Below, in pieces: positions 1-64,000 of a DNA stretch of 64,000 nucleotides. A program made the position numbers and the translations under genes. The notes under the pieces were generated by a model. The model did not search any database. It was given only the letters and a program-made list of their open reading frames with translations, and was not told the origin of the DNA. The DNA is from Candidatus Kapaibacterium thiocyanatum (GTDB lineage: Bacteria > Bacteroidota > Ignavibacteria > Kapaibacteriales > Kapaibacteriaceae): positions 1-64,000 of the forward strand of contig MKVH01000002.1 in the NCBI GenBank assembly GCA_001899175.1, in the 5' to 3' direction. How positions within the stretch are numbered: position 1 is the first letter of the stretch; each line of letters opens with the position of its first letter.

Positions 1-84
1 GAGACCCTCGCGAGCGGTACCTACACCGTCATCGTCAGGACCTCCGATGGTATGGCTTCCGTACCCCTCGTCGTCAGACGATAG
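1..84 (+). CDS. C-terminal end of a T9SS-secreted protein (5' truncated)
   Basis: The window opens inside a reading frame whose last 27 residues end GTYTVIVRTSDGMASVPLVV plus two arginines and a TAG stop. This matches the last strands of the type IX (Por) secretion C-terminal sorting domain: a G-x-Y-x-V strand, a short turn, then a hydrophobic strand ending in a basic residue. The second T9SS protein here (46821-49247) ends almost the same way. In this family the domain directs export across the outer membrane and is removed or anchored at the surface. The cargo part lies outside the window, so no function can be given. Confidence 0.75.
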   Translation, partial: ETLASGTYTVIVRTSDGMASVPLVVRR

Positions 85-116
85 AAGCGCACGCAGGACA
101 GGACTCTGCGAACAAC

Positions 117-151
117 GGACGTCCGATCTTCCTATGGAAGGTCGGACGTTC
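117..151. terminator. Bidirectional terminator hairpin between convergent genes
   Basis: Positions 119-130 pair with 138-149 around a 7-nt loop, with one G-T wobble, and the stem can extend two pairs outward. A T-rich stretch (tatttgtt) follows on the plus strand. It lies between the stop of the plus-strand secreted protein and the end of the minus-strand ada-like gene, so it can serve both. Confidence 0.6.
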
Positions 152-171
152 GTATTTGTTGGGCAGGCGAA

Positions 172-1014
172 TTACTTCCCGATGCGCATGCCGAGTGCAC
201 GACTCGCTTCCCATCCGATGAGGGCGAGCTTTCGCGTCTGACCCCATCGGAATCCCGTGATACCGCCATCGCTCGTCACGACGCGATGACATGGGATGAT
301 GTAGCCGATGGAATTGCTTCCGTTGGCCGTACCGACGGCGCGTGAAGACGTGTTGCCGAGGCCCAGGCTGCGGGCGAGACCGGAATAGCTCCGCAAGGAG
401 CCCTCCGGAATACGGAGCAGGGCATTCCATACCTTCAACTGGAATGGTGTTCCCTTCACATGCAGTCGTAGGGGTGATCTGCTCTCCGTGCCGTCGTGCA
501 GGAAGGCATCAGCCGCACGATGATGATCGTCGGTCGCGGATTCGAGACGGGCGCTGGGCCAACGCATCCGCAGATCGTGAAGGGCCGTATCCACGTCGTC
601 GCTGAAGTGCAGATGGCAGATACCCCGTTCCGTCGATGCCACGAGGTAGTCGCCGAATCGGGACCTGCCGAAGCAATAACGGATACGGAGGTTCCTTCCA
701 TGATCGCGGTAATCGTCGGAGGTCATCACGTCGAGCGTGATGGAATGACTGGTATGCATCGTGGAGGTCCGACGGAGTGGTACCGTCGTTTCATCGAACA
801 TGGTTTTCGCATGTCCGGACGTGATGTAGTGGAAGAACGTCTCCGGTTCGACACCCGCCCAGCGTTCGAAGAGATCGTGAAGTCGCCGGGTGGTGATTCC
901 AAGACGTCGTGTCGTTTCATCCAGTACGATCGGTTCTGCGGCATGTGCCCGTACGTCGTCGATGATGGCGGCGACGAGTCGATAGTCCCGATCGTCGGAA
1001 GATGTCCTTGTCAT
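172..1014 (-). CDS. Ada-like AraC/methylated-DNA cysteine methyltransferase
   Basis: 280 residues. An AraC-type helix-turn-helix segment (about residues 10-75) is joined to a complete O6-alkylguanine-DNA alkyltransferase domain (about 105-275). The acceptor-cysteine motif IPCHRVV places the active cysteine near residue 242, preceded by the DNA-contacting SRAVGTANGSN region. The protein should repair O6-alkylguanine by transferring the alkyl group to that cysteine. Compared with E. coli Ada it lacks the N-terminal zinc domain that senses methylphosphotriesters and has only about one HTH unit, so signalling through the Ada route is not expected. ATG start at 1014, 107 nt after the last exporter gene on the same strand; it may be co-transcribed with it. 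Family assignment is firm; a regulatory role is inferred only from the HTH. Confidence 0.88.
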   Translation of the reverse strand: MTRTSSDDRDYRLVAAIIDDVRAHAAEPIVLDETTRRLGITTRRLHDLFERWAGVEPETFFHYITSGHAKTMFDETTVPLRRTSTMHTSHSITLDVMTSDDYRDHGRNLRIRYCFGRSRFGDYLVASTERGICHLHFSDDVDTALHDLRMRWPSARLESATDDHHRAADAFLHDGTESRSPLRLHVKGTPFQLKVWNALLRIPEGSLRSYSGLARSLGLGNTSSRAVGTANGSNSIGYIIPCHRVVTSDGGITGFRWGQTRKLALIGWEASRALGMRIGK

Positions 1015-1121
1015 GGCAGGCTCCTGTCGTCGACGTCGAAACTATGGACAAGGCCGGGGACGGACAATCCGGAAGTTGCCATCGTGAACCTCCGGAGACA
1101 CGCGATATCCCGCAGGCGGGA

Positions 1122-2240
1122 TCACATCGTCTTCCGGTAGTTCAGGATAGCCCATGCGTTCAACACGACTCCGATACCGAGAACGACGAAGAAATGCCCG
1201 CGAATATCGCCGAAGCTGCTACCCTTCAGCACGACCATCCGCATGACGTCGATGAAGTAACGGATCGGATTGATTCGTGTGAGAATCCCCGCCCAGTCGG
1301 GCATACTTTCGATGGACGTGAACAGTCCGCCGAGCATGATGAAGATCATCAGGAAGAAGAAGGCCACGAACATGGCCTGCTGCTGCGTGTCGGAGTAGGT
1401 GGATACGAGCAGGCCCAGGCCGAGCACGGCAAGCAGATAGACGGCGACGAAGGCCACGATCAGCAGGACGCTTCCTGCCGGAACGATGCCGTAGACCACG
1501 CGTGCGACCGTGAGGCCGATGCCCAGCACGACCAGCCCGAGGATCCAGAATGGAATCAGCTTACCGAGGACGAAATGATACTTCCTGATCGGCGTGACGT
1601 TGATCTGTTCGATCGTACCGATTTCCTTTTCCTTGACGATGTTCAGGGCCGACAGGTATGTCGCCACCATCGTCACGAGCAGGGCGAGGATACCCGGTAC
1701 CATGAACATCCGGTAGTCGAGGTGGGGATTGAACCTGTTCGATGCCGTCACGTCGATCATCGGTGCCGGAGGGTATCGCGATGGTTCGAGCAGCCGCAGC
1801 CGGATCGCGGTGTTGTAGTCCGCGATGATCCTGCCGAGATAGGCGCCGCCGAGATTCGCCTTCACACCGTTGATCGCATTGACGGCGATGAAGAGTTTCT
1901 GTCCGTTCTCACGGATGAGGTTGCGGTCGAAGCCTGCCGGTATTTCGAGGATGAGGTCGGCCTTGTCCTGTTCGATGAGCGCATAGCCTTCGTCGAACGA
2001 TGCCGGCCAGGCGGCGAGCCTGAAGTATCCGGATGCCACGATACGACGCGTCAGCTCGCGCGATCCGACGGAGTGGTCGTGATCGACGATGCAGAGCGTG
2101 ACGTTCTTCACTTCGAAGTTGGCTGCCTGTGGCAGGATGAGCAGTTGCATCACCGGCATGACCATGATCATGGCCAGGATCGTCCTGTTCCGGAATATCT
2201 GACGGAACTCCTTCTGCAGCAGGAATTTCAGCGTTCTCAT
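1122..2240 (-). CDS. ABC-2 type exporter permease (YbhR/YbhS-like), second subunit
   Basis: 372 residues. There is one N-terminal transmembrane helix (about 20-40), a large extracytoplasmic domain (about 45-170), then five or six helices in the C-terminal half, with the INVTPI loop typical of ABC2_membrane_3 proteins. It should form a heterodimeric channel with the preceding permease and export an organic compound or drug. The start ATG at 2240 overlaps the upstream stop as ATGA, showing translational coupling. A longer frame from 2378 lies inside the upstream gene and was not used. Last gene of the TetR-TolC-HlyD-ATPase-ATPase-permease-permease operon. Substrate unknown. Confidence 0.9.
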   Translation of the reverse strand: MRTLKFLLQKEFRQIFRNRTILAMIMVMPVMQLLILPQAANFEVKNVTLCIVDHDHSVGSRELTRRIVASGYFRLAAWPASFDEGYALIEQDKADLILEIPAGFDRNLIRENGQKLFIAVNAINGVKANLGGAYLGRIIADYNTAIRLRLLEPSRYPPAPMIDVTASNRFNPHLDYRMFMVPGILALLVTMVATYLSALNIVKEKEIGTIEQINVTPIRKYHFVLGKLIPFWILGLVVLGIGLTVARVVYGIVPAGSVLLIVAFVAVYLLAVLGLGLLVSTYSDTQQQAMFVAFFFLMIFIMLGGLFTSIESMPDWAGILTRINPIRYFIDVMRMVVLKGSSFGDIRGHFFVVLGIGVVLNAWAILNYRKTM

Positions 2241-3343
2241 GCGAGGCGTACCTTGAATTTCCGGAGGCTGATGATCGTCAGCACGAGCGTCATACCGGTC
2301 AGGACCAACGTCTCCCTCCAGATCGAAGCCAGACCCGTACCCTTGATCATCACCGACTTGACGATGATGTAGTACCACTTCGCCGGCACGGCATTGGAGA
2401 TGATCTGAAGCGGCAGCGGCATGTTCTCGATCGGGAACATGAAGCCGCTGAACAGTACGGTCGGCAGGAGCATGCCCATCATCGAGAAGAGCATGGCCGT
2501 CTGCTGCGTATCGGTCAGCGTCGAGATGAGGAGACCGAGCGACAGCGACGTCACGATGAAGAGCGTGCTTTCGAGGAAGAGCAGGACGATGCTGCCGTTG
2601 ACAGGGAGGCCCAGGACGAAGATGCTGAGCAGGATGATCGTCGTGACGTTGACCAGTGAGAGAATGAGATAGGGAACGACCTTGGCCACGATGACAAGGA
2701 ACGGTCTGAACGGAGAGACGAGAAGGATTTCCATGGTGCCGAGTTCTTTCTCCCGGACGATGGAAATGGACGTCATCATCACGCAGACGAGCATGAGGAC
2801 AAGGGCCATGACACCGGGGACGAAGTTCGGTGCTCCCTTCAACTGCGGATTGTAGAGCATCCGCACCTCCGTCGTGATGCGATAGGGAAGAGCCGTGGAT
2901 TGTATCATCTGCGTCTGATAGTCCATGACGATGGACGTCAGATAGTTCGTCAGCGTCGTCGCCGTGTTGGGCTCGGAAGCATCGGCGATGATCTGGATGC
3001 CGGCCTTGTTGAGGTGGACGAGATCGTCGTTGAATCCTGCGGGGAACACGACGGCGAGTTTGATGCGCCCTTGACGGAATGCCGCATCGATGTCGCCGTG
3101 CTTCGGAATCGTGCGTTCGATCCTGAAGTAGCTGCTGGCGGCGATCCTGTCTATGATCTGTCTCGATGCGACGTCGTGCGCTTCGTCCATGACGACGATG
3201 GTCGCATTCTTGACTTCGTTCGTGAGGGCGAAGCCGAAGATCATGATCTGGACGACGGGAAGACCGAACAGGATGAGGAGGGTCTTCCTGTCTCGCAGGA
3301 CATGCAGGAACTCCTTCCTGATGAACGTCAGAAGCTGGTTCAT
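2237..3343 (-). CDS. ABC-2 type exporter permease (YbhS-like), first subunit
   Basis: 368 residues with the same plan as its neighbour: one helix near residues 20-40, a periplasmic domain, and a C-terminal bundle of about five helices containing the MEILLVSP loop. The paired permeases are clearly homologous (both begin with a KEF-x-x-x-x-R-x-R-T segment) but far from identical, as in heterodimeric YbhS/YbhR. I chose the ATG at 3343, 4 nt after the ATPase stop; an in-frame ATG at 3373 would overlap the ATPase gene and add ten residues before the natural start of the family. Confidence 0.88.
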   Translation of the reverse strand: MNQLLTFIRKEFLHVLRDRKTLLILFGLPVVQIMIFGFALTNEVKNATIVVMDEAHDVASRQIIDRIAASSYFRIERTIPKHGDIDAAFRQGRIKLAVVFPAGFNDDLVHLNKAGIQIIADASEPNTATTLTNYLTSIVMDYQTQMIQSTALPYRITTEVRMLYNPQLKGAPNFVPGVMALVLMLVCVMMTSISIVREKELGTMEILLVSPFRPFLVIVAKVVPYLILSLVNVTTIILLSIFVLGLPVNGSIVLLFLESTLFIVTSLSLGLLISTLTDTQQTAMLFSMMGMLLPTVLFSGFMFPIENMPLPLQIISNAVPAKWYYIIVKSVMIKGTGLASIWRETLVLTGMTLVLTIISLRKFKVRLA

Positions 3344-3347
3344 GATC

Positions 3348-4091
3348 TCAATCTCCCGACCGTTTCGCTCCACGGGCGAGCGTGTAGAAGACGTCGTCCA
3401 TCGACGTCGCGTCGAACTGCCGTTTCAGATTGGAAGGACTGTCCATAGCCTCGATGGCACCGTCGACCATGATGGAGATGCGATTGCAGTATTCGGCTTC
3501 GTCCATATAGTGCGTCGTGACGAAGATGGTCACTCCTCTGTCCGCCGCGGCATAGATGAGATCCCAGAACTGCCTGCGTGTGACCGGGTCCACTCCGCCC
3601 GTGGGTTCGTCGAGGAAGACGATGCTCGGTTCGTGCAGGAGGGCGACGGAGAAGGCGAGCTTCTGCTTCCATCCCAGAGGCAGTGAACCGACGAGTTTCT
3701 TGACCTCGTGTCCGAGCTCCAGCCTGTCGATCAATTGTTCGCTCTTCGTCTTGAGATCCTTGTCCGACAATCCGTAGATGCCTCCGAAGAACCTGATGTT
3801 CTCGGCGACGGTAAGATCCTCGTACAGGGTGAACTTCTGACTCATGTAGCCGATGTTGCGCTTGATGCGTTCAGTGTCGCGATAGATGTCGAAGCCTGCG
3901 ACCCTGGCTTCGCCGGAGGACGGTCTGGAGAGGCCGCAGAGCATGCGCATGGCGGTCGTCTTGCCCGCGCCGTTGGCACCGAGGAAGCCGAAGATCTCAC
4001 CACGGCGGACCTCGAAGGTGATCTCGTTCGCGGCGATGAAGTCACCGAATCGCTTCGTGAGCTTGTTCGTCCATATCACCGGATCTTCCAT
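3348..4091 (-). CDS. ABC transporter ATPase (second NBD of the YbhF-like pair)
   Basis: 247 residues, one nucleotide-binding domain. Walker A is GANGAGKTT (about 39-47), Walker B is IVFLDEPTGGVDP, and the switch histidine lies in TTHYMDEAEY. The signature motif is LPLGWKQ instead of LSGGQ. The same deviation is known from the C-terminal NBD of YbhF, so it is a family trait rather than damage. In E. coli YbhF the two NBDs are fused; here they are separate genes with a 1-nt gap. It should power the two permeases with the other ATPase. Confidence 0.92.
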   Translation of the reverse strand: MEDPVIWTNKLTKRFGDFIAANEITFEVRRGEIFGFLGANGAGKTTAMRMLCGLSRPSSGEARVAGFDIYRDTERIKRNIGYMSQKFTLYEDLTVAENIRFFGGIYGLSDKDLKTKSEQLIDRLELGHEVKKLVGSLPLGWKQKLAFSVALLHEPSIVFLDEPTGGVDPVTRRQFWDLIYAAADRGVTIFVTTHYMDEAEYCNRISIMVDGAIEAMDSPSNLKRQFDATSMDDVFYTLARGAKRSGD

Positions 4092-4092
4092 G

Positions 4093-5010
4093 TCAGGGCT
4101 TCATGAGTCGGATGAAACAATCTTCGATGGTCGGCTCGATCGTACGTATCTCGATGTCATCGTGTCCATGATCTGCGAGATAGGTGCGGAGGCGGCTCGT
4201 ATCGGGGAGGGCCTCGTTGCCGAACGTCACGTGCAGGTATTCGCCGAAGGCGAAGCAGCTCGACGTCGCTTGGTAGCTCTCCATGTCGCGCAGCAGCCGA
4301 TACATGTCGGCCGATCTCACGGCGAAGAGCGTATCGGGATAGGAGCGTACGATGTCGCCGGGTGTGTCTATCGACAGGATCCGGCCGCCCTGGATGAGAG
4401 CGATCCTGTCGCACAGCATCGCTTCGTCCATGTAGGGTGTCGACACCAGGATCGTGATGTCCTGGGCCTTCAGACGCTTGAGCATCTCCCAGAACTCCTT
4501 GCGCGATACGGGATCCACACCGGTCGTGGGTTCGTCAAGGAACATCACGGAGGGTTTGTGGATGAGGGCACAGCACAGGGCGAGCTTCTGCTTCATGCCG
4601 CCCGACAGCTTACCCGCGCGGCGTGTCCTGAACGGTTCGAGCTGGACGTAGATGTCCTTTACGAGGTCGTAGTTCTCCTCGATCGTCGTTCCGAAGAGCA
4701 TTGCGAAGAAATTGAGATTCTCCTCGACGGTGAGGTCCTGATAGAGGGAGAAGCGTCCGGGCATATAGCCCACCCTTCCGCGTATCGCCTTGTAGTCGCG
4801 TACGACGTCGTATCCTTCGACGCTTGCCGTACCGGCATCGGGGAGCAGGAGCGTGGTCAGCATGCGGAAGATGCTGGTCTTTCCTGCGCCATCGGGGCCG
4901 ATCAGACCGAACAGCTCACCGCGCCGTACCGAGAAGGATACGTCGCGTACGGCCTGGACGGTTCCATCGTCGTAGGTCTTGCCGATACCGTTCAGGATCA
5001 CTGCATCCAT
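4093..5010 (-). CDS. ABC transporter ATPase (first NBD of the YbhF-like pair)
   Basis: 305 residues. Walker A is GPDGAGKTS, the signature is the canonical LSGGMKQKLAL, Walker B is VMFLDEPTTGVDP, and the H-loop position is STPYMDEA, where the usual histidine is replaced by proline. With the LPLGW signature of its partner this suggests an asymmetric NBD pair with one preferred hydrolysis site. The start ATG at 5010 follows the HlyD stop by 7 nt and has a GAGG ribosome-binding sequence that overlaps that stop; the longer frame from 5037 would overlap the HlyD gene. About 85 C-terminal residues after the NBD are not assigned. Confidence 0.92.
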   Translation of the reverse strand: MDAVILNGIGKTYDDGTVQAVRDVSFSVRRGELFGLIGPDGAGKTSIFRMLTTLLLPDAGTASVEGYDVVRDYKAIRGRVGYMPGRFSLYQDLTVEENLNFFAMLFGTTIEENYDLVKDIYVQLEPFRTRRAGKLSGGMKQKLALCCALIHKPSVMFLDEPTTGVDPVSRKEFWEMLKRLKAQDITILVSTPYMDEAMLCDRIALIQGGRILSIDTPGDIVRSYPDTLFAVRSADMYRLLRDMESYQATSSCFAFGEYLHVTFGNEALPDTSRLRTYLADHGHDDIEIRTIEPTIEDCFIRLMKP

Positions 5011-5017
5011 GCGTGCC

Positions 5018-5914
5018 TCACTTGAAGCGTACTTCACCGTACATGCCGATCTTCAGACGACCGTCGTTCTTCACGCGGACCTTGACGGCATAGACGAGGT
5101 TGGCACGCTCGTCCTTCGTCTGGATGGTCTTCGGTGTGAATTCGGCCTTGTCGCTGATCCATGAAATCGTTCCGGAGTACTCCCGGTATCCGTTCTGTCC
5201 GTCGTCGACGAGAACGCGTACGTTCTGGTTCAGGCGGATCGACGAGAACTGGTTACCCGTGACATAGGCGCGCAAGGTGACGGTGGAGAGATCGCCGATC
5301 CTGTAGAGCGGCTTGCCGACGGCCGTCACTTCCTGCGCTTGGGCATACTTGGTGAGGACGGTGCCCGGGATGCGATTGACGATCCTGCTCTTCGCGATCT
5401 GATCGTCGAGTTGCTCGATCTGCACACGAAGGGGGATGGCTTCCTGCGTGATGCTCTGCGACGAGATGCCGAGCGTGGAGTACTGGGCATCGATCTGCTT
5501 CTCCAGCACTGCGACCTGGGCCCGCGCATCGTCGAGCTGTTTCGTCGTCGCAGCTTCGGCCTGTACGAGCTTTGTGACGCGTTGCAGCTCGCGTTCGGCC
5601 GTGACGAGCTGTTCCCGCAGTGCTGCGATCTGCGTCGCGATCTGCGGCTTCCTGCTCAGCACTGCGTCGATCTGTGCGACGAGTTGCTTCTTCTTCAGAT
5701 CGAGCTGCGTCGTATCGACGTAGCCGACGTCCTGGCCGTCGACGAGAGTCTGGCCTTCCTCGATATCCAGACGTTCGATGAGGCCCGTGGCCTGGGACGA
5801 TACGATGACTTCCTCCGTCTCGAAGGTACCGGCTGCGTCGGCATCGTTGTCGCCGTTGCCGCATGCCACGACGATCGATGCCGTCATGACGATCATGATG
5901 AACTTCGTGAACAT
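5018..5914 (-). CDS. HlyD-family periplasmic adaptor lipoprotein (YbhG-like)
   Basis: 298 residues. The N-terminus is a lipoprotein signal (hydrophobic run ending VVAC, lipidated cysteine at residue 18). A biotinyl-lipoyl-like segment follows (VSSQATGLIERLDIEEGQ), then a long helical hairpin (about 75-160), a second lipoyl half, and a beta-barrel domain (RIGDLSTVTLRAYVTGNQF). This is the membrane-fusion adaptor that would connect the inner-membrane ABC permeases to the TolC-like channel encoded just upstream (12 nt gap). Lipid anchoring replaces the transmembrane anchor of other HlyD proteins. Confidence 0.92.
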   Translation of the reverse strand: MFTKFIMIVMTASIVVACGNGDNDADAAGTFETEEVIVSSQATGLIERLDIEEGQTLVDGQDVGYVDTTQLDLKKKQLVAQIDAVLSRKPQIATQIAALREQLVTAERELQRVTKLVQAEAATTKQLDDARAQVAVLEKQIDAQYSTLGISSQSITQEAIPLRVQIEQLDDQIAKSRIVNRIPGTVLTKYAQAQEVTAVGKPLYRIGDLSTVTLRAYVTGNQFSSIRLNQNVRVLVDDGQNGYREYSGTISWISDKAEFTPKTIQTKDERANLVYAVKVRVKNDGRLKIGMYGEVRFK

Positions 5915-5926
5915 CGATTCCTCGGA

Positions 5927-7204
5927 TTACTTGCCGGAAGTGGTTTGATGGCCGTACTGGGCCATGAGCAGTTGCATGCCGTGGAGCAGTCGGTCCTGTC
6001 GGGCCAGATCCTCCGCATGTACTTCGCGCAGATAGTCGTTGGCCGTGATCGTACCGCCCTCGAGCTGGGCTTCGGCCGTGTTCTTCACCGATGCGCGCAG
6101 GACGATGATGTCGTCGTCGAGCTGCATCAGTTCGGCATATTTCTTCATGTCCGTTTCCTGTTGCGTGAGCGTCAGCTTCGTGTTGAAGAGGAAGGTCTCC
6201 TGCTGCACATCGACGATGGCGCGGTTCACATCGAGTAGTTCGCGCTCGCTGCCTGACGAATACAGGCCGGTAAGCGACCATGTCAGGCGCAACCCTCCGA
6301 CATAGTAGGCCTCGAAGGAGTTCTTGAGCATGTTCAGCGCGGGCTTGCCGTATCCACCCTGGAAGAACAGGCCGACACGCGGCATACTGCGTGCGTCGAT
6401 CGCGTCGTACTGTGCGTCGATGATTCTGCGCTGGGCATCGTAGAGACGGAGCTCAGGTCTGTCGATACCGTTCGAGAGCTGGATCGATGCCGGCTTCACG
6501 AGAACGACCTTCTCGTCGAGCGGGCGGTCCATGAGCAGTCCGAGCATGGCGGCATAGGTACGGCGGGCGCTGCCGAGCTCGATGTCCCGTTGGCGGGTTT
6601 TCAGCAGTTCGGCCTCGAGGACGTCGACGTTGCTTTTCAATGCCGTCCCGTTGGCCACGGCGGCCTTCATCTTCCGGATGGCCGCATCGAGGTCCTGTTT
6701 CAGTACGGCGATCTGTGCGCGTTGTTCGTCGATCAGCAGGATGCCGAAGAAGATCTGGTTGATACGTTCCCTGAGCTTGTACAGCTCGACGTCGATCTTG
6801 CGCTCTTCGGCCGTCGTCGAGACGTCCTGGATGCGTTGCTGTCGCGATATCGTCCCGCCATCGTAGAGCGTCTGCGATACTTCTCCGTAGACCTTGTACT
6901 GGTCCCTGCTCGGCGCATCGATGTTGATGCCGGGGAAGGAGATCGGAACCTGCGTCACGTCGGACTGATACGTGGCCTGTCCACTGATGCTGACCTGCGG
7001 AAGATAGCCCTTCGCCACGTTGTCCATCGAATAGTCGCGGCTGCGTGCAAGGAGTTCGCGTTGTCGTGTGAGCGGATAGTGCTCCGCGGCGCGTTGCTGG
7101 CATTCGTCCAGGGTGAGTCCTGCCGGCGTCTGGGCTTGCATCGCCGCGACCGATATCATGATGCCGCAAGCGACGGCGACATAATGCATGACCGTATGTT
7201 TCAT
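5927..7204 (-). CDS. TolC-family outer membrane efflux channel
   Basis: 425 residues with a cleavable signal peptide (about 1-24, ending in MQAQ). Two repeats of long alpha-helical hairpins follow, interleaved with beta strands (SISGQATYQSDV and LFFQGGYGKP regions), as in OEP/TolC proteins. It should form the outer membrane exit duct of the exporter encoded by the following genes. Its ATG (7204) overlaps the TetR gene stop as ATGA. A longer frame from 7237 would add 11 non-signal residues ahead of the signal peptide and was rejected. Confidence 0.92.
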   Translation of the reverse strand: MKHTVMHYVAVACGIMISVAAMQAQTPAGLTLDECQQRAAEHYPLTRQRELLARSRDYSMDNVAKGYLPQVSISGQATYQSDVTQVPISFPGINIDAPSRDQYKVYGEVSQTLYDGGTISRQQRIQDVSTTAEERKIDVELYKLRERINQIFFGILLIDEQRAQIAVLKQDLDAAIRKMKAAVANGTALKSNVDVLEAELLKTRQRDIELGSARRTYAAMLGLLMDRPLDEKVVLVKPASIQLSNGIDRPELRLYDAQRRIIDAQYDAIDARSMPRVGLFFQGGYGKPALNMLKNSFEAYYVGGLRLTWSLTGLYSSGSERELLDVNRAIVDVQQETFLFNTKLTLTQQETDMKKYAELMQLDDDIIVLRASVKNTAEAQLEGGTITANDYLREVHAEDLARQDRLLHGMQLLMAQYGHQTTSGK

Positions 7205-7833
7205 GACTGCCTCGTCTCCATTGCTGCCTTCACCCATAGTGGAATCAGCGTTCTGCGTTCCTGCATCAGCGCCATGAAATCTTCCTGCTTCATTCCTGTT
7301 CCATACTGGAGCAGGGGACGTCCGATGAAGGGAAAGATGGTCAGACCCAGCAGGTTCATGATGAGATGGAGGGGATGGATCGCTGCCGCTCTGCCTGCGG
7401 CCACCTCTTCCTTGTATTGCTGCAGGAGAAACGAATTCGTGAGTGCGTTCTTCACGCCGATTTTCGATCCTATGCGTTCGGGATTCGCCTGGATCTCGCT
7501 GAAGATGAAGACCGGCATTTCCGGTGCGCGTTCCAGCATGTCGATGTAGCGGTTGACGATGGATGTGAATTTCTCCCCCAGCGTCGTGGACTTGTCGTTG
7601 ACGACGGCGATGACGCCCTGTCCGAACTCCTGGAGGTTCTCCGTCATGATCAGTTCGAACAGCTTTTCCTTGCTGCGGAAGTAATAGTTCAGGAGGGCGA
7701 GGTTGATACCTGCCTGTTCGGCGATGTCGCGCGTCCTCGTTCCCGCATAGCCTTTCTGCAGGAACAGCTTGCGCGCGGCTTCCTTGATCCGTTCTTCCGT
7801 CGTTGGGTCCTGTTGTGTTTCTCCGGCAGTCAC
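7201..7833 (-). CDS. TetR/AcrR-family regulator of the exporter operon
   Basis: 210 residues. A typical TetR DNA-binding head (about 14-60) contains the RDIAEQAGINLALLNYYFRS recognition helices, followed by an all-helical ligand-binding domain. It is the first gene of the exporter operon and coupled to the TolC-like gene by ATGA, so it probably autoregulates the whole operon. E. coli CecR (YbiH) regulates ybhGFSR the same way. The start codon is GTG at 7833; no better ATG exists. The ligand is unknown but is expected to be the exported compound or a mimic. Confidence 0.88.
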   Translation of the reverse strand: MTAGETQQDPTTEERIKEAARKLFLQKGYAGTRTRDIAEQAGINLALLNYYFRSKEKLFELIMTENLQEFGQGVIAVVNDKSTTLGEKFTSIVNRYIDMLERAPEMPVFIFSEIQANPERIGSKIGVKNALTNSFLLQQYKEEVAAGRAAAIHPLHLIMNLLGLTIFPFIGRPLLQYGTGMKQEDFMALMQERRTLIPLWVKAAMETRQS

Positions 7834-8293
7834 GTCGGCCCTTCTCGATGTGTGATGCGTTCGACGGACGCGAAACTAGGTTGAAACGGATGATTCAGCA
7901 AGAAGATTTAATCAAATGATTAATCACTTCGCATGTGACGTTGTCATAGCGAAGCGTATCGACGAGGGGAAGCTCGGGGAAGGTACGGCGTACGCCGTCG
8001 GTCCTGGGCTGGTATGACAGGACCTTGATGGCGGATGGCTCGATAGTCGCAATGGTCGGGACAGGACATCTGATCATGGATCAGAAGGTTTTGGCTGCGA
8101 GCCTATACGTCATGCCGGTGACGATATGGATATCGGGCGCGGATCATCAGATCGACAATCCGGGAGTGTCGTCGAGCATCCTGTTCGCTGGAACGGCTTC
8201 GTGTGGTGCATCGGGGATATGATATCCGATATCTGGACAGCACGTCGACGTCTATCGCCCCGCAAACAGCCACGATTGCCTGTTCGTATACCG
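7834..8293. other. 460-bp intergenic region, no convincing gene
   Basis: Apart from the palindrome at 7908-7923 and the expected exporter promoter, no gene is supported. A 60-codon minus-strand frame (8077-7895) and short plus-strand frames have no recognisable family, no good ribosome-binding site and no signal. The minus frame can be read upstream only through a stop, so a decayed gene is possible but unproven. A repeated GATATC-rich patch (about 8216-8234) is present. Confidence 0.4.
7908..7923. promoter_or_regulatory. Palindromic operator candidate for the TetR regulator
   Basis: A perfect 16-bp palindrome, TTAATCA-AA-TGATTAA, lies 75 bp upstream of the tetR GTG start in an AT-rich island unlike its GC-rich surroundings. 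Size and symmetry fit the site of a TetR dimer. No other gene starts nearby, so autoregulation is the simplest reading. Confidence 0.55.
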
Positions 8294-9292
8294 CTACGAT
8301 ACCCTGTCCATCAGCTGCCGCCCGAGCGTTTCCAGGAGCGTCTGAGCATGGGTGAAGGGCAGGGCGTGGAGATGACGGAACGCATCGTCGCTGAGGTCCT
8401 GCACCAGCGTACGGGCATCGGCCAGCACTCCGAGCGCCTCCATCATGGCGATGACGTCGGGAATGCGTTCCCGTGACAGTCCGCCGTTGGTGAAGAATTC
8501 CTCGATGAGCGCGGCATATGTCACGTTCTCGTGATTCCGTGCACGTTCACGAGCGGTAAGGACGAGCCACGTGCGCTTGCCCTCGACGATGTCGCCGCCG
8601 GGAGTCTTGCCGAAGGCTTCACTGCCGATGAGGTCGAGGAGATCGTCCTGGACCTGGAAGGCGATGCCGATCTCGCGTGCGAACGTGCGGAGATGGTCCA
8701 ACGTCGTCGAGTCGGCGCCGGCCATATGGCCGCCGATAGCTGCCGAGGCTTCGAGAAGCTTGGCCGTCTTCTTCGTGATCATGCCGAAATAGTCGTCGAC
8801 GGTCACGTCGTCGCGATGCATGAGGGCGAGGTCGAGCGCCTGTCCGTCGCAGACGTCGATGAGACCGGTGCTGAAGGCGGACATGACGTCGAGTGGACGC
8901 GGAGAGTGAGCTGCCGATCGTTCGAGGAGACGCATGGCCATGCCGATCATGACGTCGCCCGAAAGGATGGCCGTACCATCGTTCCATTTCACATGGACGG
9001 TGGGCCTGCCGCGTCGGATGGGCGAGCTGTCCATGATGTCGTCATGGACGAGCGTGAAGTTGTGGAGCAGCTCTACGGCGACGGCAGCGGACAGGCAATG
9101 ATGGCGGGAGCCGCCTGCGGCCTCGCAGCAGAGGATGGTGAGGAGTGGGCGTATGCGCTTGCCCCCGCCGTCGAAGAGATAGCGGACGGGTGCATAGAGG
9201 GAATCGGGTTCCGGGAACTCGTCGAGGAAGGACGTCAGCGTTTCTTCGATTTCTTCGAGATGCGATGCGAGTGTCGTTTGCGGTATGGACAT
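8294..9292 (-). CDS. Polyprenyl (geranylgeranyl/farnesyl) diphosphate synthase
   Basis: 332 residues of the trans-isoprenyl diphosphate synthase fold. The substrate-binding GGGKRIRP, the first aspartate-rich motif DDIMD and the second DDLLD are intact, with KTAKLLEASAAIGG and FQVQDDLLDLIG in between. It condenses IPP with allylic diphosphates to make a C15-C20 chain for quinone, carotenoid or undecaprenyl precursors. The first motif has no two-residue insertion and the residue five before it is Phe, which leans toward a geranylgeranyl-type enzyme (inference). ATG at 9292, 28 nt after the IPP isomerase gene on the same strand. Confidence 0.9.
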   Translation of the reverse strand: MSIPQTTLASHLEEIEETLTSFLDEFPEPDSLYAPVRYLFDGGGKRIRPLLTILCCEAAGGSRHHCLSAAVAVELLHNFTLVHDDIMDSSPIRRGRPTVHVKWNDGTAILSGDVMIGMAMRLLERSAAHSPRPLDVMSAFSTGLIDVCDGQALDLALMHRDDVTVDDYFGMITKKTAKLLEASAAIGGHMAGADSTTLDHLRTFAREIGIAFQVQDDLLDLIGSEAFGKTPGGDIVEGKRTWLVLTARERARNHENVTYAALIEEFFTNGGLSRERIPDVIAMMEALGVLADARTLVQDLSDDAFRHLHALPFTHAQTLLETLGRQLMDRVS

Positions 9293-9320
9293 GGTCGTGA
9301 TTCGTTGATAGCTCGAAAGA

Positions 9321-10364
9321 TTATGCCGACGATCGCAGCCGTGCGTGGCGCAGGTCTGCGATCGTCGCGCTGCCGGTCAGGAACATCCACTGACGCAGAT
9401 GCAGTTCCAGGGTCCGGAGCAAGGCGACGGCCCCGGTCACACCCTCGTTCATGATGGCGGAGATGACGGGACGTGCCACACCGCAACAGTCGGCGCCGAG
9501 AGCGATGCATTTGGCGACGTCCGTACCGCTCATGATGCCGCCCGAAGCGATGAGGAGTGGACGAGGTACGACGGTGGACAGAACGGAAGCTACCTCCCGT
9601 ACGCATTCGGCCGTCGGAATGCCTACGTCCCACAGGTGATCCATGCGCTGTCCATCGTCGCGCCGCAGGATTTCGACACCGGCCCAGGACGTACCTCCCG
9701 CACCTGCGACGTCGATACCATGAACGCCGACGCCAACGAGGCGTCGAGCCACGGCCCCGCTGATTCCGGCACCGACTTCCTTGACGATGACCGGTCGGTC
9801 CGTTCCTCGTACCAACGCTGCGATTCCGTCGAGCACACCGCGGAAGCGTGGTTCGCCTTCGGGCTGGAGGAGTTCCTGCAATGGATTGAGATGCACGGCG
9901 ACGATGTCCGCACCGAGCGAGTCGAGAACGTGCATCAGACGCGGTTCCGTGTTCTTCCAGTCGGCGATCTGTGCCGCACCGATATTGGCTACGAGGGGGA
10001 AGGTCCGTTCTGGACGGGCCGCACTGGCATAGGTGGGAAGCTGGGCTTCATCGACCATTGCCGCACGTATGGAACCGAGGCCCATCGGTATGCGCAGTTC
10101 GTCGCATACCTCGCCGAGCATGGTGTTGATGCGTTCTGCATCGGCATATCCTCCCGTCATCCCGGTGATCATGATGGGCATCGAGCACGGATGACCGAAG
10201 AAGGAGATGTCGGTCGTTACGTCCGCAAGATCGATTTCGGGCAGGGCATCGTAGTCGAGCTCGTAGCGTTCGAGGCCCGTCGTCTTCGCTCTGAACGTCA
10301 CATCGTCATTGACGCACAGGTCGACGTGCTGCTGCTTGCGTGATGGGAGGGAATGATCCTGCAC
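9321..10364 (-). CDS. fni: Type 2 isopentenyl-diphosphate delta-isomerase
   Basis: 347 residues, an FMN-dependent TIM barrel. The family landmarks are present: N-terminal SRKQQHVDLC (substrate-binding R-K-x-x-H), ITGMTGG, GLGSIRAA, HLNPLQELLQPEGE (catalytic Gln and metal-binding Glu), VKEVGAGIS, DVAGAGGTSW and a C-terminal ASGGIMSGTD flavin-phosphate site. It interconverts IPP and DMAPP and feeds the polyprenyl synthase encoded next. I chose the GTG at 10364: the Idi-2 motif begins six codons later and a GGAAG ribosome-binding sequence lies about 9 nt upstream. The longer frame (to 10478) has no homology-like sequence before it. Confidence 0.92.
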   Translation of the reverse strand: MQDHSLPSRKQQHVDLCVNDDVTFRAKTTGLERYELDYDALPEIDLADVTTDISFFGHPCSMPIMITGMTGGYADAERINTMLGEVCDELRIPMGLGSIRAAMVDEAQLPTYASAARPERTFPLVANIGAAQIADWKNTEPRLMHVLDSLGADIVAVHLNPLQELLQPEGEPRFRGVLDGIAALVRGTDRPVIVKEVGAGISGAVARRLVGVGVHGIDVAGAGGTSWAGVEILRRDDGQRMDHLWDVGIPTAECVREVASVLSTVVPRPLLIASGGIMSGTDVAKCIALGADCCGVARPVISAIMNEGVTGAVALLRTLELHLRQWMFLTGSATIADLRHARLRSSA

Positions 10365-10390
10365 GGTGGTCTTCCGATGGAACAACGCCG

Positions 10391-10398
10391 GCAAGTTA
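10391..10398 (-). promoter_or_regulatory. Bacteroidota-type -7 element of the isoprenoid operon
   Basis: Reads TAACTTGC on the minus strand, 27 nt before the GTG of the isomerase gene. The same octamer occurs just upstream of 22275 and 51360 on the minus strand. Confidence 0.5.
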
Positions 10399-10655
10399 CG
10401 CAGGTGGGGCGACTGTAGGGGGATCACGGAGTACCGGTATTCTACGGTCGTGTCGTCGAATGACGAGTGCGATACCACGACCGGAACGCTACGGTTGCAC
10501 GATCGACATCATCCTGTATGTACACTACCGATGTTCGGACCAACAGGGTACGACCCGATCCGGTGTTCAGGGGCATGAACAGGATCCTATCGGTAGGCGA
10601 AGACGTGCACCGGCGTCCGTGTACCTGGTTCATCGACGAACGATCACGTCCTCGC
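10399..10655. other. Intergenic stretch without a recognisable gene
   Basis: About 260 bp between the isoprenoid operon promoter and the end of dprA. No frame shows a family signature, and no clear terminator hairpin with a T-tract was found. Confidence 0.4.
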
Positions 10656-11711
10656 TCATTCCATCGCGACGAATCGCTGGCCGGGGAGGCGGCGTACGAA
10701 GCCCCTGAATTCGAGATCGAGGAGCGTCTGCAACACGGTATCGACGGAGAGGGCCGTCTCGCGGGCGATGTCGTCGACGTACGTCATGCCGTTGCCGATG
10801 GTGTCGATCAACCGTCGTTCGATACCGGAGAGCTCCGGACGTGGTCGTGCGCCGAGCCCGGGCAGCCTGTCGATACCGAGATCCTCGAGAAGCTGTCGCG
10901 CATCGCACAACGTACGGGCATGACCACTGGCGAGCAGGGCATTGCATCCGGCACTGCGCTGGGATGTGACGGGACCGGGAACGGCGTAGAGCGGGCGATG
11001 ATGCTGCCGTGCGAACTCGGCGGTGATGAGCGCCCCACCGGTACGTTTGCTTTCCACGATGACGACGGCATCGCCGAGACCGCTGATGATCCTGTTGCGC
11101 TGAGGGAAGTATGGAGGCAAGGCCGCCTGGCCCCGTGCATATTCGCTGACGATGCACCCACCACCGTCGACGATACGTTCGGCAAGTCTCTTCGCATGGG
11201 CGGGAGTGATGCGATCGATACCGCATGCGATGACGGCGGCGGTGATACCGCTCATGGCGATTGTGGCTTCGTGAGCGAGTGTGTCGATGCCGTTGGCGAG
11301 TCCGCTGACGATGCAGCATCCGGCTTCGACCCATGCCCTGACCAACGACTCGGTGACGGGTCTGCCGTACTGTGCCGTTGCGGCACGTGTACCGACGACG
11401 GCGATGGCCGGAACGTCGTCGGGCGGCAGCCGACCGCGCACGTCGAGCACGATGGGTGGATGGGGGATGGCACGGAGCCGTGCAGGGTAGGTATCGCAGA
11501 AATACGTGACGATGGTCGAATCCGCGGAGGTATCGACGGGCGGCACGTCGGTATCGTCGAGTCCGAGTGGCAGTCCGATCGTCCTGCCGATCCTGTCCAG
11601 TGCTTCATCGATCGTCCCGCATGTCCGCACGAGTGCGATGATATCGGCCGACGTCAGGCCGCGCATGCGGGTGAGGGCTACGATATCGTCGACGGGCCAT
11701 GGTGACTGCAT
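10656..11711 (-). CDS. dprA: DNA processing protein DprA (Smf)
   Basis: 351 residues. A short N-terminal SAM-like helical region (about 8-45) is followed by the Rossmann-type core with VVGTRAAT, IVSGLANGIDTLAHEA, IACGIDRITPAHA and FPQRNRIISGLGDAVVIVE, which are the ssDNA-binding and RecA-loading core of DprA. A winged-helix domain closes the protein (about 290-351, the DML1-like tail). DprA protects incoming single-stranded DNA and loads RecA during natural transformation. It sits 38 nt after the restriction-like 1000-residue protein on the same strand, in the likely operon glmM-restriction-like-dprA. comFC is encoded a few kb away, supporting competence. Confidence 0.93.
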   Translation of the reverse strand: MQSPWPVDDIVALTRMRGLTSADIIALVRTCGTIDEALDRIGRTIGLPLGLDDTDVPPVDTSADSTIVTYFCDTYPARLRAIPHPPIVLDVRGRLPPDDVPAIAVVGTRAATAQYGRPVTESLVRAWVEAGCCIVSGLANGIDTLAHEATIAMSGITAAVIACGIDRITPAHAKRLAERIVDGGGCIVSEYARGQAALPPYFPQRNRIISGLGDAVVIVESKRTGGALITAEFARQHHRPLYAVPGPVTSQRSAGCNALLASGHARTLCDARQLLEDLGIDRLPGLGARPRPELSGIERRLIDTIGNGMTYVDDIARETALSVDTVLQTLLDLEFRGFVRRLPGQRFVAME

Positions 11712-11749
11712 GTCCTATCGTGCGATGACGCGGTGAATCGTGACGTTCG

Positions 11750-14700
11750 TCAGAACGCTACGAGTCGTGCACGCACGGCATCGCCCACGGCTTCACGGAT
11801 GTCGGACGTCGGTAACAGCGCGATCACATCCGTCAATGCATGTTCGAGCGAGCTGCGGAAACGCTGCAGTTGCGGAAGGAGTTCGGCGATGAAGGGCGCG
11901 TCCGTCGGGATCTCGACGTGGATCTTGCCGAGTTCGGCGAGCAGGGCGACGATGTCCGCTTCTTCCTGCGACGAGCAGTCGACGATGTCCTCGACACGGT
12001 TGCCCCGATAGCACGATACCTGCCAGTTGAACATCGTCCGTGTGGCTTCGGCACGTGTGATACCATCCGGCAGCAGGATCGTCCGCCGATGCTCGTCGGG
12101 CAGTTGCTCCAGTGCCGGCGTATACCAGGAAGCGAGAGGACGAAGGCGATGACGTTGTTCGATCTCGTGCAGGAGTGCGAGGGCGAGCTGACGGAGATTG
12201 GTACGGTCGCGGCGCCATGCCATCGCGAAGCGATAGATCCAGCGCTGCTCTTCCGCCGTCAATCCGAAGACCTGTTCCATGAAGTAGACGTCGACGCGGC
12301 GACGGTCGCGTTCGACGCCATCCGGGCGCACGGCATCGGAGCTGTCCGTACCGTATTCGACGGCGAGGGAATGGACGGGCCGGCGCATGAAGTCACGATG
12401 ACGTCTGATATCGACGGCGAGGAGCATGGCATCGGTCGGTACGGGGAATGCGGCCACGTCACGTACGGTGATGTCCTGGGCATGATGGTCGCGCCTGAAC
12501 AGCTCGTAGAGAAAGAGACCCATGGTGGAGTTCATCCACAGTGCGAGAGGATCGGCCAGGCGCTCGTCGGTGAGCGTGATGCCGATGGCGGCATCCGTGA
12601 TGAAGGCATGGACGGGGTTCGTCGTGACGATCCAGCGTCCGTCCTGCACCTTCGGTACGATGAGATGGGGAACGTCCGTGGTGCCGATCGTCCACCAGGG
12701 ATCGCGTACACGCACGGTCGCACGAAGATGGATCCCCTCCCGCTCGAAGGCTTCGATACGGGTGAGGACGTTGAGACCTTCCAGTTCCTGGCGTCCGGCA
12801 TCGATCATGAGAAGCCGATGGTCGGCACGGGGCATGCCCGCGATGCTCTCCAGCTCGTCGGCCGACATGATGGTCGTCGTATCCACCATGTTCCCGTTCG
12901 GAAGGGAGCGCTGCCAGAACTGCATTTCGAGATGGGCATCCGCGATGGTATGCATGTCGGGCAGGAAGAAGTCGTTCGCTCCCGTGCGCATGCCACCCGT
13001 CGCATGACCGACGTCCGAGAGCGGGCGCAGGCGTCCCGTAACCTTGCGGACGATGCCTGCGACGATGTCCGGCGGTACCAGGAAGTCGAACCACCCCTCT
13101 TCACCCAGGCCGGCACTGGCGCGGATGAGGCGTTGCGGTACGACGCGTACGAGGACTTCTTCATTGACCTTGCCTCGCTCGCTCGCGTCGAGATAGCCGA
13201 GGAAGGCGTCGATGGCCGCGATCCGTTTGGGTTCCGCCTCGCGTGGTGCGTCGGACGTGGGGAAGAAGTTGGCGAGCGGCTGACGGATGTAGACGAAGCG
13301 TGCGGGCATGGTATCGTTCGCCTCCCGCTGACGTGCGATGATGCAGCAGAGTCCGGCATCCGGCGTGGAGAAGGGCTGCGCATCGCTCATGAAGATCCTG
13401 TCGATCGAGAAGCGCGAGGCCAGGATACCACGCAGCGTGGCATAGCGCGGGTCGTGCAGGGCTGACATCGGGAGGAAGAGGACGACGGCGCCCTGGGGCG
13501 TCATCGACAGTCGCTGCAGGAGCAGGCGCAGGCGATGACGTTCCGTGACGTCGGTCGACGTGAGGCAGACGAGATCCCAGGCGCCCTGGACGTGATCGTG
13601 CCTCCGTATGATGCGCACATCGGAAGGATGCTCGAGATGACCGCTGCCACGGAGCAGGACGAGGCGCTCGTCGTCGGGCGTCGGTGCATAGATCCGGGCA
13701 TCGGGTATCGTGTTTGTGCGCGCGAGGGCGCGAAGCCGTACGGAACAGAGGCCAGTACTCGGACCTATTTCCAATGCGCGGATCGTCGAATCGGGATGGA
13801 TGTCGGCAAGGATGGAGCGCAGGGCCACGTCGATGACGTCGACGGTAGGCACGGCGCGTTGCTGGCGTGCGAGGCACCATTGGAGGATCGTATCGACGGC
13901 GCTATGCAGGTCGCGAGCAGCGAGGCGTTCGCCATCGAAGCGATGGAGGAACTGCGCGAGATCCGCCAGCGTACTCCGGAAGATGTCGGCGCGCTGCTGG
14001 ACCACGTGCAGGTCGTCCACGCGCGACGGGAACATGGGATAGCCCCGTTCGTGCGCATCCCTGAAGTAGGCGCCCACGATGTCGAGCATGAGGCGTGTGC
14101 CGCGCATGCCCCAGGGAATGGACAGACGGTCGAGATCTTCGGCGCGTCGCATCTGAAGGAGCGTGTAGGCCGTGACGGACGTGACGAGACGCAGGACCTT
14201 GTCGCGTTGCAACGGACTGCGGTCCGTACATGCGATCATCTCGTCGGCGGCCTGCGTGATACGCGAGGCGAGGAACGTTGCCGGATCGCGTGCGGGATGA
14301 GGAGACGTATGGACGACGGTATCGCGGAGGATGGTCCGGAGCGCGTCCGTGACCATGACCGATGCTGCCGATGCGCGGACGTCGTCGAGCGTCACCACGT
14401 CGGCTCCGGAGATGGAGCGTACGATCTGCTCTTCGTCGGGCAGGCGGCGCGTGACTGCATCGGTGACGAAGACGACGCACCGGCGGAAATTGACGAGGGC
14501 GAACAACGGCGCCTGCATCCGTGCTGCCACGCTCCGGGCACGGTCGCGCGCGAACTCGTCGTATGGACGATCGGAAGGGGACAGGGCCTGAAAAAGACAG
14601 AGTGGTTGTGCGCCGTCGCCGCGTACGAGGACGAAGGTCCCTTCCACGCCCGAGATGGCTTCGCACGTCAGATCCAGATCGGCGCGCTCGATGGCATCCT

Positions 14701-14752
14701 GGAGGCAGAGCATCAGGAGCGAGCGTGCATGTTCTTCCATGAGTCCACTCAT
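11750..14752 (-). CDS. Type IIG restriction-modification-like protein with degenerate catalytic sites
   Basis: 1000 residues with a full type IIG-like layout. Residues about 25-110 resemble an HsdR-type nuclease head (LCLFQALSPSDRPYDEFARD then FALVNFRRCVVFVT), but the E-x-K is replaced by Q-A-L at 55-57. A helical connector spans about 150-310. Residues 320-480 have an N6-adenine methyltransferase fold: ALEIGPSTGL takes the place of motif I, and GAVVLFLPMSAL, ILASRFSIDRIF and CCIIARQ match the downstream conserved strands. The NPPY motif IV is absent; its place reads WDLVCLTST (392-400). Residues 570-772 form an intact TaqI-C-like target-recognition domain (GGMRTGANDFF, RDPWWTIG, LALWMNSTMGLFLYELF, VAAFPVP). 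About 230 helical residues follow. The ATG overlaps the glmM stop (ATGA); dprA follows. Probably binds DNA without cutting or methylating it (inference). Confidence 0.75.
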   Translation of the reverse strand: MSGLMEEHARSLLMLCLQDAIERADLDLTCEAISGVEGTFVLVRGDGAQPLCLFQALSPSDRPYDEFARDRARSVAARMQAPLFALVNFRRCVVFVTDAVTRRLPDEEQIVRSISGADVVTLDDVRASAASVMVTDALRTILRDTVVHTSPHPARDPATFLASRITQAADEMIACTDRSPLQRDKVLRLVTSVTAYTLLQMRRAEDLDRLSIPWGMRGTRLMLDIVGAYFRDAHERGYPMFPSRVDDLHVVQQRADIFRSTLADLAQFLHRFDGERLAARDLHSAVDTILQWCLARQQRAVPTVDVIDVALRSILADIHPDSTIRALEIGPSTGLCSVRLRALARTNTIPDARIYAPTPDDERLVLLRGSGHLEHPSDVRIIRRHDHVQGAWDLVCLTSTDVTERHRLRLLLQRLSMTPQGAVVLFLPMSALHDPRYATLRGILASRFSIDRIFMSDAQPFSTPDAGLCCIIARQREANDTMPARFVYIRQPLANFFPTSDAPREAEPKRIAAIDAFLGYLDASERGKVNEEVLVRVVPQRLIRASAGLGEEGWFDFLVPPDIVAGIVRKVTGRLRPLSDVGHATGGMRTGANDFFLPDMHTIADAHLEMQFWQRSLPNGNMVDTTTIMSADELESIAGMPRADHRLLMIDAGRQELEGLNVLTRIEAFEREGIHLRATVRVRDPWWTIGTTDVPHLIVPKVQDGRWIVTTNPVHAFITDAAIGITLTDERLADPLALWMNSTMGLFLYELFRRDHHAQDITVRDVAAFPVPTDAMLLAVDIRRHRDFMRRPVHSLAVEYGTDSSDAVRPDGVERDRRRVDVYFMEQVFGLTAEEQRWIYRFAMAWRRDRTNLRQLALALLHEIEQRHRLRPLASWYTPALEQLPDEHRRTILLPDGITRAEATRTMFNWQVSCYRGNRVEDIVDCSSQEEADIVALLAELGKIHVEIPTDAPFIAELLPQLQRFRSSLEHALTDVIALLPTSDIREAVGDAVRARLVAF

Positions 14753-16101
14753 GCCGACCGCTCCTGCAGATCGGTGACGCGTGCGATCAGTCGTTGCGCT
14801 TCCTCAAATGAAGGCGCTTCGGCGATGATGCGCATGATGGGTTCGGTGTTGGAGGCGCGGACGTGGACCCAGCGGTCGGTCCAGGCTGCGTGCAGACCAT
14901 CGTCGTCGTGGATGATGGCATCGGCGAATGCCTTCCTGCATTCGTCGAGAAGCGGGCCTATCGCAGCCCTGTGGTCGAGCGTCATCTTCGTCTTGATCAT
15001 GTCGTACCGCGGCAGTTCGGCCACTGCGGCCGACATCGTGACGGCCTTGAGCCGAAGCAGGGCCGTGACGAGACCGATACCGACCATGGCGTCCCGTCCG
15101 TAGTGACATGCCGGATAGATGACGCCGCCCGATCCCTCGCCGCCGATGACGGCACCGACGTTCTGCATCCTGCGTACGACGTTGATCTCACCGACAGGTG
15201 CGCGATACGTCGTCTGCTTCGCCGCCGCCGCCACGTCGTCCACGACGCGTGTCGTGGAATAGTTCACCACGACGGGCCCGGTATTGCCGTAGGCCAGGAC
15301 GGCCGCCGTCGCCAGTGCGATGGTATTCTCCTCGCCGATGGGTTCGCCGTGCTCGTCGTAGAGGACGAGGCGGTCGCCGTCCGGATCGACGGCGATGCCG
15401 AAGTCGGCCCGTTGCTCACGGACGGCCTCGCCGAGTCCCGTGAGGTTCTCGGCGGTGGGTTCGGGAACGTGGGGGAAGATGCCGCTGCCGTCGCAATGCA
15501 ATGGAATGACCGTATAGCCGAAGCGTTCGAGGAGCTTGGGCACGATGAAGGAGCCGCTGCAGTTGACGGCATCGACGACGACGCGCTTGCCGTTGGCATG
15601 AGGTGCGCGTTGTACGACGCTGAGGCCGAGGATGGTGCTGATGTGACGTTCGATGGCGTTGTCGACGTGGACGACGTTCCCGCTCTGCTGATCGGCCGAC
15701 AGGACGAAGAGACGATTGTCCACGTGATGCCATAGAGCATCGTTCTGGGCTGCATCGAGGAAGACGCCGTCGGCGCCGATGAACTTCAGCCCGTTCCATG
15801 GGGCCGGGTTGTGCGATGCCGTGATGGCGATGCCTCCGGCCGCATCGCTGTGTTCGGTGAACAACTGGACCGTCGGCGTCGGAACGAGGTCGAGCATGTG
15901 CACGGTGCGCCCACAGGCGCGCAGGGTGCCCAGGACGACGTCCGCGATCCACGTACCGGAAGGGCGTCCGTCACGTCCGACGACGATGGGGCCCTGGGGT
16001 TGCAGTGCCGAGAACGCTGCCGTGTAGTCTGCCACGATCGATGGGGTGAGCGAGTCGCCGAGCGTGGCACGAAGACCCGAGATGCTGCGGATGAGGGGCA
16101 T
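14749..16101 (-). CDS. glmM: Phosphoglucosamine mutase
   Basis: 450 residues, alpha-D-phosphohexomutase family. All four active-site loops are visible: phosphoserine loop TASHNP (about 95-100), metal loop DPDGDR (about 240), sugar loop GEGSGG (about 322) and phosphate-binding RASNTEP near the C-terminus. It converts glucosamine-6-phosphate to glucosamine-1-phosphate for UDP-GlcNAc and peptidoglycan. A phosphomannomutase role cannot be excluded from sequence alone, but the loop set and length suit GlmM. Its stop is overlapped by the start of the restriction-like gene, and pepP precedes it by 21 nt. Confidence 0.85.
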   Translation of the reverse strand: MPLIRSISGLRATLGDSLTPSIVADYTAAFSALQPQGPIVVGRDGRPSGTWIADVVLGTLRACGRTVHMLDLVPTPTVQLFTEHSDAAGGIAITASHNPAPWNGLKFIGADGVFLDAAQNDALWHHVDNRLFVLSADQQSGNVVHVDNAIERHISTILGLSVVQRAPHANGKRVVVDAVNCSGSFIVPKLLERFGYTVIPLHCDGSGIFPHVPEPTAENLTGLGEAVREQRADFGIAVDPDGDRLVLYDEHGEPIGEENTIALATAAVLAYGNTGPVVVNYSTTRVVDDVAAAAKQTTYRAPVGEINVVRRMQNVGAVIGGEGSGGVIYPACHYGRDAMVGIGLVTALLRLKAVTMSAAVAELPRYDMIKTKMTLDHRAAIGPLLDECRKAFADAIIHDDDGLHAAWTDRWVHVRASNTEPIMRIIAEAPSFEEAQRLIARVTDLQERSA

Positions 16102-16122
16102 GGAGTGACTGCTGATGATGGT

Positions 16123-17514
16123 TCAGTTGGAGCGCTGACGTACGAGACCTTCGATGTCGTCAGCACGACGTGGCAATGCGCGCGACATGTTGACGGGATC
16201 GCCCGTCGTGATGAGGATGTCGTCCTCGATGCGGATGCCGATGTTCCACCACTTCCTGTCGCACGGACTGCCGTTGGCGATGTAGATGCCGGGCTCGACG
16301 GTGATGACGGAGTTGGGTTTGAGCGGTCCGCGCGTTCCCGCATCGTGGACGTCGAGGCCGAGGTAGTGGGACGTGCCGTGCATGAAGTACTTGCGTACGT
16401 CGCTATCGCTGTCGATGATGCCGAGTGCGCGCAGTCCCCTGATGATGACCTTGCGTGCGGCTTCGTGCGGTGCGTTGAAGGTATTGCCTGCGCGTGACGC
16501 TGCGATGCCGCTGTCCTGCGCCTCGAGTACGATGTCGTAGATCTGACGCTGTTCCTTCGTGAAGCGTCCGTTCACCGGAAACGTGCGTGTGATGTCGGCG
16601 GTATAGCCATGATATTCCGCACCGCAGTCGGCGAGGACGAGGTCGTCCGATGTGGTACGGCGGCGGTTGGTGACGTAGTGCAGGATGCAGGCGTTGTAGC
16701 GCGAGCCTACGATGGAGGGATATCCGACGTCCTCGGCACCGAGACGCTTGAACGTGTATTCCATCAACGCTTCGAGTTCGTATTCGGTCATGTTCGGCTT
16801 CGCGCCCTTCATCATGGCGATATGGCCTTCGATGGAGATGTCGATGGCACGCTGCATGAGACGAAGCTCGGCCGTATCCTTGATTTCGCGCATGGCGGCG
16901 AGAAGAGGAAGGGTCGTTGCCAGGACGAGATCCGGGTATCGTTCCTTCAGACCCTTGCGAGTCTCTCCATCCATGTAGACGTTGCGTCCGAGAACGGAGA
17001 GCGTCACGGATTTCGTGGGGAAGTTCGGAACGAACAGACTGTCGAGATGCGGCATGAGGCCATCGAGGAAGTCCTTCAATCCGGATGCGGACAGGGCCGT
17101 ATCGACGCCGAGGATGGTCATGGCCTCCTGCGGTCCCATTTCGACACCCGTCCATTGTTCGCGCGACTGGACACGATCCCGGACGAAGAGGACTTCACGG
17201 ACGCGTCGTCCGCCGATATCGACACCGGCCGGTACGAGGAGCAGCGCACCCCCGGCGTACGGGAAGCCGGAGAGATAGAGCAGGTCGCTGTTCTGGCGGT
17301 ATTCGTAGTCGACGTCGTTCTGACGGTTGCGCACGTCGGCGCTCAGCAGCAACACGGCGCTCTTCGGCGACAGATCGCGGAGCAGGCGTTCCCTGCGCTC
17401 CTTGTGGACGTGCGGTGGAATACCGTCCGTATCGTAGATCTCGACCGCGAACTGGGCCGGGCAGACGGCGACGGTACAGAAGAGCAGGACGAGGGGCAGG
17501 ATGGAGTGACGCAT
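16123..17514 (-). CDS. pepP: Secreted Xaa-Pro aminopeptidase (aminopeptidase P)
   Basis: 463 residues with an N-terminal signal peptide (LPLVLLFCTVAVCPAQ), unlike cytosolic PepP. The creatinase-like N-domain is followed by a pita-bread M24 catalytic domain with metal ligands in DCGAEYHGYTADITRTF, HGTSHYLGLDVHD, TVEPGIY and GIRIEDD. It should release N-terminal residues preceding proline from peptides in the periplasm. An ATG at 17514 is preferred over the in-frame TTG at 17520 because it begins the signal peptide; a TATTTTTG promoter element lies only 3 nt before it, so the mRNA may be leaderless. Confidence 0.92.
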   Translation of the reverse strand: MRHSILPLVLLFCTVAVCPAQFAVEIYDTDGIPPHVHKERRERLLRDLSPKSAVLLLSADVRNRQNDVDYEYRQNSDLLYLSGFPYAGGALLLVPAGVDIGGRRVREVLFVRDRVQSREQWTGVEMGPQEAMTILGVDTALSASGLKDFLDGLMPHLDSLFVPNFPTKSVTLSVLGRNVYMDGETRKGLKERYPDLVLATTLPLLAAMREIKDTAELRLMQRAIDISIEGHIAMMKGAKPNMTEYELEALMEYTFKRLGAEDVGYPSIVGSRYNACILHYVTNRRRTTSDDLVLADCGAEYHGYTADITRTFPVNGRFTKEQRQIYDIVLEAQDSGIAASRAGNTFNAPHEAARKVIIRGLRALGIIDSDSDVRKYFMHGTSHYLGLDVHDAGTRGPLKPNSVITVEPGIYIANGSPCDRKWWNIGIRIEDDILITTGDPVNMSRALPRRADDIEGLVRQRSN

Positions 17515-17517
17515 GGA

Positions 17518-17525
17518 CAAAAATA
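17518..17525 (-). promoter_or_regulatory. Bacteroidota-type -7 element directly before pepP
   Basis: TATTTTTG on the minus strand, separated from the pepP ATG by three bases (TCC). Transcription would start at or next to the A of the ATG. Confidence 0.6.
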
Positions 17526-17550
17526 CGCGTGAAGGAGCGTCCGCATGGCA

Positions 17551-18282
17551 TCATATGGCGACGCCGATGGCGGCGGCTTCCACACGTCGGGCGCCGGCCA
17601 TGAGCAGGGCCATGGCGGCACCGTTCGCGGTGGCGCCCGTCGTGAGCACATCGTCCACGACCAGCAGACGCAGATTACGGACGCGGTCGGGTCTGCGGAC
17701 CACGATGGCATTCCTCACGTTCTTCAGACGCTGCCCTGCGTCGAGCCTCGTCTGGCTGCCCGTATAGTGCGTACGGACGAGGGCGTCGTCGATCATCGGA
17801 ATCTCCATGGTACGGGCCACGCCACGGGCGATGAAGTCGGCCTGGTTGTAGCCCCGTTCGCGGCGCCGTGCGGGATGGATCGGCACTGGAAGCACGGCAT
17901 CGACGTGAATGCCGGCGACGGTGGTAAGCATGGTACCCAGCTCCTCGCCGAAGGCGACTGCGAGCTTCGTTCTGCCGTCGTACTTGACGGCATGGATGGC
18001 GTGCTGGATGGTCGTGCCCGTGCCGACGGGATAGAGGGCATGGACGTCGGAGAGTGCCAGGTCGTCGGGATGGAAGTGCGTCGCGATGCGGGGAAACAGT
18101 TCGTACGATGGCGGGGCGATCCGGTGGGTATCGAGGGCCGTATCATCGATGCCCGGCATGCGGGTCGTACGTGTGCCGAGATATCGGCCGGTCATCAGGC
18201 AACGCCGGGGAAAGACGACGTCGTCGAAGGCACGGAACCAGGTGACCAGACTCCGTACCATGACGGTACGGAGTCCGGTCAT
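17551..18282 (-). CDS. comFC: ComF-family phosphoribosyltransferase
   Basis: 243 residues. The C-terminal half is a PRTase domain with VLPVPIHPARRRERGYNQA, the substrate loop RLDAGQRLKNVRNA and the PRPP-binding VVDDVLTTGATANG. The N-terminal zinc-finger-like segment is reduced: only one cysteine is evident in FPRRCLMTGR, where the family usually has two CxxC pairs. ComFC helps single-stranded DNA handling in natural transformation, in keeping with dprA nearby. It is the last gene of the DoxX-MTHFR-RDD-kynA-comFC operon (4 nt after kynA). A second ATG at 18261 lies in the loop of a strong hairpin (18249-18275), so the true start is uncertain. Confidence 0.88.
   Translation of the reverse strand: MTGLRTVMVRSLVTWFRAFDDVVFPRRCLMTGRYLGTRTTRMPGIDDTALDTHRIAPPSYELFPRIATHFHPDDLALSDVHALYPVGTGTTIQHAIHAVKYDGRTKLAVAFGEELGTMLTTVAGIHVDAVLPVPIHPARRRERGYNQADFIARGVARTMEIPMIDDALVRTHYTGSQTRLDAGQRLKNVRNAIVVRRPDRVRNLRLLVVDDVLTTGATANGAAMALLMAGARRVEAAAIGVAI
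18249..18275 (-). promoter_or_regulatory. Perfect 11-bp hairpin over the comFC start region
   Basis: Positions 18249-18259 are exactly complementary to 18265-18275 around the 5-nt loop 18260-18264. The ATG encoding Met8 of ComFC reads from the loop edge (18261-18259). The T-tract of a terminator is missing, so a translational or RNA-processing role is more likely. Confidence 0.4.
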
Positions 18283-18286
18283 GGCA

Positions 18287-19357
18287 TCATACTCGTGCTT
18301 CGTTCACGAACTGGAGACGTTCTGCGAGATCACCGGGCAGGGCCGGGGTATGCGTCCGCGGGATGAGGAAGCTGCTCATGGCCGTGATGTCGTCGAAGAC
18401 GCGCTGTTTCAGCGTCGTCATCATCAGGTAGTCATGGCCGCTCGACCCGCCCGTGCCGACGCGCATGCCGATCATGCGGCTGACCATCATCGTATGACGA
18501 TAGCGCCAGAGCGAGACCAGACGATCCAGCTCGATGACGGCGTCCAGGAAGCGATAGGGGATCTGGAGCAGGGGATACTCGCGATACGTCGAGATGAAGA
18601 GTACTGCGAGTGTGGCGCGCTGTGACAGACGGCGCGCCCCCTGGGCGACGAGGGCATCGTACTGCGTCGTGTCGAAGATGGCCAGGAAGCCTTTCTCGTT
18701 GGCGTCCACCTGCGCGAGCGCTTCCGACGGATCGTGCCCTTCGGCTTCGGCCAGGCGGCGGATCTCCACACGATCGTTGTCGAGCATGTTCCGCACGGCA
18801 GTACGGTACTCTTCCCAGAACGTATACGATCCCGATTCCATGAAGGGTAGCTTCTCCAGCCATTGCTGGACGACGGAGAAGAGCGTGGGACCGTTCGTCG
18901 CCGCTTCGATGGCGGCACGATGTTCTTCGGTCAGGCTGTCCCGATAGCTGCGCAGCACGCGGCGATCGTCCGACAGGCCCAGCGTGCGTTCGAGGACGCG
19001 CCACTGCACGGACTGGAAGCCGCTGGCGGGGTTCAGGAAGGCGCGGAAGTCCATGAAGTCCGGAGGCGTCATGGTTTCCAGGATCGTGAACTGGTTGGCG
19101 GCATGCTCCATGATGCGGTTGACGCGCTGGAGCCGCGCGTGGCATGTGGCCACGCTGGCCTCCGGAACGTAGTCGCGGTCGAGGTCGTCGATCACCGTCT
19201 TCAGTTCGAACAAGACCTGCTTGAACCACAGTTCGAAGGTCTGGTGGGTGATGATGAAGAGCAGTTCGTCGTGGGCATGGGCGCCCTGCTTGTCGCTTTC
19301 GGGATGCTGCGAGTCGAGTACCCTGTCGAGTTCGAGGTAATCGCTGTAGTAGATCAT
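18287..19357 (-). CDS. kynA: Tryptophan 2,3-dioxygenase
   Basis: 356 residues. Family signatures are intact: FIITHQTFELWFKQ with the substrate-pocket histidine near residue 38, the WRYRHTMMVSRMIG segment with proximal haem histidine near residue 288, and GTGGSSGHDYL. It opens the indole ring of L-tryptophan to N-formylkynurenine and needs oxygen and haem. The rest of the kynurenine pathway is not in the window. Its ATG overlaps the RDD gene stop as ATGA, and comFC starts 4 nt downstream, so it belongs to a mixed operon. At 356 residues it is longer than the usual ~280-residue bacterial enzymes and nearer the size of eukaryotic TDO. Confidence 0.92.
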   Translation of the reverse strand: MIYYSDYLELDRVLDSQHPESDKQGAHAHDELLFIITHQTFELWFKQVLFELKTVIDDLDRDYVPEASVATCHARLQRVNRIMEHAANQFTILETMTPPDFMDFRAFLNPASGFQSVQWRVLERTLGLSDDRRVLRSYRDSLTEEHRAAIEAATNGPTLFSVVQQWLEKLPFMESGSYTFWEEYRTAVRNMLDNDRVEIRRLAEAEGHDPSEALAQVDANEKGFLAIFDTTQYDALVAQGARRLSQRATLAVLFISTYREYPLLQIPYRFLDAVIELDRLVSLWRYRHTMMVSRMIGMRVGTGGSSGHDYLMMTTLKQRVFDDITAMSSFLIPRTHTPALPGDLAERLQFVNEARV

Positions 19358-19968
19358 TGGATGTCTTCCTTATGGAATACTGCCGTCTGTGCTACGCGGT
19401 CATGCAATGCCATACGGGCTTCACCGAGTGCGAAGAAGCAGCCGATGAAGATCACGAAGCTGGCGAAGCCCGCGATATAGTCGAAGAAGGCGAGCGCAGG
19501 CAGCAGAGCGATGAAATTGAGAAGTGACGAGATATGTTTCACGGCCCAGCGCTTCGCGAAGAGAGCTACGTTCCCGCGCCTCCCGTCCGCATGGGCGATC
19601 TTGAGACCGAAGACGAGCTTGCCCGGAGATGAGCCGATGGCCATTTCGATCATCGAATAGAGCAGTCCGACGATGACGCTCGTGAAGCTCATGCTCTGCA
19701 CGATCTCGAGGATGTAGTCGATCTGGCTTTCGGGAATGCCGAGCATGGAATAGACGCCGTACAGCTGATCGATCTCCTCGCTGGAGATCATCGACGTCTG
19801 TACGCCCATGTTCACGAGGACCATCGCGAGGGCGAAGATGAGGGCGACCATCATGATGCCGTCGAGGATGACAGCCAGGAGGCGTTTGCCGAAGCCGACA
19901 CGCAGGTATTCTACTGGTGGCCTCATGGACCCGCCCATGGGGTTCTGGGAATAATCAACCGGCTGCAC
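19354..19968 (-). CDS. RDD-family membrane protein
   Basis: 204 residues. RDD signature features are visible: the R-x-x-A-x-x-L-D motif at the first helix (GKRLLAVILDG), a second and third helix (about 92-110 and 155-185), and SPGKLVFGLKI. Family members are small polytopic inner-membrane proteins; some act as Na+/H+ antiporters, most are uncharacterised. The start is a GTG at 19968 with an AAGGTGA ribosome-binding sequence; it overlaps the end of the preceding gene by 14 nt. ATGs at 19938 and 19926 are alternatives. Confidence 0.82.
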   Translation of the reverse strand: MQPVDYSQNPMGGSMRPPVEYLRVGFGKRLLAVILDGIMMVALIFALAMVLVNMGVQTSMISSEEIDQLYGVYSMLGIPESQIDYILEIVQSMSFTSVIVGLLYSMIEMAIGSSPGKLVFGLKIAHADGRRGNVALFAKRWAVKHISSLLNFIALLPALAFFDYIAGFASFVIFIGCFFALGEARMALHDRVAQTAVFHKEDIQ

Positions 19969-21826
19969 GATTCACCTTGGATGGTTGTACTTGTTCGAGG
20001 ATACGTACGGCGATGTCGTATTTCTTGAAGGGGGGCATGAGATAGATGCCGTCGATGCGATTCATGACGGACCGGAGGAATTCGACGGTGATGTCGATAC
20101 CCACGGCAGTGGCGTGTTCGGTGTCGGTACCGGCCGCCCGCATGCGTTCGCGGACCCATACGGGAATCGCCATGCCGGGCACTTCGTAGTGCAGGAATTC
20201 CGCATGACGGATCGTCCGGAGCGGAATGACGCCGAGCATGAAGCGGATGTCGATGCCCTGGATACGTTCGAGGAAGGTATGGAGCAGTTCTTCGTCGAAG
20301 ATGGGCTGGGAGAATGCCACGTGCGCGCCTTCTTCGGCCTTGGCCGCCAGACGGTCGATCTCGCGTTCGAGGTCTTCGGCCGCGGGGTTCACCGCACAGG
20401 CGATGCAGAACTGCGTCGGCTCGCCGAGCGGATTGCCCATGAGGTCCTGTCCATGATTCATCCTGCCCATCGCGCGGACGAGGCCGATGGAGTCGACGTC
20501 ATAGACGCTCGTGGCGGACGGGAAGTCGCCGATATGGGTCGGATCGCCGGTGACGGCGAGGATGTTGCGCAGGCCGAGAGCGTATGCGCCGAGGACTTCG
20601 GCCTGGAGGCCGACCATGTTGCGGTCGCGGCAGGCGAGGTGCGTGATGCATTCCATGCCGGTCTGCGTCTGCACCATGTGCGAGATGGCGATGGGACTCA
20701 TCCGCAGGCGCGCACGCGCTCCATCGGAGATGTTCACGGCGTCGATACCGTGCGCCTTCAGATAGCGTGCGCCGTCGATCACGCTGTGCATGTCGAGGCC
20801 CCGGGGAATGTCGAGTTCGACGGTGGCCACGAATCCGTTCCCGAGCGTACGCTGGAACGTCGAGCGTGAATCCTCTGCAGCATCGCGGCCATGTTCCTTC
20901 GGAGCGTGCTTGATCACGACGGGTGCCGTGCCTACGCCATGATTGCGTACGGCATCGGCGATGGCCCTGATGTGTTCCACGGTAGCGCCTCCGTCGGCAC
21001 CGATGATGGCGGCGCCGTGTTCGACCAGACGTGCGGCCGCACTGGCTACGTACTGCGGTTCCGCATTGTAGACGGGAAAACCGTCGATGATGGTGGGGAT
21101 ACCGATGTCCGGTTGGGCGCAGAGCGCCACCGGGCTGACGCGGAGGGACTGGACGATGGCGAGCATGCGCTGCGGGCCTACCGTGCCGTTGCTGCCGAGG
21201 GCCGTGATGCCGTGACGCGTGAGCCGCTCGGCGACGTCGCTCGGATAGGAGCTGGCCAGGACGGAACCGTCTTCCGGAAACGACTTCGATGCGACGAGCG
21301 GTACGTCCGTACTCAGCGCTCGTACGACGTCGATGGCGATTTCGAGTTCGTCGAGATTGATGAAGGACTTCAGCATCACGATGTCGGCGCCGGCGGCCAG
21401 CAGTGCCGTCACCTGTTCCGTGAAGCATGCGCGGAGATCGTCGGGTTCGAGCGGACCGAGCGGACGCAGGAAGCGGCCGGCGGGACCTACGACGCCCGCG
21501 ACGACGGCACGGTCACCCGCGGCCGTCCGTGCGATCCATACACCTTTACGGTTGAGTTCGTGAACGCGGGCCGACAGCATCGAGGATTCGAGTGCGTACC
21601 TGTTGGAGTGCATGGTATTGCTCTGCAACAGCGTAGCGCCGGCGTCGAGGAATTCATGATAGATACGTTCGATCACGACGGGATGAGCCAGGTTGTAGCG
21701 GTCGCAGGGACGTTCCGAGAATCCGCGCTTCGCGAGCTCGATGGCCATCGAGCCATCGGTAACGATCGGTTCACGCCCGAGCTTGTCGCGGAACACCACG
21801 GCCCCGTTCGTGAGGGTGGTACTCAT
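19955..21826 (-). CDS. Homocysteine S-methyltransferase-like/methylenetetrahydrofolate reductase fusion
   Basis: 623 residues, the YitJ-type two-domain layout. Residues 1-300 form a homocysteine methyltransferase barrel, and residues 325-620 a MTHFR barrel with catalytic glutamate (TVELDIPRG), HLACRDRN and LAVTGDPTHIGDF. The MTHFR half should reduce CH2-THF to CH3-THF with FAD. In the first half all three zinc-ligand cysteines are gone: the usual G-x-N-C reads GSNG (211-214) and GGCCG reads GADGG (276-280). Canonical methyl transfer is therefore doubtful, though the barrel is otherwise well conserved. ATG at 21826 overlaps the DoxX stop (ATGA); a longer frame to 21883 lies inside that gene. 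Confidence 0.88.
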   Translation of the reverse strand: MSTTLTNGAVVFRDKLGREPIVTDGSMAIELAKRGFSERPCDRYNLAHPVVIERIYHEFLDAGATLLQSNTMHSNRYALESSMLSARVHELNRKGVWIARTAAGDRAVVAGVVGPAGRFLRPLGPLEPDDLRACFTEQVTALLAAGADIVMLKSFINLDELEIAIDVVRALSTDVPLVASKSFPEDGSVLASSYPSDVAERLTRHGITALGSNGTVGPQRMLAIVQSLRVSPVALCAQPDIGIPTIIDGFPVYNAEPQYVASAAARLVEHGAAIIGADGGATVEHIRAIADAVRNHGVGTAPVVIKHAPKEHGRDAAEDSRSTFQRTLGNGFVATVELDIPRGLDMHSVIDGARYLKAHGIDAVNISDGARARLRMSPIAISHMVQTQTGMECITHLACRDRNMVGLQAEVLGAYALGLRNILAVTGDPTHIGDFPSATSVYDVDSIGLVRAMGRMNHGQDLMGNPLGEPTQFCIACAVNPAAEDLEREIDRLAAKAEEGAHVAFSQPIFDEELLHTFLERIQGIDIRFMLGVIPLRTIRHAEFLHYEVPGMAIPVWVRERMRAAGTDTEHATAVGIDITVEFLRSVMNRIDGIYLMPPFKKYDIAVRILEQVQPSKVNRAAG

Positions 21827-22275
21827 TCCTTGCGCCCCTTTCTCCATCCGTCGAGAGAGAATGGCGATGCCGGATACTTCCACAGGAAGGCGCAGCCGGC
21901 GATCATCATCGTATTCTTGGCCACCTTGATCCAGCTCACTTCTTCACCGCCCTGCGAACCGAAGCAGCCGCAGTCGATCTTGAGTCCTTGCGACACCGCC
22001 CATGCGATGGCCCCGGTGAACATCACGAGCATGATGCCGCAGAGCAGGGCGCTCGTTCGTACGCGCAGGCCGGCCAGCAGGGCCACGCCGCAGAGGAGCT
22101 CCAGCCACGGGATGACGAGGGCGTAGGCGTGGATGACGAAGGAGGGGAGGAGATGATAGTGATCGATCGACGTTGCAAAGGCCAACGGTTCCATGATCTT
22201 CGGTATGGCTGCATAGAGGAAGAAGCCACCGAGATAGCAGCGAAAGATCAGCGAGAGCCAGGGTATCGCATTCAT
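21823..22275 (-). CDS. DoxX/MauE-like membrane protein
   Basis: 150 residues with four predicted helices (about 8-28, 47-68, 75-96, 118-133) and the loop KIDCGCFGSQGGEEVSW. A conserved CxCFG loop is typical of the MauE/DoxX-like family linked to disulfide or electron transfer at the membrane. First gene of the five-gene operon ending in comFC. Its ATG lies only 4 nt after a TAACTTGC promoter element, so the transcript may be leaderless. Function is not known beyond the family. Confidence 0.8.
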   Translation of the reverse strand: MNAIPWLSLIFRCYLGGFFLYAAIPKIMEPLAFATSIDHYHLLPSFVIHAYALVIPWLELLCGVALLAGLRVRTSALLCGIMLVMFTGAIAWAVSQGLKIDCGCFGSQGGEEVSWIKVAKNTMMIAGCAFLWKYPASPFSLDGWRKGRKE

Positions 22276-22279
22276 GCCC

Positions 22280-22287
22280 GCAAGTTA
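22280..22287 (-). promoter_or_regulatory. Bacteroidota-type -7 element of the DoxX-comFC operon
   Basis: TAACTTGC on the minus strand, 4 nt before the DoxX ATG at 22275. Confidence 0.55.
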
Positions 22288-22309
22288 CGATGGAAGAACG
22301 AAGGATGAC

Positions 22310-22340
22310 TTGCTACCCCTTCGCGGAGATGCTATATTCG
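22310..22340 (+). promoter_or_regulatory. Promoter of the DUF5684-like gene
   Basis: TTGCTA (22310-22315) and TATATT (22333-22338) are 17 bp apart. The second element also reads TATATTCG, matching the TAnnTTTG-like pattern seen elsewhere here. About 40 nt of leader follow to the start codon, which has a GGAGGGG ribosome-binding sequence. Confidence 0.6.
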
Positions 22341-22381
22341 ACGCGTTACGTTTCCACATTCTCACTGCACGGAGGGGTCAG

Positions 22382-22792
22382 ATGTACGAAGAAGATCTCA
22401 GCGCGATGGACGCATCAGGAGCGGCCGGACTCGGTATCGGCTTCTTCCTGTTCATGATCGTTATCTATCTTTTCTATGGCTATTGCATAGGACGGATACT
22501 CCAGAAGGCCGGCAAGCCGCTATGGGTCGGCTTCGTGCCGATCTACAACAACATCGTCATGCTGGAGATCATCGGACGTCCGGTATGGTGGATCGTGCTG
22601 CTCCTCATCCCGTTCGTGAACTTCATCATCCTCATCATCACCTACATCGATCTGGCCAAGAGCTTCGGCAAGGATACCGTCTACGGCATCCTCCTGATCC
22701 TCTTCGGATTCATCATGCTGCCCGTCATGGCGTTCAGCAAGGATATCCAGTATCAGGGCCCTGCGGTAACGCAGCCGGGACCGGTGATCTGA
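22382..22792 (+). CDS. DUF5684-like small membrane protein
   Basis: 136 residues. A short acidic N-terminus is followed by helices at about 15-35, 50-60 and a pair at 68-88 and 98-117. The motif KAGKPLWVGFVPIYNNIVML is typical of the DUF5684 family (signal peptidase I-associated or standalone membrane proteins). The ATG at 22382 has a GGAGGGG ribosome-binding sequence 5 nt upstream; an in-frame ATG at 22274 would overlap the divergent gene. Monocistronic, with its own promoter and a strong terminator. Function unknown. Confidence 0.8.
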   Translation: MYEEDLSAMDASGAAGLGIGFFLFMIVIYLFYGYCIGRILQKAGKPLWVGFVPIYNNIVMLEIIGRPVWWIVLLLIPFVNFIILIITYIDLAKSFGKDTVYGILLILFGFIMLPVMAFSKDIQYQGPAVTQPGPVI

Positions 22793-22817
22793 CGATTCTC
22801 GACCGCGAATCGAATAT

Positions 22818-22850
22818 GAGAAGGGCAGCCCATGGGCTGCCCTTCTTCGT
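22818..22850 (+). terminator. Strong intrinsic terminator
   Basis: 12-bp perfect stem (22820-22831 with 22834-22845) and a 2-nt loop, followed by TTCGTTT. It closes the DUF5684-like gene and also faces the end of the minus-strand gene at 22892. Confidence 0.8.
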
Positions 22851-22891
22851 TTGAACGTCATGATCGGGTCATGTCCGTCATTGCCTGTACC

Positions 22892-23152
22892 TCACGCAAA
22901 GGCCAGCCAGGTGGAGATCCAGCTCCAGACGATCAGGATGACGACGATGGAGCTCAGGACGATGCCGATGCGGGCAAGCAGTACGGCACCCTTGACGTCA
23001 CGCCGCTCGCGCGGATCGATGCTGTCGCCCGCCGGTTGCAGGCGTGCCATACGGAGCACCTGCATACCGCAGACGAGTCCTGGTACGCCCCATACGATGG
23101 AGAGGACGATGGAGGCATAGCCGAGCCATACCATTGATGTCGTGCGTTTCAC
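22892..23152 (-). CDS. Small two-helix membrane protein (DUF4190-like)
   Basis: 86 residues with two hydrophobic helices (about 8-30 and 60-83) and a basic cytoplasmic loop (RMARLQPAGDSIDPRERRDVKG). The arrangement resembles DUF4190/CCC-motif proteins, but similarity is weak. The start is GTG, forming a GTGA overlap with the metalloprotease stop, which indicates translational coupling and a possible shared role at the cell envelope. No function assigned. Confidence 0.65.
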   Translation of the reverse strand: MKRTTSMVWLGYASIVLSIVWGVPGLVCGMQVLRMARLQPAGDSIDPRERRDVKGAVLLARIGIVLSSIVVILIVWSWISTWLAFA

Positions 23153-25644
23153 AGTTTCTTCGCGTCCAGTGCCGTTTCGATCTGCAGTGCGAGGTCGGCG
23201 AAGTGAGCTTTCGTGGATGCATCGGATGACGATGCGGACTTGAGCTTCTTCAACAGTCCGGTGAGCTGGGCGCGGGAGAGGGCACGGACGTCGGTGTTGT
23301 AGACGTCGGGTCCACGGAAGAACGCGGCGAAGGCGTCGCCCGTCGGTGCTGGTGCAGGCTTCTCGGCCTTGGCGATCAATGACTGGACGAAGTTCCGCTG
23401 CAGGTTACGGCGATAGAAGTCCACCGGGCCGCGCGACGTCACCTCCTTGAAGAGCATGGTCTCCAGATCCGTGAAGAGCTCCGATACCGAATAGGCCTGC
23501 GTGCCGAGACGTGCCTGCTGGTCGATGAGGCGCATGAGCTTGTCGTTGCTCATGGTGGTGCGCATTATGCTCGTCTGGAAGTCGGCCAGTTGCTGTACGC
23601 CACCGTTCGGGGCGATCACACCGAGTACGCGATCGTCGAGCAGCCATGTCGGCGTCGTGAAGACCTGTTCGTTGAGGAAGGTGAGGGCCGCCTTCTGACG
23701 CTCCTTCGTCACCGGCGTGAACTGCGGTCCGGCCACACCGAAGACCTTGCGTTCGATCTCCACGCCACCGGGGATGTTGGCCACGTGGCCCATCTCGCGG
23801 CGCCACTGTCCGAGAACGTCGCCATAGAGTTCGTCGAGCTGACGGAAGTTCTTTCCTTCCTGATACGTGGCATCGTAGAGATACCCCATAATGCGCTTGA
23901 GGTTGGCTACACCGTAGGTGCCGGCCTTGATGGCATCGTCGCCGAGATCTTCCATCTGCGACGTCGGATCCATCGTAAGCCATTGCTGCGCACCGAAGCG
24001 GAGCATCTTGTCCGTCTCGGACGCCCTTGCCCACTTGTGGAGCGTATCCGTTTCGGCGTCGGAGGTCGTGGCGCCGATGATCGGACGATATCCCCAGCGG
24101 ATGGAATGCTTGTCGTATGGTCCGATGCCCGGCATCGTATTCACGTTGTCGCCGGGCTGGGCGACGTAGTTGAAGCGCGCATAGTCCATGATGGACGGTG
24201 CGGTGTTGTAGAGCCTGGTGAACGTCGACGAGCGCAGCGAATCCACGGGATAGGAGTTCGAGGCCTTCATGTTGTGGGGCAGGCCGAGCGTATGACCCAC
24301 TTCGTGCGTCGCGACGAAGGAGACGAGCTCACCCATCAGATCGTCGGGATAGGGCAGCTTGCGTGCGCGCGGGTCGGACACCGCCTGTGTGAAGTACCAG
24401 CTCGTGAGCAGCTTCATGATGTTGTGGAACCAGCCGATATCGCTTTCGATGATCTCGCCCGTGCGCGGATCGTGGATGTTCGGTCCGTAGGCATTCTCGA
24501 TATCGGAAGGATAGTAGCGGATCACGGAATAGCGGGCATCTTCCGGCGACCATTCGGGGTCTTCCTGCGGCGTGGGGGGATCGATGCAACGGATGGCGTT
24601 GCGGAAGCCTGCGGCTTCGAAGGCCGTGTTCCATGCTTCGACGCCCCGTTTGAGCCACGGACGCCACTGGACTGGCGTCGCGGGGTCGAGGTAGTAGGTG
24701 ATGGGCTTGATGGGCTCGACCAGTTCACCGCGGAGGAAGGCGGCCGTATCCTTCGGCTCGAGCCTCCAGCGCAGGATGTACTGGCGCGTCAGCGCTTCCG
24801 CTTCGGGACGGCCGTAGTCCGTCTGATAGAGCGAGAAGAATCCCACACGAGGATCGGCGAGACGAGGCGTCATCGGCTTCTCGGGCAGGCGCACCATGGA
24901 ATGGTGCATGGTGAAGCTGACGGTGCGCGACTGCGGATTCTGCGGAGACTGGTCGGCATTGAACGTGATGACGTTCTCGACTTCGATATTGGTCGGGAAG
25001 CTGCGGGCGTACTCGACGTAGGAGCGCTCGCGGTCCAGCATCGAGATCTTGAATTCCTGCCGCAGTTCCCGGCCCGGGGTCATGATGCCGACGTCCGTCG
25101 TATAGAGATCCGTCACGTCGATCACGATCGTCGACGAATCCTTGTTGAAGGCCTGGATGGGGAAGGCCTTGATGACTTCGTCGAAATTGGAGGCCTTCAC
25201 TGCCCGGCTGATGGGCAACGAATCGGCGGCCACGTTCTCGTAGCTCACCGTCCGTAGCATGATCTTGTCGAATTTCCGTTCCCAGCGGATCACCTGCGTC
25301 GTGTTTTCCTCGCCGCCGTAGCCTATTCTCGGCGTCTTGGCGAGTCTCGATACGAAGAGCAGCTCCCTGCCGAGTTCCTGCTTCGGAATCTCGTAGAAGA
25401 CCTTGTCGTCGATGCGATGGACGATGAACAGACCCGAGTCGCTCACGGCTTCTTTCGTGATCACCTTGTCGTACGGTTTCGGACCCTTCTTTCCACCGGC
25501 CGCGGCCGCATCACCGCCACCGGGTGGCGGCGTGGACGTCTGCTGCGCACTCTGTGACGATCCACAGGCCATGACGAAGGATCCTGCCGCAGCCACCAGG
25601 GCCATGCGAGCAAGTTCGAGGGGCTTCGGAAGATGTACCATCAT
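23149..25644 (-). CDS. Zinc-dependent metalloprotease lipoprotein (DUF5117/DUF5118)
   Basis: 831 residues. A lipoprotein signal (FVMAC, lipid cysteine at residue 27) is followed by a low-complexity Pro/Gly/Ala linker, the DUF5118 region, DUF5117 (about 90-280) and a metzincin-like catalytic domain with HEVGHTLGLPH (447-457) supplying three zinc histidines and the catalytic glutamate. A SIMDYARF methionine-turn-like segment follows at about 485. The C-terminal third is helical. Such proteins are common in Bacteroidota and are thought to act in the periplasm or at the surface; substrates are unknown. Two consecutive ATGs begin the frame. The leader upstream contains a terminator-like hairpin. 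Confidence 0.9.
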   Translation of the reverse strand: MMVHLPKPLELARMALVAAAGSFVMACGSSQSAQQTSTPPPGGGDAAAAGGKKGPKPYDKVITKEAVSDSGLFIVHRIDDKVFYEIPKQELGRELLFVSRLAKTPRIGYGGEENTTQVIRWERKFDKIMLRTVSYENVAADSLPISRAVKASNFDEVIKAFPIQAFNKDSSTIVIDVTDLYTTDVGIMTPGRELRQEFKISMLDRERSYVEYARSFPTNIEVENVITFNADQSPQNPQSRTVSFTMHHSMVRLPEKPMTPRLADPRVGFFSLYQTDYGRPEAEALTRQYILRWRLEPKDTAAFLRGELVEPIKPITYYLDPATPVQWRPWLKRGVEAWNTAFEAAGFRNAIRCIDPPTPQEDPEWSPEDARYSVIRYYPSDIENAYGPNIHDPRTGEIIESDIGWFHNIMKLLTSWYFTQAVSDPRARKLPYPDDLMGELVSFVATHEVGHTLGLPHNMKASNSYPVDSLRSSTFTRLYNTAPSIMDYARFNYVAQPGDNVNTMPGIGPYDKHSIRWGYRPIIGATTSDAETDTLHKWARASETDKMLRFGAQQWLTMDPTSQMEDLGDDAIKAGTYGVANLKRIMGYLYDATYQEGKNFRQLDELYGDVLGQWRREMGHVANIPGGVEIERKVFGVAGPQFTPVTKERQKAALTFLNEQVFTTPTWLLDDRVLGVIAPNGGVQQLADFQTSIMRTTMSNDKLMRLIDQQARLGTQAYSVSELFTDLETMLFKEVTSRGPVDFYRRNLQRNFVQSLIAKAEKPAPAPTGDAFAAFFRGPDVYNTDVRALSRAQLTGLLKKLKSASSSDASTKAHFADLALQIETALDAKKL

Positions 25645-25726
25645 TGGGCTGAACTATGAAGAACGGTAGGAATTGTGCGTCGGAAATTATCACTATTGAA
25701 GGCAAGACTTCATTGCCGGAATTGCC

Positions 25727-25776
25727 AAAAATAAAACAGTGTCCGCTGCGCCGGGTATTGAACCCGCAACGGACAC
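25727..25776 (-). terminator. Intrinsic terminator/attenuator in the metalloprotease leader
   Basis: On the minus strand 25776-25766 pairs with 25749-25739 (11 bp, one G-U). An inner stem (25765-25762 with 25756-25753) tops it, and a U-rich tail (UGUUUUAUUUUU) follows. The wobble pair exists only on the minus strand, which supports that orientation. It lies 83 nt upstream of the metalloprotease ATG with no gene in between, so it either ends a short RNA or attenuates the operon. Confidence 0.6.
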
Positions 25777-25912
25777 CGTGTGTGTGTGATGCATGAAGAC
25801 GTCGCAAGCGACGGAGGGTGATCCCCATGCATCGGGGGAAGTCGAGAACCAGTAAAACAACCGAAACGCAAGATAGTTACAATCCGGCCGTGTATTTCTT
25901 GCGGCGCGGCGA

Positions 25913-25920
25913 TATTTTTG
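25913..25920 (+). promoter_or_regulatory. Bacteroidota-type -7 element directly before pyrF
   Basis: TATTTTTG, separated from the pyrF ATG by five bases (CACCT). A leaderless transcript is implied. Confidence 0.6.
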
Positions 25921-25925
25921 CACCT

Positions 25926-26678
25926 ATGCCACCATCCGGACTCTGTGTCGGCCTCGACATCGACCTCGCCAAGTTGCCGCGTCATCTTCAGCAGCGTGAT
26001 GATGCCGTCGTTCTGTTCAACCACGCCGTGATTGAAGCTACGCGCCACGTGGCCGCCAGCTACAAGATCAACCTGGCGTTCTACGAGAAGCTCGGAAGAT
26101 CCGGCATCGACGCGATGTACGCCACCCGCGAAATGGTGGGCTCTTCCTATCTCATCGCGGACGCCAAGCGTGGCGACATCGGGAATACGTCGAGCGCCTA
26201 TGCCGCCGCCCTCTTCGAGGATCTCAGGGCCGACGCCGTGACGGTGGCGCCCTATATGGGACGCGACTCGGTCGAGCCGTTCCTGGCCGTGCCCGGACGG
26301 ATGGTCTACGTACTGGCTCTCACGAGCAACCCCGGATCGCAGGATTTCCAGCGATGCCTGGTGGACGGCGAACCGCTCTACCGCAGGGTGATGCGTCTGG
26401 CCCAGTCCTGGGAACGATCCGGCGAGATCGGCTTCGTCGTCGGCGCCACGCATCCGGACGAGCTCGCCGAGATCCGCACATCCTGGCCCGATGTTCCGCT
26501 GCTCATCCCCGGTCTCGGTTCGCAGGGGGGAGACGAGGCGGCGACGGTTGCCGCGAACGGCCGTGGTCCAGCCCTCTATAATGTATCGCGGGGCCTTCTC
26601 TATCGCAGTGGCGAAGAGAACTTTCACGAGGCGATCCGCACCGAAGCGGAACGTCTTGCAGGGGTCCTGACGTCCTGA
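25926..26678 (+). CDS. pyrF: Orotidine 5'-phosphate decarboxylase, type 2
   Basis: 250 residues. It begins GLCVGLDID, with the catalytic DAKRGDIGNTS (about 79-89), LTSNPGSQDFQ, VVGATHPDEL and LIPGLGSQGGD phosphate-binding segment. These are hallmarks of the longer bacterial type 2 OMP decarboxylase. It catalyses the last step of UMP synthesis. The ATG at 25926 is chosen because the barrel starts at once and a promoter element sits 5 nt upstream; a longer frame from 25818 runs through the promoter and has no family similarity. Confidence 0.93.
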   Translation: MPPSGLCVGLDIDLAKLPRHLQQRDDAVVLFNHAVIEATRHVAASYKINLAFYEKLGRSGIDAMYATREMVGSSYLIADAKRGDIGNTSSAYAAALFEDLRADAVTVAPYMGRDSVEPFLAVPGRMVYVLALTSNPGSQDFQRCLVDGEPLYRRVMRLAQSWERSGEIGFVVGATHPDELAEIRTSWPDVPLLIPGLGSQGGDEAATVAANGRGPALYNVSRGLLYRSGEENFHEAIRTEAERLAGVLTS

Positions 26679-26791
26679 CCCCGTGGCGCGGAAGCAGGTA
26701 GTACCACCGAACACCGGCATCGTTCCGATGTCGACGGGATACCGTCACATTTCCTCCATATGCCGCCACGAGACGGATACAGGAGGATGCG

Positions 26792-27784
26792 ATGTCGTTC
26801 ACGACGATACCGGAGCGCCTGCTCCAGCGAGCCGTTCATGTCGTTCTGGCCGATCCGGCCAGGCGCCGCATCTGTACGAACGGCGATACGATACAGGTCG
26901 TGGCGGGAGGGATGATCAACCCACACGAAGGGCCGGATTTCCGGGACATGGCGATCCTGCACGAAGGTACGGTCCATATCGGAGCGGGGGAGTTCCACAG
27001 AAGGGCCTCCGACTGGTATGCACATGGACATGAGAACGACAGGGCGTATGGTTCGTTGCTGCTTCACGTCGTCCTGATAGACGATCTGCCCGTATCGGCC
27101 GGTAAGTGGACGGTCGTGCTCGAGAGGGACGAAATCCTTCGTGGCCTCCGTTCCTTCCGTGGTCCCGGAAAGCAGGTGGCCGTCGATCTTCCCGTCGAGG
27201 AACTGCAGCATCACGCCTTGTTGCGATTGCTCAGGATGACCGCCGAGGCCGACGTTCTGGTGCAGCGTCTCGGTATCGCCGAGGCCTGCCGTGCCATGAC
27301 CAGCATATGGTTCGACCGGCTTTCACGGAGGCGACATCGTCCGTTTCCCGAAGGTCTGCTGTATATGCTGAGGCAGCATCTGCCGTATGCGCCCCTTGGC
27401 CTTCTGGCCGTGGAGCAGACGATGATCGATCCGGCCATCCTCATCCCGAGCATCGGCCATGCCGAACGGACGTCCATCGCCGGTGAGGGGAGAATGCTCC
27501 GTCGCGAACTGTTCGTCAATGCCATCCTGCCCGTATGCTGTGCGACGGCCGACGATATACGACGTATCGTTCTGCTGCAGTGGTACTGGGGAGCGGATAG
27601 CGTCCATTCCTACGGCGCGCTGCGGCGCCGCTTCCCCTCGATACCCCAGTCCTACGTCTGGCAGCAGCAGGGCCTCCTCGAATTCATGCGGCATCACGGG
27701 ACCCGGACATCCGTATGCTCGGACGTCATCAGGGGCTATGGTCTGTCCGATACCCTGGGCTTCCTGCGACTGGTGGAGGGATGA
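26792..27784 (+). CDS. DUF2851 family protein
   Basis: 330 residues. The signature region GPDFRDMAIL, then GEFHRRASDWYAHGHENDRAYGSLLLHVVLIDD, identifies DUF2851, found almost only in Bacteroidota relatives. The conserved D, H and W residues cluster in the N-terminal third, and an aromatic Q-W-YWGAD segment lies near the C-terminus. Biochemical role unknown. The ATG has an AGGAGG ribosome-binding sequence 5 nt upstream. Stands alone between pyrF and the convergent YCII-like gene. Confidence 0.85.
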   Translation: MSFTTIPERLLQRAVHVVLADPARRRICTNGDTIQVVAGGMINPHEGPDFRDMAILHEGTVHIGAGEFHRRASDWYAHGHENDRAYGSLLLHVVLIDDLPVSAGKWTVVLERDEILRGLRSFRGPGKQVAVDLPVEELQHHALLRLLRMTAEADVLVQRLGIAEACRAMTSIWFDRLSRRRHRPFPEGLLYMLRQHLPYAPLGLLAVEQTMIDPAILIPSIGHAERTSIAGEGRMLRRELFVNAILPVCCATADDIRRIVLLQWYWGADSVHSYGALRRRFPSIPQSYVWQQQGLLEFMRHHGTRTSVCSDVIRGYGLSDTLGFLRLVEG

Positions 27785-28056
27785 AGAGGCGGTTCGCGCA
27801 AGCTGGCCGATATCCGTACCGGCGATCGTATCGCTTCCGGTTCCGTCGGAAGCCCAGTGCATAGCGGTACGGACGTTCCGATCGGGTGGATGGGGTTGCC
27901 GAATCGTCGTTCCATTCGATTCAGTCATGCGTCGGCACTATTCACGTTGCGAACCCCGGCATACGTCCAGCCGCCCCTTCCACGTTCTGGAGAACGATCA
28001 CGGTATCCATGGGGATTCGTTCCGGCTGGTCATGGTATTCTGCACGGACGATCCGC

Positions 28057-28425
28057 TCAATCCTTCAGTCGTGATTCTCGTGATGCGTCGTGAAGGTCGG
28101 CGTAGAACACGTCCCATACCAATAACTCCGTGCTTCCGATCTCGTTCATCGGACTTCCTGCGGCGAGCTCGAGAGCCCGTTCTGGACTCGATGCACGTAT
28201 CAGAGTGAGGCCGCCGCTGTGATTCTCGAAACCTCCACCTCCGCATGCTACCAGTGAACCTGCGGCATGGAGTTCCTTCAACCATGTCATCAATCGTGGA
28301 ATCCTCTTCTCGAATTCTTCAGGATCGAATACTTCATCCGTTTGGTGTGATTTCCAGATCAGTGCGTAGATCGTCGGCAATACCGTGTCCGTACCGGGTG
28401 CCGGGTGTTCATGTCGTGTATCCAT
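28057..28425 (-). CDS. YCII-related domain protein
   Basis: 122 residues. The core (about 18-112) has the dimeric alpha-beta barrel pattern of YCII/DGPF proteins: YALIWKS strand, a helical LMTWLKELHAAGSLVACGGGG stretch, GGLTLIRASSPERALELAAGSP and a final LLVWDVFYAD strand. Family members are small dimeric proteins of mostly unknown function. ATG at 28425. The 272 bp between it and the DUF2851 gene hold no recognisable feature. Confidence 0.8.
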   Translation of the reverse strand: MDTRHEHPAPGTDTVLPTIYALIWKSHQTDEVFDPEEFEKRIPRLMTWLKELHAAGSLVACGGGGFENHSGGLTLIRASSPERALELAAGSPMNEIGSTELLVWDVFYADLHDASRESRLKD

Positions 28426-28514
28426 CTCGCATCGTATCGACAGTGGAAGATCGGGTTAATGGCGGAGGGCGTAAGCTACGTTACGGATGCGTTGTCGTCA
28501 TCATGGCGCCACTA

Positions 28515-28910
28515 CTACATATGGAATACATTGAATTTATGACCGTCCGGATCGGCGAATACGAACCCGTAATACCCTTGACCGAACTCTTCGGGTTCCG
28601 AAACGATCGTCCCTCCGGCCTGCCGCACGCTCTCCTCCCACCGATCGACGTCTTCCACGCTGTCGGCGGAAAGCGTGAAGATGATCTCGTTTCCGGCGGT
28701 CGGATCGACGATCCGCCCCTTCATGGCAGGCTCGAGCACATCATTCAGGAAGAAATGGATGATGAACTTCTGGTCGCCGAACAGAAAGCTCGTCAGTTGA
28801 TCCGAAGCTCCATTGTGCTCGAATCCAATGCGTGTATAGAATTCCGTTGTCCGCTCCAGATTGCCGACACCGAAATTGGCCCATATGCGTTTGGTTCTCA
28901 TAGAGTTCAT
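28515..28910 (-). CDS. Glyoxalase/bleomycin-resistance (VOC) family protein
   Basis: 131 residues. Two beta-alpha-beta-beta-beta units are visible: RIWANFGVGNLERTTEFYTR with GFEHNG, and EDVDRWEESVRQAGGTIVSEP with YGFVFADPDGHKFNVFHM, as in VOC proteins. Metal ligands are not complete by eye, so a binding or non-glyoxalase function is possible. Starts at 28910 or 28901; the longer frame to 29033 has no family-like sequence. Same strand as the YCII-like gene, 89 nt upstream of it. Confidence 0.8.
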   Translation of the reverse strand: MNSMRTKRIWANFGVGNLERTTEFYTRIGFEHNGASDQLTSFLFGDQKFIIHFFLNDVLEPAMKGRIVDPTAGNEIIFTLSADSVEDVDRWEESVRQAGGTIVSEPEEFGQGYYGFVFADPDGHKFNVFHM

Positions 28911-29113
28911 TGGAATACACCAAATGAATGATCGATGGTGGCATGATCGTGCGGAAAATACCCGTTCCGGCGCTACCATCGCGTTCCCGGTCCGGGCATT
29001 GTTACATGTTCGCCTATGGATGGCGGAATTCAAGGATATGTTCCGGTATGGGCGCCGTATCTGTCAGTGGTCGATCCACTCCTGCCGATGGACCACCGCA
29101 TCGTGCTGTCGAC

Positions 29114-29171
29114 CCGGCACGATGCCGATTCTCATGGAACCAACCCGGGGGCCTTCCGGCACGATGCCGAT
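29114..29171. repeat. Two direct copies of a 16-bp inverted-repeat element
   Basis: CCGGCACGATGCCGAT occurs identically at 29114-29129 and 29156-29171, 42 bp apart (about four helical turns). Each copy contains the hairpin-forming CGGCA-CGA-TGCCG. The copies lie 32 and 74 bp upstream of the -7 element of the next operon, a typical place for an activator or repressor. Confidence 0.55.
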
Positions 29172-29202
29172 GACGTCGAGTCCTGTAGTGGGAACCGCGT
29201 TG

Positions 29203-29210
29203 TATTTTTG
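29203..29210 (+). promoter_or_regulatory. Bacteroidota-type -7 element of the 29.2-35.4 kb operon
   Basis: TATTTTTG, 38 nt upstream of the GTG start at 29249. Confidence 0.6.
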
Positions 29211-29248
29211 CGGTTTCATGAATCCAGTCATCAACTTCGGAGTTCGAC

Positions 29249-30262
29249 GTGTCTCGATATACGCTTGTCACCGGTGCCAATGGAGAGATCGGCCACAGTT
29301 TGCTTGAAGCGTTCGCCAGGGACGCCGACCGCGCCGTCGTCGCCGTCGATCTTGCACCAATGAGCGCCGAGCTGGCCGCTTCCTGTGCCGCCACGCTTCA
29401 AGGCGATATCTCCGATCCCGCCCTGGTCGCACAGCTCGAGAACTACGACTTCGAAGAGATCTATCATCTGGCGGCCCTGCTGTCGACCAGCGCCGAGAAG
29501 GCGCCCGAACGCGCCCATAACGTGAACGTGAACGGAACGATGGGCCTCCTGTCGATGGCTCGCCGCATCGGCAAGCGTACGGGACGTCCCGTCACGTTCC
29601 TCTTCCCGAGTACGATCGCCGTCTACGGCCTGCCCGGCCTCGCAGCGAAGAATGCCGCCGGACGTGTCACGGAAGACCAGTATCTGACGCCGACGACGAT
29701 GTACGGTATCAACAAGCTCTACTGCGAGCGCCTGGGCGAATACATGTCGGATCGGTACGGACAGATGACGGATGAAGGCGTCGAAGGTGCCGTCGATTTC
29801 CGCGCGCTGCGTTTCCCGGGTCTTATCTCTGCCTTCACCGTGCCGACGGGTGGTACCAGCGACTACGCTCCGGAAATGATCCACGCCGCCGCGCAGAACA
29901 AGCCCTACGCCTGCTTCGTGCGGCCCGATGCACGGATTCCATTCATGGCGATGCCCGACGCGGTAAAGGCACTCGTCCAGCTTGCCGGAGCACCTCGCGC
30001 GAGTCTGTCGCAGCGCGTCTACAACATCGGCGCCTTCGCTCCTTCCGCTGAAGAGATCGCCGCCAAGGTGAAGCAGGCCTTCCCCGAAGCATCCATTACC
30101 TATGTCCCGCACGTCAAGCGTCAGGCCATCGTCGATTCGTGGTGTGCCGACGTCGTCGACGATGCCGCCAGGAAGGACTGGGGATGGAAACCGGACTACG
30201 ACATGGACAGGGCCTTCGACGAATACCTGATTCCGAACATCGTCGGCGTCTATGCCGGTTGA
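29249..30262 (+). CDS. SDR-type L-threonine 3-dehydrogenase / NAD-dependent epimerase
   Basis: 337 residues, extended SDR fold. NAD-binding TGANGEIG starts at residue 8, the catalytic tyrosine and lysine are in MYGINK (about 150), and the [20 protein letters not shown] stretch is characteristic of UDP-galactose epimerase-like threonine dehydrogenases. The likely reaction is NAD-dependent oxidation of L-threonine to 2-amino-3-ketobutyrate; a nucleotide-sugar epimerase cannot be excluded. The start is GTG. First gene of an operon; the next gene overlaps its end by 11 nt. Confidence 0.85.
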
Positions 30263-32267
30263 ACGCCGACCAAATGCGCTCGTCCACGAGCAGTCCCCCT
30301 ACCTGCAGCAGCATGCACATAATCCTGTGCGGTGGCTGCCGTGGACGGACGAAGCGTTCGCCCTGGCGAAGGAACAGGACAGACCGGTCTTCGTCAGCAT
30401 CGGCTATGCGACGTGCCATTGGTGCCACGTCATGGAGCACGAGTCCTTCGAGGACGAAGACGTCGCCGCTTACCTGAACGAACACTTCATCTGCATCAAG
30501 GTCGATCGCGAGGAGCGTCCCGATGTCGACGCCGCCTGCATGGACGTGTGCCAGGCGATGACAGGGCATGGTGGATGGCCGTTGACGATCATGATGGACT
30601 CCCTGCGGCGCCCCTTCTTCGCCGGCACCTATTTCCCGCGCGAATCGGGAGCCAACCGTATCGGCTTCATGGACCTCGTCCGGCGCATCCGGGCGGTATG
30701 GGATACCGAACGTGAACGTCTCGAGCACTCGGCCGGGGAGATCACGACGATGCTGAAGGATCAGGCCGCGGCCGACCTTCGTGGCGACGTACCCGCCGAC
30801 GTAGAGGACGTCGTGGTGGACTACCATCGGAGGATGTTCGACGATACCTGGGGAGGCTTCTCCGTCCGTCCGAAATTTCCGAGTCCGCACCATCTGCTCC
30901 TGCTCATGCGTCTGGCACGGACGCGGCATGACCCATCGCTGATCGACATGGTCCGTACGACGCTGGATGGCATGCGTTCCGGCGGGTTGTTCGATCACGT
31001 CGGCTTCGGCTTCCATCGATACAGCACCGATCGTGAATGGCTCGTGCCGCACTTCGAAAAGATGCTCTACGATCAGGCCATGCTCATGTGGGCCAATACG
31101 GAGGCATGGCAGGCGACGGGCGACGATGCCTACCGCACCGTCGTCGGAGAGATCGCCGAGTACCTGCGCCGCGAGATGACGTCGGCCGACGGCGATTTCT
31201 TCTGTGCCCAGGATGCCGATTCGGAAGGGGAGGAAGGTCGCTTCTATACGTGGTCTTATGACGAATTCCGGAGTCTGGTCGAGGATGACGCGATCGTGGA
31301 CCTGATGTCCGTACACCGCGACGGAAATTTCCATGACGAGGCTACCGGTTCGGCGACGGGGTTGAACATCCCGCACGTACGGATGTCACGTCTGCGTGAA
31401 GAAGTCACCCATACGACATGGCCCGCCGCCCGGCATCGACTCTATGAACAGCGCAGCCGACGGATATGGCCGCTCACCGACGACAAGGTCCTCGCCGACT
31501 GGAACGGTCTGATGATCGCTTCACTGGCCCGGGCCGGGCGTGCCTTCGATGACGAAGGCCTGACGGCCATGGCACGTCGTGCCTATGATGCGGTGGTACG
31601 CCACCTCGGTGGACAGGATGGCGGCGAATGGTCGCATCGCTACCGCAACGGACATCGCGCAGTGCGTTCGATGCTCGATGATCATGCGGCCGTCGCCCTC
31701 GCGGCCTTCGAACTCTATCAGACGACGTCCGACCGTGGCTATCTCGACGACGTCCGGCTCCATCTCGACACCATCGAACGACGATTCAGTGACGACGGCG
31801 TCCTGTACATGACCGACGCCGACGTCCATGACGCCATCGTACGTCAGAAGCAGGGCTTCGACAGTGCCTATCCCAGCGGTAACAGTATCGCAGCCTACGT
31901 GATGGCCTGCTATGCCGTCCTTACCGGCGATGCGGACATAGAGCGCAGAGCGATCGAGGCCGTGCGTTCGCACGGTTCGTACCTCGCGCGGATGGCGACG
32001 GGCTATTGCATGCTGCTGTGTACGTGGGATCTTCTGAAGCATGGTGGCCGCCAGTTGTCCATCATAGGTGATCCGTCCGATCCCTTCGTGATCGAAGCAC
32101 GGCGTATCGTCGGAAGGTCCTTCCTCCCGCACGTCGTGCTGAACCACCATCGTGATGCGACGGGCCTGCCCCAGGCGTGCGTCATGGTATGCACGCACGA
32201 TTCGTGTCTGGCGCCCATCACGTCGATCGCGGAGCTTCGGGCCTGGATCGAAGAAGAGGGCGTGTGA
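30252..32267 (+). CDS. DUF255 thioredoxin-domain protein (YyaL/SSP411-like)
   Basis: 671 residues. The N-terminal thioredoxin-like domain (about 1-165) has CHWCHVM in the redox-motif place and [12 protein letters not shown]. It is followed by a (alpha/alpha)6-barrel-like region resembling N-acylglucosamine 2-epimerase folds, with [28 protein letters not shown] and [12 protein letters not shown]. Homologues (B. subtilis YyaL, mammalian SPATA20) are widespread but their activity is unsettled. Starts 11 nt inside the preceding gene. Confidence 0.9.
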
Positions 32268-33745
32268 TGGGAGTCTACCTCGGTATTCTGCATCTGCTGT
32301 CCGTTCTCGGCATCTTCCACGTCCTGGCCATCGGGACGTTCGGGCTGACGCCGCTGGAAGCCGGGATGGGGCTCCTGATGCTGTGGGTGCCGGTCTACGG
32401 ACTGTGGCTCGGCAAACCCTTCATCGTACCGCGGAGATGGGAGACGACTGCCCTTGTGTCCGTCTGGGCCGTGATGACGGTCGGTTGTCTTGGACCGCTG
32501 TTCTCGGCCGACACGACGTTCATCATGCAGTCGGTAAAGACCCATGCCCACTTCACCTACCTGTGGCTCTTCTGCTTCATCATGTACTGCATGCCGGTTT
32601 CGGCCGCCGACATCGTGAAAGGATACCGGTTCCATTTCGGCGTATCGATCCTCGTCATGCTCTTCGCCATCTACCAGCTTCCGGCGCGGGCACTCGATCT
32701 GCCGGGAGGGTGGCTGGAAATCGTGAACGTTTCCTTCCAGCGCGTCAACGAGGAAACGGAGTTCCAGCAACTCGCCCTCCGATTCGCCGATTTCTATCGG
32801 GCGACGTCGATCTTCACGGAACCGTCCTCCCTCGCCATCTACTCCAGCTATTCGCTGGTCATGCTGGTCCTGCCGTACGTCCGCAACAGTCCGCACATCA
32901 TCCGTCGGGCCTGGCTGCGCATCTTCATCATGATCATCACGCTGCTCGGGCTCTTCCTCGCGTTCTCGCTGACGGGACTCATGCTCGTCGGTGTGGCCTT
33001 CATCCTCATCCTGTTCCTGTACAGGGGGATCGCGTGGAAGCGTTTCGGGGCGATTCTCGTCGTCAGTGCCGTCATCCTGTTCTGCACCGACCTGGTCGTC
33101 ACGCAGTATTCCGGCGTCAGCGTTCTGGGACTCTTCGGTGCCCGGCTCGAATCGATCCTGACCGGTCAGGCTGCCGCGGGAGAGGGCAGTACGATCGTGG
33201 GCGAATCGCTGACGCAGCGGACCGGCGACTACGAAGCCTCGTGGGAAGTATGGAAGGAGAACCCCTGGCTGGGTACCGGGCCGGGCAACTTCGGGAACTC
33301 GACGTTCGGACGATATCATAACGCCGCATTCCCATCGACGAGCTACGGCAGTGTACTGGCCGAGCTCGGAGTCGTAGGGCTTTTCGTCTTCGTCGTCTTC
33401 CTCGTAGGGCTCTTCCTCAGGATGCTGATGGACGAACGGAAATGGACGAAGGGGCATCGCGGAGAGGATTCCGATCTGGAACGCCTCGTCCCATCCCTGC
33501 CGTTTCGGGCGCTGCTCCTTATCTTCGTGTGCTTCAACGGCAACAACCTCGTAACGGCGACCTTCTGGTTCGAGGTCATCCTGATGCTGGCAGTACAGAG
33601 TGCCCTGCACCGTGCTACCGGAGTCGACCGTACGAGGCAGATTTTTCTGGTCCGGAAGCCGTGGCGGGACATCGTGTTCGCGTCGCATTCCGGCCATGAT
33701 ACAGGCAGAATAGGACAGGCGAATGGCAGTGCGCATCGACGGTAA
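32267..33745 (+). CDS. O-antigen ligase/polymerase-like membrane protein
   Basis: 492 residues with about ten to twelve transmembrane helices and one large extracytoplasmic loop (about 325-375). That loop carries the Wzy_C/O-antigen-ligase motif NPWLGTGPGNFGN and a preceding arginine, as in WaaL-type proteins. It may attach or polymerise a surface glycan or glycosylate proteins. No other glycan genes adjoin it; a glycosyltransferase lies at 54.9 kb. Its ATG shares one base with the preceding stop (TGATG) and folD starts 23 nt before its end. The C-terminal ~45 residues are basic and of unclear worth. Confidence 0.82.
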   Translation: MGVYLGILHLLSVLGIFHVLAIGTFGLTPLEAGMGLLMLWVPVYGLWLGKPFIVPRRWETTALVSVWAVMTVGCLGPLFSADTTFIMQSVKTHAHFTYLWLFCFIMYCMPVSAADIVKGYRFHFGVSILVMLFAIYQLPARALDLPGGWLEIVNVSFQRVNEETEFQQLALRFADFYRATSIFTEPSSLAIYSSYSLVMLVLPYVRNSPHIIRRAWLRIFIMIITLLGLFLAFSLTGLMLVGVAFILILFLYRGIAWKRFGAILVVSAVILFCTDLVVTQYSGVSVLGLFGARLESILTGQAAAGEGSTIVGESLTQRTGDYEASWEVWKENPWLGTGPGNFGNSTFGRYHNAAFPSTSYGSVLAELGVVGLFVFVVFLVGLFLRMLMDERKWTKGHRGEDSDLERLVPSLPFRALLLIFVCFNGNNLVTATFWFEVILMLAVQSALHRATGVDRTRQIFLVRKPWRDIVFASHSGHDTGRIGQANGSAHRR

Positions 33746-34598
33746 GGCAATTGCAGCGACGATCCGGGAAGAGATCCGCATCGATGTGGAGCGCATGCGT
33801 GCCGAACGGGGCCGCGTCCCCGGATTGAACCTTCTGCTCGTCGGCGACGATCCGGCGTCACAGGTCTACGTCCGCAACAAGGGCAAGGCCTGCGAGGAAG
33901 TCGGTATTCGCAGTCTCATCGACCGTCGTCCCTCCGATATCACCGAAGAAGAAGTTCTCGACATCGTCCGGAACTGGAATGCCGATCCTGACGTGGACGG
34001 CATTCTGGTTCAGCTTCCGCTTCCGAAGCATATCGATGAACACAAGGTCATCGAAACGATCGATCCCGACAAGGACGTGGACGGCTTCCATCCCGTCAGT
34101 GCAGGAAGACTCATGATCGGTCTGCCCGGCTTCGTATCCTGCACGCCGGCCGGTATCCTGGAACTGCTCAAGCGATCGGGAGTGGAAACGTCGGGCAGAC
34201 ATGTCGTGGTGGTCGGACGCAGCAACATCGTCGGCAAGCCGATCGCCATGCTGCTCGCCCAGAAGCGCACGGGAAATGCCACGGTGACGCTCTGCCATAC
34301 CGGGACGCAGGACCTCGCGTCGTACACGAAGCAGGCCGACATCCTGATCGCCGCCGTCGGTGTGACCCATCTCGTCAAGGCCGACATGGTGAAGCCCGGT
34401 GTCGTGATCGTCGACGTCGGTATGAATCGTATCGAACGGCCGGACGGTACGTCCAGGCTGACAGGTGATGTCGACTTCGAGGCCGTGGAGCCCATCGCCG
34501 GAGCGATCACTCCGGTGCCCGGTGGCGTAGGTCCGATGACCATCGCCATGCTTCTCAAGAATACGCTCACGGCGGCAAGGGGAGTACGCGGAGAATGA
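33723..34598 (+). CDS. folD: Bifunctional methylenetetrahydrofolate dehydrogenase/cyclohydrolase
   Basis: 291 residues. The catalytic Tyr49-x-x-x-Lys53 pair is in SQVYVRNKGKAC, with VDGILVQLPLPKHID, KDVDGFHP, the NADP-binding VVGRSNIVGKP and the PVPGGVGPMT closing loop. It interconverts methylene-, methenyl- and 10-formyl-THF and so supplies the folate substrate of the MTHFR fusion at 20-22 kb. Overlaps the genes on both sides (23 nt upstream, ATGA downstream). Confidence 0.96.
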   Translation: MAVRIDGKAIAATIREEIRIDVERMRAERGRVPGLNLLLVGDDPASQVYVRNKGKACEEVGIRSLIDRRPSDITEEEVLDIVRNWNADPDVDGILVQLPLPKHIDEHKVIETIDPDKDVDGFHPVSAGRLMIGLPGFVSCTPAGILELLKRSGVETSGRHVVVVGRSNIVGKPIAMLLAQKRTGNATVTLCHTGTQDLASYTKQADILIAAVGVTHLVKADMVKPGVVIVDVGMNRIERPDGTSRLTGDVDFEAVEPIAGAITPVPGGVGPMTIAMLLKNTLTAARGVRGE

Positions 34599-35353
34599 AA
34601 CGAGATCTGCTCGACGTCATCCACGAGGACGAAGCCGTCGTCGTGGTCAACAAATCGCCGGGGCTCCTGGCCATTCCGGATCGATTCGACAAGTCGCTTC
34701 CCGACGTACGGTCGCTCGTACTCGAGCGGTACGGCGAGGCCTTCATCGTCCACCGTATCGACCGCGATACGTCCGGTCTGATGGTCGTGGCCCGTACCGC
34801 CGAAGCCCATAAAGCGCTGAACGAACAGTTCGAGCACCAGCAGGTACGGAAACTCTATCATGCCATCCTGTCCGGTGTGCTCGATCGGGACGAAATACCG
34901 ATCGACATTCCGCTGTCGCCCGACCCGCGGCGCAAGGGACTCATGAAGCCCTCCGCCCGGGGCAAGGAGGCACATACCGTCGTCCGCAGCCTCGAACGGT
35001 TCCGTCTAGCCACGCTCGCCGAATGTCGGTTGATCACCGGCCGTCAGCACCAGATCCGTGTCCATTGTGCGGCCATCGGATTTCCGCTGCTCGTGGACAA
35101 GGACTACGGCAAGTCGTCGGAGTTCCTGCTCTCTGCCATCAAACGGAAGTACAACCTCGCGCGGAACGCCGAGGAGCGGCCGATCATCGCCCGTCATACC
35201 CTCCATGCCTATGAGCTGACCCTCCGACATCCGTCGACAGGGGACAGTGTCTCGTGGCAGGCTCCGTATCCCAAGGACTTCGCCGCCACGCTCCAGGTCC
35301 TCCGCAAATATGCCGCGCCCTACGCATCGGCATTCAGTGATGACTTCTTCTAA
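34595..35353 (+). CDS. RluA-family rRNA/tRNA pseudouridine synthase
   Basis: 252 residues. The catalytic aspartate lies in HRIDRDTSGLMVVAR, followed by GRQHQIRVHCAAIGFPLLVDKDYG, the usual RluA core. There is no S4 domain, as in RluA, TruC and RluE-like proteins, so the target uridine cannot be named. An insertion before the last strands (SSEFLLSAIKRKYNLARNAEE) is a feature shared by Bacteroidota members. The ATG overlaps the folD stop as ATGA; last gene of the operon. Confidence 0.9.
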   Translation: MKRDLLDVIHEDEAVVVVNKSPGLLAIPDRFDKSLPDVRSLVLERYGEAFIVHRIDRDTSGLMVVARTAEAHKALNEQFEHQQVRKLYHAILSGVLDRDEIPIDIPLSPDPRRKGLMKPSARGKEAHTVVRSLERFRLATLAECRLITGRQHQIRVHCAAIGFPLLVDKDYGKSSEFLLSAIKRKYNLARNAEERPIIARHTLHAYELTLRHPSTGDSVSWQAPYPKDFAATLQVLRKYAAPYASAFSDDFF

Positions 35354-35358
35354 CGTCG

Positions 35359-35366
35359 TATTTTCG
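35359..35366 (+). promoter_or_regulatory. -7 element of adk
   Basis: TATTTTCG, 30 nt upstream of the adk ATG; fits the TAnnTT(T/C)G pattern of the other promoters. Confidence 0.5.
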
Positions 35367-35396
35367 CGTCCATCATCGTTTTCTGAATCTGCGCCC

Positions 35397-35951
35397 ATGA
35401 TCATCGTTCTCTTCGGAGCGCCGGGTGTCGGCAAAGGCACCCAGGCTGATATTCTCGCCCAAAAGCTCGGTATCGCCCATCTCTCGACGGGAGATGCATT
35501 CCGTAGCGCCATCTCCAATCGGACTCCGGTCGGACTCCAGGCCAAGGAATACGTGGACAGCGGTAAGCTCGTACCTGATGAGATCGTTGCCAAGATTGTT
35601 GAAGAGGCAATGGCAACTTCTGATTTTTCAAAGGGATGCATACTTGACGGCTTCCCTCGTACACGGACGCAGGCCGATGCGTTGTCGGCACTGCTCGATC
35701 ATGTAGGACGTGATATCGAGCGTGTCGTGAACATCACGGTCGACGATTCCACGATCGTAACACGTCTGCTCCAGCGTGGCCGTACCGACGACGTGGAAGA
35801 CGTGATCCAGCATCGCCTCGACGTGTACAACCAGGAAACGGCTCCGTTGCTGGACTACTATGCCGCCAGGGGCAAGCTGGTGTCGATCGATGGCCTCGGT
35901 ACGGTCGAGGAAGTCAACCAGCGCATCCTCGATGCCCTTCGCGGCACATAA
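35397..35951 (+). CDS. adk: Adenylate kinase (short, LID-less form)
   Basis: 184 residues. P-loop GAPGVGKGT (7-15), LSTGDAFRSAI, DGFPRTRTQADAL and the arginine-rich RGRTDDVEDVIQHRL. The LID insert with its zinc-binding cysteines is replaced by the short loop, as in many Bacteroidota and in eukaryotic cytosolic enzymes. It balances AMP, ADP and ATP. ATG at 35397; the longer upstream frame overlaps the pseudouridine synthase gene and its promoter. The TAA stop overlaps the next promoter. Confidence 0.95.
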   Translation: MIIVLFGAPGVGKGTQADILAQKLGIAHLSTGDAFRSAISNRTPVGLQAKEYVDSGKLVPDEIVAKIVEEAMATSDFSKGCILDGFPRTRTQADALSALLDHVGRDIERVVNITVDDSTIVTRLLQRGRTDDVEDVIQHRLDVYNQETAPLLDYYAARGKLVSIDGLGTVEEVNQRILDALRGT

Positions 35952-35956
35952 TTTGC
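35949..35956 (+). promoter_or_regulatory. -7 element overlapping the adk stop
   Basis: TAATTTGC, a one-base variant of the TAACTTGC elements. Transcription would start near 35962, about 50 nt before the ATG at 36013 and right in front of the DnaA boxes. Confidence 0.4.
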
Positions 35957-35965
35957 TACCCACGG

Positions 35966-35986
35966 TTATCCACACAGCTATCCACA
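35966..35986 (+). promoter_or_regulatory. Two tandem DnaA boxes at the OmpA-like gene promoter
   Basis: TTATCCACA (35966-35974) is the exact DnaA-box consensus. CTATCCACA (35978-35986) has one change, with the same orientation and 12 bp start to start. They fall directly downstream of the predicted transcription start of the OmpA-like gene. Confidence 0.6.
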
Positions 35987-36012
35987 GTCCATCCACTACT
36001 GGTGGAAACCGT

Positions 36013-37752
36013 ATGCGATGCAAGATTCTACGATGTCTGGTCCTGCTGGCAAGTGCATTGATTATCAATGGGATGTCTGCGCATTCCCAGATCAGGCAGC
36101 ATGAGTTCGGCATCGGCCTCGGCGGTGGAGTAAGCAAGTACTACGGTGAGTTCACCGACGATCTGTTCGGGGCAGCGGGTGAGGCATCCTTTACCTACAC
36201 GCCGTGGCAGTATCTGACACTCGGTCTGAACGCTCACGTCAACCAGCTCCAGTGGCGGGTCACACGCGACCGTATGGCGAGGTATCCGGGGTATTTCGGA
36301 GCTAATGCCCGGATCGGCGGACTCTATCCCGGAACGTTCGCTACGATCGAGGACAGGAATCAGTCCCGTTTCAGCGCCTACGAATTCACCGCCGTCGTCA
36401 ATATCCTGCCCTACGATCGCATCGTGCCGTTCGTCGGAGCCGGTGCAGGTCTCGCGACGTGGTCTCCTACGAATGCCGAAGAACATACCTCCCTGCCCAA
36501 TAATGCGGCCGGCAGGTATGACAGACTGACCTGGACGTTCCCGGTACTGGCCGGATTCCAGGTCTTCGTGACGGAAGATCTATCCTTCTTTGCCAAAGGG
36601 GCTTACCGGTTCACGTTGACGAAATATCTCGATGATGTCCCGTTCTCCGACAGCTACGATAATGTCGGTACGCTGACGGGAGGCTTGATCTTCCACTTCC
36701 ACGGCAACGACGATCCCGATGGTGACGGCCTGTCGACCGCAGAGGAAAAGGCGCTCGGCACCAACCCCAGAATGGTCGATACGGACGGTGACGGACTGCT
36801 CGACGGTGAAGAGGTTCGCGTATACAGGACGAATCCGCTCCATAAGGACACCGACGATGACGGATTGACGGATGGTGAGGAGGCCCTTATCCACCATACC
36901 AACCCGCGTGTCGCCGATACCGATGGCGATGGCCTGTCGGATGCTGTGGAAGTGTTGAACCAACGCACTAACCCGTTGAATGTGGATACAGATGGCGATC
37001 GTCTGTTCGATGGCGAGGAAGTCATGCGTCACAAGACGAATCCTCTGCGCGCCGATACCGACTACGATGGCGTCGAGGATGCCGACGAGTTGAGCTGCCG
37101 CTATCAGACCAACCCGCTGAACCCGGATACCGACGGGGATGGGTTGATCGATTCCAAGGATCCCGAGCCTGCACTGCGCTGTGCAGGCTGTGGAGGAGGG
37201 AATGCCGGAACAGGACCGTTCCCGTATGCCACGCCGCCTCAGAAGGAAGCTCCGCCGCCCCCTCCTCCCGCTCCCGAACCGAAGCCTGAACCCAAGCCCG
37301 AGCCCGAACCGGCAGCACCGCCGCCTGCGCCCGCTCCGAAGAAGCGGAAGGCTTTCACGAAGGATATCCGGTTCAAGCTCAATACGGACGAGTTCGATTT
37401 CGACCAGCCGGAAACGCAGAAGAACCTCCAGGAACTCCTTGCCTATATGCAGGAGAACTGCGACGATCTCCAGGTCATGCTGGAAGGACATGCATCATCG
37501 GACGGACCGGCCAAACGGAACAGGGAACTGTCCGACATGCGTGCGAAGAAAGTCAGGCAATGGCTTATAGAACAGGGAGTTATGCCTACCAAGATCCGTG
37601 GGGCGGTCGGCTATGGATCGTCCGTGCCGCGCGTCAAGGAGCCTGTCGGACGCGAAGCCGCATCGATGAGCCGTGAGGACCTGGAAGCCATTCGCGGTCA
37701 GAACAGGCGCATTGAAGTGGCGATCCTTCGTGACTGCGCGAACGGTCTGTAA
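36013..37752 (+). CDS. Outer membrane protein: barrel + TSP3 repeats + OmpA peptidoglycan-binding domain
   Basis: 579 residues. A signal peptide (about 1-25, ending in SAHSQ) precedes an outer-membrane beta-barrel (about 28-230, alternating aromatic strands ending GGLIFHFHG). Seven calcium-binding thrombospondin type 3-like repeats follow (DPDGDGLST, DTDGDGLLDGEE and similar, about 235-390), then a CAGCGGG segment, a Pro/Glu/Lys-rich linker (about 415-445) and an OmpA-like domain (about 450-575) with LEGHASSDGPAKRNRELSD. It should tie the outer membrane to peptidoglycan. ATG at 36013; the long upstream frame overlaps adk. Confidence 0.9.
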   Translation: MRCKILRCLVLLASALIINGMSAHSQIRQHEFGIGLGGGVSKYYGEFTDDLFGAAGEASFTYTPWQYLTLGLNAHVNQLQWRVTRDRMARYPGYFGANARIGGLYPGTFATIEDRNQSRFSAYEFTAVVNILPYDRIVPFVGAGAGLATWSPTNAEEHTSLPNNAAGRYDRLTWTFPVLAGFQVFVTEDLSFFAKGAYRFTLTKYLDDVPFSDSYDNVGTLTGGLIFHFHGNDDPDGDGLSTAEEKALGTNPRMVDTDGDGLLDGEEVRVYRTNPLHKDTDDDGLTDGEEALIHHTNPRVADTDGDGLSDAVEVLNQRTNPLNVDTDGDRLFDGEEVMRHKTNPLRADTDYDGVEDADELSCRYQTNPLNPDTDGDGLIDSKDPEPALRCAGCGGGNAGTGPFPYATPPQKEAPPPPPPAPEPKPEPKPEPEPAAPPPAPAPKKRKAFTKDIRFKLNTDEFDFDQPETQKNLQELLAYMQENCDDLQVMLEGHASSDGPAKRNRELSDMRAKKVRQWLIEQGVMPTKIRGAVGYGSSVPRVKEPVGREAASMSREDLEAIRGQNRRIEVAILRDCANGL

Positions 37753-37762
37753 TGATAAGGGC

Positions 37763-38641
37763 TTACCAGCGTAGGCCGAACCATGCGACGGATGGAGCGA
37801 TCCTGACGGCGGGTGCCGGCAGGTGGTAGAGATGCAACGTCCGGAACACCTGCTGCAACCACGCGGGGAGGCCGGGAATCCGTTGAAGATTCCAATCCAA
37901 TGACAGATAAAGGACATGGCGCCCTCCACCTTTCCCATCCAGTCCTTCCACGGAATGCCCGACGGCCAGATTCAGCCAGGCGGGATACCATCGCTGCCAG
38001 GCGGTCGGCAGATAGTCATGGACGCCCACGCTGAGCCAGTGCGTCGTGCTGGTATAGTCGTCGATGATCGCACCGTAGGCTCCATCCCTGAACGCCTGTG
38101 ACGGCCAGAAGCTGATCTGCATTTCCAGTGGACGCAGGGCCGGGACATAGTGTTTGACGACAGGGAAGGCCGCACCGATGACGTCGGCGCCCATGTCTCC
38201 CCACGAGAAGCCATAGTCTTTCGAGAAGCCGTCCCGGATCTCGACGTAGGTCTGATAGGTGAGGCCGAGCCCGGCTGCATACCATATCGACGTCGTGGAG
38301 TCCATTCCGCACCAGCGGAAGAGGTCGCCATACACCGTTCCGACGGCATAGGGGAAGTAGGCGTGGCCGACCTTGTCGGCACCCAGTGCATAGGTCCAGT
38401 CCTGCTCCCAGTTCACATGGAATGTGGAAAACTCACCCTTCCACCACAGGTTGTTCACAAGACCGTGCCCGACGATGAATCCGCCCAGGGTCACAGCACT
38501 CAAGCCCCCTAATTTCCAATAGTTTATCGTGTCCTCTGCTGCCGGCTTCCTACCCTCTTCCGGCGTCGTCGTACTCTGGGCACTCACATATTGTCCACAT
38601 ACGCAAAACCACGTAAGTGTATGGAGCAAAAGCTGTTTCAT
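37763..38641 (-). CDS. DUF2279 (YfiM-like) envelope protein
   Basis: 292 residues. A signal peptide (about 1-24, ending in YVSAQ) is followed by the DUF2279 pattern: GADKVGHAYFPYAVGTVYGDLF, SIWYAAGLGLTYQTYVEIRDG and GFSWGDMGADVIGAAF, with hydrophobic stretches that may be beta-barrel or membrane-associated. Function unknown. It ends only 10 nt from the stop of the convergent OmpA-like gene; no terminator fits between them, so read-through or overlapping 3' ends are likely. I chose ATG 38641; the frame to 38710 has 23 extra residues before the signal peptide. Confidence 0.78.
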   Translation of the reverse strand: MKQLLLHTLTWFCVCGQYVSAQSTTTPEEGRKPAAEDTINYWKLGGLSAVTLGGFIVGHGLVNNLWWKGEFSTFHVNWEQDWTYALGADKVGHAYFPYAVGTVYGDLFRWCGMDSTTSIWYAAGLGLTYQTYVEIRDGFSKDYGFSWGDMGADVIGAAFPVVKHYVPALRPLEMQISFWPSQAFRDGAYGAIIDDYTSTTHWLSVGVHDYLPTAWQRWYPAWLNLAVGHSVEGLDGKGGGRHVLYLSLDWNLQRIPGLPAWLQQVFRTLHLYHLPAPAVRIAPSVAWFGLRW

Positions 38642-38793
38642 TATCGCGGTCACGAAAGGGGTGGAGATTACCCGTTGAGGGATATCGGGGCGGGTGCTGC
38701 TGGATTTCATGAACAGATTTTCATGGAAGATTCATTGGCGGTCCTGCCGAAAGGTGGTTATTTGGCCGTTCTCCACACGGAGGAAAGGTAATT

Positions 38794-39579
38794 ATGACCC
38801 ATTCTATCTCGATGAAATCGGTGCTGCGAGCGATCATTTTCGTGATCGTCTTTCTTGCCGTGATGTCGGTAAGCTTCCTCGTCGAAGCCCACGACCTCCC
38901 GGCCGGAGTCGCAGCGGCCGAGGTAACGCCGGACGATACGGCCGTTACCATCGAGCGTTCCTTTCCGATGACGGACGTGACGGATGGACTAGCCTCATGG
39001 TATGGTCGCCAGTTTCATGGACGTCGTACGGCAAGCGGACGCAAGTTCGATATGCATGCGTATACGGCTGCTCACCGCAGTCTTCCCTTCGGTTCATTGC
39101 TGCGTGTCGTCAATCCTTCCAACGGTCGTACGGTCATCGTCGAAGTGACGGACCGCGGTCCGTTCATCCGTCGACGTGTCGTCGATCTTTCCTATGCGGC
39201 TGCAAAGGAACTGGGCGTCAGCGTCGCACCCGTCGAAATGGATGCCATCACGCCCGGCGACATTCTCGCTCATTATAACGAGCAGGGAGATTCGATGGTC
39301 GTCGTCATCGACGAGGACATGGACATCGTCGTCCTGCCGGCTACGGCGGTGCGCCCGATGGCCGAAGGCACGTCCACGTCGCTGACGGAAGCGTACAAGT
39401 CCGTACGGGAATCGTCGTCGTGCATTCTCGTCCTGCCTTCGGAAGACGGCAAGGGCCTCTCCTTCGTCCCGGTTCAGCGGATGCCGTCGGCCCAGTCGAG
39501 CACGATGCTCAGGACGGAAGGCCGTATCGTTTCCGCCAGCCGTTCCGATTCTTCGGGTGAGCACTCCGTACAGGACTGA
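38794..39579 (+). CDS. rlpA: RlpA-like septal ring lytic transglycosylase
   Basis: 261 residues. N-terminal signal/anchor (about 10-31), then a double-psi beta-barrel (about 65-155) with GLASWYGRQFHGRRTASG, AHRSLPFGSLLRVVN, VTDRGPFIRRRVVDLSYAAA, including the catalytic aspartate of DRGPF. RlpA proteins cleave denuded glycan strands at the septum. The C-terminal ~100 residues have no SPOR domain and are not recognised. ATG with a GGAGGAAAGG ribosome-binding sequence. The last 106 bp overlap the end of the convergent hydrolase gene. Confidence 0.87.
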   Translation: MTHSISMKSVLRAIIFVIVFLAVMSVSFLVEAHDLPAGVAAAEVTPDDTAVTIERSFPMTDVTDGLASWYGRQFHGRRTASGRKFDMHAYTAAHRSLPFGSLLRVVNPSNGRTVIVEVTDRGPFIRRRVVDLSYAAAKELGVSVAPVEMDAITPGDILAHYNEQGDSMVVVIDEDMDIVVLPATAVRPMAEGTSTSLTEAYKSVRESSSCILVLPSEDGKGLSFVPVQRMPSAQSSTMLRTEGRIVSASRSDSSGEHSVQD

Positions 39580-40940
39580 AACTGGTGGTTCACGCCATCG
39601 ATCGTCAGGACGGTGCCCTGGACTCCTGCCGCATCCAGCACGTTCGACATCGCCGCCGAGTTGATGTCGGCAGGGACGGTGACGTCCTTTTCGGCGTAGA
39701 GTGCCAGCACGGGAACCCCTACGCTCCGCAGGATTCCGGGGGCATCCATCTTCATGTACGATAACAGCCAGGGCATGATGACGACGCGCAGGTAGTCGTT
39801 ACGGTCTGGACCGTAGAGTTCGGAGAACTCGGGCATACCCTTCAGCGAGGGTGTATTCCGGGCGACGGCATCGGCTACCTGTCCCATGGCCTTGACGGCT
39901 TCGTCGTCGTCGATCGTATTCTCGAGGATGTGGATCCATTTCGAGATGAGATCGGTATAGGTGTCGACGACGTTCGTCGACGTGCCCCGCTTCGTTTCCA
40001 TCGCCTCGATCTGCGACGTCAGGAGTTCGGTTCCCGCCACGGCCGGAGTGGCGGCGGCGCAGATGCCGCGTACCTGCGGTCTCATCCTGGATGCCAGAAC
40101 CGCTGCGAGCCCACCTTCACCATGGGCATAGAGAAAGATCCGGTTCGTATCGACGTTGGGATTCGCCCTCAGATAGTCGATGGCAGCCACGGCATCGTCG
40201 GCCACGTCCTCGACGGTCATCGTCGACGGCTTTCCTGTAGAATGCCCCATACCACGATCATCGACGCGCAGTGCGGCGAACCCGCGACGTGCGAAGGCAT
40301 CGGCGATGACGAGGAAGGGCTTATGCCCGCCGACTTCGCCGTTACGGTCCTGCGGACCTCCGTCGGAGATGAACAGTACGACGGGAAAGCGTCCCGACAA
40401 CGAGGGCTGGCACAGTGTTCCCTCGAGACGGACACCCGCCCGCCTGTTGATGACCTTGACGTCGGATGTGATGTAGGGGACGTCGGTGGTCGGCTCCTGG
40501 AACTTCTGAACGGTGACGATCTTGCGCAGACGCAACGGCTGCTTGTTCCCGTTTTCGGTCCATGTACCGCTGATGGACTTGTCGAAGGGGTCGTAGCTGC
40601 CTTCGAAGCGTACGTTCGTCTGTTCGTCGAAGAACAGCAGCTTGTCCGGCATGCAGGACGCGTTACGGAACCGGATGCCGAACAGGGACCTGTCGGGTCT
40701 GTCGAAGTAGGCCTCGCAGGGTCCGTTGGGATATGCCGTCACGTGCAGGATGAGGCGCCACCACTGCCGGCTGATGGATGTGATGCTGCCGCCCCATTGT
40801 CCGGACAGCGACGTATCCGGCATCGCCGTTCCCAGTGTGAAGCCATCCTGGGCCGAACTACGGTCCGGCAGGAAGCAGATGGACAGGAGGATCAGCAGGA
40901 ACAGGGCGGGAACAGAACGGGGAATTGCGGAGTTATGCAT
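39474..40940 (-). CDS. Secreted alpha/beta hydrolase (dienelactone hydrolase/esterase-like)
   Basis: 488 residues. A signal peptide (about 1-31, ending in DRSSAQ) precedes a beta-rich N-terminal domain (about 32-140) and an alpha/beta hydrolase domain from about 155. That domain contains VVLFISDGGPQDRNGE, FAALRVDDRGMGHSTG, a nucleophile-elbow region IFLYAHGEGGLAAV (Gly-x-Gly-x-x-Gly pattern with His-Gly-Glu-Gly-Gly in place of G-x-S-x-G) and a C-terminal DGVNHQFQ supplying the histidine. The usual nucleophile serine appears to be glutamate, so activity is questionable. Start 40940 chosen at the signal peptide. Confidence 0.82.
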   Translation of the reverse strand: MHNSAIPRSVPALFLLILLSICFLPDRSSAQDGFTLGTAMPDTSLSGQWGGSITSISRQWWRLILHVTAYPNGPCEAYFDRPDRSLFGIRFRNASCMPDKLLFFDEQTNVRFEGSYDPFDKSISGTWTENGNKQPLRLRKIVTVQKFQEPTTDVPYITSDVKVINRRAGVRLEGTLCQPSLSGRFPVVLFISDGGPQDRNGEVGGHKPFLVIADAFARRGFAALRVDDRGMGHSTGKPSTMTVEDVADDAVAAIDYLRANPNVDTNRIFLYAHGEGGLAAVLASRMRPQVRGICAAATPAVAGTELLTSQIEAMETKRGTSTNVVDTYTDLISKWIHILENTIDDDEAVKAMGQVADAVARNTPSLKGMPEFSELYGPDRNDYLRVVIMPWLLSYMKMDAPGILRSVGVPVLALYAEKDVTVPADINSAAMSNVLDAAGVQGTVLTIDGVNHQFQSCTECSPEESERLAETIRPSVLSIVLDWADGIR

Positions 40941-40969
40941 ATCTGAAGGGTAGTTTGAAACCTGTGCTG

Positions 40970-40977
40970 CAAATTTG
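40970..40977. promoter_or_regulatory. Palindromic CAAATTTG in the divergent promoter region
   Basis: The octamer reads the same on both strands and carries the TTTG half of the -7 element in each direction, 30 nt from the hydrolase ATG and 48 nt from the lipoprotein-sorting-like ATG. The first T of TAnnTTTG is replaced by C. Confidence 0.3.
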
Positions 40978-41025
40978 CGTAGCCGGACGTCATTCAATCA
41001 TAGTTTTTTGGACACTGGAGACGAC

Positions 41026-41745
41026 ATGAAGGTCTATCGCTCACTACTTGCATTGTTCATGGTCATGGCGAGCGCGGCCGTCGCTCATGCCATCACCGTC
41101 GACGAGATCATCGAAAAGAATCTCCAGGCTCGCGGCGGGATCGACAAGATCAAGGCGCTGAAGAGCTTCAAGTCCACCGGAACCATCAGCGCGGGTGGGC
41201 AGGAAATCGAGTTCACCCAGTACATGAAGCGCGAACGCAAGATGCGGATGGAAATGGCCATCATGGGCACCAGCATCGTCACGGGCTTCGACGGTACGAA
41301 CGGCTGGACCGTGAATCCCATGATGGGATCGGACAAGGCCACGGCCCTGCCCGCCGAACAGGCCAAGATGATGTCGGCCCAGGCCGATTTCGACGGTGAG
41401 TTCGTGGACTGGAAGAAGAAGGGGACGAAGATCGAGTACGTCGGAACCGTCGACGTCGATGGTGCCTCGGCCTACAAGCTGAAGATCACGGACAAGGATG
41501 GCGATGTACGTCACTCGTATATCGACGTCACCAACAACCTCGAGCTCAAGACGGAAATGACGACGGATTACCAGGGACAGAAGATGGTGGTGGAAGTCGT
41601 CTTCTCCAACCACAAGCCGATCGGCGGCATCATGGTGCCGTGGTCCATCGACGTGCGCTCGCAGGGTCAGTCGGCTCAGTCGCTCACGATCAAGGACGTG
41701 AAGCCGAACATCGACATCCCCGATATGATGTTCATGATGCCCTGA
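41026..41745 (+). CDS. Outer membrane lipoprotein-sorting-like protein (LolA-fold)
   Basis: 239 residues. A signal peptide (about 1-22, AVAHA) is followed by an antiparallel beta-sheet domain starting ITVDEIIEKNLQARGGIDKIKALKSFKSTG, a pattern common in LolA/LolB-fold proteins of Bacteroidota, and repeated YxxG-type strands. It may carry a lipid or lipoprotein in the periplasm. Start chosen at 41026, with GGAGA nine bases upstream. A terminator follows at 41770. Confidence 0.8.
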   Translation: MKVYRSLLALFMVMASAAVAHAITVDEIIEKNLQARGGIDKIKALKSFKSTGTISAGGQEIEFTQYMKRERKMRMEMAIMGTSIVTGFDGTNGWTVNPMMGSDKATALPAEQAKMMSAQADFDGEFVDWKKKGTKIEYVGTVDVDGASAYKLKITDKDGDVRHSYIDVTNNLELKTEMTTDYQGQKMVVEVVFSNHKPIGGIMVPWSIDVRSQGQSAQSLTIKDVKPNIDIPDMMFMMP

Positions 41746-41769
41746 TATCCGTACGATATCGACGTATGA

Positions 41770-41803
41770 ACGATGGCTCCGCTGGTCGGGGCCATCGTCG
41801 TTT
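41770..41803 (+). terminator. Intrinsic terminator
   Basis: 41770-41777 pairs with 41791-41798 (8 bp), followed by CGTTT. It separates the lipoprotein-sorting-like gene from the TPR gene, which has its own promoter. Confidence 0.55.
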
Positions 41804-41899
41804 CCGGCCCGCAAGACCCTGTTCCGTACAGGAAGGGATTTTGGTTCATGATGGCAGGAAACGTAGTACCGGCTCGTGTGCGGGAAAAATCCATTTCCG

Positions 41900-41907
41900 T
41901 ACCTTTG
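41900..41907 (+). promoter_or_regulatory. -7 element of the TPR protein gene
   Basis: TACCTTTG, 37 nt before the GTG start at 41945. Confidence 0.6.
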
Positions 41908-41944
41908 CTATCCTTCGCCATCATCAACAGATCAGGAATCCACA

Positions 41945-43444
41945 GTGAAACGCCCGCTCCATCTGGTCGTGTTCGTCTGCGTTGTCGCCGTATTGACGCA
42001 AGGTTTCCAGTGCGCCTCGCCGGAAATGTCCACGGCCCGCAATGCATTCAAGCAGAAGGACTATCAGAAGGCCCGGACCGCATTGGAAAAGGTCGTCGCT
42101 GCCGAGCCCACGAACTGCGAGGCCTGGATGCTGCTGGGCGATGCCAACCAGAATCTCAACGATACGGACGGTATGGTGGCCGCCTATGCGAAGGCCCGTG
42201 CATGCCCCGACGTGCGTCCCGAACAGCAGTCGCGCATGTCGCTGACCCTTTACAACGCATGGGTAGGGGAGTACAACGGGGCCATCGCCAGTTTCAACAA
42301 GTACGTCGAAACCAAGGACCGTTCCGAACTCGATGCCGCCACGACGCATCTCGAGCGTGCCCTCGTCTTCAAGCCCGAATTCAGCGAGCCCCTCTATCTT
42401 CTCGGACAGGTACAGGAAACGAAGGGTGATACCAATCGCGCATTGACGGCGTACGAGAAGTGGTGGGCGATGGAAGAGCAGGGATTCAACATCCTGAAGC
42501 AGAAGGGCGTCCTGCTCGGTATGTCGCGCGGTGACCTACTCAAGAAGCTGGGCACTCCTGCCGCGATGAAGACCGATACCATCGAGAACGGCGTGATCTT
42601 CAAGGATCGTTTCGATATCGGTGGTCGTGACATCTACACGTTCAGCACGCGCGAAGGCACGGCCGTCGACGGAACGCTGGAAGGCTTCACCTACAATCCT
42701 CCATCCACGCTGACCGATGCCGAGAAGTGGCGGTCGCGCACGACGTCGGTAAGCACTCTCAAGGCCATGGCCTACATCGCCTATCAACGTGGCAAGCTGC
42801 AGGAAGCCTATGACTACTGTACGAAGGTCATCGAACTCAAGCCCGCGGATGCTGAACTCGTTCCGCTGCGGACGCAGTTGCTGCAGGAGCTCGGCAAGAC
42901 CGACGAAGCGATGGTCCAGCTCAAGGGCCTCGTCGAACGCGAACCGAAGAATACCGTTTATCGCCTGCAGTATGCCTCGATTCTCTCCGGTGCCGACCGT
43001 ACGGACGAAGCCATCGCGGAATACAGGAAGGTGCTGGAAACTGATCCGGGTAACGAAGCGGCTCTGTACAACCTCGCCGCCGCCTACAAGAACCTGGCCG
43101 GTACGAAGCAGAAGATCGAGAACGACAAGCTCGACAAGGACAAGAAGTACAAGCCCAATACGGCATATCTTGACGATCTGAGAACGTCGGCCGACTACTT
43201 CGAGCGTCTGCGGAAGTCGTTCAAGTACCGTGACGACCTCATCGTCCTGGACCAGCTCGCCAACATCTACGAGGTGAGCAAGGACAAGTCCAAGGTCGCC
43301 GCCATCATCATGGAGCTCGAGGCACTCGAGGAGAAGTACAAGACGTCGGCCGAATACTACCGCGTCATGGAGGGGCTCTATGCCCGCAACAAGATGATGG
43401 ACAAGATGAAGACGGCGGCCGACAAGGGCGCAAGACTCAAGTAA
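41945..43444 (+). CDS. Tetratricopeptide-repeat protein, exported
   Basis: 499 residues. A signal peptide (LVVFVCVVAVLTQGFQC) is followed by TPR units: ARNAFKQKDYQKARTALEKV, AWMLLGDANQNLND, EPLYLLGQVQETKGDTNRAL, AYIAYQRGKLQEAYDYCTKV and AIAEYRKVLETDPGNEAALYNLA. An insert of beta character with GDLLKKLGTPAAMKTD (about 200-265), reminiscent of SmpA/OmlA-like modules, interrupts the repeats. A lysine-rich helical tail ends it. Likely a periplasmic scaffold; no specific partner is evident. The start is GTG; the cysteine at 23 may be lipidated but the lipobox is poor (GFQC). Confidence 0.82.
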   Translation: MKRPLHLVVFVCVVAVLTQGFQCASPEMSTARNAFKQKDYQKARTALEKVVAAEPTNCEAWMLLGDANQNLNDTDGMVAAYAKARACPDVRPEQQSRMSLTLYNAWVGEYNGAIASFNKYVETKDRSELDAATTHLERALVFKPEFSEPLYLLGQVQETKGDTNRALTAYEKWWAMEEQGFNILKQKGVLLGMSRGDLLKKLGTPAAMKTDTIENGVIFKDRFDIGGRDIYTFSTREGTAVDGTLEGFTYNPPSTLTDAEKWRSRTTSVSTLKAMAYIAYQRGKLQEAYDYCTKVIELKPADAELVPLRTQLLQELGKTDEAMVQLKGLVEREPKNTVYRLQYASILSGADRTDEAIAEYRKVLETDPGNEAALYNLAAAYKNLAGTKQKIENDKLDKDKKYKPNTAYLDDLRTSADYFERLRKSFKYRDDLIVLDQLANIYEVSKDKSKVAAIIMELEALEEKYKTSAEYYRVMEGLYARNKMMDKMKTAADKGARLK

Positions 43445-43510
43445 GCGATTCCTCTCATTCCCGACGAGGGAACAACAGTTTCAACACAGTTTTTCGGGTA
43501 GGCGACACCT

Positions 43511-43825
43511 ATGGCAAACAATCCCAACGAACAGCAAGGGCAGCAACAGCTCACCATCGAGCTCGGCGACAAGGAGGCGGAAGGCATCTATTCGAACCTT
43601 GCCATCATCTCCCATTCGCCGGCCGAATTCGTCATCGACTTCACGCGCGTTCTGCCTGGTGTACCCAAGGCCAGGGTTCACGCCCGCATCGTCATGACGC
43701 CCCAGCATGCCAAGCTGCTGCTCCACGCACTCGCGGAGAACGTCGGCAAGTTCGAGCAGCAATACGGCGATATTGCGGTCGACGGACAGCAACTGGCCTT
43801 CCCCGTAGGAACGCCGATCAACTAA
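43511..43825 (+). CDS. DUF3467 protein
   Basis: 104 residues. The DUF3467 core is visible: EGIYSNLAIISHSPAEFVIDF, RVLPGVPKARVHARIVMTPQHAKLLLHALAENV, ending in a short hydrophobic strand. Preceded by a Gln/Asn-rich N-terminus. Small cytosolic protein of unknown function, found widely in Bacteroidota and Chlorobiota. It precedes rpmH by 86 nt, but rpmH has its own promoter element. Confidence 0.88.
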   Translation: MANNPNEQQGQQQLTIELGDKEAEGIYSNLAIISHSPAEFVIDFTRVLPGVPKARVHARIVMTPQHAKLLLHALAENVGKFEQQYGDIAVDGQQLAFPVGTPIN

Positions 43826-43861
43826 ACCGATGGGAGAGAGCGGTATAACGGAATTTTTCCG

Positions 43862-43869
43862 TAGATTTG
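43862..43869 (+). promoter_or_regulatory. -7 element of the rpmH-rnpA-yidD-yidC operon
   Basis: TAGATTTG, 42 nt before the rpmH ATG. Confidence 0.6.
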
Positions 43870-43911
43870 CCGTTCTTCCCAACATGTGAATGCCATTAGG
43901 TCAGGTGTATA

Positions 43912-44058
43912 ATGAAGCGTACCTATCAACCGAGCAAGCGTAAGCGTCTGAACGTGCACGGATTCCGCGCCCGTATGGCGACGAAGAACGGCCGCAAGGT
44001 CCTTAACCGTCGTCGTGCGAAGGGTCGTTACCGTATCGCCGTCAACTCTTCACGTTAA
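43912..44058 (+). CDS. rpmH: 50S ribosomal protein L34
   Basis: 48 residues, starting [20 protein letters not shown] and ending RIAVNSSR. The length and the KR-x-[25 protein letters not shown] motifs are those of L34. Strongly basic. ATG at 43912, TAA at 44056-44058, 12 nt before the rnpA start. The rpmH-rnpA-yidD-yidC order is nearly universal, but dnaA, its common upstream partner, is not here. Confidence 0.97.
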
Positions 44059-44070
44059 GATCGAAGCATC

Positions 44071-44484
44071 ATGGTCCTGCGGCCGCTCAAGGGCTATCGG
44101 ACCTTCTCCACGGCGTTCGAGAAAGGAAACCGGTTCGTTTCGGGTCCGCTCGTTCTCAGCGTGGTATATCATCCAGCAGATACGATGGTGGACGGTCATA
44201 TCGGATTCGGTGTGACCGTCAGCCGACGCAAGGCACGGACTGCGGTGATGCGCAATCGTATCCGACGTTTATTGAGGGAAGCCATCCGGGCTTCCGTCGC
44301 ACGGTATGAAGGTCCTTGCCGGGACTGCCGCATCGCGACGATCGTGGCGGTATGGCGTTCCACCCCGGCCGCTCCGATGCTCCTCAGGCTGCACCACGTG
44401 CAGCCGATTGTCGACACCTTGCTGCAAAGGGCACTTGCCGCATGCATGGACGTTCCGACGACATCACAGCACCCTCCGTCATGA
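44071..44484 (+). CDS. rnpA: Ribonuclease P protein component
   Basis: 137 residues. The RNR motif is [13 protein letters not shown] (about 69-81), preceded by [16 protein letters not shown], and the N-terminus [22 protein letters not shown] fits the substrate-leader binding region. It helps the RNase P RNA process tRNA 5' ends. A C-terminal tail of about 15 residues is unconserved. Overlaps yidD (ATGA). Confidence 0.95.
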
Positions 44485-44723
44485 CGCGAGCCGTTACCGC
44501 ATTGATCCGGTTCTATCAAGTGGCCGTGTCTCCCTTGTTTCCGAAGTCCTGTCGTTTTTCTCCGACCTGCTCCGAGTATACCGTACAAGCCGTACAGCGG
44601 TTCGGCGTCATACGCGGACTATGTCTCGGCATGCGCCGCATCGCGAAGTGTCATCCGTTCCATCCGGGCGGATACGATCCGGTGCCGGATGCCGATACGC
44701 ATCATCATTGTTCCACCCGTTGA
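44481..44723 (+). CDS. yidD: Membrane protein insertion efficiency factor
   Basis: 80 residues. YidD signatures: [35 protein letters not shown] and [14 protein letters not shown], with the conserved cysteines C25, C31 and C59 or thereabouts. It assists YidC-dependent insertion. ATG overlaps the rnpA stop. Confidence 0.95.
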
Positions 44724-44732
44724 TAGTTCCTC

Positions 44733-46580
44733 ATGGATCGTAATTCCATCATCGGTATCGTCCTGATCAGCCTTATCGTCGGCGGCTGGGTATTCTGGCA
44801 GAGTACCGTCAGCAAGCGCGACGTGACTCCTCAGCAGACGGCCCACAGGACGGAGCGTTTCGATTCGGCCCGCACGGCCATCACGAATCAGCCGGCGTCC
44901 GTCACCTCCGTAGCTGCGGATGCAACGGCGGAACGTATGATCACCGTCGAAACGGACCTTCTCCACATACGCCTGAGCAGTTACGGTGGAACGATCCGGA
45001 GCTGGAAGTTGAAGAAGTATCAACCCTGGTACAAGGCCGAACAACCCGATGCTCTGGTCGACCTCGTCCAGCCCGGTGCGCGTGAGTTCGGATTCACGTT
45101 CCGGACGACGAACGGGCAGAAGATCGAGGCCCGCAACGTGCCCTTCGAGTGGCAGGTACAGAGCGATTCCGTCCGCGTCAGCGGCGATGCCGCCATCACC
45201 ATCAAGGGCGTGGCCCACACGGTGAACGGTGGCGTCATCGAACGTCTCTATACGTTCCGCGGCAACAAGTACGACGTCAAGACCTCCATCGTCCTCGACA
45301 ACATGGAAGGCGTGATTCCTCCCACGAACCGCTACGTCAATCTCGAGTGGAGCAAGGGAATCAGGTATCAGGAGGGAAGTACCGTCGACGAGTCGAACAA
45401 CGCCGTTGCCATCGCTTCCTATAACGGTGAGATCGACGAACTCGATGCCACGACCTACAACGCACCGGAAGAGCGCTCGGCATCGGGCCGTATCGACTAT
45501 CTCGCGACGCGTTCGAAGTATTTCGCGGTAGCGATGATTCCCCCGGCCGGATTCGACGGTTCGGTCTACTATCGCGGTACCCGCTACGGCGCACCCGAGA
45601 ACGGCTACGTCGAGCAGTACGGCCTCATGTACAAGCTGCCGTACAGCGGCGGCCGCCAGACGCACGTGATGACGCTCTTCGCCGGTCCCATGGACTACGA
45701 CGTCCTCAAGGAATACAACCTAACGGGTGTGATGAATTTCGGTCTGAAATGGATCGTAAAGCCCATCGGCGAGTACTTCATGCTTCCGATGCTCAAGCTC
45801 ATCCACAGTGGTATCGCCAACTATGGCGTTGCCATCATCCTCTTCTCGATCCTGATGAAGCTCCTTCTCTATCCGCTTTCCATTACACAGGTGAAGTCGG
45901 CCCAGAAGATGCAACTGCTCGCACCGCTCATGAACGAGATCCGCGAGAAGTACAAGGACGACATGCAGACGCAGCAGCAGGAAACGATGAAGCTCTACAG
46001 TCAGTACGGCATCAATCCCGCCGGTGGCTGTCTGCCGCTTCTGCTGCAGATGCCCTTCCTTTATGCACTCTATGCCGTGCTCAATCTCAACATCGAGCTT
46101 CGCCAGGCATCCTTCCTGCCGTTCTGGCTCACGGACCTTTCGGTGCCCGACGTCATCCTGCATCTGCCCTTCAAGCTTCCGCTCTTCAACATCGACAAGT
46201 TCTCGGGTCTGGCACTTCTCATGGGAGCCACGCTCTTCATCCAGCAGAAGCAGGCCGTGACCGATCCCCGCCAGAAGGGCCTCGTCTACATCATGCCCGT
46301 CATGCTCACACTGATGTTCTCGACCCTGCCCGCCGGCCTGAATCTCTACTACTTCATGTTCAACGTCATGGGGATCGGCCAGCAGCTCTACCTCACGAAG
46401 TTCAGCAAGAAGAAGCTCACCCTTGCCGATCTGAAGACCATGCCCGTCAAGGAATCCTGGTTGCAGCGCAAGATGCGGGAGGCACAGGAAGTGGCGGCCT
46501 CGCAGGGGAGGACCCTGCCGGGACAGTCAGCCCAGCGTCCTGTGAACGGCAACGGCAAAGGCACGAGAAAGAAGAAATAA
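44733..46580 (+). CDS. yidC: Membrane protein insertase YidC
   Basis: 615 residues, Gram-negative type. First transmembrane helix at about 6-22, a large periplasmic beta-supersandwich domain (about 60-330), then five C-terminal helices. The insertase core is ANYGVAIILFSILMKLLLYPL, SAQKMQLLAPLMNEIREKYKDD, NPAGGCLPLLLQMPFLYALY and FSTLPAGLNLYYFMFNVMG. A basic tail (KGTRKKK) could bind ribosomes. Inserts and folds inner-membrane proteins, with or without SecYEG. Confidence 0.96.
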   Translation: MDRNSIIGIVLISLIVGGWVFWQSTVSKRDVTPQQTAHRTERFDSARTAITNQPASVTSVAADATAERMITVETDLLHIRLSSYGGTIRSWKLKKYQPWYKAEQPDALVDLVQPGAREFGFTFRTTNGQKIEARNVPFEWQVQSDSVRVSGDAAITIKGVAHTVNGGVIERLYTFRGNKYDVKTSIVLDNMEGVIPPTNRYVNLEWSKGIRYQEGSTVDESNNAVAIASYNGEIDELDATTYNAPEERSASGRIDYLATRSKYFAVAMIPPAGFDGSVYYRGTRYGAPENGYVEQYGLMYKLPYSGGRQTHVMTLFAGPMDYDVLKEYNLTGVMNFGLKWIVKPIGEYFMLPMLKLIHSGIANYGVAIILFSILMKLLLYPLSITQVKSAQKMQLLAPLMNEIREKYKDDMQTQQQETMKLYSQYGINPAGGCLPLLLQMPFLYALYAVLNLNIELRQASFLPFWLTDLSVPDVILHLPFKLPLFNIDKFSGLALLMGATLFIQQKQAVTDPRQKGLVYIMPVMLTLMFSTLPAGLNLYYFMFNVMGIGQQLYLTKFSKKKLTLADLKTMPVKESWLQRKMREAQEVAASQGRTLPGQSAQRPVNGNGKGTRKKK

Positions 46581-46592
46581 CCCGCTCTCCAC

Positions 46593-46623
46593 ACACCCCC
46601 TCCGGATATTCCGCAGGGGGTGT
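46593..46623 (+). terminator. Intrinsic terminator of the yidC operon
   Basis: Nine-pair stem (46593-46601 with 46615-46623) topped by a small inner stem, followed by CCATTTCC. GC-rich, with a weak T-tract. Confidence 0.7.
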
Positions 46624-46744
46624 TCCATTTCCTGTGTAACTAATTTCCGGTCATCCTGTCACTTGTCCGAATGCCGGGTTCCGCCCATACGGAATATCTC
46701 CGTCGCGGTGGTTCGAAAGACGTTGCAAAACCCGGTTCGCAGGC

Positions 46745-46752
46745 TATTTTTG
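46745..46752 (+). promoter_or_regulatory. Promoter of the T9SS cargo gene
   Basis: TATTTTTG (-7), with TTG at 46723-46725, 19 bp upstream, matching the -33 position of Bacteroidota promoters. The start codon is 68 nt downstream. Confidence 0.6.
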
Positions 46753-46820
46753 GTGGTTAGGGACAATCCTCAGAATACACCGTTCCATCTCATTTATTTT
46801 ACAGTTGAAAGGAGCAGTCT

Positions 46821-49247
46821 ATGAATGCTCGCTCACTCGTTCGCACGTTGGCAGTAGGCGTGTGCACGTTTGCTGTCGGAGCCATGTCGCTGATGGCTCA
46901 GAACAGCTTCGACCGCGTGTCCCTGATCGAGCAATTCACGAGTGCCACATGTGGCCCGTGCGTTGCAGCCGGTCCGGTCATGGCCCGTGTCGTCAAGCTT
47001 AGCAATGGTGTGGTGTCCATCCGGTACCACATGAGCTTCCCCGCAGAAGGCGATCCGTGGAACGTCTCGAATCCTTCCGAGAATTCCTCGCGTCAGATGC
47101 TCTACTCCGTTAATTCCATCCCGACGTCGCAGGTGAACGGCAAGTCGAAGGTCGACCCGCGTGACGAAGCTACGCTCCTGTCGACGATCTCGACCGATGC
47201 CGCCGTGAAGAGCCCCGTTCAGATGACGGTAACGCAGTCGGGTGGAAGCGTGGCCGTCAAGATCAAGACGAACATCGATCTCAATGCCCACAAGCTCCAG
47301 GTCGCCGTCGTCAGCCGCCGTACGGTGCTGCCGAACCTCCCGTCGACTCTCGCAAACAGCAACGGCGAAAGCGAATTCTTCGATGCCATGGTGAAGATGC
47401 TTCCCAATGCATCGGGTACGAGCCTGTCCCAGTCGGCAGGTGGAGAGCAGACCTACAACTTCACGTTCGCACCGGGTACGGGCGAACTCTGGCCCTCCGG
47501 TATGCAGTACATCGTCGCCTTCGTCCAGTCCACGGGTTCGACGAAGGAAATCATCCAGGCCGGTACGAACCTCGACGAAGTCATGCCGAACGTCACGATG
47601 GCTGGTGCCAAGTGGCAGTACATCACCAAGGGTGGACAGAAGACGGCCGTCCTGACGCTGTCGAATCCCCGTGACAAGGCGATGGACGTCGAAGTATCCA
47701 TCCCGAACCGTGCCAATCTCCAGCAGATGGGCGTTACGGTTACCGCCGACAAGGATGTCGTCTCCATTCCCGCCAAGGGTTCGGTGACGGTCAACATTTC
47801 GGTGACGGCTCCCAACGCCGCGATGTTCATTCCGGTCCAGGTCGAAGCCAAGCCCATCAATCTCACGACGGGCATTCCGGCAACGGCTACGGTCGAATTC
47901 GGTTATCTGACCGAAGGTGCACGCTTCGCTTCCTACTATGGTGCCTCGGACGGTGCCGTCGCCTTGCATGCCAGCGCCATCGCATCCGAATACGGTAACG
48001 ATGCGGTCTTCATGCCCCTCGCTACGGAAATCGTCAACGCCTATCCGCCGACGTCGTTCGACGCAATCGGCTTCTCCGTCGACTACTACAGCCGTGGCGC
48101 ACTGCTCAACGGTCTGCCCATCGTCCAGGCCGTGATGCAAGCCGGCAAGGGTGCCTGGGTGACCGGTGAAGTCGAGCAAGCCATCGCCTACAACAATGCC
48201 GGTTTCGAGTCCGTCAAGACGTTCTTCGAAAACACGCTCCAGCTTCAGCCGTGGGGCCAGGCCAACACGGTCCAGCGCTATACGCAGACGGGGCAGAACA
48301 TCAGCCTCCAGACGTTCCCCATCAAGGGCATCAACGGCGATCCCATCGGTGAAGGTCTCAACGCTACGGGTAACCAGTACAACCAGCAGACCTGGCCGTT
48401 CTGGGTTCGTGTTACGGACCTCCTGAAGCCCAAGGTCGGTGCTACCTCCGTCCTCAGCGCAAGCTTCGATAACAACGTCGCCAACGGTGCAACGGTTCGC
48501 GTCGTCGCCAGCAACGGTGCCAAGCTCGTCTACAGCTCCTTCGGTCAGGAAGCCATCGCCGATGCAACGCAACGCAACGGCAATGCCAACCGCACGCTCA
48601 AGTGGCTGCTCGCTTCGGCCCTGCCCCAGATCACGGCCAGCGTTCCCCAACTGAACTTCGGCGATGTCAAGGAAAGCACGTCGAAGGACATGACGGTAAC
48701 GTTCTCCAACTCCGGTCAAGCCGAACTCCGTATCACGGAAATGAACCTGACGGGTGCCGATGCTTCGGCATTCGACATCATCTCCGGCGCTCCGGACAAC
48801 CAGCCGATCGTTCTGTCCGCAGGTCAGTCGCGCACCGTCAAGGTCCGCTTCTATCCTCTGACGGTCAAGAGCGGCTTCGTCGCTTCGCTCCAGGTCATCT
48901 GCAACGCCGCTTCCAATCCGTCCGTCCAGCTTCTCGGCAACGGTACGCCCTCGACGAGCGTCGAAACGGAAGTTGCGAGCGAATCCGGTGCCCTCGGCAT
49001 GCGTCTCGTCGGTGCCAACCCTGTGTCCGTTTCCTCCGAAGTTGAAGTCAAGAGCACGTCGTCCGACGTCGTGACGGTTTCCGTCGTCGACAACATGGGC
49101 CGCACGGTCGCTACGCTCTTCAACGCTCCGGTCGCCGGTTCGCAGCGTGTGGCCCTGTCCTCCGCAGCACTCGCCAACGGCATGTACACGGTCGTCGCCA
49201 CGAACGGCAACGAACGCGTCGCACTGACGATGGTCGTCGCACGCTAA
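46821..49247 (+). CDS. T9SS-secreted protein with thioredoxin-like and ASH domains
   Basis: 808 residues. A signal peptide (about 1-26, MSLMAQ) precedes a thioredoxin-like/Omp28-like domain with FTSATCGPCVAAGP (CxxC at about 44-47), beta-sandwich segments (about 260-370), a central unassigned region, an ASH/HYDIN-like choice-of-anchor D domain (PQLNFGDVKESTSKDMTVTF, about 610-705) and a type IX sorting domain (about 725-808, ending GMYTVVATNGNERVALTMVV plus AR). It should pass the outer membrane via T9SS and be surface-attached or released. The CGPC head suggests disulfide or redox work outside the cell. Codon use is the strongly biased type expected of an abundant protein. Confidence 0.85.
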   Translation: MNARSLVRTLAVGVCTFAVGAMSLMAQNSFDRVSLIEQFTSATCGPCVAAGPVMARVVKLSNGVVSIRYHMSFPAEGDPWNVSNPSENSSRQMLYSVNSIPTSQVNGKSKVDPRDEATLLSTISTDAAVKSPVQMTVTQSGGSVAVKIKTNIDLNAHKLQVAVVSRRTVLPNLPSTLANSNGESEFFDAMVKMLPNASGTSLSQSAGGEQTYNFTFAPGTGELWPSGMQYIVAFVQSTGSTKEIIQAGTNLDEVMPNVTMAGAKWQYITKGGQKTAVLTLSNPRDKAMDVEVSIPNRANLQQMGVTVTADKDVVSIPAKGSVTVNISVTAPNAAMFIPVQVEAKPINLTTGIPATATVEFGYLTEGARFASYYGASDGAVALHASAIASEYGNDAVFMPLATEIVNAYPPTSFDAIGFSVDYYSRGALLNGLPIVQAVMQAGKGAWVTGEVEQAIAYNNAGFESVKTFFENTLQLQPWGQANTVQRYTQTGQNISLQTFPIKGINGDPIGEGLNATGNQYNQQTWPFWVRVTDLLKPKVGATSVLSASFDNNVANGATVRVVASNGAKLVYSSFGQEAIADATQRNGNANRTLKWLLASALPQITASVPQLNFGDVKESTSKDMTVTFSNSGQAELRITEMNLTGADASAFDIISGAPDNQPIVLSAGQSRTVKVRFYPLTVKSGFVASLQVICNAASNPSVQLLGNGTPSTSVETEVASESGALGMRLVGANPVSVSSEVEVKSTSSDVVTVSVVDNMGRTVATLFNAPVAGSQRVALSSAALANGMYTVVATNGNERVALTMVVAR

Positions 49248-49270
49248 GACATAGTCGAGCAGTCGAAACG

Positions 49271-49302
49271 AACGAGCCGGCTCCTTCAGGAGCCGGCTCG
49301 TT
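49271..49302 (+). terminator. Strong intrinsic terminator
   Basis: Perfect 14-bp stem (49271-49284 with 49289-49302), 4-nt loop TTCA, followed by CTCGTTT. Confidence 0.85.
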
Positions 49303-49573
49303 CTCGTTTACGGGAGAGCAAGAGATGAGCCAAGAGATGAGTACGGGATGGTTATCCCATAGGAAGGAATGACGGATAGCGCGGGTCGGCACATGAGGAA
49401 CGGGGGATGGACTCCCATTCGTCCATCGCAGGACGGTGGGCGTGGCTGCATCATGGGTATGGGGCGTACATCCATGTCGGATGGTGAGCGAGGGGTACTC
49501 CTACGAAACGCAGTACGCCGCATCATACGATCGAATCACGACGCCACGTGAATACCCGGCCGACGGTCCCGGC
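49303..49573. other. Intergenic region, no gene
   Basis: 271 bp between convergent genes. It has a short tandem repeat (CAAGAGATGAG, two copies from about 49319) and otherwise no supported feature. Confidence 0.4.
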
Positions 49574-50941
49574 CTACCTCTTGTACTGATATCTCGCGCC
49601 GGGCGGCAGAGCCGAACGCAGGCGATAGTCGCCGAAGCCCGTGTTGTCCTCGAAGGTGAACGTCTGCGAATTGGGATAGGTCCACCGTACGAGCAGGGCG
49701 GAACCGGTCTGCGACGTATACCGCTCGATATTCATCGGCTCGCCGTAGATGATGTAGATCATGCCCATGTCGGTGAGCCAGCCTTCGTTATAGCTCTTGT
49801 AGACCTTGTTGGCGTATTCGATACGGGCGTAGTAGTCTTCGAAGGCTTCGTTGCGTGTCGTATTCGGTGTGGGGTCCAGCTTCTTCCAGAAGTCCTCGAA
49901 CAGGGCCTGACGATCAGCCTCCGTCGGTGCGCCGAGGATCTGGTCGATGTCGCTTTGCGACGGCACGACGTAGCGCAGTTGCCGGATCGCCCGGTTGAGA
50001 TCGCTCAGGATGGCCGTGGTGGCCGTACGGGGGATGATGAAGGGCCGGGTCGTCATCGACACCGTTTCGTTCGTGTCCAGGACGGTCGTGAACGGATGCA
50101 TCCGCACGGTGAGCGAATACGTGCCGGCCGTCGGACGCGGTGGATAGGTCAGACGCATGAAGTGCTGCTGCGTCTTCTCCTTGAGCGTCTCGGCACTGCC
50201 GCTGACGCCGGAGGAGAGGAGTCGTCCGTCCTTCTGCGCGATCTTCCACGAGAACCCGACCTGTTGCGGGACGCGTTCCGCATACGTCTCGAAGAAGATG
50301 AAGAGGGGATTCTCGAGATTCCAGATGGCATCGCCGATGAAAGGCGTGATGGAGTAGCGGCTGCCACGCTGCTCGATCTCGCTCACGTAGAGGATGCTGC
50401 TCAATGCCGGCAGCTCGTCGTTGAAGTCGGATACCGTAAGCGTCTTCGTCTGGGTATAGTCGCGCCTCGAGAACTGGTCGGTCACCGTCACCTCGATCCG
50501 GTAGGTGCCCGGACGCAGTGTGAAGGAGCGCTGGACGATATCGGCCTTGCCCGTCTTGCCACGGCTCGTACCGTAGTCCGCTTCCGCGACTTGACGTGTG
50601 AAGGTCGTGTCCAGGAGCTTGCGGCCGACGGTATCGCGGATGGCCATTGTCACGCGATACTGGGCGGCGAACATCTTGTTGTATTCCTGGAACTCCATCG
50701 ACTGATAGGGGACTGCGAGATAGAGGTCCACCCGTGCCTTGTCGTCGAACAGCGAGCCGCGGAAGGCGAGGGCGTCGACGCGAATGGTCGACGACATGTC
50801 GCCCGGTTGTGCCGCCGCGGGCTGGGGAGGCGGAATGCGCTGCGGTTGCTGCGCAATCGCCGACGTCAGGACTCCTGCCGTGAAGAGCCCCGCCAACAAT
50901 CCTGTCATGGACAGGGTCCGGATGGGAATGCATCGTACCAT
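49574..50941 (-). CDS. GWxTD domain protein, exported
   Basis: 455 residues. A signal peptide (about 1-30) is followed by a Pro/Gln-rich stretch, beta-rich domains (about 50-300, DLYLAVPYQSMEF) and a C-terminal GWxTD domain: FWKKLDPTPNTTRNEAFEDYYARIEYAN, then YNEGWLTDMGMIYIIYGEP. The domain is restricted mainly to Bacteroidota-Chlorobiota-Gemmatimonadota relatives and lacks a known activity. Starts on the last base of the preceding lipoprotein gene (TAATG), so the two are translated together. Confidence 0.87.
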   Translation of the reverse strand: MVRCIPIRTLSMTGLLAGLFTAGVLTSAIAQQPQRIPPPQPAAAQPGDMSSTIRVDALAFRGSLFDDKARVDLYLAVPYQSMEFQEYNKMFAAQYRVTMAIRDTVGRKLLDTTFTRQVAEADYGTSRGKTGKADIVQRSFTLRPGTYRIEVTVTDQFSRRDYTQTKTLTVSDFNDELPALSSILYVSEIEQRGSRYSITPFIGDAIWNLENPLFIFFETYAERVPQQVGFSWKIAQKDGRLLSSGVSGSAETLKEKTQQHFMRLTYPPRPTAGTYSLTVRMHPFTTVLDTNETVSMTTRPFIIPRTATTAILSDLNRAIRQLRYVVPSQSDIDQILGAPTEADRQALFEDFWKKLDPTPNTTRNEAFEDYYARIEYANKVYKSYNEGWLTDMGMIYIIYGEPMNIERYTSQTGSALLVRWTYPNSQTFTFEDNTGFGDYRLRSALPPGARYQYKR

Positions 50942-51360
50942 TATTCTCCAACGAATCGGATGGCGGTCGTACCAGTGAAGCCCGTCGCCACGACGCGGAC
51001 GGAGTCGATAGCGCCCACGAGTGTCGTTCCGTCAGGAAATGACGGACCGTTCGGCGTAAAGACATGCTTGAAGATGACCGTGTCGGCTCGCATCACGTCG
51101 AAGACGGCCGTGCCCTTGGATATGGACGACGATACGAGCGAAAGGTGTTGACGGGACTTGAGCGGGGTGATGACGTTCGGATTCGTGGATCCGTACTTGA
51201 TGGCGTTCAGGGCCGTTATCGTAATCGTCAGCGTATCGTCGATACGATTGGAACCCAGATTGAACTTGCTTTCGGAGATGACGGTCTCTTCGCTCGAGCA
51301 GCCGACGATCGACAGTGAGACGAAGAGGAGGACGACGAAGGACGTGAGTGCCGGGCGCAT
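50941..51360 (-). CDS. Small lipoprotein of unknown family
   Basis: 139 residues. The lipoprotein signal is LLFVSLSIVGCSSE (lipid cysteine about residue 21). The mature part is beta-rich (TLTITITALNAIKYG, GTAVFDVMRADTVIFKH, VRVVATGFTGTTAIRF), as in small immunoglobulin-like or FxxG carbohydrate-binding folds; no family recognised. Coupled to the GWxTD gene by a one-base overlap, suggesting a joint periplasmic or outer-membrane role. ATG at 51360; an in-frame ATG at 51411 lies upstream of the promoter. Confidence 0.7.
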   Translation of the reverse strand: MRPALTSFVVLLFVSLSIVGCSSEETVISESKFNLGSNRIDDTLTITITALNAIKYGSTNPNVITPLKSRQHLSLVSSSISKGTAVFDVMRADTVIFKHVFTPNGPSFPDGTTLVGAIDSVRVVATGFTGTTAIRFVGE

Positions 51361-51392
51361 CAGTACTGTCCGGAATGGTTGGGAAACGTCGG

Positions 51393-51400
51393 GCAAGTTA
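51393..51400 (-). promoter_or_regulatory. -7 element of the lipoprotein-GWxTD operon
   Basis: TAACTTGC on the minus strand, 32 nt before the lipoprotein ATG; it lies just past the stop codon of the CoA-transferase gene. Confidence 0.55.
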
Positions 51401-51404
51401 CGGC

Positions 51405-52688
51405 TCAGCATCGAACCGCTATCTTCAGAAGATCACGCGCTTCGCGTGCCAGTTGTTCACGGACGTCGGGATGGGCGATGGCGATCAGTGCTTCGGCCCT
51501 GTCGCGAAGGGTCTTGCCGTGCAGATAGGACACGCCGTATTCCGTGACGACGTAGTGTACGTGGGCACGGGACGTGACCACACCCGCACCGGGCTTGAGC
51601 ATGGCGGAGATGCGGCTGATACCCTTGGCTGTACGCGAGGGCAGCGCGATGATCGGCTTCCCGCCCTTGCTCAACGCGGCCCCGCGGATGAAGTCCACCT
51701 GACCACCGACGCCGCTGTATGGAGCGGGGCCGATGGAGTCCGCGCAGACCTGGCCGGTGAGATCGACTTCGATGGCGGAGTTGATGGCCGTCATCTTCGG
51801 ATTACGCATGATGACGGAGGGATTGTTCACGTACGCCACGTCGAGCATGGCCACCATCGGATTGTCGTCGAGGAAGTCGTAGACCTTCCGTGTACCCATC
51901 ACGAACGTGGCTACGATCTTGTATGGATGGATCGTCTTCTCGCTGCCGTTCACGATGCCCCGTTCCACGAGAGGAATGAGACCGTCGGAGAACATCTCCG
52001 TATGGACGCCGAGGTTGCGGTGCGACGTCAGTTCGTGGAGCACGGCATCCGGGATGGCGCCGATGCCCATCTGCAGGGTGGCTCCGTCTTCGACCAGGCT
52101 TGCGACGTGTCGTCCGATGGCACGCTCGACGTCTCCGAGCACGGGAGGCGTGACTTCGGGTATGGCATCGTCCACGCTCACGCAATACGTGATCTTGTCG
52201 AGATGGATGAGGGCATCGCCATGGGACCGGGGCATGTTCGGATTGACCTGTGCGATCACCGTCCGTGCGGCATGCAGGGCCTCGTGAGCCGCCTCGACGG
52301 TGACGCCGAGCGAGCAGAAGCCGTGCTTGTCCGGCGGTGAGACGTGGATCAGTGCCACGTCGATATCGATGATCCGGTCGCGGAAGAGCCGGGGGATGTC
52401 GCTCAGGAAGACAGGAGTGTAGTCGGCGCGTCCTTCCCGAACGGCCGTTCTCATGTTCCTGCCGATGAACAGGCAGTTGACGCGGAAGACTCCCTCGTAG
52501 CGCGGGTCGGCATAGGGGGCGTCGCCTTCCGTGTGGAGCTGGACGATTTCCACGCCGTGCAGTCTGTCGGCATGGGCCGTGAGGGCATCGACGAGTCGCC
52601 TGGGGGCGGCCGCCACACCGTGCAGGAAGATCCGGTCGCCCGGGTTGACGGCCTGGAGCGCCTGATGGGCGCTGACGAATGAGGGCAT
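51405..52688 (-). CDS. Acetyl-CoA hydrolase/CoA-transferase (4-hydroxybutyrate CoA-transferase-like)
   Basis: 427 residues. Two Rossmann-like CoA-transferase domains. The catalytic glutamate lies in LGVHTEMFSDGLIPLVERG, and MGIGAIPDAVL, VGGQVDFIRGAALSKGGKPII and VTEYGVSYLHGKTLRDRA are typical of the family that includes 4-hydroxybutyrate and acetate CoA-transferases. It would swap CoA between acetyl-CoA and an organic acid; substrate not certain. ATG at 52688; the upstream frame crosses the promoter. Confidence 0.88.
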   Translation of the reverse strand: MPSFVSAHQALQAVNPGDRIFLHGVAAAPRRLVDALTAHADRLHGVEIVQLHTEGDAPYADPRYEGVFRVNCLFIGRNMRTAVREGRADYTPVFLSDIPRLFRDRIIDIDVALIHVSPPDKHGFCSLGVTVEAAHEALHAARTVIAQVNPNMPRSHGDALIHLDKITYCVSVDDAIPEVTPPVLGDVERAIGRHVASLVEDGATLQMGIGAIPDAVLHELTSHRNLGVHTEMFSDGLIPLVERGIVNGSEKTIHPYKIVATFVMGTRKVYDFLDDNPMVAMLDVAYVNNPSVIMRNPKMTAINSAIEVDLTGQVCADSIGPAPYSGVGGQVDFIRGAALSKGGKPIIALPSRTAKGISRISAMLKPGAGVVTSRAHVHYVVTEYGVSYLHGKTLRDRAEALIAIAHPDVREQLAREARDLLKIAVRC

Positions 52689-52718
52689 GGAGTCGAACGG
52701 TACTGTGGAGAACGGATC

Positions 52719-52726
52719 CGAAAATA
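52719..52726 (-). promoter_or_regulatory. -7 element of the CoA-transferase gene
   Basis: TATTTTCG on the minus strand, 30 nt before the ATG. Confidence 0.5.
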
Positions 52727-52763
52727 CGATCCGGCGATGCCACGGAGAACAGGCGCCCTTCCG

Positions 52764-52771
52764 TACTTTTG
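52764..52771 (+). promoter_or_regulatory. -7 element of the FeS oxidoreductase gene
   Basis: TACTTTTG, 22 nt before the ATG at 52794, forming a divergent pair with the element at 52719. Confidence 0.6.
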
Positions 52772-52793
52772 CAAGGCACAACGAGAGACGTCA

Positions 52794-54824
52794 ATGGAAC
52801 TTCAGAACTACCTGTTCATCATCGTATTCGTCGGCGCGTTGGTGCTGTTCGGACGCAGCACACGACGCCTCATCTCATGGCTCAGGATAGCCAGGCCCGA
52901 CGTTCGCTGGGACCGCATCCCCGAACGGATCAGACAGACGCTCATCGTCGGCTTCGGTCAGAGCAAGATCCTGCGCGACAAGGTAGCGGGGCCGATCCAC
53001 GCCGGTATCTTCTGGGGCTTTCTCGTCCTGCTGGCATCGGCCATCGAAATGGTGCTCGAAGGACTCATTCCCGGCGGCACGCTGAACTTCCTCGGACCGG
53101 TCTATTCGGTCATCACGATCCTGACGGACATCTTCTGTCTGCTCATCATCGTCGGTACGATGATGTCGCTGTGGCGCCGCTACGTCAAGAAGGTAAAGCG
53201 CCTGCAGGTCGAAGGAGAGAAGGTCGAAGCCGGTCTCATCCTCCTCACGATCTTCTGCATCGTGACCGCACTGCTGGTGCAGAACGCACTGCGCGTGCAT
53301 GTCGAAGGCGCGGACTTCTCGTGGGCCGTACGCCCCGTCGCACGTCCGCTCGGTAACCTGCTCGCCGCCATGTTCGGTCCGGGGGCACTGTCCTTCCTCT
53401 TCCACGCAGGCTGGTGGATCCATGCCGTCTTCATTCTCGCCTTCCTGAACTACCTGCCGTACTCCAAGCACCTTCACGTACTGACGTCGATCCCGAATGT
53501 CTTCTTCTCCCACATCGGTCCGAACAACGCGATGGAGAAGATCGACTTCGAAGCCGAAGGAGTGGAGAAGTTCGGTATCGTGGACGTCGAGGACTTCTCG
53601 TGGAAGACCCTGTTCGACGGTTATACGTGTACGCACTGCGGTCGCTGTACGAGCGTATGTCCGGCCAATCAGACGGGTAAGGTACTGGATCCACGCGGCG
53701 TTATCGTGGCCATCAACGAGCGTACGATCGACAAGGCACCGCTCATCCTGAAGAAGGAACGGGGCGAGGAGCTGACGCAAGCCGAACAGCAGATATGGGA
53801 CAGGAAGCTCATCGGCGACTACGTTTCGCCGGACGCCCTCTGGGCCTGCACGACGTGCGGCGCCTGCATGCAGGAATGCCCCGTCAACATCGAACACGTA
53901 CCCGCCATCGTCGGCATGCGCCGTTCGATGGTGATGATGGAATCGTCGTTCAACGACGAAAGCGCACTGCTACCGGACATCTACAGCAACATGGAAACGA
54001 ATGCCGTGCCGTGGGGCGGCTTCGCGCAAGCCGATCGCGCGAACTGGGCCGAAGGCATGGGAATCAAGACGGCTGCCGAAGACCCTGCCATGGACGTCCT
54101 GTTCTGGGTGGGCTGCGCGGGATCATATGACGAACGTGCGAAGAAGATATCCCGATCCTTCGCCGAACTGATGCAGGCCGCCGGTGTGGAATTCCGCATC
54201 CTCGGAACCGAAGAACATTGCAACGGCGACGTCGCACGGCGTACAGGTAACGAGTACCTCGCCGACATGCTGACGAAGACGAACATCGAGACGATGCAGC
54301 GTTACGACGTAAAGAAGATCGTCGCGACATGTCCCCACTGCTTCAACACGATCAAGAACGAGTATCCGCAGTTCGGCGGCAACTTCGAAGTGGTGCACCA
54401 TACGCAGTTCATCAAGGAGCTGATCGACACGGGCAAGCTGAAGATCGATCGTGCCTCGGCATCGAAGGAAACGATCACGTATCACGACTCCTGCTATCTC
54501 GGACGCTACAACGAGGAGTACGAGGCGCCGCGCGCCACGCTCACGAACGTTCCCGGACTGGAGATCCTCGAAGTGTCGAGGTCGAAGGACCGCGGTCTGT
54601 GCTGCGGAGCCGGTGGCGGTCGTATGTTCATGGAAGAGCATGTGGGCGACCGCGTCAACGTCGTGCGTACCGACGAACTGCTGGCCACTGGTGCATCGAC
54701 GATCGCCGTGAACTGTCCGTTCTGTACGACGATGATCACGGACGGCGTGAAGGCCGCCGATCGTGTCGACGACGTCCAGGTTCGCGACGTTTCCGAAATC
54801 CTTCTGGATCACATCGTCCGCTGA
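52794..54824 (+). CDS. Membrane-bound FeS oxidoreductase (HdrD/GlpC-like with cytochrome b domain)
   Basis: 676 residues. Helices at about 5-20, 65-90, 100-125, 148-168 and 200-222 resemble the NarI-type cytochrome b module with candidate haem histidines (AGPIHAGIFW, LFHAGWWIHAVFI). Two [4Fe-4S] motifs follow (CTHCGRCTSVCP at about 281, CTTCGACMQECP at about 364), then two CCG cysteine-rich domains (WVGCAGSYDERA with CPHCFNTIKNEYP; HDSCYLGRYN with CCGAGGGRMFMEE). The layout matches heterodisulfide-reductase-like quinone-linked oxidoreductases, often tied to beta-oxidation via ETF. Divergent from the CoA-transferase. The electron donor is unknown. Confidence 0.9.
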   Translation: MELQNYLFIIVFVGALVLFGRSTRRLISWLRIARPDVRWDRIPERIRQTLIVGFGQSKILRDKVAGPIHAGIFWGFLVLLASAIEMVLEGLIPGGTLNFLGPVYSVITILTDIFCLLIIVGTMMSLWRRYVKKVKRLQVEGEKVEAGLILLTIFCIVTALLVQNALRVHVEGADFSWAVRPVARPLGNLLAAMFGPGALSFLFHAGWWIHAVFILAFLNYLPYSKHLHVLTSIPNVFFSHIGPNNAMEKIDFEAEGVEKFGIVDVEDFSWKTLFDGYTCTHCGRCTSVCPANQTGKVLDPRGVIVAINERTIDKAPLILKKERGEELTQAEQQIWDRKLIGDYVSPDALWACTTCGACMQECPVNIEHVPAIVGMRRSMVMMESSFNDESALLPDIYSNMETNAVPWGGFAQADRANWAEGMGIKTAAEDPAMDVLFWVGCAGSYDERAKKISRSFAELMQAAGVEFRILGTEEHCNGDVARRTGNEYLADMLTKTNIETMQRYDVKKIVATCPHCFNTIKNEYPQFGGNFEVVHHTQFIKELIDTGKLKIDRASASKETITYHDSCYLGRYNEEYEAPRATLTNVPGLEILEVSRSKDRGLCCGAGGGRMFMEEHVGDRVNVVRTDELLATGASTIAVNCPFCTTMITDGVKAADRVDDVQVRDVSEILLDHIVR

Positions 54825-54855
54825 CGTTCGATACTACCACGAAGAGAACATCATG

Positions 54856-54886
54856 GATCCCCCGATACCTCGCGTGTCGGGGGATC
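54856..54886. terminator. Terminator between convergent genes
   Basis: 10-bp perfect stem (54856-54865 with 54877-54886) followed by GTTCGTTT on the plus strand. Confidence 0.75.
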
Positions 54887-54913
54887 GTTCGTTTCGGGAG
54901 GGGGGATCCCCGC

Positions 54914-56191
54914 TCAGTGGATACGGAGGGAACGCGACAGCACGCGCGACAGTTCACCCGTGAGCATGCGGCGCTCGAAGCCTTCCACGTATTGTTCGTC
55001 GGGATGAGGAAGCGCGTTCTTCTTCCACTTGTCGTACATCTCGATGATGCACGTCGCGATGGCGTCCACATCGTCCGGAGCGGTGATCCAGGCCGCTCCA
55101 TAGCGTTCGGCATCGCGTCGCAGTGCTCCATCGGGCAGCGAGGCGAGGATCGGCAGCCGTGTGCCGAAGTATTCGTAGAGTTTTCCGCTCGAGACCGTAT
55201 CGGCGTTCTTGCCGTAGCCTACCATCATCCACAGTGCATCGCTGTCCTGGAGCAGGGTGACGGTATCGGCATGGGACATGTAGCCGTGGTCATGGACGAT
55301 ATCCTGAAGGCCCAGTTTCTTCACCGTCTTCCGGTGTTCGTCGCGCAGCAGGCCGGCGAAGTGAAGATCGAGCGAAATGTCCGGTCGGTCCTTCAGCACC
55401 TTCTTCACGGCGCGGAAGAAATAGGACGGCGTGATGAACTCGTAGAAGATCCCTGCATAGGTCAGGCGCATCGCTGCATGTTTCGTATGATTCCGATGCT
55501 GCTGCATGTCCTCCGCATCGTAGCCGTGAGGGATGATGACGACGTCGTCGAAGGCCAGTTGCGGATAGGTGGCGATCAGCCGTTCCTTGATGCGTCTGTT
55601 CGTGACCACGATCTTCGAGGCATGGGTGAGGACGTCGTACTCGTACTGCTTGTGCAGGTGCGCATGCCAGGGTGTGGGATAGAAACTGAACTGGTTGCCG
55701 TACCAGAGATCGCGGTAGTCCAGGATGAGGGGGATGCCGGTCTCCGTGCTCAGCACGGCACCGGCCATCATGGGAGAGAAGGGCGGGCCCGAGACCAGGA
55801 TGGCGTCGAAGTCCACGTCCTTCACGAGGTCGCGCGCCAACATCAGTGCCTGACGGGACCAGCTCTTCTTGTTGTCGGGTACGAAGATTGTGCTGCTTGC
55901 GCGGTTGAGCATCTTGCGCAGCACTTCGCGGGGCATCCTGACGGTGCCCTTGTTCTTGAGGAGGCTGTTCGGATCCTTGCCGCTCGTGCGGTGAATCGTC
56001 ACGTCGCGTCCTTCCAGTTCATCGAGGAGCGACTGGTCGTGCGCATAGTACGCCGTCGGCCCGGTGGCGATCACATGAGGATGCCAGCCGTAGTCGGGCA
56101 GGTACTTGACGAACTTCGTGATACGCTGAACGCCGCTGAGTCCCATCGGTGGGAAGTAGTAGGCGAGGACGAGGACGTTGAGTTGTTCCAT
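54914..56191 (-). CDS. GT4-family glycosyltransferase
   Basis: 425 residues. GT-B fold: an N-terminal domain with LVLAYYFPPMGLSGVQRITKF (glycine-rich acceptor loop) and LVSGPPFSP, then a C-terminal donor-binding domain with the EX7E-like region (YGKNADTVSSGKLYEYFGTRLPILA). Typical of glycan or LPS assembly in Bacteroidota. Minus strand, 6 nt downstream of an M24 peptidase gene with which it is likely co-transcribed. Substrates unknown. Confidence 0.88.
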   Translation of the reverse strand: MEQLNVLVLAYYFPPMGLSGVQRITKFVKYLPDYGWHPHVIATGPTAYYAHDQSLLDELEGRDVTIHRTSGKDPNSLLKNKGTVRMPREVLRKMLNRASSTIFVPDNKKSWSRQALMLARDLVKDVDFDAILVSGPPFSPMMAGAVLSTETGIPLILDYRDLWYGNQFSFYPTPWHAHLHKQYEYDVLTHASKIVVTNRRIKERLIATYPQLAFDDVVIIPHGYDAEDMQQHRNHTKHAAMRLTYAGIFYEFITPSYFFRAVKKVLKDRPDISLDLHFAGLLRDEHRKTVKKLGLQDIVHDHGYMSHADTVTLLQDSDALWMMVGYGKNADTVSSGKLYEYFGTRLPILASLPDGALRRDAERYGAAWITAPDDVDAIATCIIEMYDKWKKNALPHPDEQYVEGFERRMLTGELSRVLSRSLRIH

Positions 56192-56197
56192 GCCCCC

Positions 56198-57295
56198 TTA
56201 CACGATCACCAGTTCACGAGGAGCGGAGGTAAGGATGTCCGGGCCATCCTTCGTGATCACGACGTCGTCTTCGATACGCATGCCGAACTTGCCGGGAAGG
56301 TAGATGCCGGGTTCGATCGTCACGACGCAACCTTCGGGCAGGACTTCCTTGGTATTGGCATAGGAGACGCGAGGATTCTCGTGCACTTCATAGCCGAGGC
56401 CATGACCGAGGGAATGGCGGAAGTAGTCCCCATAGCCTGCCGCCGTGATGAGGTCGCGTGCGGCAGCGTCGAGCTGTGCCGCCGTCACTCCCGTCACCGC
56501 AGCGTCGAGTGCCGACAGATGGGCATCGTAGAGTACGGCGAAGACGTCCATCACCTTCTTCGACGGCGTGCCGATGGCGAAGGTACGGGTCATGTCGCTG
56601 TAGAAGCCGTGAACGCAGCAGCCGAAGTCGACCGTCACGACGTCGCCCTTCTTGATGACGCTGTCGCTGGCGCGGCCATGCGGCATGGCGCTGCGGGCAC
56701 CGCTCACGACGATGATGTCGAAGGCATCCTTCTCGGAGCCGAGCTCGCGTGTGGTGTTCGCGAGCATGGTGGCGACCTGGCGTTCCGTCATGCCGGCCTT
56801 GACGGAGCCGAGCATCCGTTCGTAGGCCATCGAGACGATATTGGCGGCGTGGGCGAGTTCGTTGATCTCGAACGGAGCCTTCACACGTGTGATGGTCTCG
56901 GGAAGGCCGACGGCTTCCATCATCTTCGCGGGAGCCATGGCCTTCTTCATCGCCTTGAAGCCGCTCACCGTATGCCGTGTGGGATCGTAGCCTACGGTCT
57001 TCCACTTCGAGGCGAGGCCGGAGGCCGCGCCCCAGAAATCGCGGTCGATGACGACCTTCAGCCCGTCGAGGGGATAGACTTCCTTCTTGACCTGGATATC
57101 GTACAGGTCGTTCGTAAAGAAGTGGATAGCCTTGTTCGATACTATTGCCATTGCCATCGAACCGCTGAAGCCGAAGAAGTACCGGAGAGAAGGCGTATGG
57201 GACATGACGAGAGCGTCGAGTCCGTGAGCCTTCATGCTTCTGCGCAGCGAGGCGATACGCTCTGCCGCATAGTTGACGTGTGCCTTGCTAGCCAT
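56198..57295 (-). CDS. M24 Xaa-Pro peptidase (PepQ/PepP-like, cytosolic)
   Basis: 365 residues, no signal peptide. Creatinase-type N-domain (about 5-130) and M24 metal site: TVDFGCCVHGFYSDMTRTF, LGHGLGYEVHE, TIEPGIYLPG and GMRIEDDV. Cytosolic counterpart of the secreted enzyme at 16.1 kb; probably a proline dipeptidase or aminopeptidase P. 4 nt downstream of guaB on the same strand, so part of the guaB operon. Confidence 0.92.
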   Translation of the reverse strand: MASKAHVNYAAERIASLRRSMKAHGLDALVMSHTPSLRYFFGFSGSMAMAIVSNKAIHFFTNDLYDIQVKKEVYPLDGLKVVIDRDFWGAASGLASKWKTVGYDPTRHTVSGFKAMKKAMAPAKMMEAVGLPETITRVKAPFEINELAHAANIVSMAYERMLGSVKAGMTERQVATMLANTTRELGSEKDAFDIIVVSGARSAMPHGRASDSVIKKGDVVTVDFGCCVHGFYSDMTRTFAIGTPSKKVMDVFAVLYDAHLSALDAAVTGVTAAQLDAAARDLITAAGYGDYFRHSLGHGLGYEVHENPRVSYANTKEVLPEGCVVTIEPGIYLPGKFGMRIEDDVVITKDGPDILTSAPRELVIV

Positions 57296-57299
57296 GGTA

Positions 57300-59855
<2,556 letters not shown>

Positions 59856-59903
59856 GCGTCCGTCGCGGGTATGCCTGACGACCTTGGCCTGCCCGTAAAC
59901 GAC

Positions 59904-59928
59904 GAGGACCGGCACATGGCCGGTCCTC
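59904..59928. terminator. Bidirectional terminator
   Basis: 9-bp perfect stem (59904-59912 with 59920-59928) between the convergent monooxygenase-like and atpC genes; weak T-runs on both sides. Confidence 0.65.
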
Positions 59929-59961
59929 GAAAAGCTGACGTTCGTTCGATGGATGACGAGA

Positions 59962-60384
59962 TCAGGCGTGTTCGCGTTGCAGCTTGGCTGCACGGAGGCG
60001 TGCTTCGGCCCAGTGCACTTCCTTGCGTGCGAGGTCGCGCTGATGACGGTCGGGCAGCGTGTCGGCCTTCTCGCGGGAGTCGGCATAGTCCGCTTCGGCC
60101 GCGGCGACGTCGACGGCCGAGGCGGACATCAGTTCGTTCACCACGATGGAGATCGTATTGTTGAGCACTTCCACGAAGCCTTCGCGCGAAGCGTAATAGG
60201 AGACCTGGTTGGATGGATCCTCGATCTTGATCACGCCGGTATCCAGCGATGAGATGATCGGGGCGTGATTGTACAACACCTGGAAGGGACTCTTCGAGCC
60301 AGGCACGCTCACGGCCAGCGCAGGGCCCGTATAGGCCGTGGTCTGGGGCGTGACGATGCTGACGTTGAGGATATGGTCGCTCAT
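59962..60384 (-). CDS. atpC: ATP synthase F1 epsilon subunit
   Basis: 140 residues. N-terminal beta-sandwich (VSIVTPQTTAYTGPALAVSVPG, LYNHAPIISSLDTGVIKI, SREGFVEVLNNTISIVV) and a two-helix C-terminal domain (VDVAAAEADYADSREKADTLPD, LARKEVHWAEARLRAAKLQ). It couples rotation and may inhibit ATP hydrolysis. 8 nt after atpD. Confidence 0.93.
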   Translation of the reverse strand: MSDHILNVSIVTPQTTAYTGPALAVSVPGSKSPFQVLYNHAPIISSLDTGVIKIEDPSNQVSYYASREGFVEVLNNTISIVVNELMSASAVDVAAAEADYADSREKADTLPDRHQRDLARKEVHWAEARLRAAKLQREHA

Positions 60385-60392
60385 CGCTGGCC

Positions 60393-61934
<1,542 letters not shown>

Positions 61935-61971
61935 TCATACCAACGCTTTACAGCTTTACATAGGGAAACGC

Positions 61972-63144
61972 ATGTCGTCCTTCATCGTTGCCGCTGCCCG
62001 TACGCCGATCGGTGCCTTCATGGGATCGCTCGCCGATCTGTCCGCTCCCCACCTTGGTGCCGTGGCCATCAGGAGTGCCGTGGAGCGCGCCGGTATCGCC
62101 CCCGATGCCGTCAGTGAAGTGATCATGGGAAATGTCCTGACCGGTGGAGTAGGGCAGGCGCCGGCCCGCCAGGCCGCCCTGTTCGGCGGACTGCCGAATA
62201 CGGTTCCCTGCATGACCATCAACAAGGTCTGCGGATCGGGTCTGAAGAGCGTGATGCTGGCCGACCAGGCGATCCGTTGCGGCGATGCCGACGTGGTCGT
62301 GGCCGGTGGACAGGAATCGATGACGAATGCACCCTATGCCCTCCCCAAGGCCCGCGGGGGATACAAATACGGTCATGGCGAAATGCTGGACCTGCTGCTG
62401 CACGACGGCCTCTGGGACGTCTACAACAAGTATCCGATGGGCAATGCCGCCGAACTGTGCGCCACAGAATGCAACATCTCGCGTGAGGAGCAGGACGCCT
62501 TTTCCATCGAAAGCTACAAGCGTGCCCTGGCCGCCCAGGAGCAGGGCTGGTTCAAGGACGAGATCGTTCCCGTCGTGGTAGCCGGCCGCAAGGGCGACGT
62601 CACGGTGGACAGCGACGAGGAGCCGGGCCGCAGCAACTTCGACAAGATTCCGCTCCTGAAGCCCTCCTTCAAGAAGGACGGTACGATCACGGCCGCCAAC
62701 GCTTCCTCCATCAACGACGGCGCCGCCGCCATCGTCGTGGCCGGCGAAGCCGCGCTCAAGTCCCACAACCTCACGCCGATGGCCCGCATCGTGGCCCAGG
62801 CGTCCTTCGCCCATGATCCGGCATGGTTCACGACGGCCCCCATCGATGCCATCAAGCGCGTCGCAGGCAAGGCCGGTCTGTCTATCGACGACATCGACCT
62901 CTTCGAGATCAACGAAGCCTTTGCCGTCGTGGCGCTGGCCGCACAGAACAAGCTGGGCATTCCGGCGGACAAGCTGAACGTCCACGGCGGCGCCGTGGCT
63001 CTCGGTCATCCCATCGGTGCTTCGGGTGCGCGCCTGCTCACGACGCTGGTCCATGCACTCAAGCGCTACAACAGGAAGTACGGTCTGGTCACGCTCTGCA
63101 TCGGCGGTGGCGAAGCCAGCGCGATGATCGTCGAACGTGTCTGA
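61972..63144 (+). CDS. Acetyl-CoA acetyltransferase (thiolase)
   Basis: 390 residues. Active-site cysteine near residue 87 in NKVCGSGLKS, NEAFAVV, HPIGASGARLL and the second cysteine in LCIGGGEAS. Biosynthetic/degradative thiolase of the PhaA/AtoB type, condensing two acetyl-CoA or cleaving acetoacetyl-CoA. The CoA-transferase and the FeS oxidoreductase at 51.4-54.8 kb could belong to the same acid/fatty-acid metabolism. Well-spaced promoter upstream. Isocitrate dehydrogenase follows after 62 nt. Confidence 0.95.
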   Translation: MSSFIVAAARTPIGAFMGSLADLSAPHLGAVAIRSAVERAGIAPDAVSEVIMGNVLTGGVGQAPARQAALFGGLPNTVPCMTINKVCGSGLKSVMLADQAIRCGDADVVVAGGQESMTNAPYALPKARGGYKYGHGEMLDLLLHDGLWDVYNKYPMGNAAELCATECNISREEQDAFSIESYKRALAAQEQGWFKDEIVPVVVAGRKGDVTVDSDEEPGRSNFDKIPLLKPSFKKDGTITAANASSINDGAAAIVVAGEAALKSHNLTPMARIVAQASFAHDPAWFTTAPIDAIKRVAGKAGLSIDDIDLFEINEAFAVVALAAQNKLGIPADKLNVHGGAVALGHPIGASGARLLTTLVHALKRYNRKYGLVTLCIGGGEASAMIVERV

Positions 63145-63206
63145 GGATACTCCCGGCCGACGGCTATGAACTACAAGACATTTACAAGCTTCAAGGAACG
63201 GAACGA

Positions 63207-64000
63207 ATGCAACGACGTACGGTAACTTTGATCGAAGGTGATGGAATTGGTCCTGAAATCTGCGCCTCAGTGGTTCGCGTCTTCGAAGCAGCCGGAGTAC
63301 CTGTAGACTGGGAACGTGCCGAAGCCGGCCTGACCGCCATCGAGCGGACTGGAAGCGGCGTTCCCGACGAAACGCTCGCGTCCATCAAGCGCAACAGGCT
63401 CGCCCTGAAAGGCCCCACGACCACGCCGGTCGGTGGTGGACACAAGAGCGTGAACGTCACGATCCGCAAGGCCCTCGACCTCTATGCCAATATCCGTCTG
63501 GCACGGACGATGCCGGCGGTCCATACCCGCTTCGACAACGTCAACATCCTCGTCGTGCGCGAAAACATCGAGGACACGTATGCCGGTATCGAGAACTGGC
63601 AGACGCCGAACGTCGCCCAATGCCTCAAGCTGATCACGAGGCCCGGTTCGATGGCCGTCATCCGTTATGCGTTCGAAGAAGCCCGCAAGCTCGGTCGCAA
63701 GCGCGTGACGTGCGTGCACAAGGCCAACATCCACAAGATCACGGACGGTCTCTTCCTCGAAGTGTTCCGTCAGGTGGCAGCGGAATACACCGATATCGAA
63801 GCCAGCGACATCATCGTCGACAACTGCTGCATGCAGCTCGTCACCCGTCCCGATCAATTCGACGTCCTCGTGCTGCCGAATCTTTACGGCGACATCGTCT
63901 CCGACCTCTGCGCCGGTATCGTCGGCGGTCTTGGCGTAGCTCCGGGAGGGAACATCGGTCGCGACTGTGCGATCTTCGAAGCCGTGCACGGTTCGGCACC
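63207..64000 (+). CDS. NAD-dependent isocitrate dehydrogenase (3' truncated by the window)
   Basis: 264 codons visible. It begins MQRRTVTLIEGDGIGPEICA; TTTPVGGGHKSVNVTIRKAL, DLYANIRLAR, VVRENIEDTYAGIE, HKANIHKITDGLF and LPNLYGDIVSDLCAG define the isocitrate/isopropylmalate dehydrogenase family. The GGGHKSVNVTIRKALDLYAN segment is that of NAD-type isocitrate dehydrogenases (TCA cycle, 2-oxoglutarate). The frame runs off the window end after GRDCAIFEAVHGSA. ATG at 63207 with AAGGAA 9 bases upstream. Confidence 0.9.
   Translation, partial: MQRRTVTLIEGDGIGPEICASVVRVFEAAGVPVDWERAEAGLTAIERTGSGVPDETLASIKRNRLALKGPTTTPVGGGHKSVNVTIRKALDLYANIRLARTMPAVHTRFDNVNILVVRENIEDTYAGIENWQTPNVAQCLKLITRPGSMAVIRYAFEEARKLGRKRVTCVHKANIHKITDGLFLEVFRQVAAEYTDIEASDIIVDNCCMQLVTRPDQFDVLVLPNLYGDIVSDLCAGIVGGLGVAPGGNIGRDCAIFEAVHGSA

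Follow-up and report, generated by a model that had tools for sequence, protein, structure and literature searches.

A restriction-modification-like protein encoded behind glmM in one bacterial family is probably a domesticated, non-enzymatic pseudoenzyme

What can a restriction-modification (R-M) protein do in a chromosome if it neither cuts nor methylates DNA, and why should it lie behind a cell-wall gene? The question is raised by the gene that we call X, found between glmM and dprA in the window, that is, the whole stretch of 64,000 nucleotides analysed here (Table 1). The original prediction had described an intact frame of 1000 codons, translationally coupled to glmM and followed by dprA 38 nt on, all of which we confirm, the overlap with glmM being 4 nt; further neighbours recognised by Pfam are an M24 peptidase, an FMN-dependent idi2-like protein and a polyprenyl synthetase. 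No published description of X was found in the open-licence literature. In this study, we show that in one bacterial family only, a type IIG/Eco57I-like R-M protein is encoded behind glmM, in most cases with dprA on its other side, and our comparisons suggest that it is probably a domesticated R-M pseudoenzyme without enzymatic function. Elsewhere in the window, two open frames of 571 and 1001 aa, at 49436-51151(+) and 54329-57334(+), match nothing in Pfam at E 0.001.

Table 1. Positions of X, its domains and motifs, its two neighbours, and the small frames found behind two cousin enzymes
Feature	Position	Strand	Residues, basis or remark
X, 1000-aa type IIG-like R-M descendant, catalytically dead as judged from its motifs	11750..14752	(-)	intact ORF, fold and profile comparison
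glmM	14749..16101	(-)	4-nt overlap with X start; Pfam PGM_PMM I-IV
dprA	10656..11711	(-)	38 nt downstream of X; Pfam DNA_processg_A and DprA_WH
PD-(D/E)xK-like fold (H-E-E-E-H-E-E), catalytic residues lost	14378..14752	(-)	residues 1-125
Q55-A56-L57 at the E-x-K position	14582..14590	(-)	alignment with active relatives
Helical connector	13853..14377	(-)	residues 126-300; predicted structure
Motif X (GQYFT) position, replaced by a sequence ending in P	13847..13861	(-)	alignment; P302 invariant
Degenerate N6-methyltransferase fold	13283..13852	(-)	residues 301-490
LEIGPSTG in place of motif I DPxCGxG	13751..13774	(-)	residues 327-334; E328, G330 and G334 invariant
CLTST after strand beta4, expected NPPY site; motif and following loop lost	13553..13567	(-)	residues 396-400
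TaqI-C/Eco57I-like target recognition domain, most conserved, net acidic	12443..13087	(-)	residues 556-770
Recognition-domain signature G-M-R-T-G-A	12977..12994	(-)	residues 587-592; invariant but for residue 588
Second half of recognition/helical region	12149..12442	(-)	residues 771-868
C-terminal domain	11753..12148	(-)	residues 869-1000; separate ORF in cousins L107 and L113
Small cousin ORFs	L107:3571-3978; L113:505-921		directly behind type IIG-like enzymes

Sequence searches by themselves miss the homology of X. The best Pfam match is M_Eco57I_C, with an E value of 0.25, a search of NCBIfam gave no match and one of the PDB sequences nothing significant. PADLOC barely detects the protein, through a partial match of MTase_II to residues 572-733 (E 1.1e-9), and its search for a complete known anti-phage defence system found none. 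The relationship emerges from the AlphaFold2 model, built on the family alignment (pLDDT 87), whose top PDB match in a fold search is the type IIG enzyme BpuSI (3s1s; E 1.7e-19, 943 columns), followed by M.BseCI and then CamA; among viral structures, the matches are mostly generic adenine methyltransferases. Profile-profile comparison of X with active relatives by hhalign gives a probability of 99.9 and an E value of 1.2e-36 over 902 columns. Both approaches support the type IIG-like layout that had been proposed for X, with nuclease, helical connector, N6-methyltransferase and recognition domain following one another as they do in BpuSI, and the GxRTGAN signature of the recognition domain aligning with GxxSGAN of the active cousins. 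However, BpuSI is active and contains the PD-(D/E)xK and NPPY motifs, neither of which is present in X, whereas X carries an additional domain at its C-terminus and is encoded by a gene fixed in the chromosome of one bacterial family. The additional domain is modelled with confidence (pLDDT 91); a fold search with it against the PDB gave no significant match.

Both active sites of X have been lost, as judged from an alignment in which the catalytic positions were scored in 21 complete X sequences and in 11 active-looking relatives. The nuclease Lys of E-x-K is found in none of the 21, being replaced by L, V, I, R or T; the acid at the Glu position is kept in 15 (D in 14, E in one), so that part of a metal site could persist, though with no Lys. 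In the methyltransferase, GQYFT and NPPY or N-x-P-[FY] are equally missing from all 21, and the motif-I Asp has given way to Glu in every one of them. The active relatives, by contrast, have ExK, GQYFT or GQFYT, and N-x-P-[FY] in 11 of 11 cases. The replacements first read in the window, QAL at residues 55-57 and CLTST at 396-400, are confirmed to the residue, and the loss extends throughout the clade; set against active outgroups, this family-wide loss makes the observation stronger than first stated. The possibility that the catalytic residues lie elsewhere in the chain was rejected, since every complete member carries substitutions at the aligned positions. In two of these members (G005 and G011), a deletion between motifs I and IV has removed about 60 residues of the methyltransferase fold, which makes that part dispensable there, and the region is altered in a third (G015). 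In BpuSI, the single substitution N406A in NPPY abolished SAM binding as well as methylation and cleavage (PMC3817140).

X is found in 22 of the 23 genomes of the window's Kapabacteria-type family, at identities of 33-52% and with no internal stops. It is full length wherever the contigs permit, one copy (G017) being split across two contigs. In the sole genome without X (G014), the contig ends 116 codons into glmM and dprA is absent too, so the locus is simply unassembled. Outside the family, the genomes searched from the order (123), the class (391) and the phylum (395) contain no full-length X, and the weaker matches resemble Eco57I/type IIG-type proteins. A scan of genome contigs with the single protein found nothing, and a profile scan recovered 20 loci, all on contigs of genomes from this same family. 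Pairwise dN/dS between near relatives is 0.04-0.09 and low in every domain, and more than 50 columns of the alignment are invariant; on these measures, X is under strong purifying selection. Conservation is highest in the recognition domain (52%) and lower in the methyltransferase (43%) and the nuclease (40%), whereas in active class-level cousins, represented by six sequences only, the methyltransferase leads (68%), followed by the nuclease (58%) and the recognition domain (55%). This inversion is expected if a binding surface, rather than catalysis, is now selected. The selection for a non-enzymatic role that had been suggested from the window alone is supported by the intact frames, the low dN/dS and the retention across the family, and the recognition domain has indeed been kept while the catalytic residues were lost.

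These data bear on several other readings of X. An inert relic, kept by chance or since its deletion disturbs the operon, would fit the loss of the catalytic signatures and is nevertheless hardly conceivable for frames of 1000 codons that remain free of stops across lineages diverged to 33% identity, with so many invariant residues and such low dN/dS; for the same reasons, a pseudogene was rejected. That X is an active R-M enzyme with atypical active sites is very improbable: the BpuSI-like layout of the fold and the acid kept in most copies at the ExK Glu position would agree with it, but the Lys, N-x-P-[FY], GQYFT and DPxCG are all absent, the order of conservation is unlike that of active relatives, and there is no conserved separate methyltransferase gene beside X. 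The methyltransferase fold might alternatively serve a new enzyme, binding SAM or a nucleotide through its LEIGxxxG motif I and acting on another substrate. The invariance of E328, G330, G334 and P302 points in this direction, as does a resemblance of the segment to the SAM site of an O-methyltransferase (YrrM, 5zw3), which at E 0.42 is non-significant; the deletions and alteration between motifs I and IV in three members and the lower conservation of this region relative to the recognition domain make such an enzyme unlikely.

A reading that follows the original prediction of a DNA-handling module with dprA, in which X would be a partner of DprA and a sequence-specific reader of incoming DNA in transformation, depends on which neighbour X belongs to. 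The glmM-X-dprA order is found in most family genomes with complete contigs, and the dprA neighbourhood is thus not unique to the window's genome; in addition, comF sits in the same gene block, comEC is present in 21 of the 23 family genomes, and the recognition domain is, as stated, the best conserved part of the protein. However, in sister families glmM directly adjoins dprA with no X between them (G031, G025, G029, G037, G044, G110 and G113), the same idi2 and polyprenyl synthetase genes frequently coming next, and dprA occurs in 115 of 119 genomes of the order, whereas X occurs in a single family. As the glmM-dprA order predates X, the linkage to dprA is inherited gene order and no evidence of a partnership. 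Moreover, X stays with glmM when dprA has moved to another contig, together with idi2 and the polyprenyl synthetase gene (G002), or has been pushed off by insertions, to a distance of 5 kb by an MmeI-type type IIG enzyme and a HipA-like gene (G001; L040:10984-15437) and of 1.7 kb by an AbiD gene (G006; L039:11544-12434). With start codons chosen by the analyst, X is translationally coupled to glmM at every one of the 21 loci examined, the gap between the two ranging from -19 to +18 nt and being most frequently -8 or -4. With X tied to glmM, dprA separable from it and the synteny ancestral, a dedicated X-DprA module is not supported and was rejected; the acidic character of the recognition domain adds to the case against a partnership with DprA, which we consider unlikely. 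The MmeI-type enzyme of G001 looks active. The gap behind X thus takes up defence genes and may be a small landing site for them, which would agree with how X itself probably came to this place.

We return to X as a probable pseudoenzyme and to what it might bind. The net charge of the recognition domain averages -8.5 in X (range -14 to -3) and +7.2 in the active cousins (-1 to 13), and the difference is smaller against active enzymes of the same family, with -3.8 per 100 aa in X and +1.8 in the latter (n=7, range -3.6 to +5.0). Such an acidic domain weakens the case for simple DNA binding, although X may bind DNA, as possibly indicated by the G-x-R-T-G-A signature, invariant apart from one position. 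Among the conceivable ligands, DNA would be the leading candidate while falling short of an even chance, and a protein or other partner comes close behind; a new activity dependent on SAM or a nucleotide appears improbable, and the absence of any ligand more so. A pocket for SAM or a nucleotide is left open by the invariant E328-G330-G334 loop, the adjoining strands being deleted in two members. The more specific idea that an R-M enzyme became a core non-enzymatic DNA reader of the whole family, its specificity frozen rather than diversified and its production shared with that of the cell-wall enzyme GlmM, is put forward only tentatively.

The origin of X can be approached through its active cousins. 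The nearest full-length ones, L107 (family f2) and L113 (f28), are enzymes of 1022-1032 aa of the type that PADLOC lists as REase_MTase_IIG PDLC03606. They share with X nearly whole-length homology and the small C-terminal protein, but they keep PD..EAK, GQYFT, DPSCGAG and NPPY, occur sporadically in unrelated families, and encode the small protein as an ORF of its own, of 136-139 aa, which lies behind the enzyme and matches residues 871-998 of X. X thus looks like a fusion of enzyme and small protein. In the more distant L114-L120, this stretch forms a C-terminal domain that matches weakly, and the direction, fusion or fission, is consequently not certain. The 136-139-aa protein may thus be a subunit of such enzymes that has gone unrecognised. 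Upstream of the L107 enzyme, a 109-aa RadC-like ORF (UPF0758 N-terminal domain; L107:183-512) is apparently cut short at the R-M gene. L114-L120 and L057, at class or order level, are type IIG-like proteins of 1150-1228 aa with NFPF, NFPY or NMPF as motif IV and their remaining catalytic signatures intact. N-x-P-[FY] occurs in other adenine methyltransferases, and these enzymes are probably active; the idea that L114-L120 are also dead for want of NPPY was dropped, since NFPF or NFPY and all the other signatures are present.

The direct glmM-dprA junction in sister families indicates that X entered between both genes once and was inherited with glmM. Of the 18 splits compared, 13 are common to the X tree and the glmM+dprA tree, so X has been inherited mainly vertically. 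The other five conflict, and as some of these have good support in one of the trees, limited transfer may also have occurred. We propose that, in the ancestor of the family, an R-M gene was inserted a single time between glmM and dprA, that the inserted enzyme became joined to its small partner and ceased to be catalytic, and that X would now work without catalysis, most likely as a binding protein using the retained clamp made of connector, methyltransferase fold, recognition domain and C-terminal domain.

R-M domestication is usually discussed for orphan methyltransferases that remain active. X, by contrast, would be an entire single-chain type IIG enzyme apparently kept as a pseudoenzyme, with both activities gone and under strong selection across a family; its active outgroups and known site of insertion make it a clear case for asking what a restriction enzyme can do without cutting or methylating. 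Adenine methyltransferases of the M.BseCI, CamA and M.TaqI type resemble X in their methyltransferase fold and TaqI-C-like recognition domain but are active and have no nuclease head. In Haloferax, the type IIG gene HVO_A0006 is decayed or incomplete and yet continues to affect the cell; it is a rare fragment that keeps PD-(D/E)xK and has transposition genes alongside (PMC4389544), whereas X is full length, putatively dead and universal in its family. The window's own genome also encodes a separate Eco57I-type protein with an intact NPPY, on a 5.2-kb contig (L167, G000:C22:1-5000).
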